A stretch of DNA of 54,922 nucleotides, taken from the NCBI GenBank assembly GCA_945787635.1, contig CALZIK010000068.1, forward strand, positions 1-54,922, in the 5' to 3' direction. Source of the stretch: Thermoanaerobaculia bacterium (GTDB lineage Bacteria; Acidobacteriota; Thermoanaerobaculia; Multivoradales; JAHEKO01). The translations under genes and the position numbers were made by a program. Positions within the stretch are counted from its first letter, which is position 1, and every line of letters begins with the position of its first letter. Shown here piece after piece: positions 1 to 54,922 of the stretch. The notes under the pieces were generated by a model, which was given only the letters and a program-made list of their open reading frames with translations, had not been told where the DNA came from and ran no database searches.

Positions 1-76
1 GCCGGCCGTGTGCCACCTGGGAGCGAGCGAACAGCCACGTCGTCGAGGCGCGAGCCCCAGGAGGCCCACGGCCGGC
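1..76. repeat. Inverted repeat upstream of tRNA-Ser
   Basis: The first ten bases (GCCGGCCGTG) are perfectly complementary to positions 67-76 (CACGGCCGGC). Inside them CCTGGG (17-22) can pair with CCCAGG (56-61). The result would be a long two-part hairpin ending just before the tRNA promoter region. It could be the 3' hairpin of a transcript that begins left of the window, or part of a structured RNA. I could not match it to a known RNA family. The left arm touches the window edge, so its true extent is unknown. Confidence 0.4.
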
Positions 77-103
77 TCCGGTGTACAATGCCGCCTTCGA
101 CCG

Positions 104-195
104 GGAGAGGTGCCGGAGTGGTCGAACGGACCTGCTTGCTAAGCAGGCGACCGGGGTAACCTGGTCCGGGGGTTCGAATCCCCCCCTCTCCGCCA
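104..195 (+). tRNA. tRNA-Ser(GCU)
   Basis: The acceptor arms GGAGAGG (104-110) and CCTCTCC (185-191) pair, followed by discriminator G and an encoded CCA (193-195). The anticodon stem CCTGC/GCAGG encloses loop TTGCTAA, giving anticodon GCT, which reads the AGC/AGU serine codons. A long variable arm, as expected for a class II serine tRNA, precedes the T arm GGGGGTTCGAATCCCCC. A TACAAT hexamer at 84-89 is a plausible -10 box; no good -35 was seen. Confidence 0.95.
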
Positions 196-251
196 GTTCT
201 CGCGCTCCTTGAACCCGTCGTTGACGACGACCCAGAAGAGAGACCCTCGCC

Positions 252-596
252 ATGGCTTCACCCCGCATCGTTTCGAGTTGGATCCTGATCGTCGTTCTCG
301 CGCTGTTGTTCGTCGGAGCGGCCCTCGGCAAGTTGACCGGCGCCGCCACACCGATGTTCGAGGCCTGGGGCTACCCGGCCTGGTTCGCGCTCTTTATCGG
401 TGTCGCCGAGCTCGCCGGCGCGATCGGACTGGTGATTCCAAAAACCACCCGCTGGGCGATCTACGGGCTGACCGCCGTCATGCTGGGTGCCGCCTACACC
501 CATCTTGCCAACGGCGAAGGCGCTCAGGTGCTGCGGCCCCTGATTTTCCTCGGCGGTCTTTGGGCCATCTGGTTCTTGAAGCGCGGCTCGGACTGA
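252..596 (+). CDS. DoxX-like small membrane protein
   Basis: This 114-residue protein is almost entirely hydrophobic, with four predicted membrane segments at about residues 8-25, 43-62, 68-85 and 92-108. The size, the four-helix pattern and the segment VGAALGKLTG after helix 1 fit the DoxX-like (DoxX/SURF4/DUF4149-like) superfamily of inner-membrane proteins, whose biochemical role is mostly unknown. The ATG at 252 follows a purine-rich AGAGAGA. It is a single gene 57 bp downstream of the tRNA with no evident operon partner. The family assignment is moderate and the substrate is unknown. Confidence 0.6.
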   Translation: MASPRIVSSWILIVVLALLFVGAALGKLTGAATPMFEAWGYPAWFALFIGVAELAGAIGLVIPKTTRWAIYGLTAVMLGAAYTHLANGEGAQVLRPLIFLGGLWAIWFLKRGSD

Positions 597-907
597 CCTT
601 CGGGGCGCTTAACGCGGTTTCCCGGTCACCTCCTCATCAGGCTCGAGACAAGCCCACCCTGCGCTCGGAATCGGAGCTTCCGAAGACGTCGGGCGCGGAC
701 GGACTGGCGCTACCGCGTGAAGCAAACACGATCTGACGGCAAAAAGCCGATACGCGACTGAAGGGCCGGCCGCGTGCCTCGTGCGAGCGAGGTCTTCCGA
801 GCGAGACGAGGTATCGGCGGCCCACTATCGGAGCGAAGTACTGGAGAGCCCCGCGGCAAAACAGGCTGGCAGGGAGATAGGACTTGGCACGAGCCCACCT
901 CCCCGCT
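597..907. other. Intergenic region, no gene seen
   Basis: About 310 bases between the DoxX-like gene and transketolase. Open frames here on both strands have no recognisable protein character. Presumably it carries the tkt promoter, but I could not identify convincing -35/-10 boxes. Confidence 0.4.
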
Positions 908-2977
908 ATGCTCGCCGCGCCCGACAGAAACGAATCTTCCGAGCCTGTTGCAAGCACGTGTAGTTTGAGCTCCTGGTCCCCCAGCGACATCGACCTGGTC
1001 GCCGTCAACACGATCCGCTTTTTGGCGGTGGACATGGTCGAAGCGGCGAACTCGGGCCATCCGGGGGCGCCCATGGGCCTCGCGCCACTCGGCTACACGC
1101 TCTTTACTCGCCACCTGCGGCACAGCCCCTCGAACCCGGACTGGGCCAACCGAGACCGCTTCGTGCTCTCGTGTGGCCACGCTTCAGCTCTCCTCTACGC
1201 CCTCTTGCACCTCGCTGGCTACGATCTTCCGCTCGACGAACTCCGCAGTTTCCGACAGTTCGGCTCGAAGACTCCGGGGCATCCTGAGTACGGACTGACG
1301 CCGGGAGTCGAGACCACGACTGGACCACTCGGCCAGGGCATCTCGACGGCGGTCGGAATGGCGATCGCCAGGGAGAAGCTCGCCGCCGAGTTCAACCGCG
1401 ACGAGCTCGACCTCTTCGACTACCGCACCTGGGTGTTCGCGAGCGACGGAGACCTGATGGAGGGCATTGCCTCGGAGGCTTGCTCGCTGGCCGGGCATCT
1501 CGCACTCGGATCGCTCAAGGTTTTCTGGGACGACAACCGGACCACGATCGATGGCTCGACCGACCTGTCGTTTTCCGAAGACGTCGGCAAGCGCTTCTCG
1601 GCCTACGGTTGGAACGTGCTCGAGGTCGAGGACGGCAACGACCTCTCCGCGCTCGACGCCGCCGCCACCCGGGCCGCCGCGAGAACCGACCGGCCGACCC
1701 TCGTCAGGGTCCGAACTCACATCGGCCATGGCAGCCCCAACAAGCAGGATTCGTCCTCGGCGCACGGCTCGCCGCTCGGCGAGAGCGAGGTCGAGCTCAC
1801 CAAGAAGGCTCTTGGCTGGCCGCTCGAGCCTCTCTTTCACATTCCCGAGGAAGCCCGCGAGGCCTTCGCGCGGTGCGTGCCGACCGGCAAGCGCTTGGAG
1901 GCCGAGTGGGAGGCGCTGCGCCAGACCCATCGCGAGCAGCACGTCGCCCGAGCCTCGGAGCTCGACCGCCGGCTCGATGCCTCGCTGCCGGCGGAATGGC
2001 AAAAGTCGTTGCCGGTCTTCGGCCCCGGCGACGGGCCGATCGCTACGCGAAGCGCCTCGGGCGCCGTGCTCAACGCCCTCGCGCCGAAGTTCCCCGAGTT
2101 CGTGGGCGGCTCGGCGGATCTGACCGGCTCGGTCAACACCTACCTCACCGACGAAGGCAACTTCTCGGCGTCCCAGCGGCTGCCGCGCAACTTCCACTAC
2201 GGGGTGCGCGAGCACGCCATGGGGGCGGTCTTGAACGGCCTCGCCCTGTCGAAGGCCTTCATTCCCTACGGCGGCACGTTCCTGGTGTTCTCGGACTACA
2301 TGCGCGCGGCGGTTCGCCTCGCCGCCCTGATGGAAGTGGGCTCGATCTTCGTCTTTACCCACGACTCGATCTTTCTCGGCGAGGACGGACCCACTCATCA
2401 GCCCGAGGGTCATCTCGCCTCACTGCGCGCAATTCCGCACCTGACTGTCATCCGGCCGGCCGATGCCAATGAGGTCGCCGCGGCCTGGGCGGTCGCGATC
2501 GAGCGTCGAAACCGCCCGACCGCCATTGTTCTGACTCGCCAGAAGCTGCCGATTCTCGAACCGACGGCCGCGCTCGCCCGCGACGGCGTGGCGCTTGGCG
2601 GTTACGTGGTCTCGGAAGCTCCCGGCGGTTTGCCCCGGGCCATCCTGATCGCGACCGGCTCCGAAGTCGCGACCGCGATCGAGGCCCAGTCACTGCTCTC
2701 GAAAGACGGCGTCGATACCCGGGTGGTGAGCCTGCCCTCGTGGGATCTCTTCGAGGCGCAGCCCGCAGAGTACCGGGAGAGCGTCTTGCCGAGTGCGCTC
2801 GCCGCGAGGGTGTCGGTCGAGGCCGGCGGCTCGCTGGGCTGGCACCGGTACGTCGGCGATCGCGGCGCGACCGTTTCGGTCGATCGGTTCGGGGCCTCGG
2901 CGCCCATCGGCGACCTTCGCGATCCGTTCGGTTTCACCGCCGAGAACGTGGCCGCGCGATTGAAAGCCGTCCTTTGA
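908..2977 (+). CDS. tkt: Transketolase
   Basis: Thiamine-diphosphate enzyme that moves two-carbon ketol units between sugar phosphates in the non-oxidative pentose phosphate pathway. The N-terminal part has the hallmark AVNTIRFLAVDMV followed by NSGHPGAPMG, then the substrate loop CGHASALLYALLH and GPLGQGISTAVGMA. The ThDP-binding GDG..EG..EA motif appears as SDGDLMEGIASEA with DDN downstream. The pyrimidine domain has GVREHAMGAVLNGLALS and the FSDYMRAAVRLAALM region, and a C-terminal domain follows. About 690 residues is normal for the family (around 660). The start is uncertain: an open TTG lies at 884, ATG at 908, and TTG at 965 would remove a non-homologous leader. It converges on the tonB-like gene with an 18-bp gap. 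Confidence 0.95.
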   Translation: MLAAPDRNESSEPVASTCSLSSWSPSDIDLVAVNTIRFLAVDMVEAANSGHPGAPMGLAPLGYTLFTRHLRHSPSNPDWANRDRFVLSCGHASALLYALLHLAGYDLPLDELRSFRQFGSKTPGHPEYGLTPGVETTTGPLGQGISTAVGMAIAREKLAAEFNRDELDLFDYRTWVFASDGDLMEGIASEACSLAGHLALGSLKVFWDDNRTTIDGSTDLSFSEDVGKRFSAYGWNVLEVEDGNDLSALDAAATRAAARTDRPTLVRVRTHIGHGSPNKQDSSSAHGSPLGESEVELTKKALGWPLEPLFHIPEEAREAFARCVPTGKRLEAEWEALRQTHREQHVARASELDRRLDASLPAEWQKSLPVFGPGDGPIATRSASGAVLNALAPKFPEFVGGSADLTGSVNTYLTDEGNFSASQRLPRNFHYGVREHAMGAVLNGLALSKAFIPYGGTFLVFSDYMRAAVRLAALMEVGSIFVFTHDSIFLGEDGPTHQPEGHLASLRAIPHLTVIRPADANEVAAAWAVAIERRNRPTAIVLTRQKLPILEPTAALARDGVALGGYVVSEAPGGLPRAILIATGSEVATAIEAQSLLSKDGVDTRVVSLPSWDLFEAQPAEYRESVLPSALAARVSVEAGGSLGWHRYVGDRGATVSVDRFGASAPIGDLRDPFGFTAENVAARLKAVL

Positions 2978-2995
2978 GGCGGCGTCGATCTCGCC

Positions 2996-3733
2996 TTACT
3001 GCAAGCTGAACCTGATCGTCAGGTTGAGATAGACCGCCACCGGCACACCCGCCTTTTTGGCAGGCCGGAACTTCCACTCCTTCGCGGTCTCGACCGCCTG
3101 CTCGGAGAGTCCGTGCGATAGGCCCTTGAGGATCTTCACCCGGCTGATGTTGCCCTCGGTATCGACCACCGCCTCGAGGATCACGACACCCTGCACCCTG
3201 GCCTGGCGCCCCTCCTCGGTGTACCTCGGAGTCGGGTAGTGGATCTTTTCGGGCGGGGTGATGTCCCCGGTCAACTGCAGCACCGGGCCCATCGGGCCGT
3301 CCGAGGGCGGGGCGTCGGGAATGCCGAAAACCACTCCTTCGGAAGCGATATCGAGGTCTGGGGTCTCGACCTCGGCCAGCCGGATCGGCTCGGGCTCCTC
3401 AGGCGTCGGATCCGGAATCGGGATCACCCGTTTCTTCTCCTTCTGCTTGGGCAGAACCTGGGCCGCCTTGGGTGGCGGGGGGGTGAACCGGACCTGCTGC
3501 ACGAGGTACACGGGCTTTGCCGGAGCCGCCGGACGCAGAATCGCCCGGGCGGCCGGAAACTGGATGACGAAGAGCACCAGATGGGCCACTACGGCGGCAC
3601 CCACCGCCAGCCGCAGGCCGCGCTGCTCGTCGGGGTCTTCGGCCGGCAGCTCGGGCAGGTGGCCGAGATGAACCTTGAGCACCTTCTCGCTCTGCCCACC
3701 GTAACGCTGCCAGCTGGAACTTCTTTCGAACAT
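2996..3733 (-). CDS. TonB-family energy transducer
   Basis: A 245-residue protein with classic TonB layout: a short cytoplasmic N terminus, one membrane helix at about residues 39-60 (VGAAVVAHLVLFVIQ), a long Pro/Glu-rich periplasmic spacer (KEKKRVIPIPDPTPEEPEP) and a C-terminal TonB domain. The C-terminal domain shows YPTPRYTEEGRQARVQG, VVDTEGNISRVKIL and AKEWKFRPAKK, the usual beta-alpha-beta signature. TonB links ExbBD proton-motive energy to outer-membrane transporters, but none is encoded nearby. ATG 3733 is preferred over the upstream TTG 3787 because GAGGG sits 8-9 bases before it. Confidence 0.85.
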   Translation of the reverse strand: MFERSSSWQRYGGQSEKVLKVHLGHLPELPAEDPDEQRGLRLAVGAAVVAHLVLFVIQFPAARAILRPAAPAKPVYLVQQVRFTPPPPKAAQVLPKQKEKKRVIPIPDPTPEEPEPIRLAEVETPDLDIASEGVVFGIPDAPPSDGPMGPVLQLTGDITPPEKIHYPTPRYTEEGRQARVQGVVILEAVVDTEGNISRVKILKGLSHGLSEQAVETAKEWKFRPAKKAGVPVAVYLNLTIRFSLQ

Positions 3734-3864
3734 CGATCGACCCTCGGGGCTGCCCTCGACGGGAGAGCCCGCTGCGTTCTGTAGCAACTACGGGGCCAAC
3801 GCCCGCGAGGTTCGGAGAGACTTCAAACCCGCCAAGGCAATTTGGGCGAATTTGTGCGACCGGG

Positions 3865-4980
3865 CTAGTAGCTCGACAGCTTCTGCTCGAGAAAATCGTC
3901 CGCGGAGTCGACGATCAGCTCGAACCAGATCGGGAAGTGGTCGGACATCTGGTTCTTTCTCCACGGGTGCTTGTAATAACCGGCCAGCTTCCCTGGAGCG
4001 TCCAGGTCCTGGCCGCCGGTGTAGTGCCGCTTCATGAACTCTCGGTAACGCGACTCCTGACCATGCCGGTAGACATAGTCGAAGATCGGGAAGACGCCGC
4101 CGTTCGGCTGGCCGGCCGGATCGACGGCGACCTTGAAGTACTCGTTGCTGTTGAGAAAAAGCCGGTCGTAGACCTGGGTGCCGGAGGCGTTGGTATCGAC
4201 GTCGCGAAGGCTCTCGACCTCGTGAAAGCCGGCCGCGGCAATCGTCTCGACCGTCGGGTCGTCTTTGTCCGCGCCCCGGTAGAAGTTGAAATCGCCGGCC
4301 GCAATGATGTTCTTGTTCCACAGTGTGCCCGCCGCCGTCTTGACCGCGAGCGCCTTGAGGAGCAGGGTGACCTCCTCTTTCCGGTACTCGATGTCGTCAT
4401 CGCCGTCGCCCGGATGAAGGTGCACGTTGACCAGAGAAAACGTCTTCCAGCCGCTGCGAAAGCCGGTCAGGTAGGGCGTCCGCTTGAGCTGCCGGATCGA
4501 CGATCCCGCGGTGAGCTCGTCCCAAAGCACGATCTCACCCGCCAGCCCCGCGAACTGAATGCGCTTGCGGTTGTACAGGTAAGCGCCTCGTTCCGAGTTG
4601 CCCGAGTCGCCTTCGGTGATGTCGTTGATCAGGTAGGACCAGTCATCACCCAGCAGTTCCATCAGTTTGTAGAGATCCTGAAGGCCGCGCTTGAGCTCCT
4701 GCACCACGACCAGGTCGAAACGGGAAATGATCTCGGCGATGTAGAAGAACGCCTCCGGGAGGCGCTGGGAGGTGTGCCCGAACTCCTTGATGTTCCAACT
4801 CGCGATCAACAGGCTGCGATCGGTTTTCTTCGCAGCGATCTTCTCGTCTAGGCCAGCACGCAGGATGAGCAGATTCTCGAGCGTCCGTTTCTTTTCCGGC
4901 ACGGTCATCTCCGGAAAGACCAGGGCATAGTCTTTCTTGGCGTGGTCGGCGGCCGGGCGCAGGTCGTTGTAGCTGGGCAT
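3865..4980 (-). CDS. Endonuclease/exonuclease/phosphatase-fold protein
   Basis: 371-residue protein with the EEP (DNase I-like) fold motifs in order: SLLIASWNIKEFG (Asn of motif 1), LVVVQELK (metal-binding Glu), VNVHLHPGDGDDD, IIAAGDFNF (catalytic Asp and Asn) and MSDHFPIWF (catalytic Asp-His). These residues coordinate a divalent metal and attack a phosphodiester or phosphomonoester. Members act on DNA, RNA, lipids or inositol phosphates, so the substrate cannot be told from sequence. There is no signal peptide, so it is probably cytoplasmic. The N-terminal 50 residues are charged and predicted helical. No operon partner is clear. Confidence 0.85.
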   Translation of the reverse strand: MPSYNDLRPAADHAKKDYALVFPEMTVPEKKRTLENLLILRAGLDEKIAAKKTDRSLLIASWNIKEFGHTSQRLPEAFFYIAEIISRFDLVVVQELKRGLQDLYKLMELLGDDWSYLINDITEGDSGNSERGAYLYNRKRIQFAGLAGEIVLWDELTAGSSIRQLKRTPYLTGFRSGWKTFSLVNVHLHPGDGDDDIEYRKEEVTLLLKALAVKTAAGTLWNKNIIAAGDFNFYRGADKDDPTVETIAAAGFHEVESLRDVDTNASGTQVYDRLFLNSNEYFKVAVDPAGQPNGGVFPIFDYVYRHGQESRYREFMKRHYTGGQDLDAPGKLAGYYKHPWRKNQMSDHFPIWFELIVDSADDFLEQKLSSY

Positions 4981-5036
4981 GGCGAAAACGTATCACCCGA
5001 GCTCGCGGAGCCTCCCGCGTTGTCTGTGGCGGCCGA

Positions 5037-5870
5037 TCAGTTCTGCAGGGCCGAGCCGGCGCGGGCCGTGCTCACGCCGAAGAGCGGACTCGTCAAGTGT
5101 TCCGGGCCCGGGCAGCCCCAGCGCAGGTCGCACAGCGAGCAGCGCAGCCCCGCGCGCAACTCCTCGGCTCGCACGACGAGAGTCTCGCCCTCTTCTTGCA
5201 GATACTCGCACTCCTTGAGCCTTGCCAGAATCCTCGAAAGAGTTTCGGGCTGAATCGAGAGATGAGCCGCGAGCGTGCTCTTGGGCAAGGCCAGCCGCAG
5301 GCGCTTCGCGCCCGATGCGTCGCCGGTTTCATCGGATCCGACCTGATCGAGAAGATAGGCCATGAGACGTTGGGTCGCGTCCTGGAGAGTGAGGCGCTCG
5401 ACGTGGTCGAGAAGCATCTGCTGGCGGCGGTAGAGGGTGCCCATGAGCCGGAAGCCCAGGGAGGCCGAACCCTCGACGAAGCTCCGGAAGGCGCGTCGAT
5501 CGACGCTCACCAGCGTCGAGTCTCCCACGGCTCTCGCATTGAGGTCATACCTGGCCTCGGCGACAACCAGGAGCTCCTCCGCGAAGACCTCGTCGGCGCC
5601 GACGATCGCGATGATGCTCTCGCGGCCCTCGGCCGACTGGCGAAACAGAGCGATCTGGCCCTCCCGAACGATGTAGAATCGTTCGGCGGGCTCGCCCTGG
5701 CGGTAGAGCCAACGCCCGTCCGCCAGCTCCAACGTGCGGCTCTCCGCCACGACCTCCGCCAACTGGCCGTCGGTCAGGTCGCGAAACAGGTAGGTCTGAC
5801 GCAGGTAACTGGGCAGGCGCTCCTCGCAGACGAGCTCGGCGGCGTGGTCGGTAGCACAGGCGCGGCACAT
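5037..5870 (-). CDS. Crp/Fnr-family regulator with N- and C-terminal Cys clusters
   Basis: 277-residue transcription factor. The cyclic-nucleotide-binding fold spans about residues 25-150 (LADGRWLYRQGEPAERFYIV, IAIVGADEVFAEELL). It is followed by a dimer helix and a winged helix with the recognition region KSTLAAHLSIQPETLSRIL, which resembles the Crp/Fnr E..SR type. Cysteines 2, 5 and 15 lie ahead of the sensor domain, and 244, 247 and 253 (CSLCDLRWGC) follow the DNA-binding domain. Such clusters in this superfamily can hold Fe-S or zinc, so redox or NO sensing is a reasonable inference. ATG 5870 is preferred over an upstream GTG/TTG reading because it fits the family N terminus. Divergent from the DUF4038 gene, with a palindrome between them. 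Confidence 0.85.
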   Translation of the reverse strand: MCRACATDHAAELVCEERLPSYLRQTYLFRDLTDGQLAEVVAESRTLELADGRWLYRQGEPAERFYIVREGQIALFRQSAEGRESIIAIVGADEVFAEELLVVAEARYDLNARAVGDSTLVSVDRRAFRSFVEGSASLGFRLMGTLYRRQQMLLDHVERLTLQDATQRLMAYLLDQVGSDETGDASGAKRLRLALPKSTLAAHLSIQPETLSRILARLKECEYLQEEGETLVVRAEELRAGLRCSLCDLRWGCPGPEHLTSPLFGVSTARAGSALQN

Positions 5871-5883
5871 GAGGGGCAATTCT

Positions 5884-5898
5884 GGACCAATTCGGTCC
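5884..5898. promoter_or_regulatory. Candidate Crp/Fnr operator
   Basis: GGACCAATTCGGTCC is a near-perfect palindrome (GGACC-N5-GGTCC). It lies 13 bases upstream of the Crp/Fnr start codon and 48 bases upstream of the divergent DUF4038 gene. The dyad spacing fits Crp/Fnr-family operators, although the sequence is not the FNR or CRP consensus. Autoregulation is an inference. Confidence 0.4.
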
Positions 5899-5946
5899 TG
5901 TTTTTCAAGTCCGATCAGCATAGACTGGCAGAACGGGGTTTCGCCC

Positions 5947-7422
5947 ATGCTCAGCAGCCAGAGACAAGCTCTTTTCGCAACCGCGCTGATTTTCTCGGTG
6001 CTGGTCGCCCCGGTCGCGGCCGCGGCGGCAGTCGTGGACGGCTTGCTCCGCGTGCACCCGGACAACCCGCGCTACCTCACCAACGACTCCGGCGAGCCGA
6101 TCCTGCTTATCGGTCCGCAGACCTGGCATGTCTTTCAGGATTACGAAGACGACCGGAGCTCGACCGACTTCGACTACGACGGGTGGCTCGACGCGCTCGA
6201 AGACGAGGGCTTCACCTTTTTTCGCGGCTGGCTCTGGTCCGACGGCTACTACTCACCTCTGCCGTTCGAGCAGGTCATCGTCCAGGGCCGCAGGGTCTAC
6301 GATCTCAGCCGCTGGAACGAACGCTTCTTTGACCGGCTCAGACGACGCATTCGGGCTGCCGGCGAGCGCGGCCTCTACACCAGCGTCATGCTGTTTCAGG
6401 AATGGAGCGTCAACGACGCCGGCGGCTTGCGTCGCCCGGATCCCTGGCTGGTCCATCCGTTCAACCGCAGCAACAACATTCAGGAGATCAACCGGCGATC
6501 ACATTCGGGCGCCAAGCTGGCTCCGGTCCATAGCCAGTATCTCCGCCGAATGGTGGACGAGCTCTACGATCTCGACAACATCATCTGGGAGGTCGGTAAT
6601 GAGCTCGGCGGCAAATCCGGTCCATGGGTGAGGCAGGTCGTCGAGCGTCTGCGTGAGCTGGAGGACGAGAAAGTCGCCACCGACCCTCTCAACCAGGGTC
6701 GCCGGCACTTGATCTGGGTGAGCTGCATCGGCAACCGGGCCATGCCCGGCCCCGCCTACGGCGCGGACCTCGTCTCTCCGTGCAACGTGGAGCGCTACGG
6801 AGTCGGGACCGGCTCCAGTTGCTTCGACGTGGCCCGCCCCGCCCGACCGCCGGCGGCCGACGGCTCGCGCGTGGTTCTTGCCGACGCCGATCACCTCGAG
6901 CCTCTGGCCGCGGACGCGGACTGGGCCTGGAAGAGCTTCTTTCGTGGGCATCACCCACTCGCCCTGACGATCCCGAACGGCCGCAAGAGCCTGCCCTGGT
7001 GGCGCGGGCGCTGCGACCTCGATCGCGGCCGTCAGAACACCGCGCGGCTGCGCAGATCGCTCGCCACCATCGTGCGCGTCGCTCGGAAGGCCGATCTGGC
7101 CGCGAGCGTGCCGCAGAGCACCCTCATGCCGGACCATCCGGGTACGGTCTCCTCCTTCGGCTACGCCCTTTTCAGCTCCAAGGATCCGAACGCGGCGGGT
7201 CCGCCCGACGGCCGGCGGTTCCTGATCTACCAGGCCGAAGCCGACAACGGCGGGCGGCCGATCAGCGTGTGCGGGCTGCGCCAGGGCAGGAACTACCGGG
7301 TCATCTGGCGCCGCCTCGACAACGGCGACATCTTCTTTCGCGACCGTCGAACCTCGGTCAAGGCCTGCGAATCCTTCGCGGGATCCCAAGGCGGCGGCAT
7401 TCTCGCGCTCGAGCTCAAGTAG
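5947..7422 (+). CDS. Secreted DUF4038 (apiosidase-like) glycosidase-type protein
   Basis: About 491 residues from ATG 5947, beginning with a signal peptide (LFATALIFSVLVAPVAAAAA). The mature part opens LRVHPDNPRYLTNDSGEPIL and LIGPQTWHVFQD, typical of the DUF4038 TIM-barrel family related to GH140 apiosidases. It continues with a barrel strand ending in NIIWEVGNELGG, where the Glu after Asn is in the position of a clan GH-A acid/base. A C-terminal beta domain (about 430-491) may bind glycan. It is likely periplasmic or secreted and acts on plant or extracellular polysaccharide. It ends with an 8-bp convergent overlap with the racemase gene. The start was chosen because it gives a clean signal peptide. 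Confidence 0.75.
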   Translation: MLSSQRQALFATALIFSVLVAPVAAAAAVVDGLLRVHPDNPRYLTNDSGEPILLIGPQTWHVFQDYEDDRSSTDFDYDGWLDALEDEGFTFFRGWLWSDGYYSPLPFEQVIVQGRRVYDLSRWNERFFDRLRRRIRAAGERGLYTSVMLFQEWSVNDAGGLRRPDPWLVHPFNRSNNIQEINRRSHSGAKLAPVHSQYLRRMVDELYDLDNIIWEVGNELGGKSGPWVRQVVERLRELEDEKVATDPLNQGRRHLIWVSCIGNRAMPGPAYGADLVSPCNVERYGVGTGSSCFDVARPARPPAADGSRVVLADADHLEPLAADADWAWKSFFRGHHPLALTIPNGRKSLPWWRGRCDLDRGRQNTARLRRSLATIVRVARKADLAASVPQSTLMPDHPGTVSSFGYALFSSKDPNAAGPPDGRRFLIYQAEADNGGRPISVCGLRQGRNYRVIWRRLDNGDIFFRDRRTSVKACESFAGSQGGGILALELK

Positions 7423-8281
7423 CGCAAGGCAGCTCGCGCTCTCCCGAGGCGATCTCGAGCGCCGCCCGCGCCGCGATCTCGAGCGGATCGAGAATCTCGA
7501 TGCCGTGGCTCGTGCCCGGCGCCAGGACCAGCGGGATCTCGGTGCAGGCGGTCAAGACCACTTCGGCACCCGCCTGGGCCAGCAGGCTCGCGGCCCGCTC
7601 GAGCTTTTCGAGCAGCCGACGCCGGTCCCCGGCCCGCCGGTGCGCTCCGCTCTTGATGCCAGTAATGCCGGCGATGCCGGCCTCGCCGCCGCCGCCGTAG
7701 ATCACCTCCATCACCAACGACCGCTGCAACCGCTCGCCGTCCGGAAGGTCGAGCGGACTGATCGCGGTCAGGTCCCGGGCCCGGCAGGCTCTCTGAAACA
7801 GCCGGGCCTGGAGCGTTCCGGTGGTCGCCAGGAGGCCGATCTTGCGGATGCCACGGCGGTCGATGCGGGCCACCGCTTCCTCGACGATGTCGAGAATCGG
7901 GAGTATCTCCATGGCCGCGAGCTCCGGCACCACGGCATGCGCGGCATGGCAGGCGATCACCGCAAAGTCGGCTCGTACCCCGTCGTCCGAGCCGCCGCCC
8001 GCGCCGACCGAGGCTCCTTTGAGGGTGCGCAGGCCGCGCTCGAGCCAGGGCAACGGTGAAGGACCGCGCCCGAGGACGTAGTCGGTTCGATCCGGAGTGC
8101 CGGGGAGTGAGGCGACCAGGTACGGAGGGTAGTCCTGGTCTCGGCTCGCCCCGGAGCCCACCCTCGCCTCGGCGGCTCGAAGCAGCACCTCCTCGAAGCG
8201 GACGTGGGCGTGCGGCCCAAGGCCGCCGACGATCCCAATCACCCTTCGCCACGGTGCCGGTGCTGAGGTTGGGTTGGTCAT
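7415..8281 (-). CDS. Aspartate/glutamate racemase family protein
   Basis: 288-residue cofactor-independent racemase-type protein. It has the N-terminal GIVGGLGPHAHVRF and the two catalytic cysteine regions: VIACHAAHAVVPEL (first Cys) and LTACTEIPLVL (second Cys). Between them, RKIGLLATTGTLQARLFQ is the usual substrate-cradle segment. The family interconverts L- and D-amino acids, or acts as hydantoin racemase, by a two-base thiol mechanism. The usual CNTAH after the first cysteine is CHAAH here, so substrate preference may differ. ATG 8281 was chosen; an in-frame GTG lies at 8293. No pathway partner is adjacent. Confidence 0.8.
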   Translation of the reverse strand: MTNPTSAPAPWRRVIGIVGGLGPHAHVRFEEVLLRAAEARVGSGASRDQDYPPYLVASLPGTPDRTDYVLGRGPSPLPWLERGLRTLKGASVGAGGGSDDGVRADFAVIACHAAHAVVPELAAMEILPILDIVEEAVARIDRRGIRKIGLLATTGTLQARLFQRACRARDLTAISPLDLPDGERLQRSLVMEVIYGGGGEAGIAGITGIKSGAHRRAGDRRRLLEKLERAASLLAQAGAEVVLTACTEIPLVLAPGTSHGIEILDPLEIAARAALEIASGERELPCAT

Positions 8282-8348
8282 CTCACGCTTCACGCGACTG
8301 GGCGCTGGGCTGCAATTGGCCGTCGGAAACAGCTAGGATAGCTCGATC

Positions 8349-10415
8349 ATGTGCGGCATTTTCGGAGTGATCGCCGGCCACAGCGGCGCCCTGACTGCAG
8401 GTGAGGCCCGCCTGGCCGCCACGAGCCTGTTCAAACTCTCGGAAGCGCGGGGCAAGGAGGCCTCCGGCTTGGCCTTCGCCGACCCCGGAGCCGTCCGGAT
8501 TCTCAAACGCCCGGTGACCGCGTCCAAACTTCTTCAGGGAGACGACTGCCAGCGCCTGATCGATTCTTTCGCCGCTTCCATGAATGGATCCCAGAACGGC
8601 TCGCGAGAACCCCATCCGGCGGGCAGCGGCTCGCTGATCGGCCACTCGCGTCTCGTCACCGACGGCATCCGGGACGTCCACACCAACAACCAGCCGCTGG
8701 TGGCCGGTGGGATGATCGGCATCCACAACGGCATCGTCGTCAACGCCGCCGACCTGTGGCGGCGGTACCCGCAGCTCGAACGACGGTACGAGGTCGACAC
8801 CGAGATCATCTTCGAGCTGCTTCGGCTGCACTATTCCGAGACCGGCTCGCTGACCGGTGCCGTTGGATCCACCTTCCGGGAGCTCGAAGGTACCGCCGCC
8901 ATCGCCGCTTTCTTCTCCGATCTCGACCAGGTTCTGTTGGCCACCAACAACGGTTCCCTCTACACGGTCAGGACTCGCGGAGGGGAGGCCGTGTTCTTCG
9001 CCTCGGAGACTTTCTTTCTGCGTAAGCTCGCGGAACGGCGGGGGCTCAGAGATCTACTCGAAGACGCGCCGATCGTCGCTCTCCAACCCGGCAGCGCATC
9101 GCTCATCGATCTGCGCACGCTCGAGCGGCGAGACTTCCTGTTCGACCAGGCCGGTGATGCCGACACCGCGTTTCAGCTTACTCCCCGCGAGACTCCCCGG
9201 GACGTGGTCGACCTGAGTGACTCGGGTGACGACACACGATCCGTGCGCCGGCCCGCCCGGTCCTCCTCGGACATCGTGGAGGAATTGAAGCAACGCTACC
9301 CGTTCGACGACTACCCGATCAGCTCCATGCGTCGCTGCTCGCGCTGCATCCTTCCGGAGACTATTCCTTTCATCACCTTCGACTCCGAAGGAGTGTGCAA
9401 CTTCTGCCACAGCTACCGCAAGCTCACCTTCCGGGGCGAGGACGCGCTGATGGATGTGGCCGACCGGTACCGCAAGGCGAATGGCGAGCACGACTGCATC
9501 GTCGCCGTGAGCGGCGGCCGCGACAGCACCTACGCGCTTCACTACGTCAAGACCGTGCTCAAGATGAATCCGCTGGCTTTCACATACGACTGGGGCATGG
9601 TCACCGATCTCGCCCGCCGCAACGTGGCGCGCATCTGCGGCAAGCTGGGAGTCGAGCACATCCTGTTGTCGGCGGACATACCGCGCAAGCGACACTTCAT
9701 TCGGCAAAACGTCCTGGCTTGGCTCGAGCGGCCGCGGCTGGGGCTGATTCCCCTGTTCATGGCCGGCGACAAAGCGTATTTCTACAACGCCTACCAGCTC
9801 AAGAAGAGGACCGGCCTCGAGCTCTTGATCATGGGCGAGAACATGCTGGAACGGGACTTCTTCAAGGCGTGCTTCGCGGGATCGCCTCCCGAGATGACCT
9901 CCGACGAGCACATCGGCCATCTGAGCTGGAAGGGGAATCTGAAGATGATCCTCTTCTACCTGCAGAACTATCTGGCCAACCCGAGGTTTCTCAACTCGTC
10001 GATCCCGGACACGGTCTTCGCCTATCTCTGCTACTTCGTGATTCCACGCGACTACCTCAACATGTTTCGCTACATCCCTTGGCACGAGGAGAGCCTGATC
10101 TCGACCCTGGTCGACGAATACGACTGGGAGCTCGCCACGGATACCACTCAGACCTGGCGCATCGGCGACGGCACCTCGCCGTTTTACAACTTCATCTACT
10201 ACAACGTCGCCGGCTTCTCGGAAAACGACAACTTCTACAGCAATCAGATCCGGGAAGGCACGATCAGCCGTGAACAGGCACTCGCCACGGTGGCCGACAG
10301 GAACCAGCCGCGGTTCGAGGGCATCAAGTGGTACTGCGACACGATCGGAATCGACGTCGCCGAAACCGTCGCCAAGATCACCGCGATCCCCAAGTTGTAC
10401 CGGAAAGAGTCCTAG
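8349..10415 (+). CDS. Fused class II glutaminase / N-acetyl-sugar amidotransferase (WbpG/PseA-like)
   Basis: A 688-residue fusion. Residues 1 to about 250 are a class II (Ntn) glutamine amidotransferase domain: the N-terminal MCGIFGVIAG supplies Cys2 as nucleophile after Met removal, with GSLIGHSRLVTDG and IHNGIVVNA as glutamine-binding loops. From about residue 325 it matches N-acetyl sugar amidotransferases (WbpG/PseA type): paired cysteines CSRC (330, 333) and C350/C353 suggest a zinc ribbon, and the PP-loop SGGRDSTYAL (388-397) binds ATP. Known WbpG-type enzymes convert an N-acetyl sugar to an acetamidino sugar for surface glycan, usually with separate HisH/HisF-like partners. Here ammonia supply is built in. 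A Wzx-type flippase follows after 8 bp, supporting an envelope-glycan role. Confidence 0.85.
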   Translation: MCGIFGVIAGHSGALTAGEARLAATSLFKLSEARGKEASGLAFADPGAVRILKRPVTASKLLQGDDCQRLIDSFAASMNGSQNGSREPHPAGSGSLIGHSRLVTDGIRDVHTNNQPLVAGGMIGIHNGIVVNAADLWRRYPQLERRYEVDTEIIFELLRLHYSETGSLTGAVGSTFRELEGTAAIAAFFSDLDQVLLATNNGSLYTVRTRGGEAVFFASETFFLRKLAERRGLRDLLEDAPIVALQPGSASLIDLRTLERRDFLFDQAGDADTAFQLTPRETPRDVVDLSDSGDDTRSVRRPARSSSDIVEELKQRYPFDDYPISSMRRCSRCILPETIPFITFDSEGVCNFCHSYRKLTFRGEDALMDVADRYRKANGEHDCIVAVSGGRDSTYALHYVKTVLKMNPLAFTYDWGMVTDLARRNVARICGKLGVEHILLSADIPRKRHFIRQNVLAWLERPRLGLIPLFMAGDKAYFYNAYQLKKRTGLELLIMGENMLERDFFKACFAGSPPEMTSDEHIGHLSWKGNLKMILFYLQNYLANPRFLNSSIPDTVFAYLCYFVIPRDYLNMFRYIPWHEESLISTLVDEYDWELATDTTQTWRIGDGTSPFYNFIYYNVAGFSENDNFYSNQIREGTISREQALATVADRNQPRFEGIKWYCDTIGIDVAETVAKITAIPKLYRKES

Positions 10416-10423
10416 GTCCAGCC

Positions 10424-11701
10424 GTGCGAATGCTGTTCTCCCGTGAGGGCAGCTTCCAGGCCGGTGTCGCCTGGAACGTCGCCAGCCTGGTGGTTCTCGG
10501 ACTGTCGGGCATCGCGGTCAACGTGCTGATCGCCAAGTGGGGCGGCGCCGACGATCTGGGCGTCTTCAACCAGGCGTATGCGATCTACATCTTCGCCTCG
10601 CAGGTAGCGGTCGGAGGGATCCAGTTTTCGGTGCTCCACTACGTCTCCTGGCGACCGGACGAGCGCGACGAATGCGCCCGGATCACCGCCTCCGGCCTGA
10701 CCATGGCCGGGATCCTGGCGACGCTCGTGGCCCTCGCCGTGCTGCTTTCGCGGGATCTGGCCGGCTCGCTTCTCGACAGCCCCGGCGTCGCCACCGCGCT
10801 TCTCGTCGTGAGCCCGGGACTGCTCTTCTTCTCCCTCAACAAGGTGCTTCTCTCAGTCATGAACGGCCTGCGCCAAATGCGGGCGTACGCGGTCTTCCAG
10901 TCCCTTCGATTCGTTTTCATTCTCGCCGGCGTCGCGATACTTCTTGGCATCGATGCTCCGGGCTCCTACCTCGCCGGCACGTTCACCCTGGCCGAGGCTC
11001 TGCTCTTCGTGGTACTCGCGATCTACTTCGAGGTCCGGGCTGTCGCCGTCCGATTTCGCCACCTCGACCGCAGCTGGCTCCGCCGCCACTCTTCGTTTGG
11101 CGCGCGTAGCTTTCTGAGTGGAACCCTCTCGGAGCTCAACACCCGGGTTGACGTTCTGGTGCTCGGGTTTTTCGTTTCGGACTCGGTCGTCGGCGTCTAC
11201 AGTTTCGCGGCGATCTTTGCGGAGGGGTTCAACCAGCTTCCCTACGTCGTGCGCAACAATCTCGACCCACTTCTGGGAAACCGGTTCGCGGACGGCGCGA
11301 CCGAACAGATCGAGGGCTACGCCCGACAGATCCGGAAGGTCTTCTGGCCGGCGATGGCGCTCATCGGAGCGCTGGCCATCGTCGGGTACCTGGGACTCAT
11401 CGCGGTGTTTTTCGGTGACACCGAGTTTCCGGCCAGCCGCGGCGCCTTCGCGGTCCTCATTGCCGGCGTCGTGCTTTCTTCCGGATATCGGCCGTTCGTC
11501 GGTATCCTGCTCCAGGGCGGACGTCCGGCCACGTACACGGTGCTAGTGACCCTGGTCGTGCTCGCGAACCTCATCGGCAACCTGCTGTTGATTCCGATCT
11601 TCGGACTTCTCGGCGCCGCGGCCGCGACCGCCGCCGCTCTGGTCATCGAGGCCGCACTGATTGTGGTTTTGAGCCGCAGGCTCTTTGGCATCAGACTCTA
11701 G
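10424..11701 (+). CDS. Wzx-type polysaccharide flippase
   Basis: About 425 residues, with twelve or more predicted membrane helices and no long soluble domain. The N-terminal segment FSREGSFQAGVAWNVASLV and later SGTLSELNTRVDVLVLGFF match the MATE-like polysaccharide biosynthesis (Polysacc_synt, MOP exporter) family, which flips undecaprenyl-linked oligosaccharides across the inner membrane. It follows the sugar amidotransferase gene by 8 bp. Its stop codon overlaps the start codon of the next GT-C gene by one base, so the three genes are very likely one operon. The start is GTG 10424 or ATG 10430. Confidence 0.85.
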   Translation: MRMLFSREGSFQAGVAWNVASLVVLGLSGIAVNVLIAKWGGADDLGVFNQAYAIYIFASQVAVGGIQFSVLHYVSWRPDERDECARITASGLTMAGILATLVALAVLLSRDLAGSLLDSPGVATALLVVSPGLLFFSLNKVLLSVMNGLRQMRAYAVFQSLRFVFILAGVAILLGIDAPGSYLAGTFTLAEALLFVVLAIYFEVRAVAVRFRHLDRSWLRRHSSFGARSFLSGTLSELNTRVDVLVLGFFVSDSVVGVYSFAAIFAEGFNQLPYVVRNNLDPLLGNRFADGATEQIEGYARQIRKVFWPAMALIGALAIVGYLGLIAVFFGDTEFPASRGAFAVLIAGVVLSSGYRPFVGILLQGGRPATYTVLVTLVVLANLIGNLLLIPIFGLLGAAAATAAALVIEAALIVVLSRRLFGIRL

Positions 11702-14253
11702 TGCTCCCGATGCGACCCCGCGGCAGCTCCAATCTCGACCTGAGCGGACCAGCCGCCCGGTGGGGACTCGGCCTGGTGGTCCTCATTGCCGCGACGGTCT
11801 ATCTGGGTGCCATCGGCTGGGGCCTGCCACCGGACTGGCTCACCTGGGCCGGCGACGAGATCAGGCCGGGAGCCGTAACCGGCGAGGCCCAATGGGACCC
11901 TCTCTATCCGCCCGCTCATCGCTACCTGCTGGCGACACTTCTCGAGGGACTGGCGGCGGCGGGTCGCCTGCTCTCGTTGCAGCCCGAGAACCTGAGGACC
12001 TTTCAGACCCTGGCCGCAAGAGGCCTGACGGTTTTTCTCGCGACTCTCGCGCTGCTGGCGATCTACCGCGGCGCTCGCCTGGTGCTCGGTCGGCTCGAGT
12101 CGCTTCTGGCGGTCATCTGCGTCGGCTTCGGCACCGGCTACGTCTTCTACGGCAAGACAGCCAATCTGGACATCCCGTATCTCTTCTGGTTCGTGGTCTC
12201 GGTGGTGTTCTACCTGCGCTGCCTCCGGTCTCGCCGCCTGCTCGACTATCTGCTTTTCGCGGCCTTCGGCACGCTCTCGATCACCACCAAGACCCAGGCC
12301 TGGGCTCTCTATCTCCTGCCGTCCGCCGCGCTCGTCATCGACCTTGCCAGGGCGCACTCCGGCCGCAGGTGGGCGCTCGCGCGGGCGCTCGTCGATCGGC
12401 GCATTCTCGCCGCAGCAGCCGCCACGGTGCTTCTTACCCTTCTCCTCTTTGGCGAGCTCTGGGGCCGAGGGGAGCTCGTAGCCCACTATCAGGCGATCAC
12501 TGCACAGCCCTACGAGGGCTATCGCGCCGCCACCGCCACCACCCGGGCGGTTTTCGGAGTGTCCCTGGAGAATCTCGTTCTCAGCCTCGGGCTGCCGGTC
12601 CTCGTCTGCTCGCTTCTCGGAGTCCTCGCCGCGCTGTTTCACCCACGGCGCAATGCCCGCCTCCTTCACGTTCTTCTGTTTCCGCTCTCGTACTATCCGG
12701 CCTTCATCCTCGCCACGGGCTTCAACTACGAACGTCACTATCTTCCGATTACCGTCGTCCTCGGTTTTTTCGCCGGCAAGGCTCTCGGCGCAATCTGGCG
12801 GAGCCGACACGGACCGCTCTGGCTGCGCGGCGGCGTGGTCGTTGCGATCGTCGTTCACGTGCTGTTGCGGGGAGTGTCCGTGGACCTGCTGCTTCGGGGC
12901 GACGCGCGCTACGAGGTCGAGCGCTGGCTCGCCGCCGAAGGCCTCTACGATCGGACGGCGGGCCTTGGCTCGATACGCGATCTCCCCCGCGGACTCGTTT
13001 CGCATCCGGTAAGCAGCTTCGCCAAATGGAGAAGTGGCGAGCACCTGACCAACCCGGTGGTCTGGCACAACTGCTTCGTTCTCAACCGCCTGGGCGCCGA
13101 GTACTTGATCCCGGACTTCGCCGAAAAGCTGATCGGGCCCGGCGTCAACTACGCCGAGTACCGCCGGTTCTCGAACCGGGCGCGGTGGTCCGCCGTCGAC
13201 TTCGGTCGGTTTTCCGCCTACCACACTGCGCTCGCAAAGCTGGCCAGAGACATCGTCATCTTCAAAAGGACGAACGCCGAGTGCGTGGACTCGGGGCGCG
13301 TACCGCGAGGCCTTCACGAGCTGCGCGCTGAGAGCGCCCCCGATCGCCGCCGGAGCCTGGCGCACGGAATCCTCGAGTCGCCGGCATCGAAAGCTCGGAC
13401 GCTCCCCCGAAGCGACTACCGCGTGGTGCGCACCCACTCCAACTTCTGGACTGTGGGCACCTTCCCTGCCGGAGTCGTTGTCTCCAACACCGGACACAGG
13501 CCCTACGCACCCAAGCTCGGCCTGAGCCTCGCCGGAGCCGACGCCGACTTTCCAGTCACGGTCTCGATCGAGGACGGCGCCGGCACGCGGCAAGAGGTCT
13601 TCGAGCGGCCCGAGGTTCGCAGGGTTGCGCTTCGCGAGGTGGCTCCGGGCGACGTAGGGCTCTACATCGTCTGGACCGATACCGAATGGGTGGGCCCGGG
13701 ACGAAGACGTTTGGGCGTCCGCCTGGCAGCGGGCGAGACCCGCGGCGAATGGCTCAATCGACTGTTCGAGGAGCAGGCGGATCTACGCCTGTACGAGAGG
13801 CTCTCGGCACTCTCCTCCAGCCGGGACCGACACCGGCGCGCCAGCTTCGTCGAGTCCGTGATCGATGGCAGCATCCCCAACTCTTCCACTGTAGAAGACG
13901 GAACCGCCGTCCTGGTGGGTGGCTGGCCGGACGGCTGGACACACGGCACTCGGCCGGCCGGGCTCCTGATCGAGAATCCGGCGAACCACATCGTCCGACC
14001 GCGCCTCCGGCTCGGCTGCGACCCACGAGAGGGAGATCCCCGGTTGACCGTCTCGATCGACGATGGCTCGAGGGTCACCGAGGTCATTCTCGACTGCCGG
14101 CGCGTGACCAGCGTTCGCCTGCGCAAGATCGACGCGGGCAGCCGCAAGCTCTACATCCTCCGCTCCGACCGGCCGTCCGCCGCGACCCCGCAGGACGATC
14201 GCCTCCGAGGAGTCCTCGTGCGAGACGTGAGGCTGATCGAAAAAGACGCTTGA
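11701..14253 (+). CDS. GT-C membrane glycosyltransferase with duplicated C-terminal beta module
   Basis: 850 residues from GTG 11701 (or ATG 11710). Residues 1 to about 410 form a multi-pass membrane part of the PMT/ArnT (GT39/GT83-like) type. The first periplasmic loop reads GWGLPPDWLTWAGDEIRPG, where the acidic pair is in the position of the catalytic aspartate of GT-C enzymes that use polyprenyl-phosphate sugars. Residues from about 550 onward form a soluble region holding two related units of about 100 residues, each with a hydrophobic strand (PAGVVVSNTG / PAGLLIENPA) followed by VTVSIEDG / LTVSIDDG and LYIV / LYIL. The units are probably beta sandwiches facing the periplasm. It is translationally coupled to the flippase. 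Donor and acceptor are unknown. Confidence 0.75.
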   Translation: MLPMRPRGSSNLDLSGPAARWGLGLVVLIAATVYLGAIGWGLPPDWLTWAGDEIRPGAVTGEAQWDPLYPPAHRYLLATLLEGLAAAGRLLSLQPENLRTFQTLAARGLTVFLATLALLAIYRGARLVLGRLESLLAVICVGFGTGYVFYGKTANLDIPYLFWFVVSVVFYLRCLRSRRLLDYLLFAAFGTLSITTKTQAWALYLLPSAALVIDLARAHSGRRWALARALVDRRILAAAAATVLLTLLLFGELWGRGELVAHYQAITAQPYEGYRAATATTRAVFGVSLENLVLSLGLPVLVCSLLGVLAALFHPRRNARLLHVLLFPLSYYPAFILATGFNYERHYLPITVVLGFFAGKALGAIWRSRHGPLWLRGGVVVAIVVHVLLRGVSVDLLLRGDARYEVERWLAAEGLYDRTAGLGSIRDLPRGLVSHPVSSFAKWRSGEHLTNPVVWHNCFVLNRLGAEYLIPDFAEKLIGPGVNYAEYRRFSNRARWSAVDFGRFSAYHTALAKLARDIVIFKRTNAECVDSGRVPRGLHELRAESAPDRRRSLAHGILESPASKARTLPRSDYRVVRTHSNFWTVGTFPAGVVVSNTGHRPYAPKLGLSLAGADADFPVTVSIEDGAGTRQEVFERPEVRRVALREVAPGDVGLYIVWTDTEWVGPGRRRLGVRLAAGETRGEWLNRLFEEQADLRLYERLSALSSSRDRHRRASFVESVIDGSIPNSSTVEDGTAVLVGGWPDGWTHGTRPAGLLIENPANHIVRPRLRLGCDPREGDPRLTVSIDDGSRVTEVILDCRRVTSVRLRKIDAGSRKLYILRSDRPSAATPQDDRLRGVLVRDVRLIEKDA

Positions 14254-14280
14254 GCGTTCCGTATAGCCCGAGCTTCCGGC

Positions 14281-14616
14281 CTAGTCGTCACCCAGCTCTC
14301 GAATCGCGATGTGCCGGACCAGCCGGGTGAGGTCGCGTTCGGCCCTGTCGAGCCGGATGTACAAGCGGAAGAAACCATAAAACAAGAGTCCGACGGCGAT
14401 GTAGACCAGAAAGTCCACCCCGGTGGCGGTCACGACGCCAAGTCGCACGGCTATGGCATCGGCCAGCTCGGGCGAAAGCATGACGACCGCCACGGCGAGC
14501 CAGGGCAGCGACCAGAAGAGAATCCGCCGTAGCGACATCTCTCGCCTCCGGTAGCGCTGTGCGAGCCGCGCCAGGAGCAAGGCGACCACCAACAAGGTTG
14601 CGATCCTGATCAGCAT
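14281..14616 (-). CDS. DUF2304 membrane protein
   Basis: 111 residues, with three predicted membrane helices (about 2-16, 33-50, 66-88) and a charged C-terminal tail that is probably a short coiled coil (DRAERDLTRLVRHIA). This matches DUF2304, a small family commonly found next to DPM1-like GT2 glycosyltransferases. That is the case here: the gene begins 10 bp after the stop of the GT2 gene on the same strand. The role is not established; a membrane partner of the glycosyltransferase is a reasonable guess. Confidence 0.8.
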   Translation of the reverse strand: MLIRIATLLVVALLLARLAQRYRRREMSLRRILFWSLPWLAVAVVMLSPELADAIAVRLGVVTATGVDFLVYIAVGLLFYGFFRLYIRLDRAERDLTRLVRHIAIRELGDD

Positions 14617-14626
14617 GCGAAGCTCC

Positions 14627-15298
14627 CTACTGGGTCAGCTTGCCCCACAGAAACTGGAGACCGACCCTGAGCTTCGCCAGGTTGCCTTCGCCCTTGCCGA
14701 GAGAGTAGTCGGTGTAGCTGATCGTCACCGGCACCTCGCGCAGCCTCAAGCCCCGCCGGCCGATGCGCTCCACGACTTCGGAGGCGTAGGCCATGCCGTC
14801 CTCGCGGCACTGAATCTGCCGCAGGGCGGAGCTCGAGAAGGCCCGGAAGCCATTGTGGGCGTCGCTCAGCGCAACACCAGAAAGCACCCGCGTGAACAGG
14901 ATCGCGGCCTTGATCAGGATCTTTCGCAGAAGCGGGATCCGCCGGCCTTGACCCAGGAAGCGTGACCCGATGGTGACGTCGGCCTCGCCGTCGGCTACCG
15001 GTTGAGTAACGGCCGCGATCTCATCGACCTCGTGCTGCCCGTCGGCGTCGAAATGGACGACGATCTCGTAGCCGCGCTGAACGGCCCAATCCGAGCCAGT
15101 CGTCAGGGCAGCGCCATAGCCCCGGTTCACCCAGTGGCGGAGCACCGTGGCACCCCCTCTGCGAGCCTCTTCGTAGGTAGCGTCGCTCGAGCCGTCGTCC
15201 ACCACGACCGGATCGTGGCCGTGCTCGACGATATCTCGCACCACATCTCCAATCGCCTGCGCCTCGTTGAAGGCGGGTATGACCACAGCGATTCGCAA
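14627..15298 (-). CDS. GT2 glycosyltransferase, dolichyl-phosphate-mannose-synthase-like
   Basis: A GT-A fold enzyme of about 223 residues. It contains RIAVVIPAFNEAQAIGDVV at the N terminus, the nucleotide-binding VVDDGSSDAT, the metal-binding FDADGQHEVDE (DxD), and GSRFLGQGRRIPLLRK with DAHNGFRAF farther on. It lacks C-terminal membrane helices, so it resembles short DPM1-type synthases that make polyprenyl-phosphate sugars. These lipid-linked sugars are the donors used by GT-C enzymes such as the three large ones in this region. TTG 15298 with AAGGTGG upstream gives a start at the domain edge; ATG 15367 would add 23 residues of unlikely leader. Paired with DUF2304. Confidence 0.85.
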   Translation of the reverse strand: MRIAVVIPAFNEAQAIGDVVRDIVEHGHDPVVVDDGSSDATYEEARRGGATVLRHWVNRGYGAALTTGSDWAVQRGYEIVVHFDADGQHEVDEIAAVTQPVADGEADVTIGSRFLGQGRRIPLLRKILIKAAILFTRVLSGVALSDAHNGFRAFSSSALRQIQCREDGMAYASEVVERIGRRGLRLREVPVTISYTDYSLGKGEGNLAKLRVGLQFLWGKLTQ

Positions 15299-15384
15299 GT
15301 TGCCACCTTGACCGTTCGAGAATTCCCTCCGGCCAAGCTTAGCAGCCGAGCCGGCCGGTTTCCGCATTGGTAAGATCGCGCACC

Positions 15385-17817
15385 GTGAAAACCGACCGCG
15401 ACCCTCGCCGATTCCGCCGCGCGATGGCTCTCGTCCTGGCGAGAGGTCGTGCGCCTCTGTTTCTGCTCGCGGCCGCGCTTCTGGTTCTCCAGGCCTGGTC
15501 TCTGAGCCGGGAGCGCTGGGGCTTGGTCGCCGAGTACCGCAGCCAGGCCGACGGCGGCGGGCATGTGGTCCGTCGCCAGATCGAGGCGGACCCGTCGATT
15601 TCACCCGACGGAATCGCGGTTCTGCGACCCGAGTACTCGGTTCGCTGGACCGGTTGGATCCGGATCGAAGAAGAGGGCCGGTACTGGTTCACCACCCGGT
15701 CGGGCGGTTCCTCCTCCATCGAGATCCGCGGCAAGAACGTGCTCGAGAACGCCGGCGGCCAGCCGCCGCGCTCGGTCAACGGACGGGTTCATCTTCGCCG
15801 TGGCCTCCACCCGATCGTCGTCGGCCTCTCGAAAACGCCCGGGCGATGGCACCTTCTCGAGACCCGTTTCGGCCGCAAGCTCAACCAGCTCGAGGCGATC
15901 CCTGCCACCGCGCTCTTTGCGAGCCGGCCCGGACGTTACCGGCAGCTGGTACGGAGCGCCACTCGAGGACTCTCTCTCGATGGGCGCAGAGCTCTCGCCG
16001 GTGTCTTGCTCGTCCCGGCGCTGCTGCTCGTCTGGCTGGCGCTGCGACCCCACGCAGGATCGGCCGGCCGGGCCTGGCTCGCGGCTCGAGAGCAACTGAC
16101 GGCAGTGCAGTCGAAGCGGCGGTATCGAGCCGCATTTCTCGTCGCCCTCTTCGCGTTCGCCTTCTTCGCTTCCCTGCCCTTCGCCGGCAGCCCCTACGGC
16201 TACGACGACCTCTTCTACATGCAGCTCGCGCAAAAAACCGAAGCCTTCCCATGGGTTCTCAATCGCTACGCTCACGTCTACGTCCTCAAACCATTCTTCG
16301 CACTCACGGGCGGGGATGCCTTCCAGGCCTCGGAGATCTACTGGTCTTTCATGTTCGCCGCCACGGTGACCGCCATGGGCGCTGCGATCATGAGCCTCGG
16401 CGCCGGGTATCAAATCCTGACCTTGCTCGCGGCGCTCTTGCTGTTGCTGAGCCAGCCGATGTTGTTCGAGCGCATCGGCGCCGCCTATTCGGATTACACC
16501 GTGATGATGCTGGTAACCGTGGGCGTTGCGGTGTATCTGCACGGGCTGGCGAGGGCGCGAGGGCCCACCTGGAACTGGGTCAGCTTCGTTCTCGGTCTCG
16601 CCACCTTTTGGGCCACCAAGTCCAAGGAGCTCGGTGCGGTCCTGCTCTGGCTCCTGCCGCTGCTTGCGTTCGAGGAAGGGCGCTTGCGATGGCGAAGCTT
16701 CGCCAAAAAACTCGGCTTCTGGGTCGCGGGTGCCGCCGTCGGCCTGGTGGCGCTGATGGTGCTCGACGCGATCTACCTCGGGGACGGCTTCTTCGCAGTC
16801 CGCCCGGACAACATCAATCGGGTCGGAAGCTTCAACTTCGCGCAAACGCCCGAAAGCCACTCCGGTTGGATGGCGACGCTCTGGCGCGGACACCACGTGG
16901 CGAACCCCGGCGACGCCAGCGCCGGCCTGCTCGCCATTTTCGTCGTACTGGCCGCCGCCGCCGCGACTTGGAGGCAGCGGACGCTCGAGCTGCGTCTCGT
17001 GCATCTCATGCCGATGGGGTATCTGGCGGCGCTCATCCTGATGAATCTTCGAGCGACCTACCCCTACATTCCACGATACCTGTACCCGATCCTGCCGGTG
17101 GCCTGTGTGCTCGCGGCGGCGTTGTTTCACTACGCCGGGCTCGACGATCTAGACTGGAGCCGACTTGCGAGCCCGCGTTTCTTCGTGCCGGCTATTCTGG
17201 TCGCCGCCGCCCCCTGGGCGGTATTGAGCCTGCTGCCTTTCGACAAGTTCGCCCGGGCCGGCTGGACCCCCGAGCTCTTCGTGCCCCGGGTTCTGATGCC
17301 TCTGGTCCTGATGGGGCTTCTAGCGCTGTTTGCTGCCTTTTTCCATATTCGGAGCGTCCGCCTGGCGCTTCTTGCGCTGGCCGCGGCGCTCCTGTTCGCA
17401 CCCTATTTCAGCCAGACCAGCCAGCGCCTGGCAACCCGCTTCGCGGTGTCCCGGGCAGAGGCTTCGCTCTACCCTTTTAGGACGTTCGCCAAAGAGCTCG
17501 AAGAGACCGAGGTCGCGCACCTGGCGGTGTCGCCAAACGTTCTGGCCACGCGCATGTGCGGCGGATACAAACTCGCGTGCAAGCGGATCGTCCGGTTGTG
17601 GATCGATCCCGAGGTACAGCTGACCTTCGATGACGAGTACAACGCGGGTGCGACCTTCACTCTCGGAACCGATACGGACGTCGAAGCCTGGGCGCAGAAC
17701 GACGCCGGGCTGCGCTCCCGGGCCGTCTTCGACCCGACCCGCTCGGTCGCCCTGATCCGCTCGCCCCACGTGCCGCTCCCGGAGAGCATCTGGACCCGCG
17801 CCGTTCCGAAGAACTAG
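15385..17817 (+). CDS. PA14-like domain fused to GT-C glycosyltransferase (paralogue 1)
   Basis: About 810 residues from GTG 15385 (TTG 15367 also possible). One N-terminal membrane helix (residues 20-38) is followed by a PA14-like beta domain at about 45-180, with WTGWIRIEEEGRYWFTT, a short IEIRGKNVLE strand and LRRGLHPIVVGLSK. PA14 domains bind carbohydrates. A multi-pass GT-C part follows, opening with FAGSPYGYDDLFYMQLA; the DD pair is in the place of the catalytic acid. It ends with a soluble domain from about residue 690. It is homologous throughout to the protein at 19706-22159. It is likely an inner-membrane, periplasm-facing sugar transferase. Confidence 0.75.
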   Translation: MKTDRDPRRFRRAMALVLARGRAPLFLLAAALLVLQAWSLSRERWGLVAEYRSQADGGGHVVRRQIEADPSISPDGIAVLRPEYSVRWTGWIRIEEEGRYWFTTRSGGSSSIEIRGKNVLENAGGQPPRSVNGRVHLRRGLHPIVVGLSKTPGRWHLLETRFGRKLNQLEAIPATALFASRPGRYRQLVRSATRGLSLDGRRALAGVLLVPALLLVWLALRPHAGSAGRAWLAAREQLTAVQSKRRYRAAFLVALFAFAFFASLPFAGSPYGYDDLFYMQLAQKTEAFPWVLNRYAHVYVLKPFFALTGGDAFQASEIYWSFMFAATVTAMGAAIMSLGAGYQILTLLAALLLLLSQPMLFERIGAAYSDYTVMMLVTVGVAVYLHGLARARGPTWNWVSFVLGLATFWATKSKELGAVLLWLLPLLAFEEGRLRWRSFAKKLGFWVAGAAVGLVALMVLDAIYLGDGFFAVRPDNINRVGSFNFAQTPESHSGWMATLWRGHHVANPGDASAGLLAIFVVLAAAAATWRQRTLELRLVHLMPMGYLAALILMNLRATYPYIPRYLYPILPVACVLAAALFHYAGLDDLDWSRLASPRFFVPAILVAAAPWAVLSLLPFDKFARAGWTPELFVPRVLMPLVLMGLLALFAAFFHIRSVRLALLALAAALLFAPYFSQTSQRLATRFAVSRAEASLYPFRTFAKELEETEVAHLAVSPNVLATRMCGGYKLACKRIVRLWIDPEVQLTFDDEYNAGATFTLGTDTDVEAWAQNDAGLRSRAVFDPTRSVALIRSPHVPLPESIWTRAVPKN

Positions 17818-17826
17818 GCGAGATTT

Positions 17827-19638
17827 CTACTCTCCCAAGGCCGCGTAGCGAACCAGGCGGTAGCGGTACTTGGCCGCCTCGCGGATGCGCTTGGCGAGCG
17901 GCTCATGGCGGGCCTCGTCCCAGACGGCGTAAGCGTCGACGAACTTCCTCGCGCGCTCGACGTCCCCGGTCGACTGAATCGCAAGCACCTCGGTCAGCAT
18001 CGCCGCCACCGCGTCGGCGTAGCGCGTGAAATCGATCGCGAGCCGGCCGTCGCCGTCCCAGGACAGAACACCCCGGTCGAGCAAGAAGTTCATCTGCATC
18101 AGCTGCATGGTCTGGTAGGGCTGCGCCCGTCGCGGCTTGACCGCCTGGAGTGTGCGTCGGACGCCGTCGGCGTATACCGCGCGCAGGCCGGCGGCGTCGT
18201 AGTAGCCGCTCTCGGCCAAGGCGGGCGCAATGTAGAGCGACACCAAATCCGACTTGAGCTCCTCGATCAAGTCCGAGCGCTCGGCCAACGCCTGCCCCAG
18301 ATTGCCGCCTGCGGCCGTGCTGGACGGTCCCAGGTAGTGGCCGACCTCGTGCCAGAGCGTGCGATTGAAATTGCCGTCGAGGGTTAGCTCGTCGGCGTGC
18401 TTGGAAGCGACCGCCGCTGCCCAGCCCGCCCGGGTGTTCGCGAACAGATCGGGGTGGGTCATGATGTTGTAGCGCAGCATGATCGTGCGGCCGTACTTGC
18501 GCGCATGGTCGGCGTCGTTGGGCAGGATCGTCGCGGTGTTGGTGCCGCGGGCCTGGCCGAAATCGGCGATCACGTTGTAGACCCCGACCGGAATGTCCGA
18601 TGAGACACTCTTATGGTCTTCATAAGGGAGACTGTCTTCGAGCTCCTGGAGGCCTCCGATCGCCTCGGCGAGCTTGTCGCTTCGCTCGCGATCGCGGAGC
18701 AGGACGTTGGCGCTGAAAAAGCTTTTGACGCCGAGAAGCTCATCGTCGTAGGTCTCGTAGCTTCCGATCTGGCCATTCAGCTTCCCGAATTCGCCTCGTA
18801 CCCAGGATGCGTCACCGGCTTCGTAGTCGTCGGCCAGCAGATCACGTGCGCGGTTGGCCAGGTAGGCGGCAAAGTCCGGATCTTCCGATCGGATCGTCTC
18901 CGCGGCGTGCTGCAGGAGATGGTACGCCTGGAGAATTTCGTCCGCGTAAGCCACCGAGTAGGGCACCGCGTAGAAGCCTGACGCCTCGTCGCCGGGTTCG
19001 GTCGTGAGCTCGGAAAGCCTGGCGCCGAGACCGGGATGCAGCAGGGCCAGCTCCGGGTGGCCCTCGAGCACCGCCAGGTCGGTTTCGAGATTGTCCGAGG
19101 TCACCCGTCGCACCACCGAGCGCACACCCAGGATCGCCGCTCGCTCGTCTGGACGCTCTTCGAGCCAGGCCTCGATCTCCTCGCGGGTCACATCGCTCGG
19201 GTAGACGTTCTTGCCCGGCACCTCCGCGGCCACTGGAAGAAACGCCACCCGCTCATTCTCGAGGGTGGTCGCGATCGGCCCCTTGAACAGGCGATAGAGA
19301 TCCAAGAGCTTCTCGGTCTCGACCGGGCTCTCCAGCCGTTCGTGCACCACCGCCAGCTCGGCCAGAGCCTCGAGGCTCTGAGGGTGCGTCGATTGAAGAT
19401 ACAGCCAGTGCAAAACCTGCCCGGCGGCCAGAAGATCCTCGACCGTGGCCTGCTCGGCCGGGGTGAGCTCCGAAAGGTCCGGCGCCAGGCGAATCACCAG
19501 CGTGCGCTCGAGAATCGGCTCGATCTCGTCGGAACCCCAGTACCCGGGCGGCAGCTCGGCTCCGGCCGCGCCCGCGGTCAGGGCCGCCGCAAGCAAACCA
19601 GTGCGGCTGAAGGCTATGAGTGGGTTGCAGAATCTCAT
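17827..19638 (-). CDS. M49 (dipeptidyl-peptidase III)-like zinc metallopeptidase
   Basis: 603 residues with an N-terminal signal peptide (SRTGLLAAALTAGAAGAELP), so exported. The zinc motif is TLWHEVGHYLG, and a downstream ERSDLIEELKSDLVSLY would give the third ligand Glu, as in the M49 EECxxD/EExxSD pattern. DPP III enzymes normally have HELLGH; here the motif is HEVGH, one residue shorter, as in distant bacterial relatives. Long helical regions surround it. The size (about 600) fits the family, which removes dipeptides from oligopeptides. It sits between the two paralogous PA14-GT-C genes, convergent with the first. The family call is firm only at superfamily level. Confidence 0.65.
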   Translation of the reverse strand: MRFCNPLIAFSRTGLLAAALTAGAAGAELPPGYWGSDEIEPILERTLVIRLAPDLSELTPAEQATVEDLLAAGQVLHWLYLQSTHPQSLEALAELAVVHERLESPVETEKLLDLYRLFKGPIATTLENERVAFLPVAAEVPGKNVYPSDVTREEIEAWLEERPDERAAILGVRSVVRRVTSDNLETDLAVLEGHPELALLHPGLGARLSELTTEPGDEASGFYAVPYSVAYADEILQAYHLLQHAAETIRSEDPDFAAYLANRARDLLADDYEAGDASWVRGEFGKLNGQIGSYETYDDELLGVKSFFSANVLLRDRERSDKLAEAIGGLQELEDSLPYEDHKSVSSDIPVGVYNVIADFGQARGTNTATILPNDADHARKYGRTIMLRYNIMTHPDLFANTRAGWAAAVASKHADELTLDGNFNRTLWHEVGHYLGPSSTAAGGNLGQALAERSDLIEELKSDLVSLYIAPALAESGYYDAAGLRAVYADGVRRTLQAVKPRRAQPYQTMQLMQMNFLLDRGVLSWDGDGRLAIDFTRYADAVAAMLTEVLAIQSTGDVERARKFVDAYAVWDEARHEPLAKRIREAAKYRYRLVRYAALGE

Positions 19639-19705
19639 GGACTCCGACTCTATCGACTTTTGATGGGCGACCTCCCCAGGGAACCTCGTGTCGGGATCGA
19701 CGAAT

Positions 19706-22159
19706 CTATTCGGAAGATTCCTGGGTGTCCTCCGCCCGCGCCGCTTCCCGTGGCCTCAGCAGCACGAGCTGCCCCGAGGGGTCGAACGAGGCCGTGGCCG
19801 CGAGCCCCGGCATTTCGCGAAGCCACTCGGTATAGGCCGGGCGGCTCGCGATCGCGAGATCGGCGTCCCACGGTGCCGCTCGCCCCATCACCACTTCGAG
19901 CTCTTCTCGGCCGAATACGAACTCAGCGGTCCACTCGTAGGTCCCGCCCAGCATGTGGAGGCGCCAGAGAAGGTCGGGCGAGACCTGGATTCGCCTCGGC
20001 TGAGCAGCCCTGATCTCGCCCTCGAAGACCCGCCACGGATACAGGATGAGCTCACCGCGCTGGGCGGTGGTCCTGTGATCGAGAGCCCGTGCGCTCGCCT
20101 GGAAGGAGACACCCAAGAGGGCCACGGTGACAAGCAGTACGAGCGCCAGACGGACTCGCGGTCGGGAAGAGCCGAGCGCAGCGACGACGAACCCGACCAT
20201 TAGCAGCGCCGGAATCCAGGTCGCCTGCAGGAAGTGCGCGGGCTCCCAGCCGATTCGGCCGGCAAGATCGACCGGCGCGAGCTCGCCCGCCAGGTAGGGA
20301 GTGACGACGAGCCAGATCGCGGTCGCCGCAAGATAGACCGGCACCAGGAAGCGCGGCGCGAGCAGGCTTCTCCAATCGGGCCGTTCGATCCCGAGATCGA
20401 AGAACATCGACCCGGCGACGAAGCACGCCGCCGGCAGGATCGGAATCAGCATCCGGCTCGAGAAGATGGCACCTTGAAGCCGAGTGTAGAGGACGATCAG
20501 CATCAAGAGATACCCAGCCGGAAGGAACGCCAGGAGACGGCGCTCGATCGGCACGCGCCGGACCACCGCGACCAAGGGCGCGGCCAGCGCGAGGATCCAG
20601 AGATGGCCGAGATCTCGGGCCGCGCCCCGAGCACCGGTCGGCCAGATGACGTCGATCCAGCCGCGCTCGGGGCGGGTGACTCCGGAGGCGCCTTCGCGCA
20701 GAAAAACCTCGCTGCCCTCTCTCAAGTGCTCCGGTCGCACCGTCCACCAGAAATCACCGAGCCAGATCGCGTCGGCGGCCATGAGCACCAGGAGCGCTGC
20801 TGCGAAGCCGCCGGCCCAGTAGGCGATCCGGCGCGCGAAGCGCCGGAGATCGATCCGACCCTCGGTCCACAGGAGAAGGGCGGGCAGCAGGAAGACGATC
20901 GCGCCGGTCACCTTTGATTTCGCCGCCGCTACGCTGAGCACTCCCAGTGCGAGCGCCTGCCACTCGTGACTCGACCCGGTCTCCTCGACCCGCCGCCCGC
21001 GCAGAACGACCGCGACTGCCAGGGTCACGAACATCATCACGGTGTAGTCGGCGAACGCCGCTCCGAGCGGCCCGATGACGGTGGTCTGACTGAAAAGCAG
21101 GAAGAATGTGACCGCGAGCGTCCGCAGCTGGAGCTTCGGCCCGAGCTGGCGCACCGCGACCGCGAGCGCCGTCACCGTGACCGCGAAGAGGAAAGCGCCG
21201 TAGACCCGCGAACCGAGAAACATGTCGTCGCCGCCGAAGACGCCGATGAAGGCCTTGAGCAGGTACACGTGCACCATCCGATGAAGGAAGTACGTCGTCT
21301 GTCGCGGGGCCTCGGCCGCGATGAAGTAGTTGGAATCGTCGCCGCCGAGAGTGGACACCGCCCAGGGAATTGCCGCGGCCCAGGTGAGCGCAAAGAGCCC
21401 GAGGAAGAACGCGGCGTAGAGCACTCGGCGACTGGACGGTCGTTGGAGCTGCTCCGCAAGTCGGTCGAGCAAGCGCCGGATAGCTCGCCCGCCGGACTCG
21501 CGGACTTTCGACGGCGGGCCGAGATGCCAGGCCGTTCGCGCCGAGAGAAACGCCAGGAGCAGAAGCCCGGCTCCGAGAAACCGTGTCGCGAGAGCGGAAA
21601 GAAACGCCGTGGCGCGACGAAGCCACCGGTAGAGCCCGACCGGCCGCCGCGCGTAGAGAACCGCCGCCGGCAGGACCTTCGGTTCGCCACCCGGCGGCGT
21701 CCATTCGATGCCTAGCCCGACGTCGCGGTCCTTTTGCGCGAGACCGATCTCGATCGGGTGGAGACCCTTCGCCAGCTCGACCGTCGCTCTCTTGCGACGT
21801 TCGGCCGGGGGGCCGCCCGTATCCAAGAGCCGCTTTCCATCGACTGCCAGATAGCCTCGGTCGTCGGCCCAGATCGCGAACCCGTGCGTCCCACGCTCTT
21901 CGATCCAGAGCCAGCCCCGCCAGCGCACACTGAAGATCGCCTTCGAGGCAACACCGGTGAGATCCGCGACCTCGTTCACGTGCGGCATCCCGACCTCGGA
22001 AAACAGGGGCTCGCCCTGCCAGCCGGTCTCGAGGGGAAAGAACTCGTACTCGAGCCCCGCCTCGTCGCGCACCAGCGCCCAGCCCACCAACGCGAGCACG
22101 ACAGCGAGGAGAAAACCGGCCGAGGCCAGCGAAGGCTTCGCCTGGGAGCTCGGGGTCAC
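19706..22159 (-). CDS. PA14-like domain fused to GT-C glycosyltransferase (paralogue 2)
   Basis: About 817 residues. After a signal-anchor helix (GFLLAVVLALVGWALV) comes a PA14-like domain with WRGWLWIEERGTHGFAIWAD, YLAVDGKRLLDTGG and LAKGLHPIEIGLAQ, aligning block by block with the protein at 15385-17817. The GT-C part begins near LGGDDSNYFIAAEAP (acidic pair) and shares HVYLLKAFIGVFGGDD and DYTVMMFVTLAVAVVL with that paralogue. A soluble C-terminal domain contains YPWRVFEGEIRAAQP and VSPDLLWRLHMLGG. The start is unclear: GTG 22159 or TTG 22168 precede the hydrophobic anchor, while an open TTG at 22237 overlaps the divergent gene. Role inferred as periplasmic-face glycosyl transfer. Confidence 0.75.
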   Translation of the reverse strand: MTPSSQAKPSLASAGFLLAVVLALVGWALVRDEAGLEYEFFPLETGWQGEPLFSEVGMPHVNEVADLTGVASKAIFSVRWRGWLWIEERGTHGFAIWADDRGYLAVDGKRLLDTGGPPAERRKRATVELAKGLHPIEIGLAQKDRDVGLGIEWTPPGGEPKVLPAAVLYARRPVGLYRWLRRATAFLSALATRFLGAGLLLLAFLSARTAWHLGPPSKVRESGGRAIRRLLDRLAEQLQRPSSRRVLYAAFFLGLFALTWAAAIPWAVSTLGGDDSNYFIAAEAPRQTTYFLHRMVHVYLLKAFIGVFGGDDMFLGSRVYGAFLFAVTVTALAVAVRQLGPKLQLRTLAVTFFLLFSQTTVIGPLGAAFADYTVMMFVTLAVAVVLRGRRVEETGSSHEWQALALGVLSVAAAKSKVTGAIVFLLPALLLWTEGRIDLRRFARRIAYWAGGFAAALLVLMAADAIWLGDFWWTVRPEHLREGSEVFLREGASGVTRPERGWIDVIWPTGARGAARDLGHLWILALAAPLVAVVRRVPIERRLLAFLPAGYLLMLIVLYTRLQGAIFSSRMLIPILPAACFVAGSMFFDLGIERPDWRSLLAPRFLVPVYLAATAIWLVVTPYLAGELAPVDLAGRIGWEPAHFLQATWIPALLMVGFVVAALGSSRPRVRLALVLLVTVALLGVSFQASARALDHRTTAQRGELILYPWRVFEGEIRAAQPRRIQVSPDLLWRLHMLGGTYEWTAEFVFGREELEVVMGRAAPWDADLAIASRPAYTEWLREMPGLAATASFDPSGQLVLLRPREAARAEDTQESSE

Positions 22160-22229
22160 GAGAGGCAATATAGAACACCCTACCCACAGCTCGATGTCCC
22201 ACCAGTAGCGCGGGCGATAGGATCGGCCG

Positions 22230-22454
22230 ATGCCCAAGAGAAAGCAGCACTACGCGACCGACGAGATCACCGTCACCTTCGACCCCAACATCTGCATTCA
22301 CTCCGCGGAGTGCCTGAAGACACTGCCGGAAGTGTTCGATGTTTCGAAGAAGCGTTGGATCCGGCCCGAAAACGCCTCCGCTGGGAAGGTCGTAGAGACG
22401 GTTGACCGCTGCCCCTCGGGAGCGCTTCGGATCGAGTCAGAGCCCAACGAGTGA
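22230..22454 (+). CDS. Divergent 4Fe-4S mono-cluster protein (YjdI/Fer4_19 type)
   Basis: 74 residues with the pattern FDPNICIHSAECLKTLPEVF (Cys22, Cys28) and DRCPSGAL (Cys61), matching the divergent single-cluster ferredoxin family often fused or adjacent to CDGSH proteins. Residues RWIRPENAS correspond to the conserved rPWi.p segment. It probably binds one Fe-S cluster and serves electron transfer or stress functions; the partner is unknown. ATG 22230 is clear. The next gene begins 18 bp after its stop on the same strand. Confidence 0.8.
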   Translation: MPKRKQHYATDEITVTFDPNICIHSAECLKTLPEVFDVSKKRWIRPENASAGKVVETVDRCPSGALRIESEPNE

Positions 22455-22472
22455 ACCCCGGATCGAGACGGC

Positions 22473-23246
22473 TTGAACCAGGCAGCTGACCCCACCAACG
22501 ATTCGGGTCGTCTTTCGCCCGACGAGCTCGTCAACTGGCCGGAGCGGCTCGCCCGGGAACAGTCCCTGATTCTTCGCGTGCTGGCCGACGCTCCCTCCAA
22601 GAGAGTGCTCGATTTGGGGTGCGGCGCGGGCCGGCACGCCCGCCTGCTCGCGGAGCACGGCTACGAGGTCACGGGCATCGACCTTTCAGAAACCGCCCTC
22701 GAGCGCGCGCGAAGCGGTCCGGTCCCCGCCGGCGTCGAGTTCCTCCTCGCCGACATGGGCGCCGTCGAGCGAGCCGTGCGCGGGCACTTTGGAGCGGCCT
22801 TCTGCCTGGGCAACACGCTGCCGCACCTGCTGTCGCCGGAGTCCCTGTCCCGGATGTTCGTCGGACTCAAGCGACGGCTTCTGCCGGGCTCCCCCTTCCT
22901 GTTTCAGGTTCTCAACTACGAACGGATTCGCGCAGGCGAGCAGCGAGCTCTGCCCGTCGAGTTCGTGCCCACACCGCGGGGGGAGCTCGCGATCCTGCGC
23001 TTCTTCGAGACCATGGCGGACGGCATCGTTCTCCACACGACGTCGGCCCTCCGTCATCAGGCGACCACCGCCCCGACGATCGAGATCGTCCACAGCCACG
23101 CGACGCAGCTTCGCGGCTGGACACGGGAGGAGCTCGACACCATCTCTGATGTTGTCCGGTGGCCAACGCGCGCGGTGTACGGCGGCATGGACGAGACCCC
23201 GTACGAGCCCCGCACGTCGGACGAGCTGGTCATGGTAGTCGGTTAG
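22473..23246 (+). CDS. Class I SAM-dependent methyltransferase
   Basis: 257 residues with a Rossmann-fold methyltransferase signature: RVLDLGCGAGRHARLLAEHG (motif I), VTGIDLSETALERAR (acidic residue after strand 2), EFLLADMGAVE and AFCLGNTLPHLLSPE (motif IV region). The C-terminal part has a beta-rich cap (LHTTSALRHQ, IEIVHSHATQL) often seen in small-molecule methyltransferases. Substrate unknown. It starts at TTG 22473 since no in-frame ATG fits; it lies 18 bp after the ferredoxin-like gene, so the two may be co-transcribed. Confidence 0.85.
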   Translation: MNQAADPTNDSGRLSPDELVNWPERLAREQSLILRVLADAPSKRVLDLGCGAGRHARLLAEHGYEVTGIDLSETALERARSGPVPAGVEFLLADMGAVERAVRGHFGAAFCLGNTLPHLLSPESLSRMFVGLKRRLLPGSPFLFQVLNYERIRAGEQRALPVEFVPTPRGELAILRFFETMADGIVLHTTSALRHQATTAPTIEIVHSHATQLRGWTREELDTISDVVRWPTRAVYGGMDETPYEPRTSDELVMVVG

Positions 23247-23299
23247 GATCGTCGCGATGCTGGCGTGCAGCGAGTTGTAGGAACTCATCGAACGACAAG

Positions 23300-23315
23300 C
23301 TTGCGGGCGGGCAAG
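23300..23315. terminator. Weak hairpin between convergent genes
   Basis: CTTGC at 23300-23304 pairs with GCAAG at 23311-23315 across a 6-base loop, in the 84-bp gap between the methyltransferase and the convergent CRTAC1 gene. There is no clear T-run, so it is at best a weak bidirectional terminator. Confidence 0.25.
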
Positions 23316-23330
23316 TCAATCGACGCCGCT

Positions 23331-25637
23331 TCAGTTCGAATGTCCCGAGGAGTGCTCGTGTACCGGAGGACCCGTCTTCGGGGCGCCATCGAAGCGAAAG
23401 CGGGGTAGGCTGACCCGTCGAAAGCTCGTCTCCCCCTCGACGATCTCGATGGCCGAGTCCAGCTCCACATCCGAAAACCTCTGCAAGGTGTCGGAGGTCG
23501 GCCAGTAGACTTCAATCGACTCGATTCGGGCGGCGCGCCCAAGGCCGATCGTCTGCCGGAGCGGATTAGCGCCGAAGCTGCCGCCACTGGTCACGTGGCG
23601 GAATATTCTGCGCCGAGTACCGTTCTCCACGATGGTTGCCGCGATTCGGGCGCCGATGGCGCTGCGGTTGGATCGTACGCCTACTAGTTTTACCGTCAGC
23701 CATCTGGTTCCGAAGCCAGGATTCTCCCAGAGGGCATTGTTGAACTCGTCACCGGGCACTGCTCCCCCCATGACCTCGAAAACCTCCTCGTCGCCGTCGT
23801 GGTCGAGGTCGGCGAAGGCAATGCCGTGCCCTTTCTGGAGATGACCGAAGCGGCCGGCGGTCGAGACATCTGCGAAACGCTCGCCGCTCAAATTGAGGTA
23901 CATCACGTTGGGTGAGATGGCATGAAACGGCGGAAAGCCGGTCCCGAGGTAGAAGTCCAGGTAGCCGTCGCCGTTGAGGTCGCCAAAGTTAGCCCCCATA
24001 GGATCGTGGACCTTCTTGAAGCCCACCTTCTCGGAGACATCGATGAAGTGGCCCTTGCCGTCGCCGCGGTAGAGACGAGCCAACTCCGCCTCGACAGGCT
24101 CTCCGAGGTAGCTCAGGACCGTCTGAGCCATCTTCCGTGGATAGCCACTGACAAAAAGATCGAGAACGCCATCGTTGTCGAAGTCCCAAAACCAGGTCGG
24201 AAAGCTGTCCCAAGGCTTCTCGACCCCCAGCTTCTTCGCGTCCTCGGTGAAGGTGCCGTCACGATTGTTGTGGTAGAGACGATTATCGCCACGGATGTTC
24301 GACACATAGAGGTCGGGCCAGCGGTCGCCGTCGAAGTCGCCCCAGGTAGCGCCCTTGCAGTATCGGCGGTTCTCGACGCCAGCTTGTCGCGCTACTTCAT
24401 CGAAGGTCCCATCACCGTTGTTGCGATACAAGAGACTTGACGACGGGATGTCCGGAGTCGATTCAGTTGGCACGAAGAGATCGACGTCGCCATCGTTGTC
24501 GAAGTCGGCCCAGGACGCCGTCTGTGTGGGGAACCGATCGTTCCCGAGCTGGGCCTCGAAGGTGACATCCGTGAAGGTCAGGTCGCCGTTGTTGCGTAGT
24601 AGGGAGTTGGGGTGCCGTCCCGCCCGCCCCAACCATGCGCCTCGCAGCACATAAGCGTCAACGTCGCCGTCGTTGTCGTAGTCGGCTTGCACCATGTTGA
24701 GACCGCCGTAGAGTCCGACGAGACCGGCCGCCTCGGTGACGTCGGAAAAAGTACCGTCGGCGTTGTTGCGCCATAGCCGGATCTGCCCGTTCGGGTGCCA
24801 GTCGGAGACGAGCAGATCGAGATCGAGATCGTTGTCGAAATCATCGACGATCACGCCACCCGACATCCCGAAGGTGTCAATCCCGAGGCGACCGGCAATA
24901 TTCTCGAACTCCGGGACTTCGACATCGGAGGCGAAGGCCGAGGTTGGTATCAAATACCCTGGCGGCACACCCTCTGGGTACTCATCGATCGTCATGAACG
25001 CGAGGTTGAGGAGCCAGCGAGTCTGAATTGCTAGATCGAAGTTCACCCTGGGCTTCCCCAGCAGTTCGAGGAAGAAGCGGATCGCTTGTCGGGAGCCGAA
25101 CTGCTCGGTGTGGACACCGCCTCCTCGGATCGGCACGATGCAGCTCTCCGAAGAGTGCCGCAATGCGCAGTTGGTGGTTTCGCCTATCCTCAAGTGCGTC
25201 ACTCCGAGATTAAACAGGGCACGGTGGACTTGACCGTCACTGAGCTTGCCCTCCATCTCGGAGGTCAACTGGTAAAGCTCCTGTTGACGTGACAACGCGG
25301 CGGCGAACTGACCTGCGTAGAACTCTGCCAGACCGAGCTGATTGAGAGGGCCCCAGCGATCGAGGGGAGAGGTCTCGGCTGAAACCTCGGCGTAGTCCTG
25401 CCGCAGCTTTCGGACCCGAAAATCGCCGAGGTAGGGATTCTCGTCGGGTGTGCGAGCGGCGATCGCCTTGAGGATCCGCAACATCAGGCGATGTCCAGGT
25501 GGCTGAGTGCGAGTCGCCGTTGGTGACTCGGCGCCCACCTGCCGGGCAGGAGCCGCCGGAGACATCCAATAGACAATCAGTAGCGCCAGACCCCATGCAA
25601 GCCAGAAACGTGGCCGGTCAGGAGGGTGCATCGTCAT
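23331..25637 (-). CDS. Exported CRTAC1-type FG-GAP/ASPIC protein
   Basis: 768 residues from ATG 25637. A hydrophobic N-terminal segment (FWLAWGLALLIVYWMSPAAP) acts as a signal or anchor. Residues of about 60-230 look helical and TPR-like (FYAGQFAAALSRQQELYQL, ALFNLGVTHLRIGET). From about residue 240 there are at least six FG-GAP/VCBS-type repeats marked by Asp-rich calcium loops such as VDDFDNDLDLDLLVSD and ADFDNDGDVDLFV. An ASPIC/UnbV domain closes the protein (GARIAATIVENGTRRRIFRH to IESIEVYWPTSD). This architecture is common in secreted or surface proteins of Acidobacteriota and Planctomycetes, and its function is unknown. Single gene next to the mobile-element array. Confidence 0.85.
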   Translation of the reverse strand: MTMHPPDRPRFWLAWGLALLIVYWMSPAAPARQVGAESPTATRTQPPGHRLMLRILKAIAARTPDENPYLGDFRVRKLRQDYAEVSAETSPLDRWGPLNQLGLAEFYAGQFAAALSRQQELYQLTSEMEGKLSDGQVHRALFNLGVTHLRIGETTNCALRHSSESCIVPIRGGGVHTEQFGSRQAIRFFLELLGKPRVNFDLAIQTRWLLNLAFMTIDEYPEGVPPGYLIPTSAFASDVEVPEFENIAGRLGIDTFGMSGGVIVDDFDNDLDLDLLVSDWHPNGQIRLWRNNADGTFSDVTEAAGLVGLYGGLNMVQADYDNDGDVDAYVLRGAWLGRAGRHPNSLLRNNGDLTFTDVTFEAQLGNDRFPTQTASWADFDNDGDVDLFVPTESTPDIPSSSLLYRNNGDGTFDEVARQAGVENRRYCKGATWGDFDGDRWPDLYVSNIRGDNRLYHNNRDGTFTEDAKKLGVEKPWDSFPTWFWDFDNDGVLDLFVSGYPRKMAQTVLSYLGEPVEAELARLYRGDGKGHFIDVSEKVGFKKVHDPMGANFGDLNGDGYLDFYLGTGFPPFHAISPNVMYLNLSGERFADVSTAGRFGHLQKGHGIAFADLDHDGDEEVFEVMGGAVPGDEFNNALWENPGFGTRWLTVKLVGVRSNRSAIGARIAATIVENGTRRRIFRHVTSGGSFGANPLRQTIGLGRAARIESIEVYWPTSDTLQRFSDVELDSAIEIVEGETSFRRVSLPRFRFDGAPKTGPPVHEHSSGHSN

Positions 25638-25780
25638 CGCAGAGACTCCGTTTCGCGAACGACAGAGTACCAAAGCGTCGGCCGCAATGAACCCGCGATA
25701 CGCACCCGACAGAAGATACGGTGCGGCATACTGCCGACCCAAGCAGTAGAGAGATTGCCACTCTTGTTGACTCTATCTCG

Positions 25781-25979
25781 CGGAGGGGACGGGATTCGAA
25801 CCCGCGAGAGACTTGCATCTCGCCGGTTTTCAAGACCGCACGGAAGGCAGATAGCGGCAGCCGGTAGCAGTCAGAAACAGGTATGGAACAGAAGCGTTCC
25901 GGGCCTTCCCACTGACTGCACGGCACTGCCCCCTTACCGCTGGTTTTCGAGAGCGGATGTGCCACCAGTGTGCCATAGG
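25781..25979. repeat. att-like module A: partial tRNA-Ser(UGA) 3' half plus direct repeats
   Basis: 25781-25838 repeats the 3' half of the intact tRNA-Ser(UGA) at 31930-32019, from acceptor through T arm, variable arm and anticodon stem-loop (CCGGTTTTCAAGACCG). The variable arm differs in sequence but still pairs (CGAGA/TCTCG). 118 bases on, 25957-25979 holds the paired repeat TGTGCCACCAGTGTGCCA, also present in modules B and C. The arrangement looks like an integrase core site plus arm-type sites. No tRNA 5' half is present. Confidence 0.75.
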
Positions 25980-26186
25980 AGGAAGCCACTGGATCGGTCC
26001 ACCTGCTAAAGTCGACGCGACCTACAAAGCAGGCCAGGTGCGTTTCTGTGCCTTGACCCTCCAAGTTCCCGGCGTCAGAACCGACCTGTCCAGAAGTGGA
26101 CAACAAACGCGAGGAGCGGGCAGATGAAAAGACTCTGGAAGCAGGCATCCTTCGGCGCAGCGTTAGCCTGGAAGACGTGAACAGCG
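25980..26186. other. Intergenic, no gene recognised
   Basis: About 200 bases between att-like module A and the STAS-like gene. A short open frame running toward that gene (ending near 26206) reads as acidic and basic residues, but it has no start and no recognisable family. Nothing else stands out. Confidence 0.3.
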
Positions 26187-26600
26187 ATGCTCCATGTTAA
26201 TCAAGTCGATGACCCGGAGCGGCCCTACCTGTACCTGAGGGTAACCGGCGCCTACGACCTCGCCTCGGCTAGGCAGGCATTCGTCCGGACCTACCACCTG
26301 ATGGGCCAACACCCTACCGGCACCGCCCTTCTGGACGTCCGGCAGGTGACCGACATGCCGAGCACTATCGACCGCTTCGTGCTCGGCGAGGACGTCGGCA
26401 AGCTAGCTCTTTCACACAAGCCCGGTCTTTGCCTAGCCATCCTCGGAGAAGAGCCCTATGTCGAACCCGAGCGGTTTATCGAGAGGGTCGCCCGGGACCG
26501 TTCCGCCAATCTGAGGGTCTTCACCGGCGAGGACGAGGCTCATGCATGGCTCATCGGCGGCCCTTCCTCCGGCGGTGCGAGCGGACCGCAGTTGGTCTGA
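26187..26600 (+). CDS. STAS/SpoIIAA-like protein
   Basis: 137 residues, cytoplasmic. LYLRVTGAYDLASARQAF, TALLDVRQVTDMPSTIDRF, LALSHKPGLCLAILGEEPYV and RVFTGEDEAHAWLIG fit the SpoIIAA-like/STAS-type alpha-beta fold often seen as stand-alone 120-140-residue proteins of unknown function in environmental bacteria. No kinase or sigma factor accompanies it. It is the only gene in the 0.7-kb segment between att-like modules A and B, which suggests cargo of a small element or trapped chromosomal DNA. ATG 26187 is the first plausible start. Confidence 0.55.
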   Translation: MLHVNQVDDPERPYLYLRVTGAYDLASARQAFVRTYHLMGQHPTGTALLDVRQVTDMPSTIDRFVLGEDVGKLALSHKPGLCLAILGEEPYVEPERFIERVARDRSANLRVFTGEDEAHAWLIGGPSSGGASGPQLV

Positions 26601-26675
26601 TCTCGGCCCGCACGGCCACGCGGCGAGTTCGCCTGAGCAGAGTACTTCATAAGCCGCTAGTCCGAGCAAGCTAGC

Positions 26676-26790
26676 TGGCGGAGGGGGCGGGATTTGAAAC
26701 AGCAACAACTAGCAGGCTTGCGAGCCACCCTGATTGACTGCCGTCTACTGGAGCTTTTCGTCGGCAAGTGTGCCACCAGCGTGCCATGGG
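26676..26790. repeat. att-like module B (internally deleted)
   Basis: 26676-26695 copies the tRNA-Ser acceptor and T-arm start (TGGCGGAGGGGGCGGGATT), but it then jumps straight to GAAACAGCAACAA, which in module C lies about 90 bases later. The downstream part matches module C (actgccg.ctactg..gctttt) and ends with the paired repeat GTGTGCCACCAGCGTGCCAT at 26768-26787. It is a deletion derivative of the same module. Confidence 0.7.
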
Positions 26791-26824
26791 GAAGTAGGAC
26801 CTCCGTTCTCGTCGACGTGTCTGC

Positions 26825-27535
26825 TCAGCACCCGGATTGCCGCATCTTTTCCAAGCGCCTGTCGGACGTTTCCAAAATGTTCTTCCAGAGAGTGACTTCG
26901 TTGCTGCTAGGACTAGTCTCGACTCTTGTGTAATGAGTCCTCTTCTCGATCGTCTTGACTCCATCAACGACCGAGGCTGTTTGGTCATAGCTGAAAATAC
27001 CGAGCTTCCACTCCGTCTCAGAGACTCTCTCAATGCCGTAGTCCTTCCACGCGTTCATATGGACTTCGCAGAACGCATGCCACACCAACTTTGCATCGTC
27101 TGCATTGCTGATGACCACCTTTTCCTCTCTCAGCATTTCTCCCCAACTCTCCGCGCCCAGCCTTCTACTCTCTCGAGAACCCGGAACGAGCGCGATTGTG
27201 TGTCCCAGACCAAACGCAAGGTGAGCCAGGGACAGGTGATCTTCAAAACCCTCTTTCAGGTAGTTCGCATAGCTAAAGTAGTAGAACTTCCATTTGGGAA
27301 AGAGCAAGCGAGCGGCCTTGCCCTCTATTCTCCCGACCCGAAGCATTTGGTTGGCAACCGCTGACTCAGGGTCGGTCTTTGTTATTCGCTCGATCTCCTT
27401 CTGGACGATGTTCCAGTGGGCATCCGACTCTTCAACAGGGCTAAGCGTTGTGTCCTTGGGAAGGGAGGACACCTGTGCTGTGGCCGCGGGCGTGAGAGCG
27501 ATGAGTAAGGCGGCTAGGCTGGAGATTGCTTTCAT
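26825..27535 (-). CDS. Secreted protein of unknown function
   Basis: 236 residues from ATG 27535, with a signal peptide (SSLAALLIALTPAATAQ). The mature protein is helical and mixed-charge, with LVWHAFCEVHMNAWKDYG and HLAFGLGHTIALVPGSRESR as notable segments. I do not recognise the family; there is no metal motif or repeat. It lies 116 bp downstream of the riboswitch-controlled DUF1566 gene on the same strand, so it may belong to the same c-di-GMP-controlled transcript. Local base composition is visibly poorer in G+C than the flanking housekeeping genes, consistent with acquired DNA. A longer reading starting at 27655 would overlap the DUF1566 stop and lacks a signal peptide at its start. Confidence 0.6.
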   Translation of the reverse strand: MKAISSLAALLIALTPAATAQVSSLPKDTTLSPVEESDAHWNIVQKEIERITKTDPESAVANQMLRVGRIEGKAARLLFPKWKFYYFSYANYLKEGFEDHLSLAHLAFGLGHTIALVPGSRESRRLGAESWGEMLREEKVVISNADDAKLVWHAFCEVHMNAWKDYGIERVSETEWKLGIFSYDQTASVVDGVKTIEKRTHYTRVETSPSSNEVTLWKNILETSDRRLEKMRQSGC

Positions 27536-27651
27536 CTTCGAACGAGGGGCGCCAGCGGAAGAGCGGCGAGTACCAGCGAGACGATACCGAAGCCGCGGGA
27601 AGAGACCTTCATCCTTGCCATCTCTCAGGCAGAGAGCCAAGCCCGGGCCGA

Positions 27652-28830
27652 TCACTGGCCGTCACGGACCGGCCAGACAAAACCAAGGACGTCCTTGTCG
27701 ATGCTGCCGATAGCGCCGCCGGCGAGGGACGAGGTCACCACGAAGTCGGAATCGATCCAGGTAGCCGACCACAAGAAAGGATACGGAGTCCCACCCGGAT
27801 TCACCCCGATGAACGCATCCCCCTCCGACCACGTCACGTCGCCTGGCGCGTTTACCACTGTCGGGGGACCTACCGAGCTATCGATCAGACTGTTCGAAGC
27901 CGCGGTGTCCGGACACGACACCAGGTCTGACCCCGACCACGCGCTGCACAGCTCCACGGCCGTCGGCTGCCGCCAGTCCCCCGGCGAAGATCCGTCGGTC
28001 AAGCCGCAGGTCCCGTCTGCCAGAGCAGCCGCGGCGGATTGCGCCGTTTCCCAGTTCGCCTGGCCGTTCGTGTTCGTGCCAGCCAGATCCCCACAGCTCG
28101 CGTCTTTCAACCAGAGTAAGTCCGTGTTGCAGTCCAACACGGTTCCGTCGCCCAGGTCCACATAGCGGTAGTCCACCGCTTCGCACAGTTGCAGCCCAAC
28201 GCCGATGCCGAGAGTCGCGGTCGTCACCACCGCCGCACCGTTGACCAGCAAGGCCGAATCGCCGGCCGCGCCCGACAGTGGCGCTGGACCGGCGATCGAT
28301 CCCCTGAAGGACGGGCTTACCGCCGAAGGCGAAGTCCCTACCGGCGACCCTGCGCTCGCCGCCGACCCGAGAGCCAGGTCCGAGCCCGCCTCTTCGAGGT
28401 ACTGCTGCACGACCGCCAGCGCCTCTTCGAACACCGTCGCGCTCGGCCCAGCCGCCACCTGGAACAAACTTGGCTGCGACCAATCCGAGGCCTCCTTCCG
28501 GCCCACAGCTCGTACACTCCAAGCGTATCGACCGCCGCGTTCCAGGCAGCTGTCGAGGCCAGGTGTCCAGCCATGTACCGAGCCGGGAAAGCTCTGCCGC
28601 AGGACGAGCTTCGTATCCTCGTTCGCCTTCTCCGCTTGATAGATCACCAGCTCGTAGCTCTCTGTGCGCTCGACGATCCCCCAGTTGAACGTAGGGCAGG
28701 GTTCCGAGACGGCGGTTCCCGTCGGGCTCCCCGGCGACACCGCCACCGGGCTCTCGTAGGCTCCTGCTGCCCGCGTCGAGAGCAGCAACAGGGTAGCTAA
28801 CAGGACTCCGTTCAGCATCGTCCGTCTCAT
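27652..28830 (-). CDS. Secreted DUF1566 (Lcl C-terminal domain) protein under riboswitch control
   Basis: 392 residues. A signal peptide (LNGVLLATLLLLSTRAAGAY) is followed by a fibronectin-III-like beta domain at about 30-125 (FNWGIVERTESYELVIYQ, GGRYAWSVRAVG), then a low-complexity Ala/Ser/Gly linker. The C-terminal DUF1566/Lcl domain begins at about residue 220 with RYVDLGDGTVLDCNTDLLWL and continues through ANWETAQSAAAAL and GDWRQPTAVEL to the terminal GFVWPVRDGQ. DUF1566 domains have a C-type-lectin-like fold and are used in surface adhesion. The start codon is 23 bases after a GEMM-I riboswitch, with a strong AAGGAAGGAG ribosome site between them. Likely a c-di-GMP-controlled surface or extracellular binding protein. 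Confidence 0.85.
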   Translation of the reverse strand: MRRTMLNGVLLATLLLLSTRAAGAYESPVAVSPGSPTGTAVSEPCPTFNWGIVERTESYELVIYQAEKANEDTKLVLRQSFPGSVHGWTPGLDSCLERGGRYAWSVRAVGRKEASDWSQPSLFQVAAGPSATVFEEALAVVQQYLEEAGSDLALGSAASAGSPVGTSPSAVSPSFRGSIAGPAPLSGAAGDSALLVNGAAVVTTATLGIGVGLQLCEAVDYRYVDLGDGTVLDCNTDLLWLKDASCGDLAGTNTNGQANWETAQSAAAALADGTCGLTDGSSPGDWRQPTAVELCSAWSGSDLVSCPDTAASNSLIDSSVGPPTVVNAPGDVTWSEGDAFIGVNPGGTPYPFLWSATWIDSDFVVTSSLAGGAIGSIDKDVLGFVWPVRDGQ

Positions 28831-28853
28831 GGCGTCACTCCTTCCTTGCCCTT

Positions 28854-28962
28854 CGGCAGCCCGGCGGTCTTGGGTCTTCGTGGCGGGGTGCTCGATGCTA
28901 GCCGTCGCGGAGAAGCGAGGAGCCGTGGCTTTGCGGCCCGGGTTTTCCCAGGTGTGCCTTTA
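28854..28962 (-). promoter_or_regulatory. GEMM-I riboswitch, c-di-GMP type (copy 1)
   Basis: On the minus strand this leader reads AAGGCACACC, the hairpin CCTGGGAAAACCCGGG, then CCGCAAAGCCACGG and, after a second arm, CGCCGGGCTGCCG. This is the conserved order of the GEMM-I aptamer. GGCA and TGCC close the P1 stem. The ligand-contact positions of the Vibrio Vc2 aptamer appear retained: G20 (last G before C in AAGGC), A47 (middle A of GCAAAGC) and C92 (first C of GCCG). A G at position 20 predicts c-di-GMP rather than cGAMP. Only 23 bases separate it from the DUF1566 start codon, leaving no room for a terminator, so control is probably at translation. Confidence 0.8.
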
Positions 28963-29032
28963 TCGAGGCCTGTCTTCAGATTACGCTTGAGGTGTCGATG
29001 AGAGCGCCACCCAAGGGGGTGGGAAGCGCGCC

Positions 29033-29055
29033 GGCCTTCACTCGTCGGTGAAGCC
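29033..29055. terminator. Hairpin in the inter-riboswitch region
   Basis: GGCCTTCAC (29033-29041) and GTGAAGCC (29048-29055) can form an 8-bp stem with a single bulge and a six-base loop. It lies upstream of riboswitch copy 1 and downstream of the PxKF-like remnant, so it could terminate that remnant's transcript. No T-run was seen. Confidence 0.35.
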
Positions 29056-29124
29056 GATCTTCCCCGGTTAGCGGTAGAGAATCGAGCTACTTGATCAGGA
29101 ACTCAGCCGAGCGCGTCGGATCGA

Positions 29125-29354
29125 TCAAGTACTCAGAGGCGCCGCGATCAGATCGAGGTCTGTGACCAAGATGCTGTCGGCATCGAACAGTTGGGCCTTA
29201 AACGGCAGAGCTCGGTTGCCCCTGACTCTCACCGAGCTGCCGTTCATCGGGGGCTCGAAACCGCTGCACTGAATCTCAGGAATCAGCTCATACCCGAGGC
29301 CGATGAGCCCATTCTCATACTGCCGCAGAATCTCCTCGGGCGCCCGAGCCCTTG
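29125..29354 (-). pseudogene. Truncated PxKF-like domain fragment fused to riboswitch copy 2
   Basis: Reading leftward from riboswitch copy 2, one frame stays open for about 75 codons to a TGA at 29125-29127. It encodes PEEILRQYENGLIGLGYELI, then SGFEPPMNGSSVRVRGNRAL, then PFKAQLFDADSILVTDLDL. The GF..P(M)..rG...PfK.qLfDad sequence resembles the PxKF-type beta domain found at the C terminus of secreted proteins. There is no start codon or signal peptide; the frame runs straight into the aptamer's 3' end. I read it as the tail of a deleted secreted-protein gene that was once under riboswitch copy 2. Confidence 0.5.
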
Positions 29355-29468
29355 CGGCAACCCCGGTGGTCTTGGGTCCTCCGTGGCCGAGCGTTATGGC
29401 CTAAGCAGCGCGGAGAAAGCGAGGACCCGTGGCTTTGCGGCCCTGGGTTTTCCCAGGTGTGCCTTGAG
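29355..29468 (-). promoter_or_regulatory. GEMM-I riboswitch, c-di-GMP type (copy 2, orphan)
   Basis: The minus strand reads AAGGCACACC, hairpin CCTGGGAAAACCCAGG, GGCCGCAAAGCCACGG, a second arm closed by GGGTCCTC and GAGGACCC (perfect 8-bp pairing), and ACCGGGGTTGCCG. It aligns base for base with copy 1 over most of its length. Several differences restore pairing, for example in the second arm. G20, A47 and C92 equivalents are present. No intact gene follows; only the PxKF-like fragment does. Confidence 0.78.
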
Positions 29469-29530
29469 GCGTTATTCAGGTTACGGCTGAAGGCTCTGGC
29501 TGCGCGCCACCCAATAGCGCGGGACGGGCC

Positions 29531-29743
29531 GCAGTTCGGGGCCTCTCGCACCCGATCATCGGCAAGCTGCTCGGCCACACCCAGGCCGCGACCACTCAGC
29601 GCTACGCCCACTTGGCAGCCGATCCGGTGCGGCAGGCTGCTGACCGAATCTCGGGTGAGATCGCGGCGGCGATGAGCGGGAAGGCGAAAGAGGCAACGGC
29701 TCCACCCGAGCCCGGAAGCCGCAACGGAAATGACTCTGCATGA
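29531..29743 (+). pseudogene. C-terminal remnant of a tyrosine recombinase (integrase)
   Basis: From about 29540 the plus strand encodes GLSHPIIGKLLGHTQAATTQ followed by RYAHLAADPVRQAADRI. This is the C-terminal catalytic box of phage-type integrases, with the LGH histidine and the tyrosine nucleophile in RYAHL. The frame ends at TGA 29741-29743 after a variable tail. The N-terminal core-binding and Arg/HxxR parts are absent, and the upstream frame is closed within riboswitch-adjacent sequence. It ends 67 bp before att-like module C and points at it, as integrase genes do next to attachment sites. Non-functional as it stands. Confidence 0.8.
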
Positions 29744-29810
29744 GGAGGAAGAGCCTAGGCGAAGCCCTGGCCGCTTCCAGTCGTAACGCCTTGGTTTAAT
29801 TCAGTTTATG

Positions 29811-30012
29811 TGGCGGAGGGGGCGGGATTCGAACCCGCGGTGACCGCAAAGCCACGCCGGTTTTCAAGACCGAGCGACGTGCAGCCAGCGACAGCAGCCA
29901 ACAGTCAGAAACAGCAACAATCACCAAGCTCTCAGACCTGCTCGGTTGATTGCTCGCTACTGCCGATTACTGCGGCTTTTTGTTGGCGAGTGTGCCACCA
30001 GTGTGCCATGGG
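29811..30012. repeat. att-like module C: partial tRNA-Ser(UGA) 3' half plus direct repeats
   Basis: 29811-29872 copies the 3' half of tRNA-Ser(UGA), beginning TGGCGGAGGGGGCGGGATTC and ending in the anticodon stem-loop GCCGGTTTTCAAGACCG, with a different variable arm. 29990-30012 holds GTGTGCCACCAGTGTGCCAT, two GTGTGCCA units 11 bases apart. Between them, CAGTCAGAAACAG is shared with module A and GAAACAGCAACAA with module B. An integrase remnant points at this module. Confidence 0.8.
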
Positions 30013-30092
30013 AACGCTCCGGCTGAGCTGAGACCCGACCCGATGATTGTCCGCCGCGAATCCTGCCCCTGCCGATTCGGAGCCCTCAGAGA

Positions 30093-31142
30093 CTAGCGGC
30101 TCGACCGCACCTTTTTCAGCTCGTTTCGCAGCCTCTCGTTGTCTCTCTCCAGAGACTCCACGCGCAGAGCCAGCTGCTGGACCGCCGCGAGCGCTACGCC
30201 GGCGGAATCGGTGACCGAGATGTGCTTGTCGGTCTGGCCGAGACCGAAGGCGGCGTGGAAGTCCTCCGCCGTCGGCCCCATGTGCTCAATAGCTTCTGCG
30301 TCCTTCTTGTAGCTCCAGCGATAAATTGGCAGTCGGGCCAACCTGTCCAGCACCTTCCCTCCGTTTACGTCTTTCAAACCTTCCTTCGCGGTGCGGCTGG
30401 AGTTGACCTGTAGGTCACCGAAGAAGACCGTGTTGCCCGAACTGTCGATGTCCATCGTGGCCGGGGCCGTAGCAGAGAGTTCAATGATGTCCTGAGCGGA
30501 GGTTCCGCCGATACTGAACGTAGTTGAGTTCAGTTGGAAATCCACCAGCTCACCCGAAGAAGTGTTTTCCATCGCCCACCGAACGGCACCGCCGTTGATC
30601 AACCTAAATAGAGTCCGAAGGGCTCCATCGTCGTTTCGATCCTCAATGATGGCTTGGGCGTTAGGAAACGCTGGGACAGTTTGGAAAGGCCCGGGCGGCC
30701 CTCCTCCAACGACATGCAGCGGCGCCTGAGCATTAAGGGCGAAGTCGGCAGCGAATCCAGACAAGCCGATTCCGATGCCTTTCGGCCCTAACGACATTGA
30801 CCCGACAGGCGTACTTTTCTGGAGAAATAAGAAGGAGCTACCGACGGGCACGGAGGTAAACCCCAGACCGGTAGTACCATCTCCGTTTACGAAGGGAAAG
30901 AGAAGGTAGTCATCGGCAGTTGTCGCTGTGTTGTTGTCCAGCGTAATGCGACTAAAAAACCCTGGGCTCGCTGCTGCCTCGACGGCCTCGTCCTTCTCGT
31001 CATAGACGGCCTCGTTCTTCTCATAAGAGGTGGCCTGGGTTTCCCCTTGAGCCCAAAGGCCCGACGGCAGAAAAGCCTCAAATGCAACGGCGCAGACCGT
31101 CGCAGTCGACTTGACCAAGAAGAAGATTTGCTGCTTCGTCAT
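30093..31142 (-). CDS. Secreted protein with C-terminal peptidase S74 (intramolecular chaperone) domain
   Basis: 349 residues from ATG 31142, with a signal peptide (TATVCAVAFEAFLPSGLWAQ). A central beta-rich region (about 60-240) has LTLDNNT-like repeats and FRLINGGAVRWAMENTSSGE, resembling fibre shafts. The C-terminal 110 residues match the S74 endosialidase chaperone domain: NSSRTAKEGLKDVNGGKVLD (expected catalytic Ser/Lys region), LPIYRWSYKKDAEAIEHMGP, FHAAFGLG and a terminal coiled coil LALRVESLERDNERLRNELK. In phage tail spikes this domain trimerises the fibre and then cuts itself off; in bacteria it occurs on exported trimeric proteins. It follows a small secreted protein by 59 bp and may be co-transcribed. 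It lies between att-like module C and the intact tRNA. Confidence 0.8.
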   Translation of the reverse strand: MTKQQIFFLVKSTATVCAVAFEAFLPSGLWAQGETQATSYEKNEAVYDEKDEAVEAAASPGFFSRITLDNNTATTADDYLLFPFVNGDGTTGLGFTSVPVGSSFLFLQKSTPVGSMSLGPKGIGIGLSGFAADFALNAQAPLHVVGGGPPGPFQTVPAFPNAQAIIEDRNDDGALRTLFRLINGGAVRWAMENTSSGELVDFQLNSTTFSIGGTSAQDIIELSATAPATMDIDSSGNTVFFGDLQVNSSRTAKEGLKDVNGGKVLDRLARLPIYRWSYKKDAEAIEHMGPTAEDFHAAFGLGQTDKHISVTDSAGVALAAVQQLALRVESLERDNERLRNELKKVRSSR

Positions 31143-31201
31143 CCGATTTCCTCCAGTTCTCTGGGTGTAGCAGGCCGGCTTGCTTCTCTTTACGAGCCCA
31201 A

Positions 31202-31384
31202 TCATTGTCCGCCGCGAACCGGCCAAACGCAGAAGGCGCCGTTGCCACAATCGACGCAGATGTTCGACGAGTTGTTCCGACAAGAGCGTGCCGCCGTCTG
31301 GAGCGCAACTACGCCATCTCCGCACCATCCAGGTTTGGCCGCCATCACTATTCCCACCAGCACGAGAAACAACCGAAGCTGCAT
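31202..31384 (-). CDS. Small secreted Cys-rich protein ending in a DUF1566-like tail
   Basis: 60 residues. ATG 31384 is preceded by GGGAGG seven bases upstream. A signal peptide (LFLVLVGIVMAAKPGWCGDG) is followed by about 38 mature residues with five cysteines (including CVDCGNGAFC). The C terminus FCVWPVRGGQ is nearly identical to the last residues of the DUF1566 protein (GFVWPVRDGQ), and the DNA there is also similar. It could be a shrunken DUF1566 derivative or an independent small secreted peptide. It sits directly upstream of the S74 gene on the same strand. It is likely expressed given its ribosome site; its function is unknown. Confidence 0.55.
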   Translation of the reverse strand: MQLRLFLVLVGIVMAAKPGWCGDGVVALQTAARSCRNNSSNICVDCGNGAFCVWPVRGGQ

Positions 31385-31437
31385 CTGCCACCTCCCGTGA
31401 TCGACAAGCAGACGAACTCTAGGGGATTTCTCGGCAA

Positions 31438-31692
31438 ATGCAACACAAATCTTCGCCCACGGCCGTCCCCCTGCTAGCCCTCCCCACACCCACCCCCACC
31501 CCTAACTACTGCGTCCTGGGCTGGCAGGCCACCGTGCGCTACGAACCGCTAGCGGACCTGTACGAGGCCTGGGTGCCGCAGCACCCGCAGGTGCTTGCGG
31601 TGGGGAAGAGCCGACGTGAAGCGCTCTGTGCGCTGCGCGAGCGGCTGGCTGCAGAGGTGGGCGTGAACGCGGGGGTTCGCGCGAGGAGGTGA
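31438..31692 (+). CDS. Orphan HicB-like protein
   Basis: 84 residues. After a Pro/Thr-rich leader (PTPTPTP), the sequence ATVRYEPLADLYEAWVPQHP, VLAVGKSRREALCALRERLA fits the HicB/UPF0150 fold (Y..d.dgyya..P.lpgv.a.G.t.eEAl...re.l). HicB normally neutralises the HicA mRNA interferase, but no HicA-like small dsRBD-fold gene is next to it. It may be a stand-alone HicB-like protein or a leftover of a toxin-antitoxin pair. The real start may be later, such as the GTG near 31531. Lies in the segment next to the intact tRNA-Ser. Confidence 0.5.
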   Translation: MQHKSSPTAVPLLALPTPTPTPNYCVLGWQATVRYEPLADLYEAWVPQHPQVLAVGKSRREALCALRERLAAEVGVNAGVRARR

Positions 31693-31929
31693 ACTAGAGT
31701 TCGATCTCCAGCATCGCCTCGGTTCGGGGCCGACTCTGTCCTTGGCTTGGCTATGCGGACTCTCGACGAACCTGCTTACCTCAACTGCTTCTCAAGGCGC
31801 TTCTCAAGCCGTTTCAGCTCTTGCGCCTGACGTCCGAGCGAGTCCCGGACGCGTCTCGACGGTCTAACTACAGAAAAAAAATTATACAGCGGGTGGTTCC
31901 AACCCGCCCGGCGGCTCGCGCAAGCAAGC
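31693..31929. other. Intergenic with possible coiled-coil gene tail
   Basis: 237 bases between the HicB-like gene and tRNA-Ser. On the minus strand, 31776-31866 has an open frame without a start that reads LGRQAQELKRLEKRLEKQLR and stops at TAA. This looks like the C-terminal coiled coil of a lost protein, such as a second S74-type fibre. An eight-base A run followed by TTATAC (about 31872-31886) is notable, but no function can be assigned. Confidence 0.25.
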
Positions 31930-32019
31930 TGGCGGAGGGGGCGGGATTCGAACCCGCGGTCCCCGTGAAGGGACGCCGGTTTTCAAGACCGGTGCATTCG
32001 ACCACTCTGCCACCCCTCC
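31930..32019 (-). tRNA. tRNA-Ser(UGA)
   Basis: The minus strand reads GGAGGGGTGGCAGAGTGGTC at the 5' end, with anticodon stem CCGGT/ACCGG around loop CTTGAAA (anticodon TGA), a long variable arm GTCCC...GGGAC, a T arm with GGTTCGAATCC, and CCCCTCCG plus encoded CCA at 31930-31932. Complete and foldable. Its 3' end faces left, toward the three partial copies of its own 3' half, so it is the attachment locus of the mobile-element array. Confidence 0.96.
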
Positions 32020-32088
32020 GCTTAGGCGGCCCAGCTTAGCGGGCGAGCCCGGTGGATGACCAGAGCGAACCTCGCGGCAAGGGCTCGA

Positions 32089-32619
32089 TCAGTCCGCGAA
32101 GGTGTTTTCCACCAACGGTGGTGTGTCGACATCCGGCAGGTGGCACGAAACACAGACCCAGCGCGCGCCCACGATCTTGCTGCCGATGTCGTCCGCCTCG
32201 CCCCGCAGGTTCATGTAGTGGCTGAACGAGATCGCAGTCGGCTCGTCGTCCCCGGGAGCGGTCCAGTCGAGCATGTGGCAGTCGACGCACCAGTTCTCTT
32301 CCCGCGTGATGGGCATGAAGTCGGCCACCGCGTGCGGCACACGAGGAGGAGCACTGGGGAATGCGCGACCGACCGGCGGCAGATCGCCGGGATCGGAGAT
32401 GTTGCCCGCGGGAACCGGCGGCACCGCCACGTCGAAGACGCTGCCCTTGGCCAGGCCAATCTCGGTGTCTGCTATTGGCTGAGGCCTCGCGGAAGTTGTC
32501 GTGGCGGCCGGGGCCGGCGCGTCTTGCGAAGCGTCTTGCGCAATGGCCAAGCCGGCACCGACCGAGGCCACCATCACGATCAGCCAGAGTGCGGCCGGAG
32601 GAATCGATCGCCAGGGCAT
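32089..32619 (-). CDS. napB: Periplasmic nitrate reductase di-haem subunit NapB
   Basis: 176 residues with an N-terminal signal helix (LWLIVMVASVGAGLAIAQ) and two c-type haem motifs CVDCH (Cys111, Cys114, His115) and CVSCH (Cys156, Cys159, His160). NapB passes electrons to NapA in the periplasm. PITREENWCVDCH and ARWVCVSCHLPD are typical NapB surroundings; the histidines expected as distal ligands are plausible at HAVADFMP and SFSHYMNL. ATG 32619 lies two bases after the napA stop, so translation is coupled. It is the last gene of napDAB. Confidence 0.93.
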   Translation of the reverse strand: MPWRSIPPAALWLIVMVASVGAGLAIAQDASQDAPAPAATTTSARPQPIADTEIGLAKGSVFDVAVPPVPAGNISDPGDLPPVGRAFPSAPPRVPHAVADFMPITREENWCVDCHMLDWTAPGDDEPTAISFSHYMNLRGEADDIGSKIVGARWVCVSCHLPDVDTPPLVENTFAD

Positions 32620-32621
32620 GA

Positions 32622-35375
32622 TCAGGCTCCTTTCGCCTTGAAGACTTCGACCGCGCACTTCTTGAAGTCCGTTTCCTTGGAGATCGGACAGGTCGCGTCA
32701 AGGGTGACTTTGTTGATGAAAACACCTTCGTCGAACCAGGGCACGAAGACCATGCCGCGCGGCATGGTGTTGCGGCCGGCGGTCTCCACCCGGGCCTGGA
32801 TCTTGCCGCGGCGTGATGCGATCCATGCCAGGTCGTTCTGCGTCAAGCCGCGCTTCTTGGCGTCGGCCGGGTGCATGAAGAGCTGCGCCGTGGGCACCGC
32901 CGCGTGGAGCTCCGGCACGCGCCGGGTCATCGAGCCGGAATGCCAATGTTCGAGCACTCGGCCGGTCGACAGCCACAATGGATACTCGGCGTCAGGGCTC
33001 TCGGCCGGAGCGGCGTAGGGACGAAAGAAGATCTTCGCTCGGCCGGCCAGCGAGGTCGTGGCGGCCGTGGTCACGCCGTCGAGGTCGCCAGCCGGCAGCG
33101 CCTTCAAGGCGCCGCCGTAGAATTCGAAGCCCGAGCCCTCTTTGACATACGGATCGTACTCCTCGTTGAAGCGCCACTTGGTCTCGCGGCCGTCGACGAC
33201 CGGCCAGCGCAGACCGCGCACGTCGTCGCGGTAGTAGGTATCGAAGTCCGCCAGATCGTGATGATGTCCGCGGCCGAACGAAGCGTACTCCTCGAACAGC
33301 GCCTTTTCCGGGAACCAGCCGATTCCGGCGGCGTCGCTCGTGCAGTTCTCGCGACCGTCGGCCACCGGATCCGGCCAGGCGAACTCGCGGTTGGCCGGGG
33401 TGGCGAAGAGAACGTCGTGGAGCGTATCGTCACTCTTGTAGCCCAGGCTCTTGGCGGCGGCCATCACGTCGGGCAGCCGGCCGTCTTCGAACCCCTCGGC
33501 CGCTAGACCGGGCACCTTCTGCTCGCCCCAGACCTCGGCCAGGGTGAAGCGCTTGGCGAACTCCATGATCTGCCAGACGTCGCTCTGCGCTTCGCCTGGC
33601 GGCGGCACTTGCTGTCGCCACATCTGCGTTCGCCGCTCCGAGTTGCCGAAGGCCCCCCACTTCTCGAAGATCATCGCCGAGGGCAAGATGAGATCAGCGA
33701 CCTTCGCCGACAGTGTCGGATAGACGTCGGAGACGACGATGAAGTTGTCGAGCTCGCGTGCCGCCTTGATCCAGTGATTGGCGTTGGCCGTCGACTGGAA
33801 CGGGTTGGTGACCTGCACCCACAGCCACTTGAGCGAGCCGTCTTCCAGATCGCGCATCATCTTGGTAATGTGACTGCCGACCTTCGGATTGAGTGTCGCG
33901 GCCGGCAGCTTCCACACCTCCTCGGACCGCTTGCGGTGGGCCGGATTGGCAACCACCATGTCAGCCGGCAAGCGATGGGCGAAGGTTCCAACCTCGCGCG
34001 CGGTGCCGCAAGCGGAAGGCTGACCGGTGAGCGAGAACGCCCCGTTGCCCGGCTTGGCCTGCTTACCGGTCAACAGGTGCACCATGTAGGCCTGCTCGTT
34101 GACCCAGGTTCCGCGAGTGTGCTGGTTGAAGCCCATCGTCCAGTACGACACCATCTTGCGCTTCGGATCGGCGTAGTAGTCGGCGAGTTGCTGGAGCTTT
34201 CGCTTGTAGCTCTCAAGCGACTCGTCGGGGTCGCCCTTCGACAACTCGGCGACGAACTCCAGGGTGTAGGGCTCGAGAGCGCGCTTGAACTCGGCGAAAG
34301 AGATCAGCCAGTGCTTGCCGGCGGTGGCGGCGTTGCCTTGCGCCACTTGGTGAACCTCGTCCGGGTTCTTGCGCTGAGCGACGGCTTCCTCACGGGTCAG
34401 CACGACGCCGCGCTCGCGACTCTGGGTATCTTTTTCGGTGTCGAAAGCGAACGCATCGGTTCCGCGCATGCCGAAACCGATGTCATACGGGCCGGTAGCG
34501 AAGACACAGTACTTGTCGATGAACGCCTGGTCGACGCTTCCCTTGGCGACGATCTCGCGCGCGATGAAGTTCCAGATCGCCAGGTCGGTATTCGGCTTGA
34601 AGACGATCTCGTGATCGGCCATGTCCGAGCTGCGGTTGGAGTAGGTGGTGAGATTGAGCACTCGGTAGTCGTCGCGCGCCATGCGCTGGTCGATGATGCG
34701 GGCCCAGAGCATCGGGTGCATCTCGGCCATGTTGGCGCCCCATAGAACTACCGTGTCAGTGCGCTCGATGTCGTCGTAGCAGCCCGACGGTTCGTCGATC
34801 CCGAACACTTGGATGAAGGCGGCGACTGCCGAGGCCATGCAATGCCGGGCGTTCGGATCGATGTTGTTCGATCGCCAGCCGGCCTTGAGCAGCTTGACCG
34901 CGGCGTAGCCCTCCTGCACCGTGTACTGACCCGAGCCCATTATGCCGACCCCGGTCGGCCCGAGCTCGCCGTGGACTCGCTTGAACTGGCGCTCCATCTC
35001 GTCGAAGGCGCGTTCCCAGGAGACCGGCACGAAGTCGCCCTGCTTGTCGAACTTGCCGTTTTTCATGCGCAAGAGCGGCCGGGTCAGCCGGTCTTCGCCA
35101 TAGAGAATCTGCGCATTGGCGTAGCCCTTGACGCACAAGAGGCCGCGATTCACCGGATTGTGCCGATCCCCCTGAACGGCCACGACCTTGCCTCCCTCGA
35201 TGGCAATCCGCAGGCCGCAACCGACGCCGCAGAAGCGGCACACGCCTTTGTCCCAGCGCCAAGGGCTCTTTCCCTGGGCCCACGCCGGCACCGAAATGCC
35301 GACCGCCGAGGCGGCGGCGGCGGCAACGCCGGCCTTCATGAAGTCCCGTCGGGACCAGCTCGGTTTCGATTCCAC
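32622..35375 (-). CDS. napA: Periplasmic nitrate reductase catalytic subunit NapA
   Basis: 917 residues. A twin-arginine signal (SRRDFMKAG, residues 8-16) directs folded export. Cys46, Cys49, Cys53 and Cys81 (CRFCGVGC ... LLCVKG) bind the [4Fe-4S] cluster. [10 protein letters not shown] provides the molybdenum-ligand Cys179. [20 protein letters not shown] and the C-terminal [17 protein letters not shown] are standard NapA. It reduces nitrate to nitrite with electrons from NapB, using Mo-bisMGD. It is somewhat longer than the usual 830 residues, with extra sequence in the C-terminal half. It sits between napD and napB; no napC, napGH or napF is nearby, so the quinol-oxidising partner must be elsewhere. 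Confidence 0.95.
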
Positions 35376-35386
35376 TGGTGACCTCC

Positions 35387-35659
35387 CTACGATGGCGAAT
35401 CCACGTCGTTGTCTTCCCTGTCTATGCCCATATCAATCCGATGCTCGACCAGAGCCGCAGCCTCGACGTCCGGCAGCGCCTGGATGGCTCGCAGACCAAG
35501 CTCCTGCTCTTCGGCGCTCTCGGTCTCCTGCACTACGACCAAGCGCCCGGTCTCCGGCTGGCAGTAGTGCACCTCGACTCCCGGCAGGGCCTCCAGTTCG
35601 CGCTGGCAGTCGCCCACGCGCAGCGCTCTGGCCACCACCACGATCCCGGAGTAGTGCAT
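35387..35659 (-). CDS. napD: NapA maturation chaperone NapD
   Basis: 90 residues from ATG 35659. [41 protein letters not shown] and [20 protein letters not shown] show the ferredoxin-like fold of NapD, which binds the NapA twin-arginine signal until the cofactor is inserted. It ends 11 bp before napA begins, confirming a napDAB operon. The C-terminal tail is acidic ([14 protein letters not shown]). A longer reading from 35803 has no family support. Confidence 0.88.
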
Positions 35660-35782
35660 CGACCCGATCTTAGCGAAAGACGGCCATTCGTCCGCCACCC
35701 GGACAGACGGTCTCGCCCAGGTCGATACTGGCGTAAGGCCATCCGAGAGAGTCCAGCGATCTCCTGGAGGCAGGAGTGCAAG

Positions 35783-35803
35783 GTGCGCGACGTCGAGTCG
35801 CAC
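35783..35803. promoter_or_regulatory. Imperfect palindrome upstream of napD
   Basis: GTGCGCGACGTCGAGTCGCAC has 5-bp arms (GTGCG/CGCAC) around the palindromic CGACGTCG. It lies in the 153-bp gap between the sensor kinase and napD, about 125 bases ahead of napD. It could be an operator, but in such G+C-rich DNA it may be chance. Confidence 0.25.
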
Positions 35804-35812
35804 TGCGCGCTA

Positions 35813-37117
35813 TCAGCTCGAGCCGAAGCTCACCTTGAAGGTGGTCCCGCGGCCGGGCTCGCTTTGGACTCCGAGGGTGTAGCCGAGAAGATCGCAGAGG
35901 TCCTTGCAGATCGAGAGACCCAGGCCCGTGCCTTCGAACTTGCGGCTGGTGCCGCTATCGACCTGAACGAATCGCTCGAAGATCGCCTCGAGCTTCTCGG
36001 GCGGAATGCCGATGCCGGTGTCTTCGACCTCGAGTGCGATGGCGCCCGCCTCCGGGTTCGCGATGAGCCGGACCGTGACCGAACCTTGGCGGGTGAACTT
36101 GAAGGCGTTGACGACCAGATTCACCAGGATCTGGCGGAGCTTCTCGGGGTCGGTTGCGAGAGGCGGACAGGTTGGCGGCAGCTCGGACAAGAGCTCCACT
36201 CGCTCGCGCGGCTTCTGGGTGTCGAGATCTCGCAGGGTCCTTCGGATCAACTCGATGACGTCCACCGCCTCGAGATCGAGCTCGACCTCTCCCGCCTCGA
36301 CCTTCGTGACGTCGAGGATCTGATCGACCAGGCCGAGCAGATGCAACCCACTGGCGTGGACCCGCTCCAGCATGTCGTCGCCGGAGGCGGAGAGCTCTTC
36401 CTTGGTCCGCACAACCTGCGAGAACCCGATCACCGAGTTGAGCGGGGTTCTGAGCTCATGGCTCATCGAAGCGAGGAAATCGCGCTTGGCCTTGTTGGCG
36501 GCCTCGGCCGCCGCGAGCGCCTCGCGCAGCCGCGCCAGCGTCCGTACCCTGGTGGTCTCGTAGAACCATCCGATGCCGATGACCATCGTGAGGCCGAGCC
36601 CGATCACCACCAGCAGGAGGACCTGACTCGACTCGATCGGAGGAAACGCCTTCACACCCGAGACTTCGAGAGCGGCGAGTGTCCCCACCCCGGCGACGGC
36701 GCCCAAGGCGGTCAGCGCCCCTATCCTTCGGCCGCCCAGGCCGAGACCGATGAGCACCGGCACGGGCAGAAAGAAGAGGCCGGGGGTGCGGATTCCGTGA
36801 CTCTTCCAGGCCACCAGGAGGACCACGAGAAGCGGCACGTTGGTGAGGAAGATCCCCATTGGGCGGACGGCGCCGGTGGCACGCAGCACCCACGGGGCGA
36901 GGAGAAAACTCAGCGCCAGGCCATAGGCGAGCGCCCACGTGACCGGAATAATCTGCGGAGCCACATAGGGGTAGGCGACCGCAAAGGCGAGGGTTCCGAG
37001 GCCGATGAACCAGGCAAGACCGACCGAGAGCCGGATCCGGTTGACGAGATCCTCGTCACCCGTGCCCACGCCGGCGGGGTGGAAGTAGTCGAGCAACCTA
37101 TAGAGGACGTCGAGCAC
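35813..37117 (-). CDS. Membrane sensor histidine kinase
   Basis: 434 residues from GTG 37117. The N-terminal 180 residues carry six predicted membrane helices with no large periplasmic loop, suggesting sensing within the membrane. A linker helix leads to the dimerisation/phosphoacceptor box SMSHELRTPLNSVIGFSQVV (His is the phosphorylation site). The ATPase domain shows the N box ILVNLVVNAFKFT, G1 VEDTGIGIP, F box FERFVQVDSG and G2 GTGLGLSICKDL. No response regulator is adjacent. It lies upstream of napDAB on the same strand with a 153-bp gap, so a regulatory link is possible but unproven. Confidence 0.88.
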   Translation of the reverse strand: MLDVLYRLLDYFHPAGVGTGDEDLVNRIRLSVGLAWFIGLGTLAFAVAYPYVAPQIIPVTWALAYGLALSFLLAPWVLRATGAVRPMGIFLTNVPLLVVLLVAWKSHGIRTPGLFFLPVPVLIGLGLGGRRIGALTALGAVAGVGTLAALEVSGVKAFPPIESSQVLLLVVIGLGLTMVIGIGWFYETTRVRTLARLREALAAAEAANKAKRDFLASMSHELRTPLNSVIGFSQVVRTKEELSASGDDMLERVHASGLHLLGLVDQILDVTKVEAGEVELDLEAVDVIELIRRTLRDLDTQKPRERVELLSELPPTCPPLATDPEKLRQILVNLVVNAFKFTRQGSVTVRLIANPEAGAIALEVEDTGIGIPPEKLEAIFERFVQVDSGTSRKFEGTGLGLSICKDLCDLLGYTLGVQSEPGRGTTFKVSFGSS

Positions 37118-37154
37118 GGGTCACTGCCTCGTCCCCGACCGACTCGGGCGCAAA

Positions 37155-38450
37155 TCAGCCGGCGCCGACGACCGGGACCTCGATCGAGTCGGCGCCTCCC
37201 ATGTAGGGCCGGAGAGGCTCCGGGATCGACACCGAGCCGTCGGCGTTCTGGTAGTTCTCGAGGATTGCGACCAGGGTGCGTCCGGCGGCCAGGCCCGAGC
37301 CGTTCAGGGTGTGAAGGAGCCTCGGCTTGCCGCCTCCCGCCGGACGGTAGCGCAGACCCGCCCGGCGAGCCTGAAAGGCCTCGCAATTGGAGCACGAGGA
37401 AATCTCGCGATAGGCATTTTGCCCCGGTAGCCAGACCTCGATGTCGTAGGTCTTGGCCGCCGAAAAACCCATGTCGCCGGTCGAAAGGGTCACCACGCGA
37501 TAGGGCAGCTCGAGCCGTTGAAGCACGCCCTCGGCGTTGCCGGTCAGCTCTTCGAGCGCCTCGTAACTGGTCTCGGGGGTGGTCAGGTGCACCAACTCGA
37601 CCTTTTGAAACTGGTGCTGCCGGATGAGGCCACGCACATCCTTGCCGTAGGAACCGGCCTCGGCCCGAAAGCAGGGTGTATGGGCAACGTATTTGAGCGG
37701 CAGTCGCTCTTCCTCGAGAATCTCGCCGCGATGGAGATTCGTCACCGGTACCTCGGCGGTCGGAATGAGGTAGTACTCGTGGCCGGAGAGCTTGAACAGA
37801 TCCTCTTCGAACTTGGGTAGCTGGCCGGTTCCGATCAAAGCATCGGTGTTGACGATGAACGGCGGCTGCACCTCGATATAGCCATTCTCCGCGGTGTGAA
37901 GATCGAGCATGAAACTGATCAGCGCGCGCTCGAGCCGAGCTCCGCTTCCGAAGTAGGCGGTGAACCGCGCGCCGGCGACCTTGGCGCCACGTTCGAAGTC
38001 GAGAATGCCAAGAGCCGGACCCAAATCCCAGTGCGCCTGCGGCTCGAAATCGAACGCTCTCGGCTCGCCCACGGTGCGCTCGACTCGATTGGCAGCTTCG
38101 TCGGCGCCGGCCGGTACCGAGGCATGCGCCAGATTCGGAAACGCCATCTCGAGATCCGTGAGCTCGGTCTCGGTGCTCGCGAGCCGCTCTTCCAGGCCCG
38201 CGATACCGGCCTTGAGCTCGCCGACCTCGGCCATCACCGCCTCGGCATCGGAGCCCTCGCGCTTGAGCGCGCCGATCTGCTTGGACAGCTCGTTACGGCG
38301 TTGCTTGAGCTGCTCGACCTCGCCGAGAATGGACCGCCGCTCCCGGTCGAACGATTGCCAACTTTCAAGGAGGCCGGCGGCGATCCCGCGAAGCCCCAGC
38401 CGCGAGGCGAGCGTGTCGTCTTCGGAACGCAGGAGGTCGCGAGACAGCAT
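37155..38450 (-). CDS. serS: Serine--tRNA ligase
   Basis: 431 residues, normal for SerRS, which charges the serine tRNAs (two of which are in this window) using ATP. The N-terminal antiparallel coiled-coil arm at about 30-110 ([20 protein letters not shown]) binds the long variable arm of tRNA-Ser. Class II motifs follow: motif 2 around [20 protein letters not shown] with [10 protein letters not shown], and motif 3 [20 protein letters not shown]. Starts at ATG 38450. A sequence [16 protein letters not shown] is highly characteristic. Confidence 0.97.
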
Positions 38451-38500
38451 GGGCGGGAGTCTACCGAACGGGCACAGCCGGGAAAACTACGAGCCCGCCC

Positions 38501-39532
38501 CTACGCCCTGCCGCGCGGCAGCCGGCCGGCGATCAGCTCGCGAGTGGTCTCGACAACTCGCTTCAAGGGCCTGGCATCGGCGCGGCCGCGACCGGCGATG
38601 TCGAAGGCCGTGCCGTGATCCACCGAAGTCCGGATCACCGGCAGACCCAAGGTCCAGTTGGTCGCGCTTCCGAAAGCCACCGTCTTCACGGGAATCAGGC
38701 CCTGGTCATGGTAGAGAGCCAGCACCCAGTCGCAGTCACCTTTGCGCGCCCGGGCGAAGACCGAATCAGCGCTCTCGGGTCCGCGAACGTCGATGCCGCG
38801 CTCCCGGCAAGCCGCAATCGCCGGTTGGAGCACCTCGATCTCCTCGCGCCCGATCAGTCCGCCTTCGCCGGCATGCGGGTTCAAGCCCGCGACGACGATG
38901 CGCCCGCCGGCGTTCTCGGCGAGGCAGGTCACGGCCTCGATTAGGCCCTCCGCCGTCAGCGAGACCAGGGTTTCCGCCAGAGGCGTGTGGGTCGTGAGCA
39001 GCGCGACCTGCAGGTCCGTGGTCAGAAAGGTCATCAGAAAGTCGCGACCGTAGCGGCTCTTGCCGCAAAGGCCGGCTACGAAGTCGGTCTGGCCGCGAAA
39101 CTCGGGAAGATGATGCTTAGCGATGGAAAACTTGCTAACTGGAGCGGTAACCACTGCATCGACGAGTCCGGCGCGAGCCAGCTCAACGGCAGTTTCGAGG
39201 CAGGCGACAGCGCCTCCGGCGTCCTTCGCCGTCGAGACGCCGGCCTCGATGGTCCGTGACTCGGCCACCGGGTCGAGCACCGCCAGGCCCTCGTCCTCCT
39301 CCCGTGCGAGCAACTGCTCGCGACTCTCGACCGACGAGAAATACTCGAGCACCACCTCGTCACCGCCCGGCACGAAAGATCGGACTTGCTCGAGCGCCGC
39401 GCGCTCGGCCACCAGCAGGGGCACATAGCCGCCCTGAAAGCGCGAAGCCCATTTGAGCAGGATCTCCGGTCCGATCCCGGCCGGATCGCCCTGAGTAAGG
39501 GCCAGGACCGGCAGACTCGCCTTGATGCTCAA
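38501..39532 (-). CDS. pdxA: 4-hydroxythreonine-4-phosphate dehydrogenase
   Basis: 343 residues. PVLALTQGDPAGIGPEILLK is the family N terminus; VTAPVSKFSIAKHHLPEFRG, GLNPHAGEGGLIGREEIEVL and VLALYHDQGLIPVKTVAFG are the metal- and NAD-binding landmarks. PdxA oxidises 4-hydroxythreonine 4-phosphate in the DXP-dependent pyridoxal phosphate pathway. TTG 39532 overlaps the stop of the upstream Hfq-like gene (TTGA), so translation is coupled. serS follows 50 bp later on the same strand. Confidence 0.95.
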   Translation of the reverse strand: MSIKASLPVLALTQGDPAGIGPEILLKWASRFQGGYVPLLVAERAALEQVRSFVPGGDEVVLEYFSSVESREQLLAREEDEGLAVLDPVAESRTIEAGVSTAKDAGGAVACLETAVELARAGLVDAVVTAPVSKFSIAKHHLPEFRGQTDFVAGLCGKSRYGRDFLMTFLTTDLQVALLTTHTPLAETLVSLTAEGLIEAVTCLAENAGGRIVVAGLNPHAGEGGLIGREEIEVLQPAIAACRERGIDVRGPESADSVFARARKGDCDWVLALYHDQGLIPVKTVAFGSATNWTLGLPVIRTSVDHGTAFDIAGRGRADARPLKRVVETTRELIAGRLPRGRA

Positions 39533-39855
39533 GTGGTGGACGGCTCGGAACGCGGTCGCCGCCGCCGCCGCAGTTCATCTTCTTTGAACATGTAGCGGAT
39601 GTTGTGCTTCAGAAGCAGGAGATTGGGCTCGCGATTGCGGTTCAGCTTGATTGCGCCCTTGTCATACCACTCGATCCAGCCTCTCAGTTCGGTGCCGTCG
39701 GTCAACACGACCACCATCGCCGTCTTGGCTCCCATCTGCTTGAGATAGTAGAACTCCTCGGCGTTCGTCTGTTCAGGCGGAGCGTGCTTGCGTCGAACGG
39801 ACCTCGAACCCTTCTGTTCCGAAAGGTCCGGGCGAATCAGCTTGCGGTTCGGCAT
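39529..39855 (-). CDS. Extended Hfq-like RNA chaperone
   Basis: 108 residues from ATG 39855. The central 60 residues fit an Sm/Hfq-like fold: NAEEFYYLKQMGAKTAMVVV (helix and strand 1), TDGTELRGWIEWYDKGAIKL (Sm1), and LLLLKHNIRYMFKED (Sm2; canonical Hfq has the YKHAIST-type motif). Both ends are basic and disordered (RRKHAPPEQ before, ELRRRRRPRSE after). Hfq binds small RNAs and A-rich RNA as a hexamer. This protein is more divergent, so full Hfq function is an inference. It lies one base after the PSP1/RicT gene and overlaps pdxA by four bases. Confidence 0.7.
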   Translation of the reverse strand: MPNRKLIRPDLSEQKGSRSVRRKHAPPEQTNAEEFYYLKQMGAKTAMVVVLTDGTELRGWIEWYDKGAIKLNRNREPNLLLLKHNIRYMFKEDELRRRRRPRSEPSTT

Positions 39856-39856
39856 C

Positions 39857-40588
39857 TCAACTCGCTTGTGGTTGCGCCTCGGGCTTCTTCGCCCGAGGCT
39901 GTTTGTATTGCTCATCCTCGTAGGCCAGGCAACAGAGCAAGCGGCCGCACTGTCCCGAGATCTTGGACGGATTCAGGCTCAGGTTCTGTCGCTTGGCCAT
40001 CTGGATGGAAATCGGCTTGAAGTCCGTGAGCCACGACGAGCAGCAAAGCGTCCTGCCGCAGACACCGATGCCGCCGAGAAGCCCGGCCTCATCGCGAGCG
40101 CCAATTTGGATCATTCGCACCTTGGCTGAAAAGCGCTTCGAAAGCTCTCTGACCAGACCGCGAAAGTCCACGCGACCCTCGGAAGTGAAATGAAACTGGG
40201 CGGCTCTTCCGTCCAGAGAAAAGGTGACCTTAGAGATCTTCATGTCGAGGCCCAGGTTGCGGACACGCTCGCGTGCGTAGCGCTTGCCAGCGTCCTCGTT
40301 GGTCAGCTGACGCTCGTGCAAATCCTTGTCTTCGTCCGATGCCAGGCGAAGGATGCGGCTGGCGCTCGACTTCTGACATGGCTTGAAGACCGGCATGGGA
40401 GACTGTTCGACCCGACCCACGGCGTGACCGGACTCGAGCTCGACCACGACGGGTGCACCCCTGGTGAAAATGTGGTCTCCGGTCGCGCACAGCGTCAGAT
40501 TGGTCTCTTCCGCGAACCGTACGCCAACGAAGTTGTTCTCGACCGACGTCGACATTCCCTGGAAGGAACAGCCTTGACATCCACTCAT
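39857..40588 (-). CDS. ricT: PSP1-domain protein (RicT/YaaT-like)
   Basis: 243 residues from ATG 40588. The PSP1 core runs over about 100-220 with DMKISKVTFSLDGRAAQFHF, RVDFRGLVRELSKRF, IGARDEAGLLGGIGVCGRTLCC and SGQCGRLLCCLAYE. The cysteines (also Cys4 and Cys7 at the N terminus) match those that bind an Fe-S cluster in Bacillus RicT, part of the Ric complex that modulates RNase Y. It is immediately followed by an Hfq-like gene, pointing to RNA metabolism. Confidence in the family is high; function in this organism is inferred. Confidence 0.88.
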   Translation of the reverse strand: MSGCQGCSFQGMSTSVENNFVGVRFAEETNLTLCATGDHIFTRGAPVVVELESGHAVGRVEQSPMPVFKPCQKSSASRILRLASDEDKDLHERQLTNEDAGKRYARERVRNLGLDMKISKVTFSLDGRAAQFHFTSEGRVDFRGLVRELSKRFSAKVRMIQIGARDEAGLLGGIGVCGRTLCCSSWLTDFKPISIQMAKRQNLSLNPSKISGQCGRLLCCLAYEDEQYKQPRAKKPEAQPQAS

Positions 40589-40689
40589 GCGTTTTCTCTG
40601 CTATCGATCAGAACGGAAACGTCCGGTTTCTACCCGGTGGGCCGGCTCGACCGCTCGGTCCGGTCAGTTAGATTCGCGGGCTTTGAGCC

Positions 40690-40695
40690 ATTATA
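40690..40695 (-). promoter_or_regulatory. Possible -10 box for the ricT operon
   Basis: The minus strand has a perfect TATAAT at 40695-40690, about 100 bases upstream of the ricT ATG and just inside the gap after purD. A convincing -35 was not found. It suggests a separate promoter for the ricT/hfq-like/pdxA string. Confidence 0.35.
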
Positions 40696-40705
40696 GGACA
40701 ACCCA

Positions 40706-41989
40706 CTAGTCGGCTCCTCCGGACTCCAGCACCCGACGGCCGATGTCAGTGCGGAAGGTCTGGCCCTCCCATCGGATCTGCGCCGCCGCCAGGTACACAG
40801 TGCGCAAAGCCTCGCGAAGCGAGCTTCCCGACGCGCAGACACTCAAGACCCGGCCGCCGCTCGTCACCAGGTTTTCACCTTCAATCCTGGTGCCAGCCTG
40901 AAAGACCGAGACCCCCGGCAACGAGGCGCATTTCTCGAGGCCCGATATCGGGTGGCCCAGCTCCGGCGCGTCGGGATACCCGGCGGCCGCCAGAACAATG
41001 CACGCGGTCGCCTCCCTGCGAAACTCCAGCCGGGCACTCTCGAAACGTCCCGCGGCGCCTTGCGCCAGCACCGGGAGCAAGTCGTCGGACATGCGCAGAA
41101 GCAGAGGTTGCGCCTCGGGGTCGCCAAGGCGGGCATTGAACTCGAGCACCAGGGGACCGTCATCCGTCAGCATGATGCCGGCGTAGAGGAAACCCTTGAA
41201 CACACGGTTCTCTTCGGCCATCCCGTCGACCACCGGGCGTAGAACCCTCTCCATGACCTCGGCGGCCTCCTGCGCGGTCATGACGCCCGACGGGCTGTGC
41301 GCCCCCATGCCGCCCGTATTGGGTCCTCGGTCGCCGTCGCCGATTCTCTTATAGTCCTTGCAGGTCGCCAGCGGCAGCACCCGGCGCCCGTCGCAAACCG
41401 CGATCAGGGACACTTCCTCACCTTGCAGGCAGCGCTCGACGACCACCCGGTCGCCGCTCGCACCGAACCGGCGCCGCTCGAAGAAGACCTCGATTCCGGC
41501 TTTCAGCTCACTCTTGTCTTCGGCAATCAAAACACCCTTGCCGGCCGCCAGCCCATCCGCCTTGAGCACCACCGGGAGTCCGAGCTTCTTTGCCGCCGCC
41601 AGAGCTTCATCGGCGGTGTGCGCGATGTGAAACTCGGCGGTGGGAATGTCGTGTCGACGCATGAATTCCTTGGCGAAGACCTTGCTGCCCTCGAGCTCCG
41701 CCGCGTTCCGCCGCGGGCCGAAAATCGGCAGATCGCGTCGCTCGAACTCATCGACGATCCCCAAGGTCAAAGGTAACTCGGGCCCCACAACCGTCAAGTC
41801 GATCTTGAGGTCGGACGCGAAGTCCGCGAGCTTGGAGACCTCATCGACCGCGATCGGCACGCAGTCCGCAACCTCGGCGATGCCGGGATTGCCCGAGGCG
41901 CAGAAGAGCTCCGCGAGCACCGGACTCTCCCGGAGCTTCCAGCAAAGGGCATGCTCTCTGCCGCCGTTGCCGACTACAAGTACCCGCAC
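40706..41989 (-). CDS. purD: Phosphoribosylamine--glycine ligase (GARS)
   Basis: 427 residues from GTG 41989. RVLVVGNGGREHALCWKL is the N-terminal signature. ATP-grasp features follow: LPVVLKADGLAAGKGVLIAE, VVVERCLQGEEVSLIAVCDG, and the purD hallmark DGDRGPNTGGMGAHSPSG, then LEFNARLGDPEAQPLL. The enzyme joins glycine to 5-phosphoribosylamine in step 2 of purine synthesis. No other pur gene is nearby. GTG was chosen because the upstream extension has no family similarity. Confidence 0.96.
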   Translation of the reverse strand: MRVLVVGNGGREHALCWKLRESPVLAELFCASGNPGIAEVADCVPIAVDEVSKLADFASDLKIDLTVVGPELPLTLGIVDEFERRDLPIFGPRRNAAELEGSKVFAKEFMRRHDIPTAEFHIAHTADEALAAAKKLGLPVVLKADGLAAGKGVLIAEDKSELKAGIEVFFERRRFGASGDRVVVERCLQGEEVSLIAVCDGRRVLPLATCKDYKRIGDGDRGPNTGGMGAHSPSGVMTAQEAAEVMERVLRPVVDGMAEENRVFKGFLYAGIMLTDDGPLVLEFNARLGDPEAQPLLLRMSDDLLPVLAQGAAGRFESARLEFRREATACIVLAAAGYPDAPELGHPISGLEKCASLPGVSVFQAGTRIEGENLVTSGGRVLSVCASGSSLREALRTVYLAAAQIRWEGQTFRTDIGRRVLESGGAD

Positions 41990-42226
41990 AGAGCCTCGTG
42001 GGTGACTGCCGGCCGCATCGACCACCGGCGCCTGGATTGCGGTGAGAACATAGAAACAGGCCTCGAGGACTTTACCAGTTCGCAATCGTCTATTCGCCCC
42101 CAGTGCACCGTCCTCGGAAAGAGGCAGCTTGGCGGAGCCGGTGGTGTCTCTCCAGGTCTCGTCAGCACCATCCGGATTGGCATCGGCATTGCTCTAGAGA
42201 TCTATGACCAGAACGGAGGTGTCGAT
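41990..42226. other. Divergent leader between purD and the outer-membrane protein gene
   Basis: 237 bases serving as upstream region for both genes. It contains the small stable hairpin CCTCGGAAAGAGG (about 42111-42126 area) and several inverted G+C stretches, so a structured leader is possible. I compared it by eye with glycine and ZTP riboswitches and found no match. A good ribosome site, ACGGAGGT, precedes the ATG at 42227. Confidence 0.35.
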
Positions 42227-42934
42227 ATGAAGAAAATACTGACCGGATTGATGATCACGCTGGCGGCGGGCCTTTTCACGACCGGGACCGCAGAGGCCCA
42301 GCGCAGCCAACGCTACGCTCAGGATTCGTTTCGAGTCCAGCTGGGAGAGTTCCGGCCTGACGGCGACTCGGTCTACTGGACCGACAGCGAGCTGGACTTT
42401 ACCGGCCGGACCGAGGACTTCGAAGATTCCGCCGCCGGCCTGTCGTATCTGCACCCATTGGGACCGAAGCTCTCGCTCCAAGTTTCCGGCTTCTTCTACG
42501 AGGGCATCCAGGACCAGGCCTATCGCGCCTTCGAGGATCAGTTTGGCGGCGACATCCTGCACACCACCGAGCTCGAGCTCACCTCGGTGACGATCGGTTT
42601 GCTCTACCGGCTCGCCGGCCCCGATGCCGCGGTTCTTCCCTACGTCGGCGCGGGCGGCGGTCTCTACAGCTGGCGACTCTCGGAGTTCGGAGACTTCATT
42701 GATTTCTCGGGCGCCGACCTCGAGATCTTCGAGGACTTCTTCGAGCAAGAGGACGAAGAGTTGGGTTGGTACTTCACCGCCGGCCTCGAGGTGCCGATCG
42801 CTGACTCCTGGTCGGTTTTTGCCGAGGGGCGCTGGGACAACGCGGAAGCCGAGTTGGGTGGCGACTTCAGGGGCCTGGGAGAGCTCGATCTCTCGGGGCG
42901 AAGCTATTCGGCCGGTATCAGCTGGCGTTTCTGA
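42227..42934 (+). CDS. Outer-membrane beta-barrel protein
   Basis: 235 residues with a signal peptide (KKILTGLMITLAAGLFTTGTAEAQ). The mature protein alternates polar and hydrophobic residues in strands (FRVQLGEFRPD, LSLQVSGFFYEG, ELELTSVTIGLLYRL, AAVLPYVGAGGGLYSWRL) and ends in SYSAGISWRF. The C-terminal aromatic F is the usual recognition signal for barrel assembly. About eight strands would fit an OmpA/OmpW-like small barrel. One loop is strongly acidic (EIFEDFFEQEDEE). ATG 42227 has ACGGAGGT upstream. The last 17 bases overlap the convergent MauG-like gene. Confidence 0.8.
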   Translation: MKKILTGLMITLAAGLFTTGTAEAQRSQRYAQDSFRVQLGEFRPDGDSVYWTDSELDFTGRTEDFEDSAAGLSYLHPLGPKLSLQVSGFFYEGIQDQAYRAFEDQFGGDILHTTELELTSVTIGLLYRLAGPDAAVLPYVGAGGGLYSWRLSEFGDFIDFSGADLEIFEDFFEQEDEELGWYFTAGLEVPIADSWSVFAEGRWDNAEAELGGDFRGLGELDLSGRSYSAGISWRF

Positions 42935-44111
42935 TCTGGCGCGAGTCGTCCAACGGATCGGTGAACCTCGGATCGGTCAGGAAATCGACGTCGGTCAGGG
43001 CCTCGAGGAACGCGACCAGATAGTCGCGTTCCTCCGCGCTCAGCTCGAAACCGGCCACCAAGTCGCTCTTGAGGGGGCTCGAGCGACCCGGTCCACGGCC
43101 GCCGGCGGCATAGAACTCCACCACCTCGCTCAGAGAACCGATACTGCCGTCGTGCATGTACGGCGCGGTGACTTCTAGGTTGCGCAACGTCGGCGCCCGA
43201 AAAGCGCCCATGTCCGACGCCCGGCCGGTGACCTCGAAGGCCCCCCGGTTGGGCTCCGGGTAGGCGCCTCGGCCGTCCAGATCGAACAAGCCGGTATTGT
43301 GAAACTCGGCCTCGATGCCGCTCGCGACCCTGGTCACACCGGGCGCCTGCGACCCGGCGACCCGCACCGGGCCCGAGAAGTTGAGCCCCGCGTGGCACTC
43401 GGAGCAGCGGGTCGTCTCGGAGAAAAAGAGCTTCATGCCGCGCAGCGCCGAATCCCCCAGAGGCTCGCCCCAAAACACGAACCGGTCGTACGCGGAGTTG
43501 CCGGAGATCAAGGTGCGCTCGAAGGCCGCAAGAGCGTAGGTGACGGTTTCAATCGAGATTCCCTTGGCTGGAAACGCTTGCGAGAACAGCGCTGCCAGCT
43601 CACCATCAGTCGCCAAGCGACCGATCACTTCGTCTTCGAGGTCCGCGAGGCCGAGCTCGACCGGCCGCTCGTTGAACATCGGGTTGAGCGCCTGCTGCTC
43701 GAGCCGAGTCATCGCCGGATCGGCCCAGTTGTAGGTCGCGTTGTAGGCGACATTGGTGAGTGTCATCGCGCTACGCGGATGGAGCTCCCCGGTCGATCCC
43801 ACCGCCCGGCCGCGGCCATCCGTGAACGCAAGCTCCTGGCGGTGGCAGCTCGCGCAGGAAAAATGGCCGTTACCCGAAAGCCGGGTGTCGTAAAAGAGCC
43901 GTCGGCCGAGCGCGACCTTGGTGGCCGACATCGGGTTGTCGGCCGGCACCTCCGGCCGAGGAAAGCCCGCGGGAAGCTCCCAGGCATAGGACTCGGGTAC
44001 CACCCCGAGACCGGGTCGCGGTGCCGGCGGCTCTCCGGTCGAGACGCAACCGACCAGTAGGCCGACCGGAAGGACATTCAACGCGATCCGGCGAGAGGCT
44101 CCGCCCGCCAT
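42918..44111 (-). CDS. Di-haem cytochrome c peroxidase/MauG-like lipoprotein
   Basis: 397 residues. It starts with a lipoprotein signal ending in LLVGC (Cys22), so it is lipid-anchored in the periplasm. Haem motifs are CASCH (Cys86, Cys89, His90) and CSECH (around residue 238). ALGRRLFYDTRLSGNGHFSC, TLTNVAYNATYNW, and FRAPTLRNLEVTAPYMHDGS are standard for the CcpA/MauG/MbnH family. Members either reduce hydrogen peroxide or oxidise protein or peptide targets. It follows a TPR protein gene by 52 bp on the same strand. Substrate unknown. Confidence 0.9.
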   Translation of the reverse strand: MAGGASRRIALNVLPVGLLVGCVSTGEPPAPRPGLGVVPESYAWELPAGFPRPEVPADNPMSATKVALGRRLFYDTRLSGNGHFSCASCHRQELAFTDGRGRAVGSTGELHPRSAMTLTNVAYNATYNWADPAMTRLEQQALNPMFNERPVELGLADLEDEVIGRLATDGELAALFSQAFPAKGISIETVTYALAAFERTLISGNSAYDRFVFWGEPLGDSALRGMKLFFSETTRCSECHAGLNFSGPVRVAGSQAPGVTRVASGIEAEFHNTGLFDLDGRGAYPEPNRGAFEVTGRASDMGAFRAPTLRNLEVTAPYMHDGSIGSLSEVVEFYAAGGRGPGRSSPLKSDLVAGFELSAEERDYLVAFLEALTDVDFLTDPRFTDPLDDSRQIRNAS

Positions 44112-44163
44112 ACCGGCGCCCTCAAGCCAGAACTGCGCTAGGCCCACGAGGCAGCCGCGACAG

Positions 44164-44874
44164 CTACCACTCGCGAGCGCCGGAGCGCCGCACCATCGCG
44201 ATGTGTCCGGCGATGTCGGCTCGTTCCTCGACCCAGCTCGCGAACTCTTCGAGATCGCTCGCCGACACCTGGCTCGCGCTATCCTGCTGTTGCTCGAGCC
44301 ATCTCTTCATAGCCGTCATGAGCTCGTCCGCCCTGGCCTGGTCCTCGCGCACCAAAAGCAGATAGGCCTCCTTCGCCTCGTCGAGGCGGTTGAGCCCCAG
44401 ATAGGCTTCGGCCCGATACTCGATCGCCTCGGGATAGCCGGGGGCGATCGACAGAGAGCGGTTGTAGGCCGCAATCGATTCGTCGTACTCGCCGATCTTG
44501 CGCAACGCATAGCCGAGGCTGCTGTGAGCCTGGTAAAGCACCGAGTCCTTGGACACGGCGTTGCGTTGCGCCTTGACCGCTTTCTCGTACTCCTTCTGCG
44601 CCTTGTTGAGGAGCTTCTCGGCGGCCTTGCCTTGGGTGGCGGCCGCCTTTTTCTCGAGCTCCCACGCCTTGTCACGGTGCTTGAGCCCCTGGTTGTAGTA
44701 GTCCGCGGCGCTCATCTCCATCGTCGGCGAAGGCACCGAAGGGGTTGACGGGGTCGAAGAGCCGCCCGCGGCCCAGCTGACCGAGGAAACAAGAAAACCG
44801 ATGCCGAGTGCCGCGGCGAAGATCGCCGCTCGACGACCGAGCGATAGTGGTTTGCCTGATTTCGTAGTTGCCAT
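44164..44874 (-). CDS. Exported TPR protein
   Basis: 236 residues from ATG 44874, with a signal peptide (GRRAAIFAAALGIGFLVSSVSWA). After a Ser/Pro linker there is a charged helical stretch (KAWELEKKAAATQGKAAEKL) and then at least two TPR units: LYQAHSSLGYALRKIGEYDE and PEAIEYRAEAYLGLNRLDEAK. TPRs mediate protein contacts. It is upstream of the MauG-like gene and is likely co-transcribed, so the two may act together in the periplasm. An AGAGGAG ribosome site precedes the start. Confidence 0.8.
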   Translation of the reverse strand: MATTKSGKPLSLGRRAAIFAAALGIGFLVSSVSWAAGGSSTPSTPSVPSPTMEMSAADYYNQGLKHRDKAWELEKKAAATQGKAAEKLLNKAQKEYEKAVKAQRNAVSKDSVLYQAHSSLGYALRKIGEYDESIAAYNRSLSIAPGYPEAIEYRAEAYLGLNRLDEAKEAYLLLVREDQARADELMTAMKRWLEQQQDSASQVSASDLEEFASWVEERADIAGHIAMVRRSGAREW

Positions 44875-44984
44875 GGGTTTGTTCTCCTCTAAAAATCGAT
44901 CCGTCGGCAAATAATAGCGTGCCCGATGGACAACTGGCAGGCGACCGGCGGCCAGGGGTTCGCTACACTGCCGAAATACGCTCG

Positions 44985-45644
44985 ATGACGCCGAAACGGT
45001 TTCACCGCATCCGCGAGGTCTTGAGGCGACGGCAGCAGGATCTGACCGTCGTTTTGGAGAACGTGCACAAGCCTCACAACTTCGCGGCCGTGCTGCGCAC
45101 GGCTGACGCGGTAGGGCTTTTCGAGACCCATGCGATCGTTCCGGATCGCGAGCTGCGGACATCGCTGGTCAGCGCATCCGGCAGCGACAAGTGGGTGAAA
45201 GTCACCGTCAGCGGCACTCTGGAAGAGGCGCTCGGCCATCTCGGGCAAGGCGGCCGGCGGATCCTCGCCGCGCACCCCTCGAAACAGGCACTCGACTACC
45301 GCTTGGTGGACTTCACCCAGCCCACTGCGATCCTCTTCGGTCAAGAAAAAGACGGTTTGAGCGACGCGGCCCTCGCTGCCGCCGACGACCGGATCCGAAT
45401 TCCGATGGCCGGCTTCGTTCGGTCGCTCAACGTTTCGGTCGCCGCGGCAATCATCCTGTTCGAGGCCATGCGTCAGCGCACCGCGGCCGGTCTCTACGAC
45501 GAGAGCTCGCTCGATCAGACGCGGTTTGAAAGCACACTGTTTGAGTGGTCCTACCCAGAGCTGGCGGAGCACTGTCGCCGGCGCGGCGCCGCCTATCCGA
45601 GGCTCAACGAAGACGGCGAGCTGCTGGATCCGGTGCCGCGGTAG
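44985..45644 (+). CDS. trmH: SpoU/TrmH-family RNA 2'-O-methyltransferase
   Basis: 219 residues from ATG 44985. LTVVLENVHKPHNFAAVLRT (motif 1), the SASGSDKW region, ILFGQEKDGLSDAAL (motif 2) and RIPMAGFVRSLNVSVAAAI (motif 3) are the trefoil-knot SAM-binding motifs of TrmH. TrmH methylates the ribose of G18 in tRNA. The N- and C-terminal extensions (KRFHRIREVLRRRQQDLTV and the terminal acidic helix) also match TrmH rather than rRNA-specific RlmB. Divergent from the TPR gene. Confidence 0.88.
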   Translation: MTPKRFHRIREVLRRRQQDLTVVLENVHKPHNFAAVLRTADAVGLFETHAIVPDRELRTSLVSASGSDKWVKVTVSGTLEEALGHLGQGGRRILAAHPSKQALDYRLVDFTQPTAILFGQEKDGLSDAALAAADDRIRIPMAGFVRSLNVSVAAAIILFEAMRQRTAAGLYDESSLDQTRFESTLFEWSYPELAEHCRRRGAAYPRLNEDGELLDPVPR

Positions 45645-45713
45645 GGAGTACCGAGCACGGAAGTGCGCGCGGCAAACCAGCTGCGCTGGGACACCTAGGA
45701 AAGGTGTCCCCGT

Positions 45714-46412
45714 TTACCTCTGGAGGCGCGTCGTCAGCCGGAGCACGTACCAGAACATCATTCCGATCGACGCGAACAGCGCGAGTGCGGCGCCGACGTG
45801 GCGCGTCGCGCGCCGGCCGCCGTACCGCCTGGTGATTCCCGCGGTGTCGTAGAGGATCGACGCGCCGGAAAAGGCGATCATCGCGACGCTGAACCAGGTG
45901 CCCAGGTACCAACCGAAGACCAGCGACGCCACGATCAGAACGAGCGCCACAACACCGCCCCAGTAGAGCAACGGCCGAAGAAACGAAAAATCATTGCGTG
46001 CCGTCCACGCCACGAGAGTCAAGCCCAGTGCGCCCAGGAGCGTGACCTGGGCCGCCTGCTCGATGGTTCCGGGAGCCCAGCGATCGGCTTGATAGAGAAG
46101 CGGAACGAAGATCACGCCCTTGGCCACGATGTAGAGGCCCAGTCCCGCATACTGGCCCGACGTGGAATGCAGGCGCCACGCCATCCGACTCGCGAACCAG
46201 GCGACGAGCAGGAAGCCGGCCAGAATCAGCCCCCACGGTACTCCGGCCATGGCTCGAGCCAGTCGCTCGGCCAGGCCCGACTTGAAAAGCGTCACCTCGA
46301 AGGCGACGAACGCGAGGATCGCTCCCAGAAGGTGCAGGTAGACCCGCGTGATGAACTGCGCGTGGGCTGTCGCCCTCGCCGTCTGCGGCCGGTCGGCGAC
46401 GCGCTCGCTCAC
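45714..46412 (-). CDS. BAX inhibitor-1 (BI-1/YccA-like) membrane protein
   Basis: 232 residues from GTG 46412, with seven predicted membrane helices. FITRVYLHLLGAILAFVAFE opens the core and ASILYDTAGITRRYGG is the conserved late-helix motif (iLYDT). Bacterial BI-1/YetJ proteins are pH-sensitive calcium leak channels or quality-control partners. The GTG start overlaps the stop of the upstream small membrane protein gene (GTGA), so the two are translationally coupled. Confidence 0.82.
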   Translation of the reverse strand: MSERVADRPQTARATAHAQFITRVYLHLLGAILAFVAFEVTLFKSGLAERLARAMAGVPWGLILAGFLLVAWFASRMAWRLHSTSGQYAGLGLYIVAKGVIFVPLLYQADRWAPGTIEQAAQVTLLGALGLTLVAWTARNDFSFLRPLLYWGGVVALVLIVASLVFGWYLGTWFSVAMIAFSGASILYDTAGITRRYGGRRATRHVGAALALFASIGMMFWYVLRLTTRLQR

Positions 46413-46846
46413 TCGCTCCCCACCAGATATCTCGCTACGTCCAGGTAGTCCACGACCAGCGACAGGAGATCCGTGACGAAGAGCGTTCGGATCCAGCGCT
46501 CGTACCGCGAAGCTCCGGAAAATCCATCCCCGCGCCGGCCGAGCCGGTAGAGATAGATCAGAAGCGGCGTCCAGACGAGCACGTGCGACAGACCCAAAAG
46601 CCGATTGAAGCCGCTTAGCTCGGCCAGTGCCGTCATCACGACGAGGTTGGCGAGCCACGCCGCGAGCACCCACCGGGCGGGTTTCTCCCGCAGGAAGAGG
46701 ACCGCCGCCGAGTTGGCGACGATGAGCCATGCGACCCAGATCTGGAGCCATGCCGGCCCGGCAAAGAGCCCCTCGAGAAGCACCAACCTCAAGTCGTGCT
46801 CGACCAAGCTCGGAACCGCGCCAGAAAGCAGAGCATCACCAGCCAA
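46409..46846 (-). CDS. Unknown multi-pass membrane protein
   Basis: About 145 residues with four predicted helices (WLQIWVAWLIVANSAAVLFL, WVLAAWLANLVVMTALAEL, VLVWTPLLIYLYRLG, LFVTDLLSLVVDYLDVARYL). I do not recognise the family. It begins at TTG 46846 or a nearby TTG, since no ATG fits. It ends overlapping the BI-1 gene by four bases, implying a shared mRNA and perhaps joint function. Confidence 0.6.
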   Translation of the reverse strand: MAGDALLSGAVPSLVEHDLRLVLLEGLFAGPAWLQIWVAWLIVANSAAVLFLREKPARWVLAAWLANLVVMTALAELSGFNRLLGLSHVLVWTPLLIYLYRLGRRGDGFSGASRYERWIRTLFVTDLLSLVVDYLDVARYLVGSE

Positions 46847-46908
46847 TGATAGGCCACTGAAAGTCCAGTTGGTACGACCTCCTAAGCGCTGCTCAGCGGC
46901 GGCTCACT

Positions 46909-46946
46909 TAGCAGGGCGCGCTGTGGTGCCTCAGCACGCCCTGCTA
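46909..46946 (-). terminator. Strong hairpin at the msrA stop codon
   Basis: TAGCAGGGCG (46909-46918) and CGCCCTGCTA (46937-46946) form a perfect 10-bp stem, extended by four more pairs past one mismatch, with an eight-base loop. The msrA stop codon is the first part of the stem. There is no T-run; it may be a terminator or an mRNA-stabilising 3' structure. Confidence 0.5.
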
Positions 46947-47417
46947 GATGTGGCAGTGGCTGAGACCACGCTTCTCGAGATAGCGCTGGTGATAGTCCTC
47001 GGCGCGCCAGAAGGTCTGGGCCGGCGCGACTTCAGTCACGATCGGCTCGGAAAAGCGGCCGCTGGCCTCCAGGTCTTTGAGGGAACGTTCGGCGCGCTCG
47101 CGCTGATCTTCGTCGTGAAAGAAGATCACCGAACGATACTGGGTTCCCACATCGGGACCCTGGCGGTTGGGCGTTGTCGGATTGTGGTTGCTCCAGAAGA
47201 CTTCGAGCAGATCTTCATAGGAGACCTCCTCGGGGTCGAACTCGACCTGCACGACCTCGGCATGGCCGGTCGAGTCGGTGCACACATCCTCATAGGTGGG
47301 GTTGTCCAGATGCCCGCCCATGTATCCCGACACCGCGTCTTCGACGCCCTCGATCTGATGAAACGCAGCTTCCACTCCCCAGAAGCATCCGGCGCCGAAC
47401 GTTGCGATCGCGGTCAT
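46944..47417 (-). CDS. msrA: Peptide methionine-S-sulfoxide reductase
   Basis: 157 residues. ATFGAGCFWGVEAAFHQIEG carries the catalytic GCFWG cysteine; GYMGGHLDNPTYEDVCTDST, GHAEVVQVEFDP and the C-terminal ED.HQ.YLEKRG complete the family. It repairs oxidised methionine in proteins with thioredoxin. A second cysteine near the C terminus (SHCHI) may serve as resolving thiol. Starts at ATG 47417. Confidence 0.96.
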   Translation of the reverse strand: MTAIATFGAGCFWGVEAAFHQIEGVEDAVSGYMGGHLDNPTYEDVCTDSTGHAEVVQVEFDPEEVSYEDLLEVFWSNHNPTTPNRQGPDVGTQYRSVIFFHDEDQRERAERSLKDLEASGRFSEPIVTEVAPAQTFWRAEDYHQRYLEKRGLSHCHI

Positions 47418-47437
47418 TGCTGTCTCCTTGGCTTTTC

Positions 47438-47806
47438 TTACTTACGCAGTTGAATGAAGGTCGACAGGCGGCCGCCGAGGAGGATGGCGCCGGCGCCGAT
47501 CACCAGAACGATGATCCGGTACCAGGCCGGCTCTACCGCCGAGCCTTTCAAGAGAGAGGCCAGTGTAACCAACGCGAACAGACCGGCGACAATTCCCGCG
47601 TGCAGCACCTTGCGACGGCCGGCAACGGTTCCCGCCAGGAACCCGGCCAGCACCTGAGCCAGGGCGAAGATCAGCACTCCCGCTACGACCGGGCCGATTC
47701 CAGGGGCACCTTCACCGCCGAACAGGCTGGCGACGACACCCATGCCGGTAGCAGCCCCCACCAGGTAGCCCAGAATCACCCCCAGTACGCTGCGCAGTGT
47801 TTGCAT
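47438..47806 (-). CDS. Small membrane protein of unknown function
   Basis: 122 residues with four predicted helices and many glycines (VLGVILGYLVGAATGMGVVA, GPVVAGVLIFALAQVLAGFL). It resembles small Gly-rich inner-membrane proteins of unknown role. It ends 20 bp before msrA on the same strand; the two may share a transcript. ATG 47806. Confidence 0.6.
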   Translation of the reverse strand: MQTLRSVLGVILGYLVGAATGMGVVASLFGGEGAPGIGPVVAGVLIFALAQVLAGFLAGTVAGRRKVLHAGIVAGLFALVTLASLLKGSAVEPAWYRIIVLVIGAGAILLGGRLSTFIQLRK

Positions 47807-47852
47807 AGCCCTCGTCTCCGTGCCCGGGACGATACCAGAGCGGTTGCCCTCG

Positions 47853-49673
47853 CTAACGCTTGCGCGGCAGATAGAGATCGGTGAGGGTGCCCTCGAACGC
47901 CTCCGCCGCGAAGGCCACGGTCTCGGATACCGTCGGGTGAGGGTGAATCGTCAGCGCGATGTCGGCCGCATCGCAGTCCATCTCCAGAGCCAGGGCGAGC
48001 TCGGCGATGAGATCCCCGGCTCCCGGCCCGACGATGCCGGCCCCGAGGAGCCTTCGCGTCTGAGGATCGAAGAGCAGTTTGGTCGATCCATCGGACCGCC
48101 CCATGCCCAGCGATCGACCGCTCGCGGCCCATGGGAACTTCGCGGTCTCGTAGACAACGCCCTCCTGCTTGGCCTGCGTCTCACTGAGCCCGACCCAAGC
48201 GATCTCCGGATCGGTATAGGCAACGGACGGGATCGCGCGAGCATCGAACGCGCTCTTCTCTCCGGCCGCGTTCTCGGCGGCGACCTTGGCCTGATGGGTC
48301 GCCTTGTGAGCGAGCATCGGCTGGCCCATGATGTCGCCGATCGCAAAAATGTGCTGTTGGCTAGTGCGTTGGGTCCGGTCGGCGGCGATGAAACCATGCT
48401 CGTCGACCTTCACGCCCGCCGCCGCGGCGTTCAGCTGATCGCCGTTGGGCCGCCGGCCGACCGCGATCAACGCTCGCTCGAAGGTGGCTGACTCGGGAGC
48501 CTTTGGCCCCTCGAGCCGCGCCGTCAGCCCGGCATCCGTAGCCTCCAAGGAAGCGACCTTGGTGCCGAGATAGATCTGCGCCCCCATTTCCTTTTTTAGG
48601 CGCCGCTCGAGCGGCCGGACCAGATCGCGATCGCAACCCGGTATCAAGCCGTCCAGAAGCTCGACAATCGTGAGCTTGGTCCCCAGGGCTCCGTAAACGA
48701 TCGCCATTTCGAGACCGATGATGCCGCCACCCACCAGCAGCAAGCTCTTCGGAATCTCGGGCAACTCCAGGGCGCCGGCCGAGTCCATCACCCGGGGGTC
48801 GTCGTAGGGCAGGCCCGGGATTTTCACGACCCGGGACCCGGCGGCGATGATCGCCTGGCCGAACGAGAGCGTTTGCCGGCCGTCGTTGCTCTCGATCTCG
48901 ACCTCGTGGACACCCACGAACCTCGCCGTGCCCTGGATGACTCTGACCTTGCGTCGCTTCGCCAGGTCGGCCAGACCTCCGGTCAGCCGCCCGACGACGT
49001 CCTGCTTGAATCCGCGCAGGCGCTCGAGATCGATCTCGGGCTCCCCGAAGGACACGCCGTGGGCGGCCAGGCTCTCGGCCTCGTGGATCACCTCGGCGAC
49101 ATGCAACAGGGCCTTGGAGGGAATGCAGCCGACATTGAGGCAAACCCCCCCGAGCGCCGGATACCGCTCGACGAGGGTGACCTCGAGCCCCAGGTCCGCC
49201 GCCCGAAACGCCGCGGTGTAGCCGCCGGGCCCGGCGCCGATGACGACGAGAGGCGTGTCGTAGTCGGCGGCGCTCGAGCGCGCACCGGCGGCTGGCTGGC
49301 CGACATCGGTTCGAGCCGGCTCCCGAGGAGCGGGCTCGGAGGTAGTGCCAGTCGATGTCTTGGCCGACGTCTTGGCCGATGTTTTGGCCAATGTCTCGAC
49401 CTCGGCGGACCCCGCGTCCGTGGACGACTCGGCCGCCACCTCCAGCAGTAGGACCAACGTGCCCTCCGTGACCTGGTCACCGGGCTTGACCTTGATCTCG
49501 CGCACCTTGCCCGGCAAGGGCGACGGGACGTCCATCGACGCCTTGTCACTCTCGAGTGTGATCAACCCGTCTTCGCGAGCCACCAGATCCCCTTCGGCGA
49601 CCAACACCTCGACCACATCGACCGCTTCGTCGGTTCCCAGGTCGGGAATCCGCACTTCGCTCAGGTCGGGCAT
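47853..49673 (-). CDS. lpdA: Dihydrolipoyl dehydrogenase (E3) with N-terminal lipoyl domain
   Basis: 606 residues. Residues 1-80 are a lipoyl domain with the lipoylation motif ESDKASMD (Lys44). A linker rich in AKTS repeats and Pro follows. The flavoprotein begins at about residue 140 with LVVIGAGPGGYTAAFRAADL, redox-active GGVCLNVGCIPSKAL (two cysteines), NAD-binding LLVGGGIIGLEMAIVYGALG, FAIGDIMGQPMLAHKA and the C-terminal TIHPHPTVSETVAFAAEAF (His-Glu pair). E3 reoxidises dihydrolipoamide of the PDH complex using NAD. The start codon directly abuts the aceF stop, in the order aceE-aceF-lpdA. Confidence 0.95.
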   Translation of the reverse strand: MPDLSEVRIPDLGTDEAVDVVEVLVAEGDLVAREDGLITLESDKASMDVPSPLPGKVREIKVKPGDQVTEGTLVLLLEVAAESSTDAGSAEVETLAKTSAKTSAKTSTGTTSEPAPREPARTDVGQPAAGARSSAADYDTPLVVIGAGPGGYTAAFRAADLGLEVTLVERYPALGGVCLNVGCIPSKALLHVAEVIHEAESLAAHGVSFGEPEIDLERLRGFKQDVVGRLTGGLADLAKRRKVRVIQGTARFVGVHEVEIESNDGRQTLSFGQAIIAAGSRVVKIPGLPYDDPRVMDSAGALELPEIPKSLLLVGGGIIGLEMAIVYGALGTKLTIVELLDGLIPGCDRDLVRPLERRLKKEMGAQIYLGTKVASLEATDAGLTARLEGPKAPESATFERALIAVGRRPNGDQLNAAAAGVKVDEHGFIAADRTQRTSQQHIFAIGDIMGQPMLAHKATHQAKVAAENAAGEKSAFDARAIPSVAYTDPEIAWVGLSETQAKQEGVVYETAKFPWAASGRSLGMGRSDGSTKLLFDPQTRRLLGAGIVGPGAGDLIAELALALEMDCDAADIALTIHPHPTVSETVAFAAEAFEGTLTDLYLPRKR

Positions 49674-51029
49674 CTACAAGACCAGTCTTCTGATGTCAGA
49701 CAATACCCGGCTCAAGTAGGTCGTGAAGCGAACCGCCATGGCGCCGTCGATCACCCGGTGATCGTACGAGAATGACAAGGGCAGGATCAGGCGCGGCTCG
49801 AAGGCCTTGCCATCCCATACGGGCTGGAGCCGCGAGCGCGAGACTCCCAGAATCGCGACCTCCGGCCAGTTGACGATCGGCGTAAAGAGCGTGCCGCCGA
49901 TGCCGCCGAGACTCGATACCGTAAAGCTCGCACCCCTGACCCGATCGGGCGTGAGCTTCTTTTCGCGCGCCTGGGCACTGACCTCGCCCAGCTCGCGAGC
50001 CAGCTCGAAGATGCCTTTCTTGTCGACATCGCGGATGACCGGAACCACCAGACCCTCGGCGGTATCGACCGCCACGCCCAGGTGGTAGTACTTCTTGACC
50101 ACCAGATGCTCGCCGCCCACATCGAGCGACGAGTTGACACGCGGGAACTCCCTGAGCGCGGCGACAACAGCCTTCATGACGAAGGCGAGAGGCGTGAGAC
50201 TGAAACCCTCCTGCTTGGCCCGATCCTTGTGCTCCTGGCGGAACGCCTCGAGTTCGGTGATGTCACTCTCGTCATGCTGGGTCACGTGCGGAATCGTGAG
50301 CCAACTGCGCGTGAGGCTGGGACCCGAGATCTTCTGGATTCGGGTCAGCGGCTGACGCTCGATCTCGCCGAACTTCGAAAAATCGATCACCGGAAGATCG
50401 ACCGCGGTCGCGCCCGGTCCCGAGGCGGGTTTGGCGAGCGCCTCCTTCACGAAGCCCTCGACGTCTTCGCGCAGAATTCGATGCTTGCGCCCGGTCCCGC
50501 GCACTCGATTCAAATCGGCGCCGAGCTCGCGGGCGAATCGCCGCACGCCTGGAGACGCATAGGCCTTGGAAAAATCGGGACCGTCGGCCGGCGCCGGCGG
50601 GGGAGCTGGCGGTGGCGGACTCGCCGTCGGCGCGGATTCGACCTGGGCTTCGGTCTCACCGGCGGATGGGGCCTCGAAGGGCTCCTTCGCCCGCGCGCTG
50701 TCTTCCGCTCGTCCCGACTCTGGGGCCGGCGCTTCGGCGGAGGCCGGTTTCTCGTCGGCCTCGACGGACTCCGGAGCCGGCTCGCTTCCGACCTCCAGCA
50801 TCAGGATCACGCTCCCCTCGCGCACTTTGTCGCCGGCTTTGACCTTGACCTCGCGCACCGTACCCGCGAACGGCGCGGGCACGTCCATCGTGGCCTTGTC
50901 GCTCTCGAGCGTCACCAGAGAATCGTCCTCGACCACCTGATCGCCCCCGGCGACCAGCACTTCGACGACGTCCACCTCGTCGATGTCGCCGAGCTCGGGA
51001 ATCTTGACGTCTCGCAGCTCACTCATCAT
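49674..51029 (-). CDS. aceF: Dihydrolipoyllysine acetyltransferase (PDH E2)
   Basis: 451 residues. A single N-terminal lipoyl domain (ESDKATMD, Lys45) is followed by a long Ala/Pro/Glu linker. The E3/E1-binding domain reads YASPGVRRFARELGADLNRV with GTGRKHRILREDV. The acyltransferase core ends in SFSYDHRVIDGAMAVRFTTY, where His and Asp of HxxxDG are catalytic. E2 transfers the acetyl group from E1 to CoA. It has fewer lipoyl domains than the E. coli enzyme (three). ATG 51029 or 51026 (MMSEL). Confidence 0.95.
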   Translation of the reverse strand: MMSELRDVKIPELGDIDEVDVVEVLVAGGDQVVEDDSLVTLESDKATMDVPAPFAGTVREVKVKAGDKVREGSVILMLEVGSEPAPESVEADEKPASAEAPAPESGRAEDSARAKEPFEAPSAGETEAQVESAPTASPPPPAPPPAPADGPDFSKAYASPGVRRFARELGADLNRVRGTGRKHRILREDVEGFVKEALAKPASGPGATAVDLPVIDFSKFGEIERQPLTRIQKISGPSLTRSWLTIPHVTQHDESDITELEAFRQEHKDRAKQEGFSLTPLAFVMKAVVAALREFPRVNSSLDVGGEHLVVKKYYHLGVAVDTAEGLVVPVIRDVDKKGIFELARELGEVSAQAREKKLTPDRVRGASFTVSSLGGIGGTLFTPIVNWPEVAILGVSRSRLQPVWDGKAFEPRLILPLSFSYDHRVIDGAMAVRFTTYLSRVLSDIRRLVL

Positions 51030-51042
51030 CCGGTGCCCCTCG

Positions 51043-53724
51043 CTAGCCTTTCCAGGGGTCCGGCCGCTCGGTTCCGATCTCGTACCTGGCGAGCGCTTCG
51101 GCGACCCGTTCGCGCTCGACGACGCCCTCGTCGGCCATGACCTTGAGAGTCGCCACCACCACGTGCCGCCGATCGACCTCGAAGTAGTCGCGAAGGCGCT
51201 CGCGGGTGTCGCTGCGACCGAAGCCATCGGTACCGAGGGTGAGGTAGCGCCGAGGGACAAACGGGCGAATCTGCTCGGCCACCGAACGCACATAGTCGGT
51301 CGACGCGACCACCGGGCCCTCGGTTGGAGCGAGCGATGACTCGACGTAGCTCTTGCGCGGAGTCTCCAGCGGATGCAGACGGTTCCAACGCTCCGCTTCG
51401 AGGCCGTCCCGCCTGAGCTCGTTGAAGCTCGGTACGCTCCAGATGTCGGCGGCGACGCCGAAATCCGCTCGTAGAAGCTCTGCCGCGGCTTCGACCTCGC
51501 GCAGAATCGCGCCGGAGCCGAGAAGCTGCGCCCGCGGCGCGTCACCCGGAGCCTCGGCCGCGCGCAGTCGGTACATCCCCTTGCGAATGCCCTCCTCGGC
51601 TCCCTCGGGCAGTGCTCCGTGCGGATAGTTCTCGTTGAGCACGGTGATGTAGTAGAAGGTGTCTTCGTTCTCGGCATACATCCGTCGCAGACCGTCCTGC
51701 ACGATCACCGCGAGCTCGTAGCCGTAGGTCGGGTCGTAGGCGCGGCAGGTCGGGACCGTCGAGGCAATCAGGTGGCTGTGTCCATCCTGATGTTGCAGGC
51801 CTTCGCCGTTCAGCGTGGTGCGCCCCGAGGTCGCTCCCATGAGGAACCCGCGAGCGCGGATGTCGGCGGCCTGCCAGATGAGATCGCCTACCCGCTGGAA
51901 TCCGAACATCGAGTAGAAAATAAAAAACGGAATCATGTGGAGGCCGTGGTTGGCGTACGAGGTGCCAGCGGCGGTCCAGGAGCACAGCGACCCGGCCTCG
52001 GAGATTCCTTCCTGCAGAATCTGACCGTGTTTTTCCTCGCGATAGTAGGCGAGCTGGTCGCGATCCTCGGGCGTGTAGAGCTGGCCGGTGGGAGCATAGA
52101 TTCCGACCTGGCGGAACATGCCCTCCATGCCGAACGTTCGCGCTTCGTCCGCGACGATCGGTACCACGCGATCCTTGATCTTCTTGTCCCTGGTCAGGGA
52201 CATCAGGATTCGCACGAAGGCCATGGTGGTCGACAGCTCCCGCTCGCCGCTGCCCTCGAGGAGAACGCTCAGGCTGGAAAGCTCGGGCACCTCGAGCGCG
52301 GAGGCCCGGACGTTACGGACCGGAAGATACCCACCGAGGGCTTCGCGCCGCTCTCTCAAGTAGCGAATCGGAGCGCTGTCCTCGGCCGGCTTGTAGAACG
52401 GCAGCTCGTCGAGCTGCTCTTCGGTGATCGGAATGTTGAAGCGGTCCCTGAAGTGACGCAGCGATTCCTCGCCGATCTTCTTCTGCTGGTGGGTGATGTT
52501 CTGGCCTTCACCGGCCTCTCCCATGCCGTAGCCCTTGACCGTCTTGGCCAGGATCACCGTCGGTTGCCCCGTGTGGGCCACCGCTGCGGCGTAGGCGGCG
52601 TACACTTTCTGGGGATCGTGCCCACCTCGCTTGAGTCTCCACAGATCCTGGTCGGACATGTCGGCGACCATCTCTTTCAGCTCGGGATACTTGCCGAAGA
52701 AATGCTCGCGCACGAAGCCGCCGTCGTTCGCCGCGTAGGTCTGGTACTCGCCGTCCACGACCTCTTCCATGCGCTGGCGCAACAGACCCGACGGATCGCG
52801 TGCGATCAGGGGATCCCAGTTCGAGCCCCAGACCACTTTGATGACGTTCCAGCCGGCGCCGCGAAACACCGCCTCGAGCTCCTGGATAATCTTGCCGTTG
52901 CCACGCACCGGACCGTCGAGCCGCTGCAGGTTGCAGTTGATGACGAAGATCAGGTTGTCGAGCTTCTCGCGGGTCGCGAGCGAGATCGCGCCCAGCGACT
53001 CGGGCTCGTCCATCTCGCCGTCGCCGAGAAACGCCCACACCTTGCGACCCTCTGTCTCGACCAGGCCTCGGTTGTGAAGGTACTTCATGAACCGGGCCTG
53101 ATAGATCGCGGAGATCGAGTTCAGGCCCATCGAAACCGTCGGAAACTGCCAGAAGCCGGGCATCAGCCACGGGTGCGGATACGAGGACAGGCCTTTGCCA
53201 CCGACCTCTTCTCGGAAGTGGTCGAGCTGGTCTTCGCTGAGCCGGCCCTCTAAAAACGCCCGGGCGTAGACGCCCGGGGAGCTGTGGCCCTGAAACATCA
53301 CCAGATCCCCGCCGTGTGCGTCGGTAGGCGCTCGGAAGAAGTGATTGAAGCCGACCTCGAAGAGATTGGCCACCGACTGGTAGGTGGCGATGTGGCCGCC
53401 CAACCCCCCCGCCTTTCGATTCGCGCGCACCACCATCGCCATCGCGTTCCAGCGGATGATCGACTTGAGCCGGCGCTCGAGAGACGGATCGCCGGGTCGC
53501 TGCGCCTCCTGATGCGGAGGAATGGTGTTGATATAGGCGGTCGTGGCGTTGAAGGGAAGATAGGCCCCGGTGCGGCGGGCTTTTTCGACCAGTGCCTCGA
53601 TCAGATAGTGCGCCCGCTCGGGCCCGTCCCGCTCGATGACCTCGGCCAAAGCCTCCTTCCACTCGCGCGTCTCTTGCGGGTCGATGTCGTGCGGAGACGG
53701 TTGCGTCTCGGGTTCCAGTGCCAT
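51043..53724 (-). CDS. aceE: Pyruvate dehydrogenase E1, homodimeric type
   Basis: 893 residues from ATG 53724, normal length for the AceE family. HYLIEALVEKARRTGAYLPF and YINTIPPHQEAQRPGD open the family region. The ThDP motif is FLGDGEMDEPESLGAISLAT with NLIFVINCNLQRLDGPVRGN; FHHFFR-like and GKGLSSYPHPWLMPGFWQFP are also typical. It decarboxylates pyruvate and acetylates the E2 lipoyl group. Only 13 bases separate it from aceF, so it leads the aceE-aceF-lpdA operon. A plausible sigma-70-type promoter lies upstream. Confidence 0.96.
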   Translation of the reverse strand: MALEPETQPSPHDIDPQETREWKEALAEVIERDGPERAHYLIEALVEKARRTGAYLPFNATTAYINTIPPHQEAQRPGDPSLERRLKSIIRWNAMAMVVRANRKAGGLGGHIATYQSVANLFEVGFNHFFRAPTDAHGGDLVMFQGHSSPGVYARAFLEGRLSEDQLDHFREEVGGKGLSSYPHPWLMPGFWQFPTVSMGLNSISAIYQARFMKYLHNRGLVETEGRKVWAFLGDGEMDEPESLGAISLATREKLDNLIFVINCNLQRLDGPVRGNGKIIQELEAVFRGAGWNVIKVVWGSNWDPLIARDPSGLLRQRMEEVVDGEYQTYAANDGGFVREHFFGKYPELKEMVADMSDQDLWRLKRGGHDPQKVYAAYAAAVAHTGQPTVILAKTVKGYGMGEAGEGQNITHQQKKIGEESLRHFRDRFNIPITEEQLDELPFYKPAEDSAPIRYLRERREALGGYLPVRNVRASALEVPELSSLSVLLEGSGERELSTTMAFVRILMSLTRDKKIKDRVVPIVADEARTFGMEGMFRQVGIYAPTGQLYTPEDRDQLAYYREEKHGQILQEGISEAGSLCSWTAAGTSYANHGLHMIPFFIFYSMFGFQRVGDLIWQAADIRARGFLMGATSGRTTLNGEGLQHQDGHSHLIASTVPTCRAYDPTYGYELAVIVQDGLRRMYAENEDTFYYITVLNENYPHGALPEGAEEGIRKGMYRLRAAEAPGDAPRAQLLGSGAILREVEAAAELLRADFGVAADIWSVPSFNELRRDGLEAERWNRLHPLETPRKSYVESSLAPTEGPVVASTDYVRSVAEQIRPFVPRRYLTLGTDGFGRSDTRERLRDYFEVDRRHVVVATLKVMADEGVVERERVAEALARYEIGTERPDPWKG

Positions 53725-53759
53725 GCTGCTCTCCTGGGTTCCGTGGGGGATCCGGAGGC

Positions 53760-53786
53760 ATTCTACTGCGGTTCTCGGTGGTTCAA
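53760..53786 (-). promoter_or_regulatory. aceE: Likely aceE promoter
   Basis: On the minus strand TTGAAC (53786-53781) and TAGAAT (53765-53760) are separated by 15 bases, about 36 bases before the aceE ATG. Good matches to -35/-10 boxes, though the spacing is two bases short. Confidence 0.45.
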
Positions 53787-53821
53787 AAACCGATCGCTCG
53801 TTCTTTTTTGTGTGCCCCTCC

Positions 53822-53844
53822 CTTCGCGTACACAGATCGCGAAG
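53822..53844. terminator. Hairpin after the sialidase-like gene
   Basis: CTTCGCG (53822-53828) and CGCGAAG (53838-53844) form a 7-bp stem with a 9-base loop, just after the stop of the sialidase-like gene and before the aceE promoter. No T-run follows on the minus strand, so termination strength is uncertain. Confidence 0.4.
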
Positions 53845-53854
53845 AGAGCCCAGA

Positions 53855-54922
53855 CTACAGAGCCCGGACGTGAACCCTGGATGCAGCGCGATCCTCGCCG
53901 ACCTCGACCCAGGCCAGATAGAGGACGTCGCCGACGGCCTCGAGGATCGGAAATCCGCTCGCGCGTGCGGGGCTGGTCTGGGCCACGACGCGGCGCGGTG
54001 CCGACGAACCACCGGCGCCCACCCGCTGCAGCCGGATCTCGGCGTGGTCGCCGGTCTGCGCCACCCAGCTCACCCGCGCCGAGCCGTCGGCCTCCAGAAC
54101 GACATCCACCCGTCCCAGGACCAGGCTGCCTTCGACCGCGGCGTCGACGACCACGGGCTCCTGGAAGCTCGCGCCCGAATCGTCCGAAAACGCGACCAGG
54201 ACCTTCGGCTCGCCGTTCGACGCGGTGAACCAGGCCACCGCTACCTCGTCCCCGCGGGCATCGATCGCAGGACCGTTGACCGGGCAGCCTTCGATCCGCC
54301 ACTCGTCCGCATGCACCGGCGCCGGCTCGGTCCAGCCCGATACCAGGCTGCGCACTGCGAAAACGTCTCGGACCTCTAGCTCCGATCGGTCACGATAGAC
54401 CACGATCGGGCCCTCGTCGGTCACGGCGGCATCCGTGCCGCAGCACTCGCAGACGCGGGCATCCACGATCTCCTCGACTCGGTTCGCCTCACCTACGCGA
54501 GCGCTACGAAGCGCCATCGGCCGATCGTCCAGCATCTCCCGGCCGTCGAGCCAAAAGGCCCTCGCGCCCTCACCCTCCGGAACCAACGCGACGAAGCCGT
54601 GCTCGGTCGGCGTATCGTCGGAATTGAGCCTGCCCATCGCTTCCCAGGTCCGGCCGCGATCGATCGATCGGGCCAAGAAGACGGAGTAGGCATAGGTGTG
54701 CGCCGCCGTCTTGGCCAGCCAATGGGCGTACAAGGTCCCGTCGCCGGCTTCGACCAGTTCCGGGAAGTCGGCCCAGTTGGCGAAAAAGTCTCCGCCTTCG
54801 GCGATCGAAATCGCCTCGGACCAACCCTCGGGGCCGAGCGCCGCAAAGCGGAGTCGGTGGCCGCCGGCACCCGAGGCGAGCGCCGCGGGCTCGAGCCAGG
54901 TCGCCGCGAGGCGGCCACCCAC
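53855..54922 (-). CDS. Sialidase/BNR-repeat-like protein, N-terminally incomplete
   Basis: The frame is open from the right edge of the window to 53855 (355 residues present). It contains repeated beta-propeller blades with the sialidase Asp-box pattern S.D.G.TW: ARSIDRGRTWEAMGRL and AFSDDSGASFQEPVVV are clear. VCECCGTDAAVTDEGPIVVY holds three cysteines. This fits exo-alpha-sialidase-like or BNR-repeat proteins, many of which are non-enzymatic propellers in secreted proteins. The N terminus, including any signal peptide, lies outside the window. Function beyond the fold is not supported. Confidence 0.7.
   Translation of the reverse strand: MGGRLAATWLEPAALASGAGGHRLRFAALGPEGWSEAISIAEGGDFFANWADFPELVEAGDGTLYAHWLAKTAAHTYAYSVFLARSIDRGRTWEAMGRLNSDDTPTEHGFVALVPEGEGARAFWLDGREMLDDRPMALRSARVGEANRVEEIVDARVCECCGTDAAVTDEGPIVVYRDRSELEVRDVFAVRSLVSGWTEPAPVHADEWRIEGCPVNGPAIDARGDEVAVAWFTASNGEPKVLVAFSDDSGASFQEPVVVDAAVEGSLVLGRVDVVLEADGSARVSWVAQTGDHAEIRLQRVGAGGSSAPRRVVAQTSPARASGFPILEAVGDVLYLAWVEVGEDRAASRVHVRAL

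Follow-up and report, generated by a model that had tools for sequence, protein, structure and literature searches.

The leader immediately ahead of a gene for a secreted DUF1566-type protein in a Thermoanaerobaculia bacterium (Acidobacteriota) raises the question of whether the gene is under c-di-GMP riboswitch control, how such control would be exerted, and on what kind of DNA the pair is carried. The best-studied c-di-GMP riboswitches are those of Vibrio, Clostridioides, Bacillus and Geobacter. The window analysed here is the stretch of 54,922 nt spanning positions 1 to 54,922 of contig CALZIK010000068.1; its relevant features are compiled in Table 1.

Table 1. Features located in the 54,922-nt window, with position, strand and the evidence for each.
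Feature	Position	Strand	Evidence
tRNA-Ser gene, intact, end of array	31933..32019	-	RF00005, 63.5 bits
Copy of tRNA-Ser 3' part (att-like)	29811..29872	+	90% identical to the tRNA gene over 62 nt
Tyrosine integrase C-terminal tail, adjoining aptamer 2, divergent	29528..29743	+	87% identical to residues 340-394 of an intact 402-aa integrase
Promoter of aptamer 2: decayed palindrome (about 29507-29523), -10 TAACCT (29478-29483)	29478..29523	-	Comparison with family leaders
c-di-GMP-I riboswitch aptamer 2, upstream copy, without intact gene	29353..29473	-	RF01051, 41.3 bits
Open frame of 77 codons after aptamer 2, without clear start	29128..29358	-	Translation and tblastn
Promoter of aptamer 1: palindrome CACCC-N4-GGGTG (29008-29021), -10 TAATCT (28978-28983)	28978..29021	-	Pattern match; position conserved in the family
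c-di-GMP-I riboswitch aptamer 1	28852..28968	-	RF01051, 43.3 bits (gathering cut-off 35)
Candidate anti-SD stretch CUCGCUUCUCC in the P2 loop of aptamer 1	28909..28919	-	Pairs with the SD in the free fold; not specific (swapped-leader control)
Shine-Dalgarno (SD) GGAAGGAG, 7 nt before the ATG	28838..28845	-	Sequence
Secreted protein, 392 aa: signal-peptide-like start, Ig-like part, Lcl_C (DUF1566)	27652..28830	-	Pfam, family search
Shorter copy of tRNA-Ser 3' end (att-like)	26676..26698	+	96% over 23 nt
Further copy of tRNA-Ser 3' part (att-like)	25780..25838	+	84% over 59 nt

The first-pass annotation had read the leader as a GEMM-I aptamer with its contact positions retained, and had named a scan with the RF01051 covariance model as the check. 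The scan (Rfam 15 cmscan, whole window) matched the full model, positions 1-87, above the gathering cut-off with E = 3.2e-5, and E = 6.0e-7 was obtained when RF01051 alone was run against the organism's own genome. In the alignment, model position 11 is G (Vc2 G20) and the A after GC (A47) is kept. The conserved 3' CC, which should include C92, is retained as well. The proposed location of the element held, while its end was shifted: the annotation had placed it at 28854, 23 bases before the start codon, and the Rfam match runs to 28852, leaving a gap of 21 nt to the ATG. Across the family, the core helices covary, with 9 pairs changed on both sides; none of 500 shuffles scored as high, and the slid controls were also exceeded. 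Aptamer 1 has two small defects absent from the first-pass annotation, a P1b hairpin one base short compared with its relatives and a C.C mismatch in P2 (GGCUC, against GGGUC in relatives), and its score is low within its family. Judged from its sequence, aptamer 1 is a genuine c-di-GMP-I riboswitch, ordinary in kind, and a further example of an already known riboswitch class. It shares the aptamer core, the contact bases and the 5' leader position with the Vc2 and Cd1 riboswitches, and this lineage differs from them in a long P2 insert, an expected transcript start almost at the aptamer and a common palindromic promoter.

The claim that the downstream product is secreted and carries a DUF1566 domain was borne out by a signal-peptide-like N-terminus and by a match to Lcl_C (PF07603, the former DUF1566) at residues 229-389, which passed narrowly with 35.5 bits against a cut-off of 34.9. 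The Ig-like N-terminal part stayed below its Pfam cut-off. No relevant solved structure was matched by the sequence of the protein, no match was obtained in the named genomes searched, and an AlphaFold model from the single sequence had a mean pLDDT of 37.6, too low to use. In the Legionella collagen-like protein Lcl, the C-terminal Lcl_C domain is C-type-lectin-like (PMC11162425); the 392-aa protein shares this C-terminal domain, and unlike Lcl it has no collagen repeats and bears the Ig-like part at its N-terminus instead. An attachment role may be suggested for it. Second-messenger control of surface or adhesion proteins by c-di-GMP riboswitches is known from Clostridioides difficile (CD630_27970, CD630_28310) and from cbpA of Bacillus thuringiensis (PMC6200980, PMC7423583). 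Those systems belong to Firmicutes, whereas the present one concerns an acidobacterium, an Lcl_C gene and tRNA-linked DNA.

The organism's genome (G000) contains 11 RF01051 matches, 10 of them over the cut-off, and matches were found in 29 of 59 genomes (own included), the highest number, 18, occurring in a genome from the same genus. The leaders of relatives mostly precede genes for exported proteins, and a hydrophobic N-terminus was seen in the product of 50 of the 61 leaders with a good gene call. Four genes after GEMM-I leaders, in three genomes, encode an Lcl_C-like domain, and in each the gap measures 21-24 nt, the median for the leaders being 52. The same riboswitch-gene pairing, again with a 21-nt gap, is present in a same-genus relative (G001:C364), whose protein is 50% identical to the 392-aa protein over residues 1-205; the link between riboswitch and gene is thus conserved.

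In most leaders of the family, CACCC-N4-GGGTG precedes the aptamer by about 50 nt and a -10 of the form GTANNNT by about 15 nt. The looser pattern CYC-N4-GGGT was found between -65 and -40 in at least 34 of 65 leaders, that of aptamer 1 included, nearly all at -51 to -47, against a chance expectation of 0.007 per site. Relative to the expected start of transcription, the palindrome is centred about 43 nt upstream, beside a poor -35; class II activators bind close to this distance. In several family leaders TTGAC takes the place of the palindrome. The aptamer at L039:6730-6840 of the own genome (G000:C152:6730) has a TTGACA -35 in that place, and the gene after it encodes the same Ig-like N-terminal domain as the 392-aa protein. 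The strict palindrome pattern occurs at six places in the own genome, two of them riboswitch leaders, compared with none for the reversed control. The remaining sites include ones before a YbaK-like gene, which is also hit in G001 and G011, and before a CBS-domain gene; in relatives the pattern was matched ahead of cytochrome c and OsmC-like genes (all names by inspection). At three loci (L202, L205 and L211) the palindromic promoter is followed by a degenerate GEMM-like leader below the Rfam cut-off, so that the regulon is probably larger than Rfam indicates. The fixed promoter position of the palindrome suggests a putative activator, whose regulon would extend beyond the riboswitch leaders. 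This promoter motif of riboswitch leaders is previously undescribed.

A second class I aptamer, like the palindromic promoter and the integrase tail absent from the first-pass annotation, lies on the same strand, 385 nt upstream of aptamer 1, and its 3' P2 strand has one extra base. The 77-codon frame that follows it had no homologue among the loci compared by tblastn and is probably the end of a lost gene. Doublets of class I aptamers on one strand are known, with 347 described (PMC9481103), and a single tandem switch was considered for this pair. It was rejected because the two aptamers have separate -10 elements and stand 385 nt apart with a gene remnant between them, which points to two units rather than a classical tandem switch.

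The suggestion that the leader is carried on integrated DNA was supported by the copies of the tRNA-Ser 3' part starting at 25780, 26676 and 29811, together with the integrase tail. These direct repeats of the tRNA 3' end flank the element, as expected of tRNA-integrated DNA, and GTGTGCCACCAG-like repeats stand beside two of them. An intact integrase was not found in the window, where only the C-terminal tail is present. The arrangement resembles tRNA-targeted genomic islands, with tRNA 3' copies as att-like sites and a tyrosine integrase, and the riboswitch-Lcl_C unit looks like part of a group of short and decayed elements at a single tRNA-Ser. The next tRNA-Ser-bounded segment is filled by a Peptidase_S74 (endosialidase chaperone) gene, 30093-31391 on the minus strand. 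Adjacent to the island, a molybdopterin oxidoreductase shares 83% identity with that of a Thermoanaerobaculia bacterium, which places the host most likely in this class.

In order to evaluate the expression platform, the accessibility of the SD was predicted by folding. In the free fold of the aptamer 1 leader the SD is mostly paired with the P2 loop, and its openness rose from 0.18 to 0.58 when the aptamer was forced; swapped leaders gained alike. Over 48 leaders with the aptamer forced, openness increased in 20 and decreased in 6, with a mean gain of 0.094 compared with 0.049-0.098 in swapped leaders. Since the swapped leaders nearly match this gain, the opening effect is generic, and a general ON switch by SD accessibility was rejected. 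Pairing of the P2 loop with the SD as a general switch was rejected too, the leaders' own pairs being no better than permuted ones (p = 0.16-0.19); both larger permutation tests include one empty loop, and a further test is the cleaner one. The P2 loop matches the SD over 8-9 bases in two leaders, G000:C13:4277 and G001:C364. From the fold predictions, an ON direction would be weakly favoured.

Concerning the ligand, G20 was present in 45 of 50 aligned family cores and in aptamers 1 and 2, and A47 in all aligned cores. In Cd1 the equivalent base is G11, which has a role in selectivity (PMC9262584). The own genome encodes 17 GGDEF domains, so c-di-GMP is likely made in the host. Aptamer 1 is expected to bind it. 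That aptamer 1 chiefly senses 3',3'-cGAMP rather than c-di-GMP gains some plausibility from A20, the cGAMP-type base, which occurs in 4 of the 50 family aptamers; one of these four is the own-genome aptamer G000:C152:6730, whose downstream gene shares its N-terminal domain with the Lcl_C protein. Both aptamers of the window, however, have the c-di-GMP-type G20 (PMC9262584, PMC9481103) and not the A at position 20 that marks GEMM-Ib, which makes a cGAMP switch highly improbable here.

Translational control had been deduced from the short gap before the gene. The gap alone is a weak argument; the conclusion itself is plausible from the leader sequences, in that TTTT between aptamer and start is limited to 4 of the 61 family leaders. 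For class I switches, action on transcription is known from C. difficile and from pilM in Geobacter metallireducens (PMC6200980, PMC9262584), and control by termination or mRNA decay could be envisaged on this model, but the 21 nt before the ATG hold no T-run and such runs are as rare in the family as stated, so that it is distinctly unlikely. A different objection is that aptamer 1 might be a decaying island copy, partially folded and poor in binding or regulation. The P1b deletion and the P2 mismatch fit this idea, as do the element remnants all around and the state of aptamer 2 nearby, which lacks an intact gene and whose promoter arm is decayed. Against it, the contact bases, palindrome, -10, SD and 392-aa frame of the aptamer 1 unit are intact and the same pairing is kept by a relative; decay to that extent is regarded as rather unlikely. 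In the preferred reading, aptamer 1 would form the extreme 5' end of the mRNA for the secreted Lcl_C protein. An activator at the palindrome, beside the poor -35, would start transcription; translation would then be set by c-di-GMP binding to the leader, via access to the SD beyond the aptamer. The Lcl_C gene is most likely under these two inputs, the activator for transcription and c-di-GMP for translation. Taken as a whole, a real c-di-GMP-I switch with two-input control of a secreted Lcl_C gene in a decayed tRNA-Ser array is considered a likely account of the locus.

The integrase tail next to aptamer 2 was followed into other genomes. The intact 402-aa integrase of G002, which carries PF00589, was used as query against four genomes. 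About 20 close fragments were recovered as C-terminal pieces, and no close N-terminal fragments were found in these four genomes. Among the tails, the best-preserved begin at residues 337-342 and the rest further on, apart from two longer ones that begin at 264 and 272; the tail boundary corresponds to the codons written GTCGGCGCCGGCGC in intact integrase genes. The tails share one strand and follow each other at intervals of about 0.8-1.3 kb, each interval holding about one gene. Four to five tails are arrayed on G000:C152, and further arrays were found on G000:C79, G001:C50, G002:C135 and G009:C206. Within the C152 array, a tRNA-Arg-like 3' fragment was recognised by eye (L039:6427-6500). 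Such a tail lies about 50-110 nt from seven of the aptamers, and in every case the two are divergent; the seven come from three genomes (G000 C68 and C152; G001 C117, C50 with two, and C550; G009 C206). Fewer than 0.02 such neighbours would be expected by chance in G000 and G001 together, as estimated from the number of tails, 300 nt per tail and genome size; the seven leaders share descent and are therefore not independent. The tails differ from each other by pS of about 0.5 and pN of about 0.1, showing that they diverged under coding constraint. The spread of one old truncated integrase copy was rejected, because most of the divergence took place under this constraint.

A literature search found no description of integrase-tail arrays, and they are a novel lead beside an otherwise ordinary riboswitch and gene. 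One tentative explanation, unlikely as it still appears, is that one-gene secreted-protein cassettes array by site-specific recombination inside the 3' end of the tyrosine integrase gene. Junctions would fall at the GGCGCCGGCGC site of that gene, each insertion would swap the C-terminal coding tail of the integrase, and some cassettes would bring their own palindromic promoter and c-di-GMP riboswitch. Tail swapping would account for the common start codon of the best-preserved tails, the constraint at the protein level and the absent N-terminal fragments. The arrays might also have arisen by repeated accretion with a favoured breakpoint. With integron cassette arrays they may be compared by arrangement alone, as tandem units of about one gene; in the present arrays, unlike in integrons, it is the 3' end of an integrase gene that recurs between the genes.

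These results indicate that an Acidobacteriota lineage known from metagenomes appears to route a large part of a set of exported proteins through c-di-GMP riboswitches, with a common promoter motif over the exported-protein riboswitch units and some of these units loaded onto tRNA-linked islands. Of these findings, the promoter motif and the tail-linked arrays deserve further study. If the palindrome binds one activator, its regulon can be tested at once. If the integrase-tail arrays are mobile, they would represent a new route to gene-cassette arrays, and the spread of ready-made second-messenger control together with cargo genes would thereby be explained.
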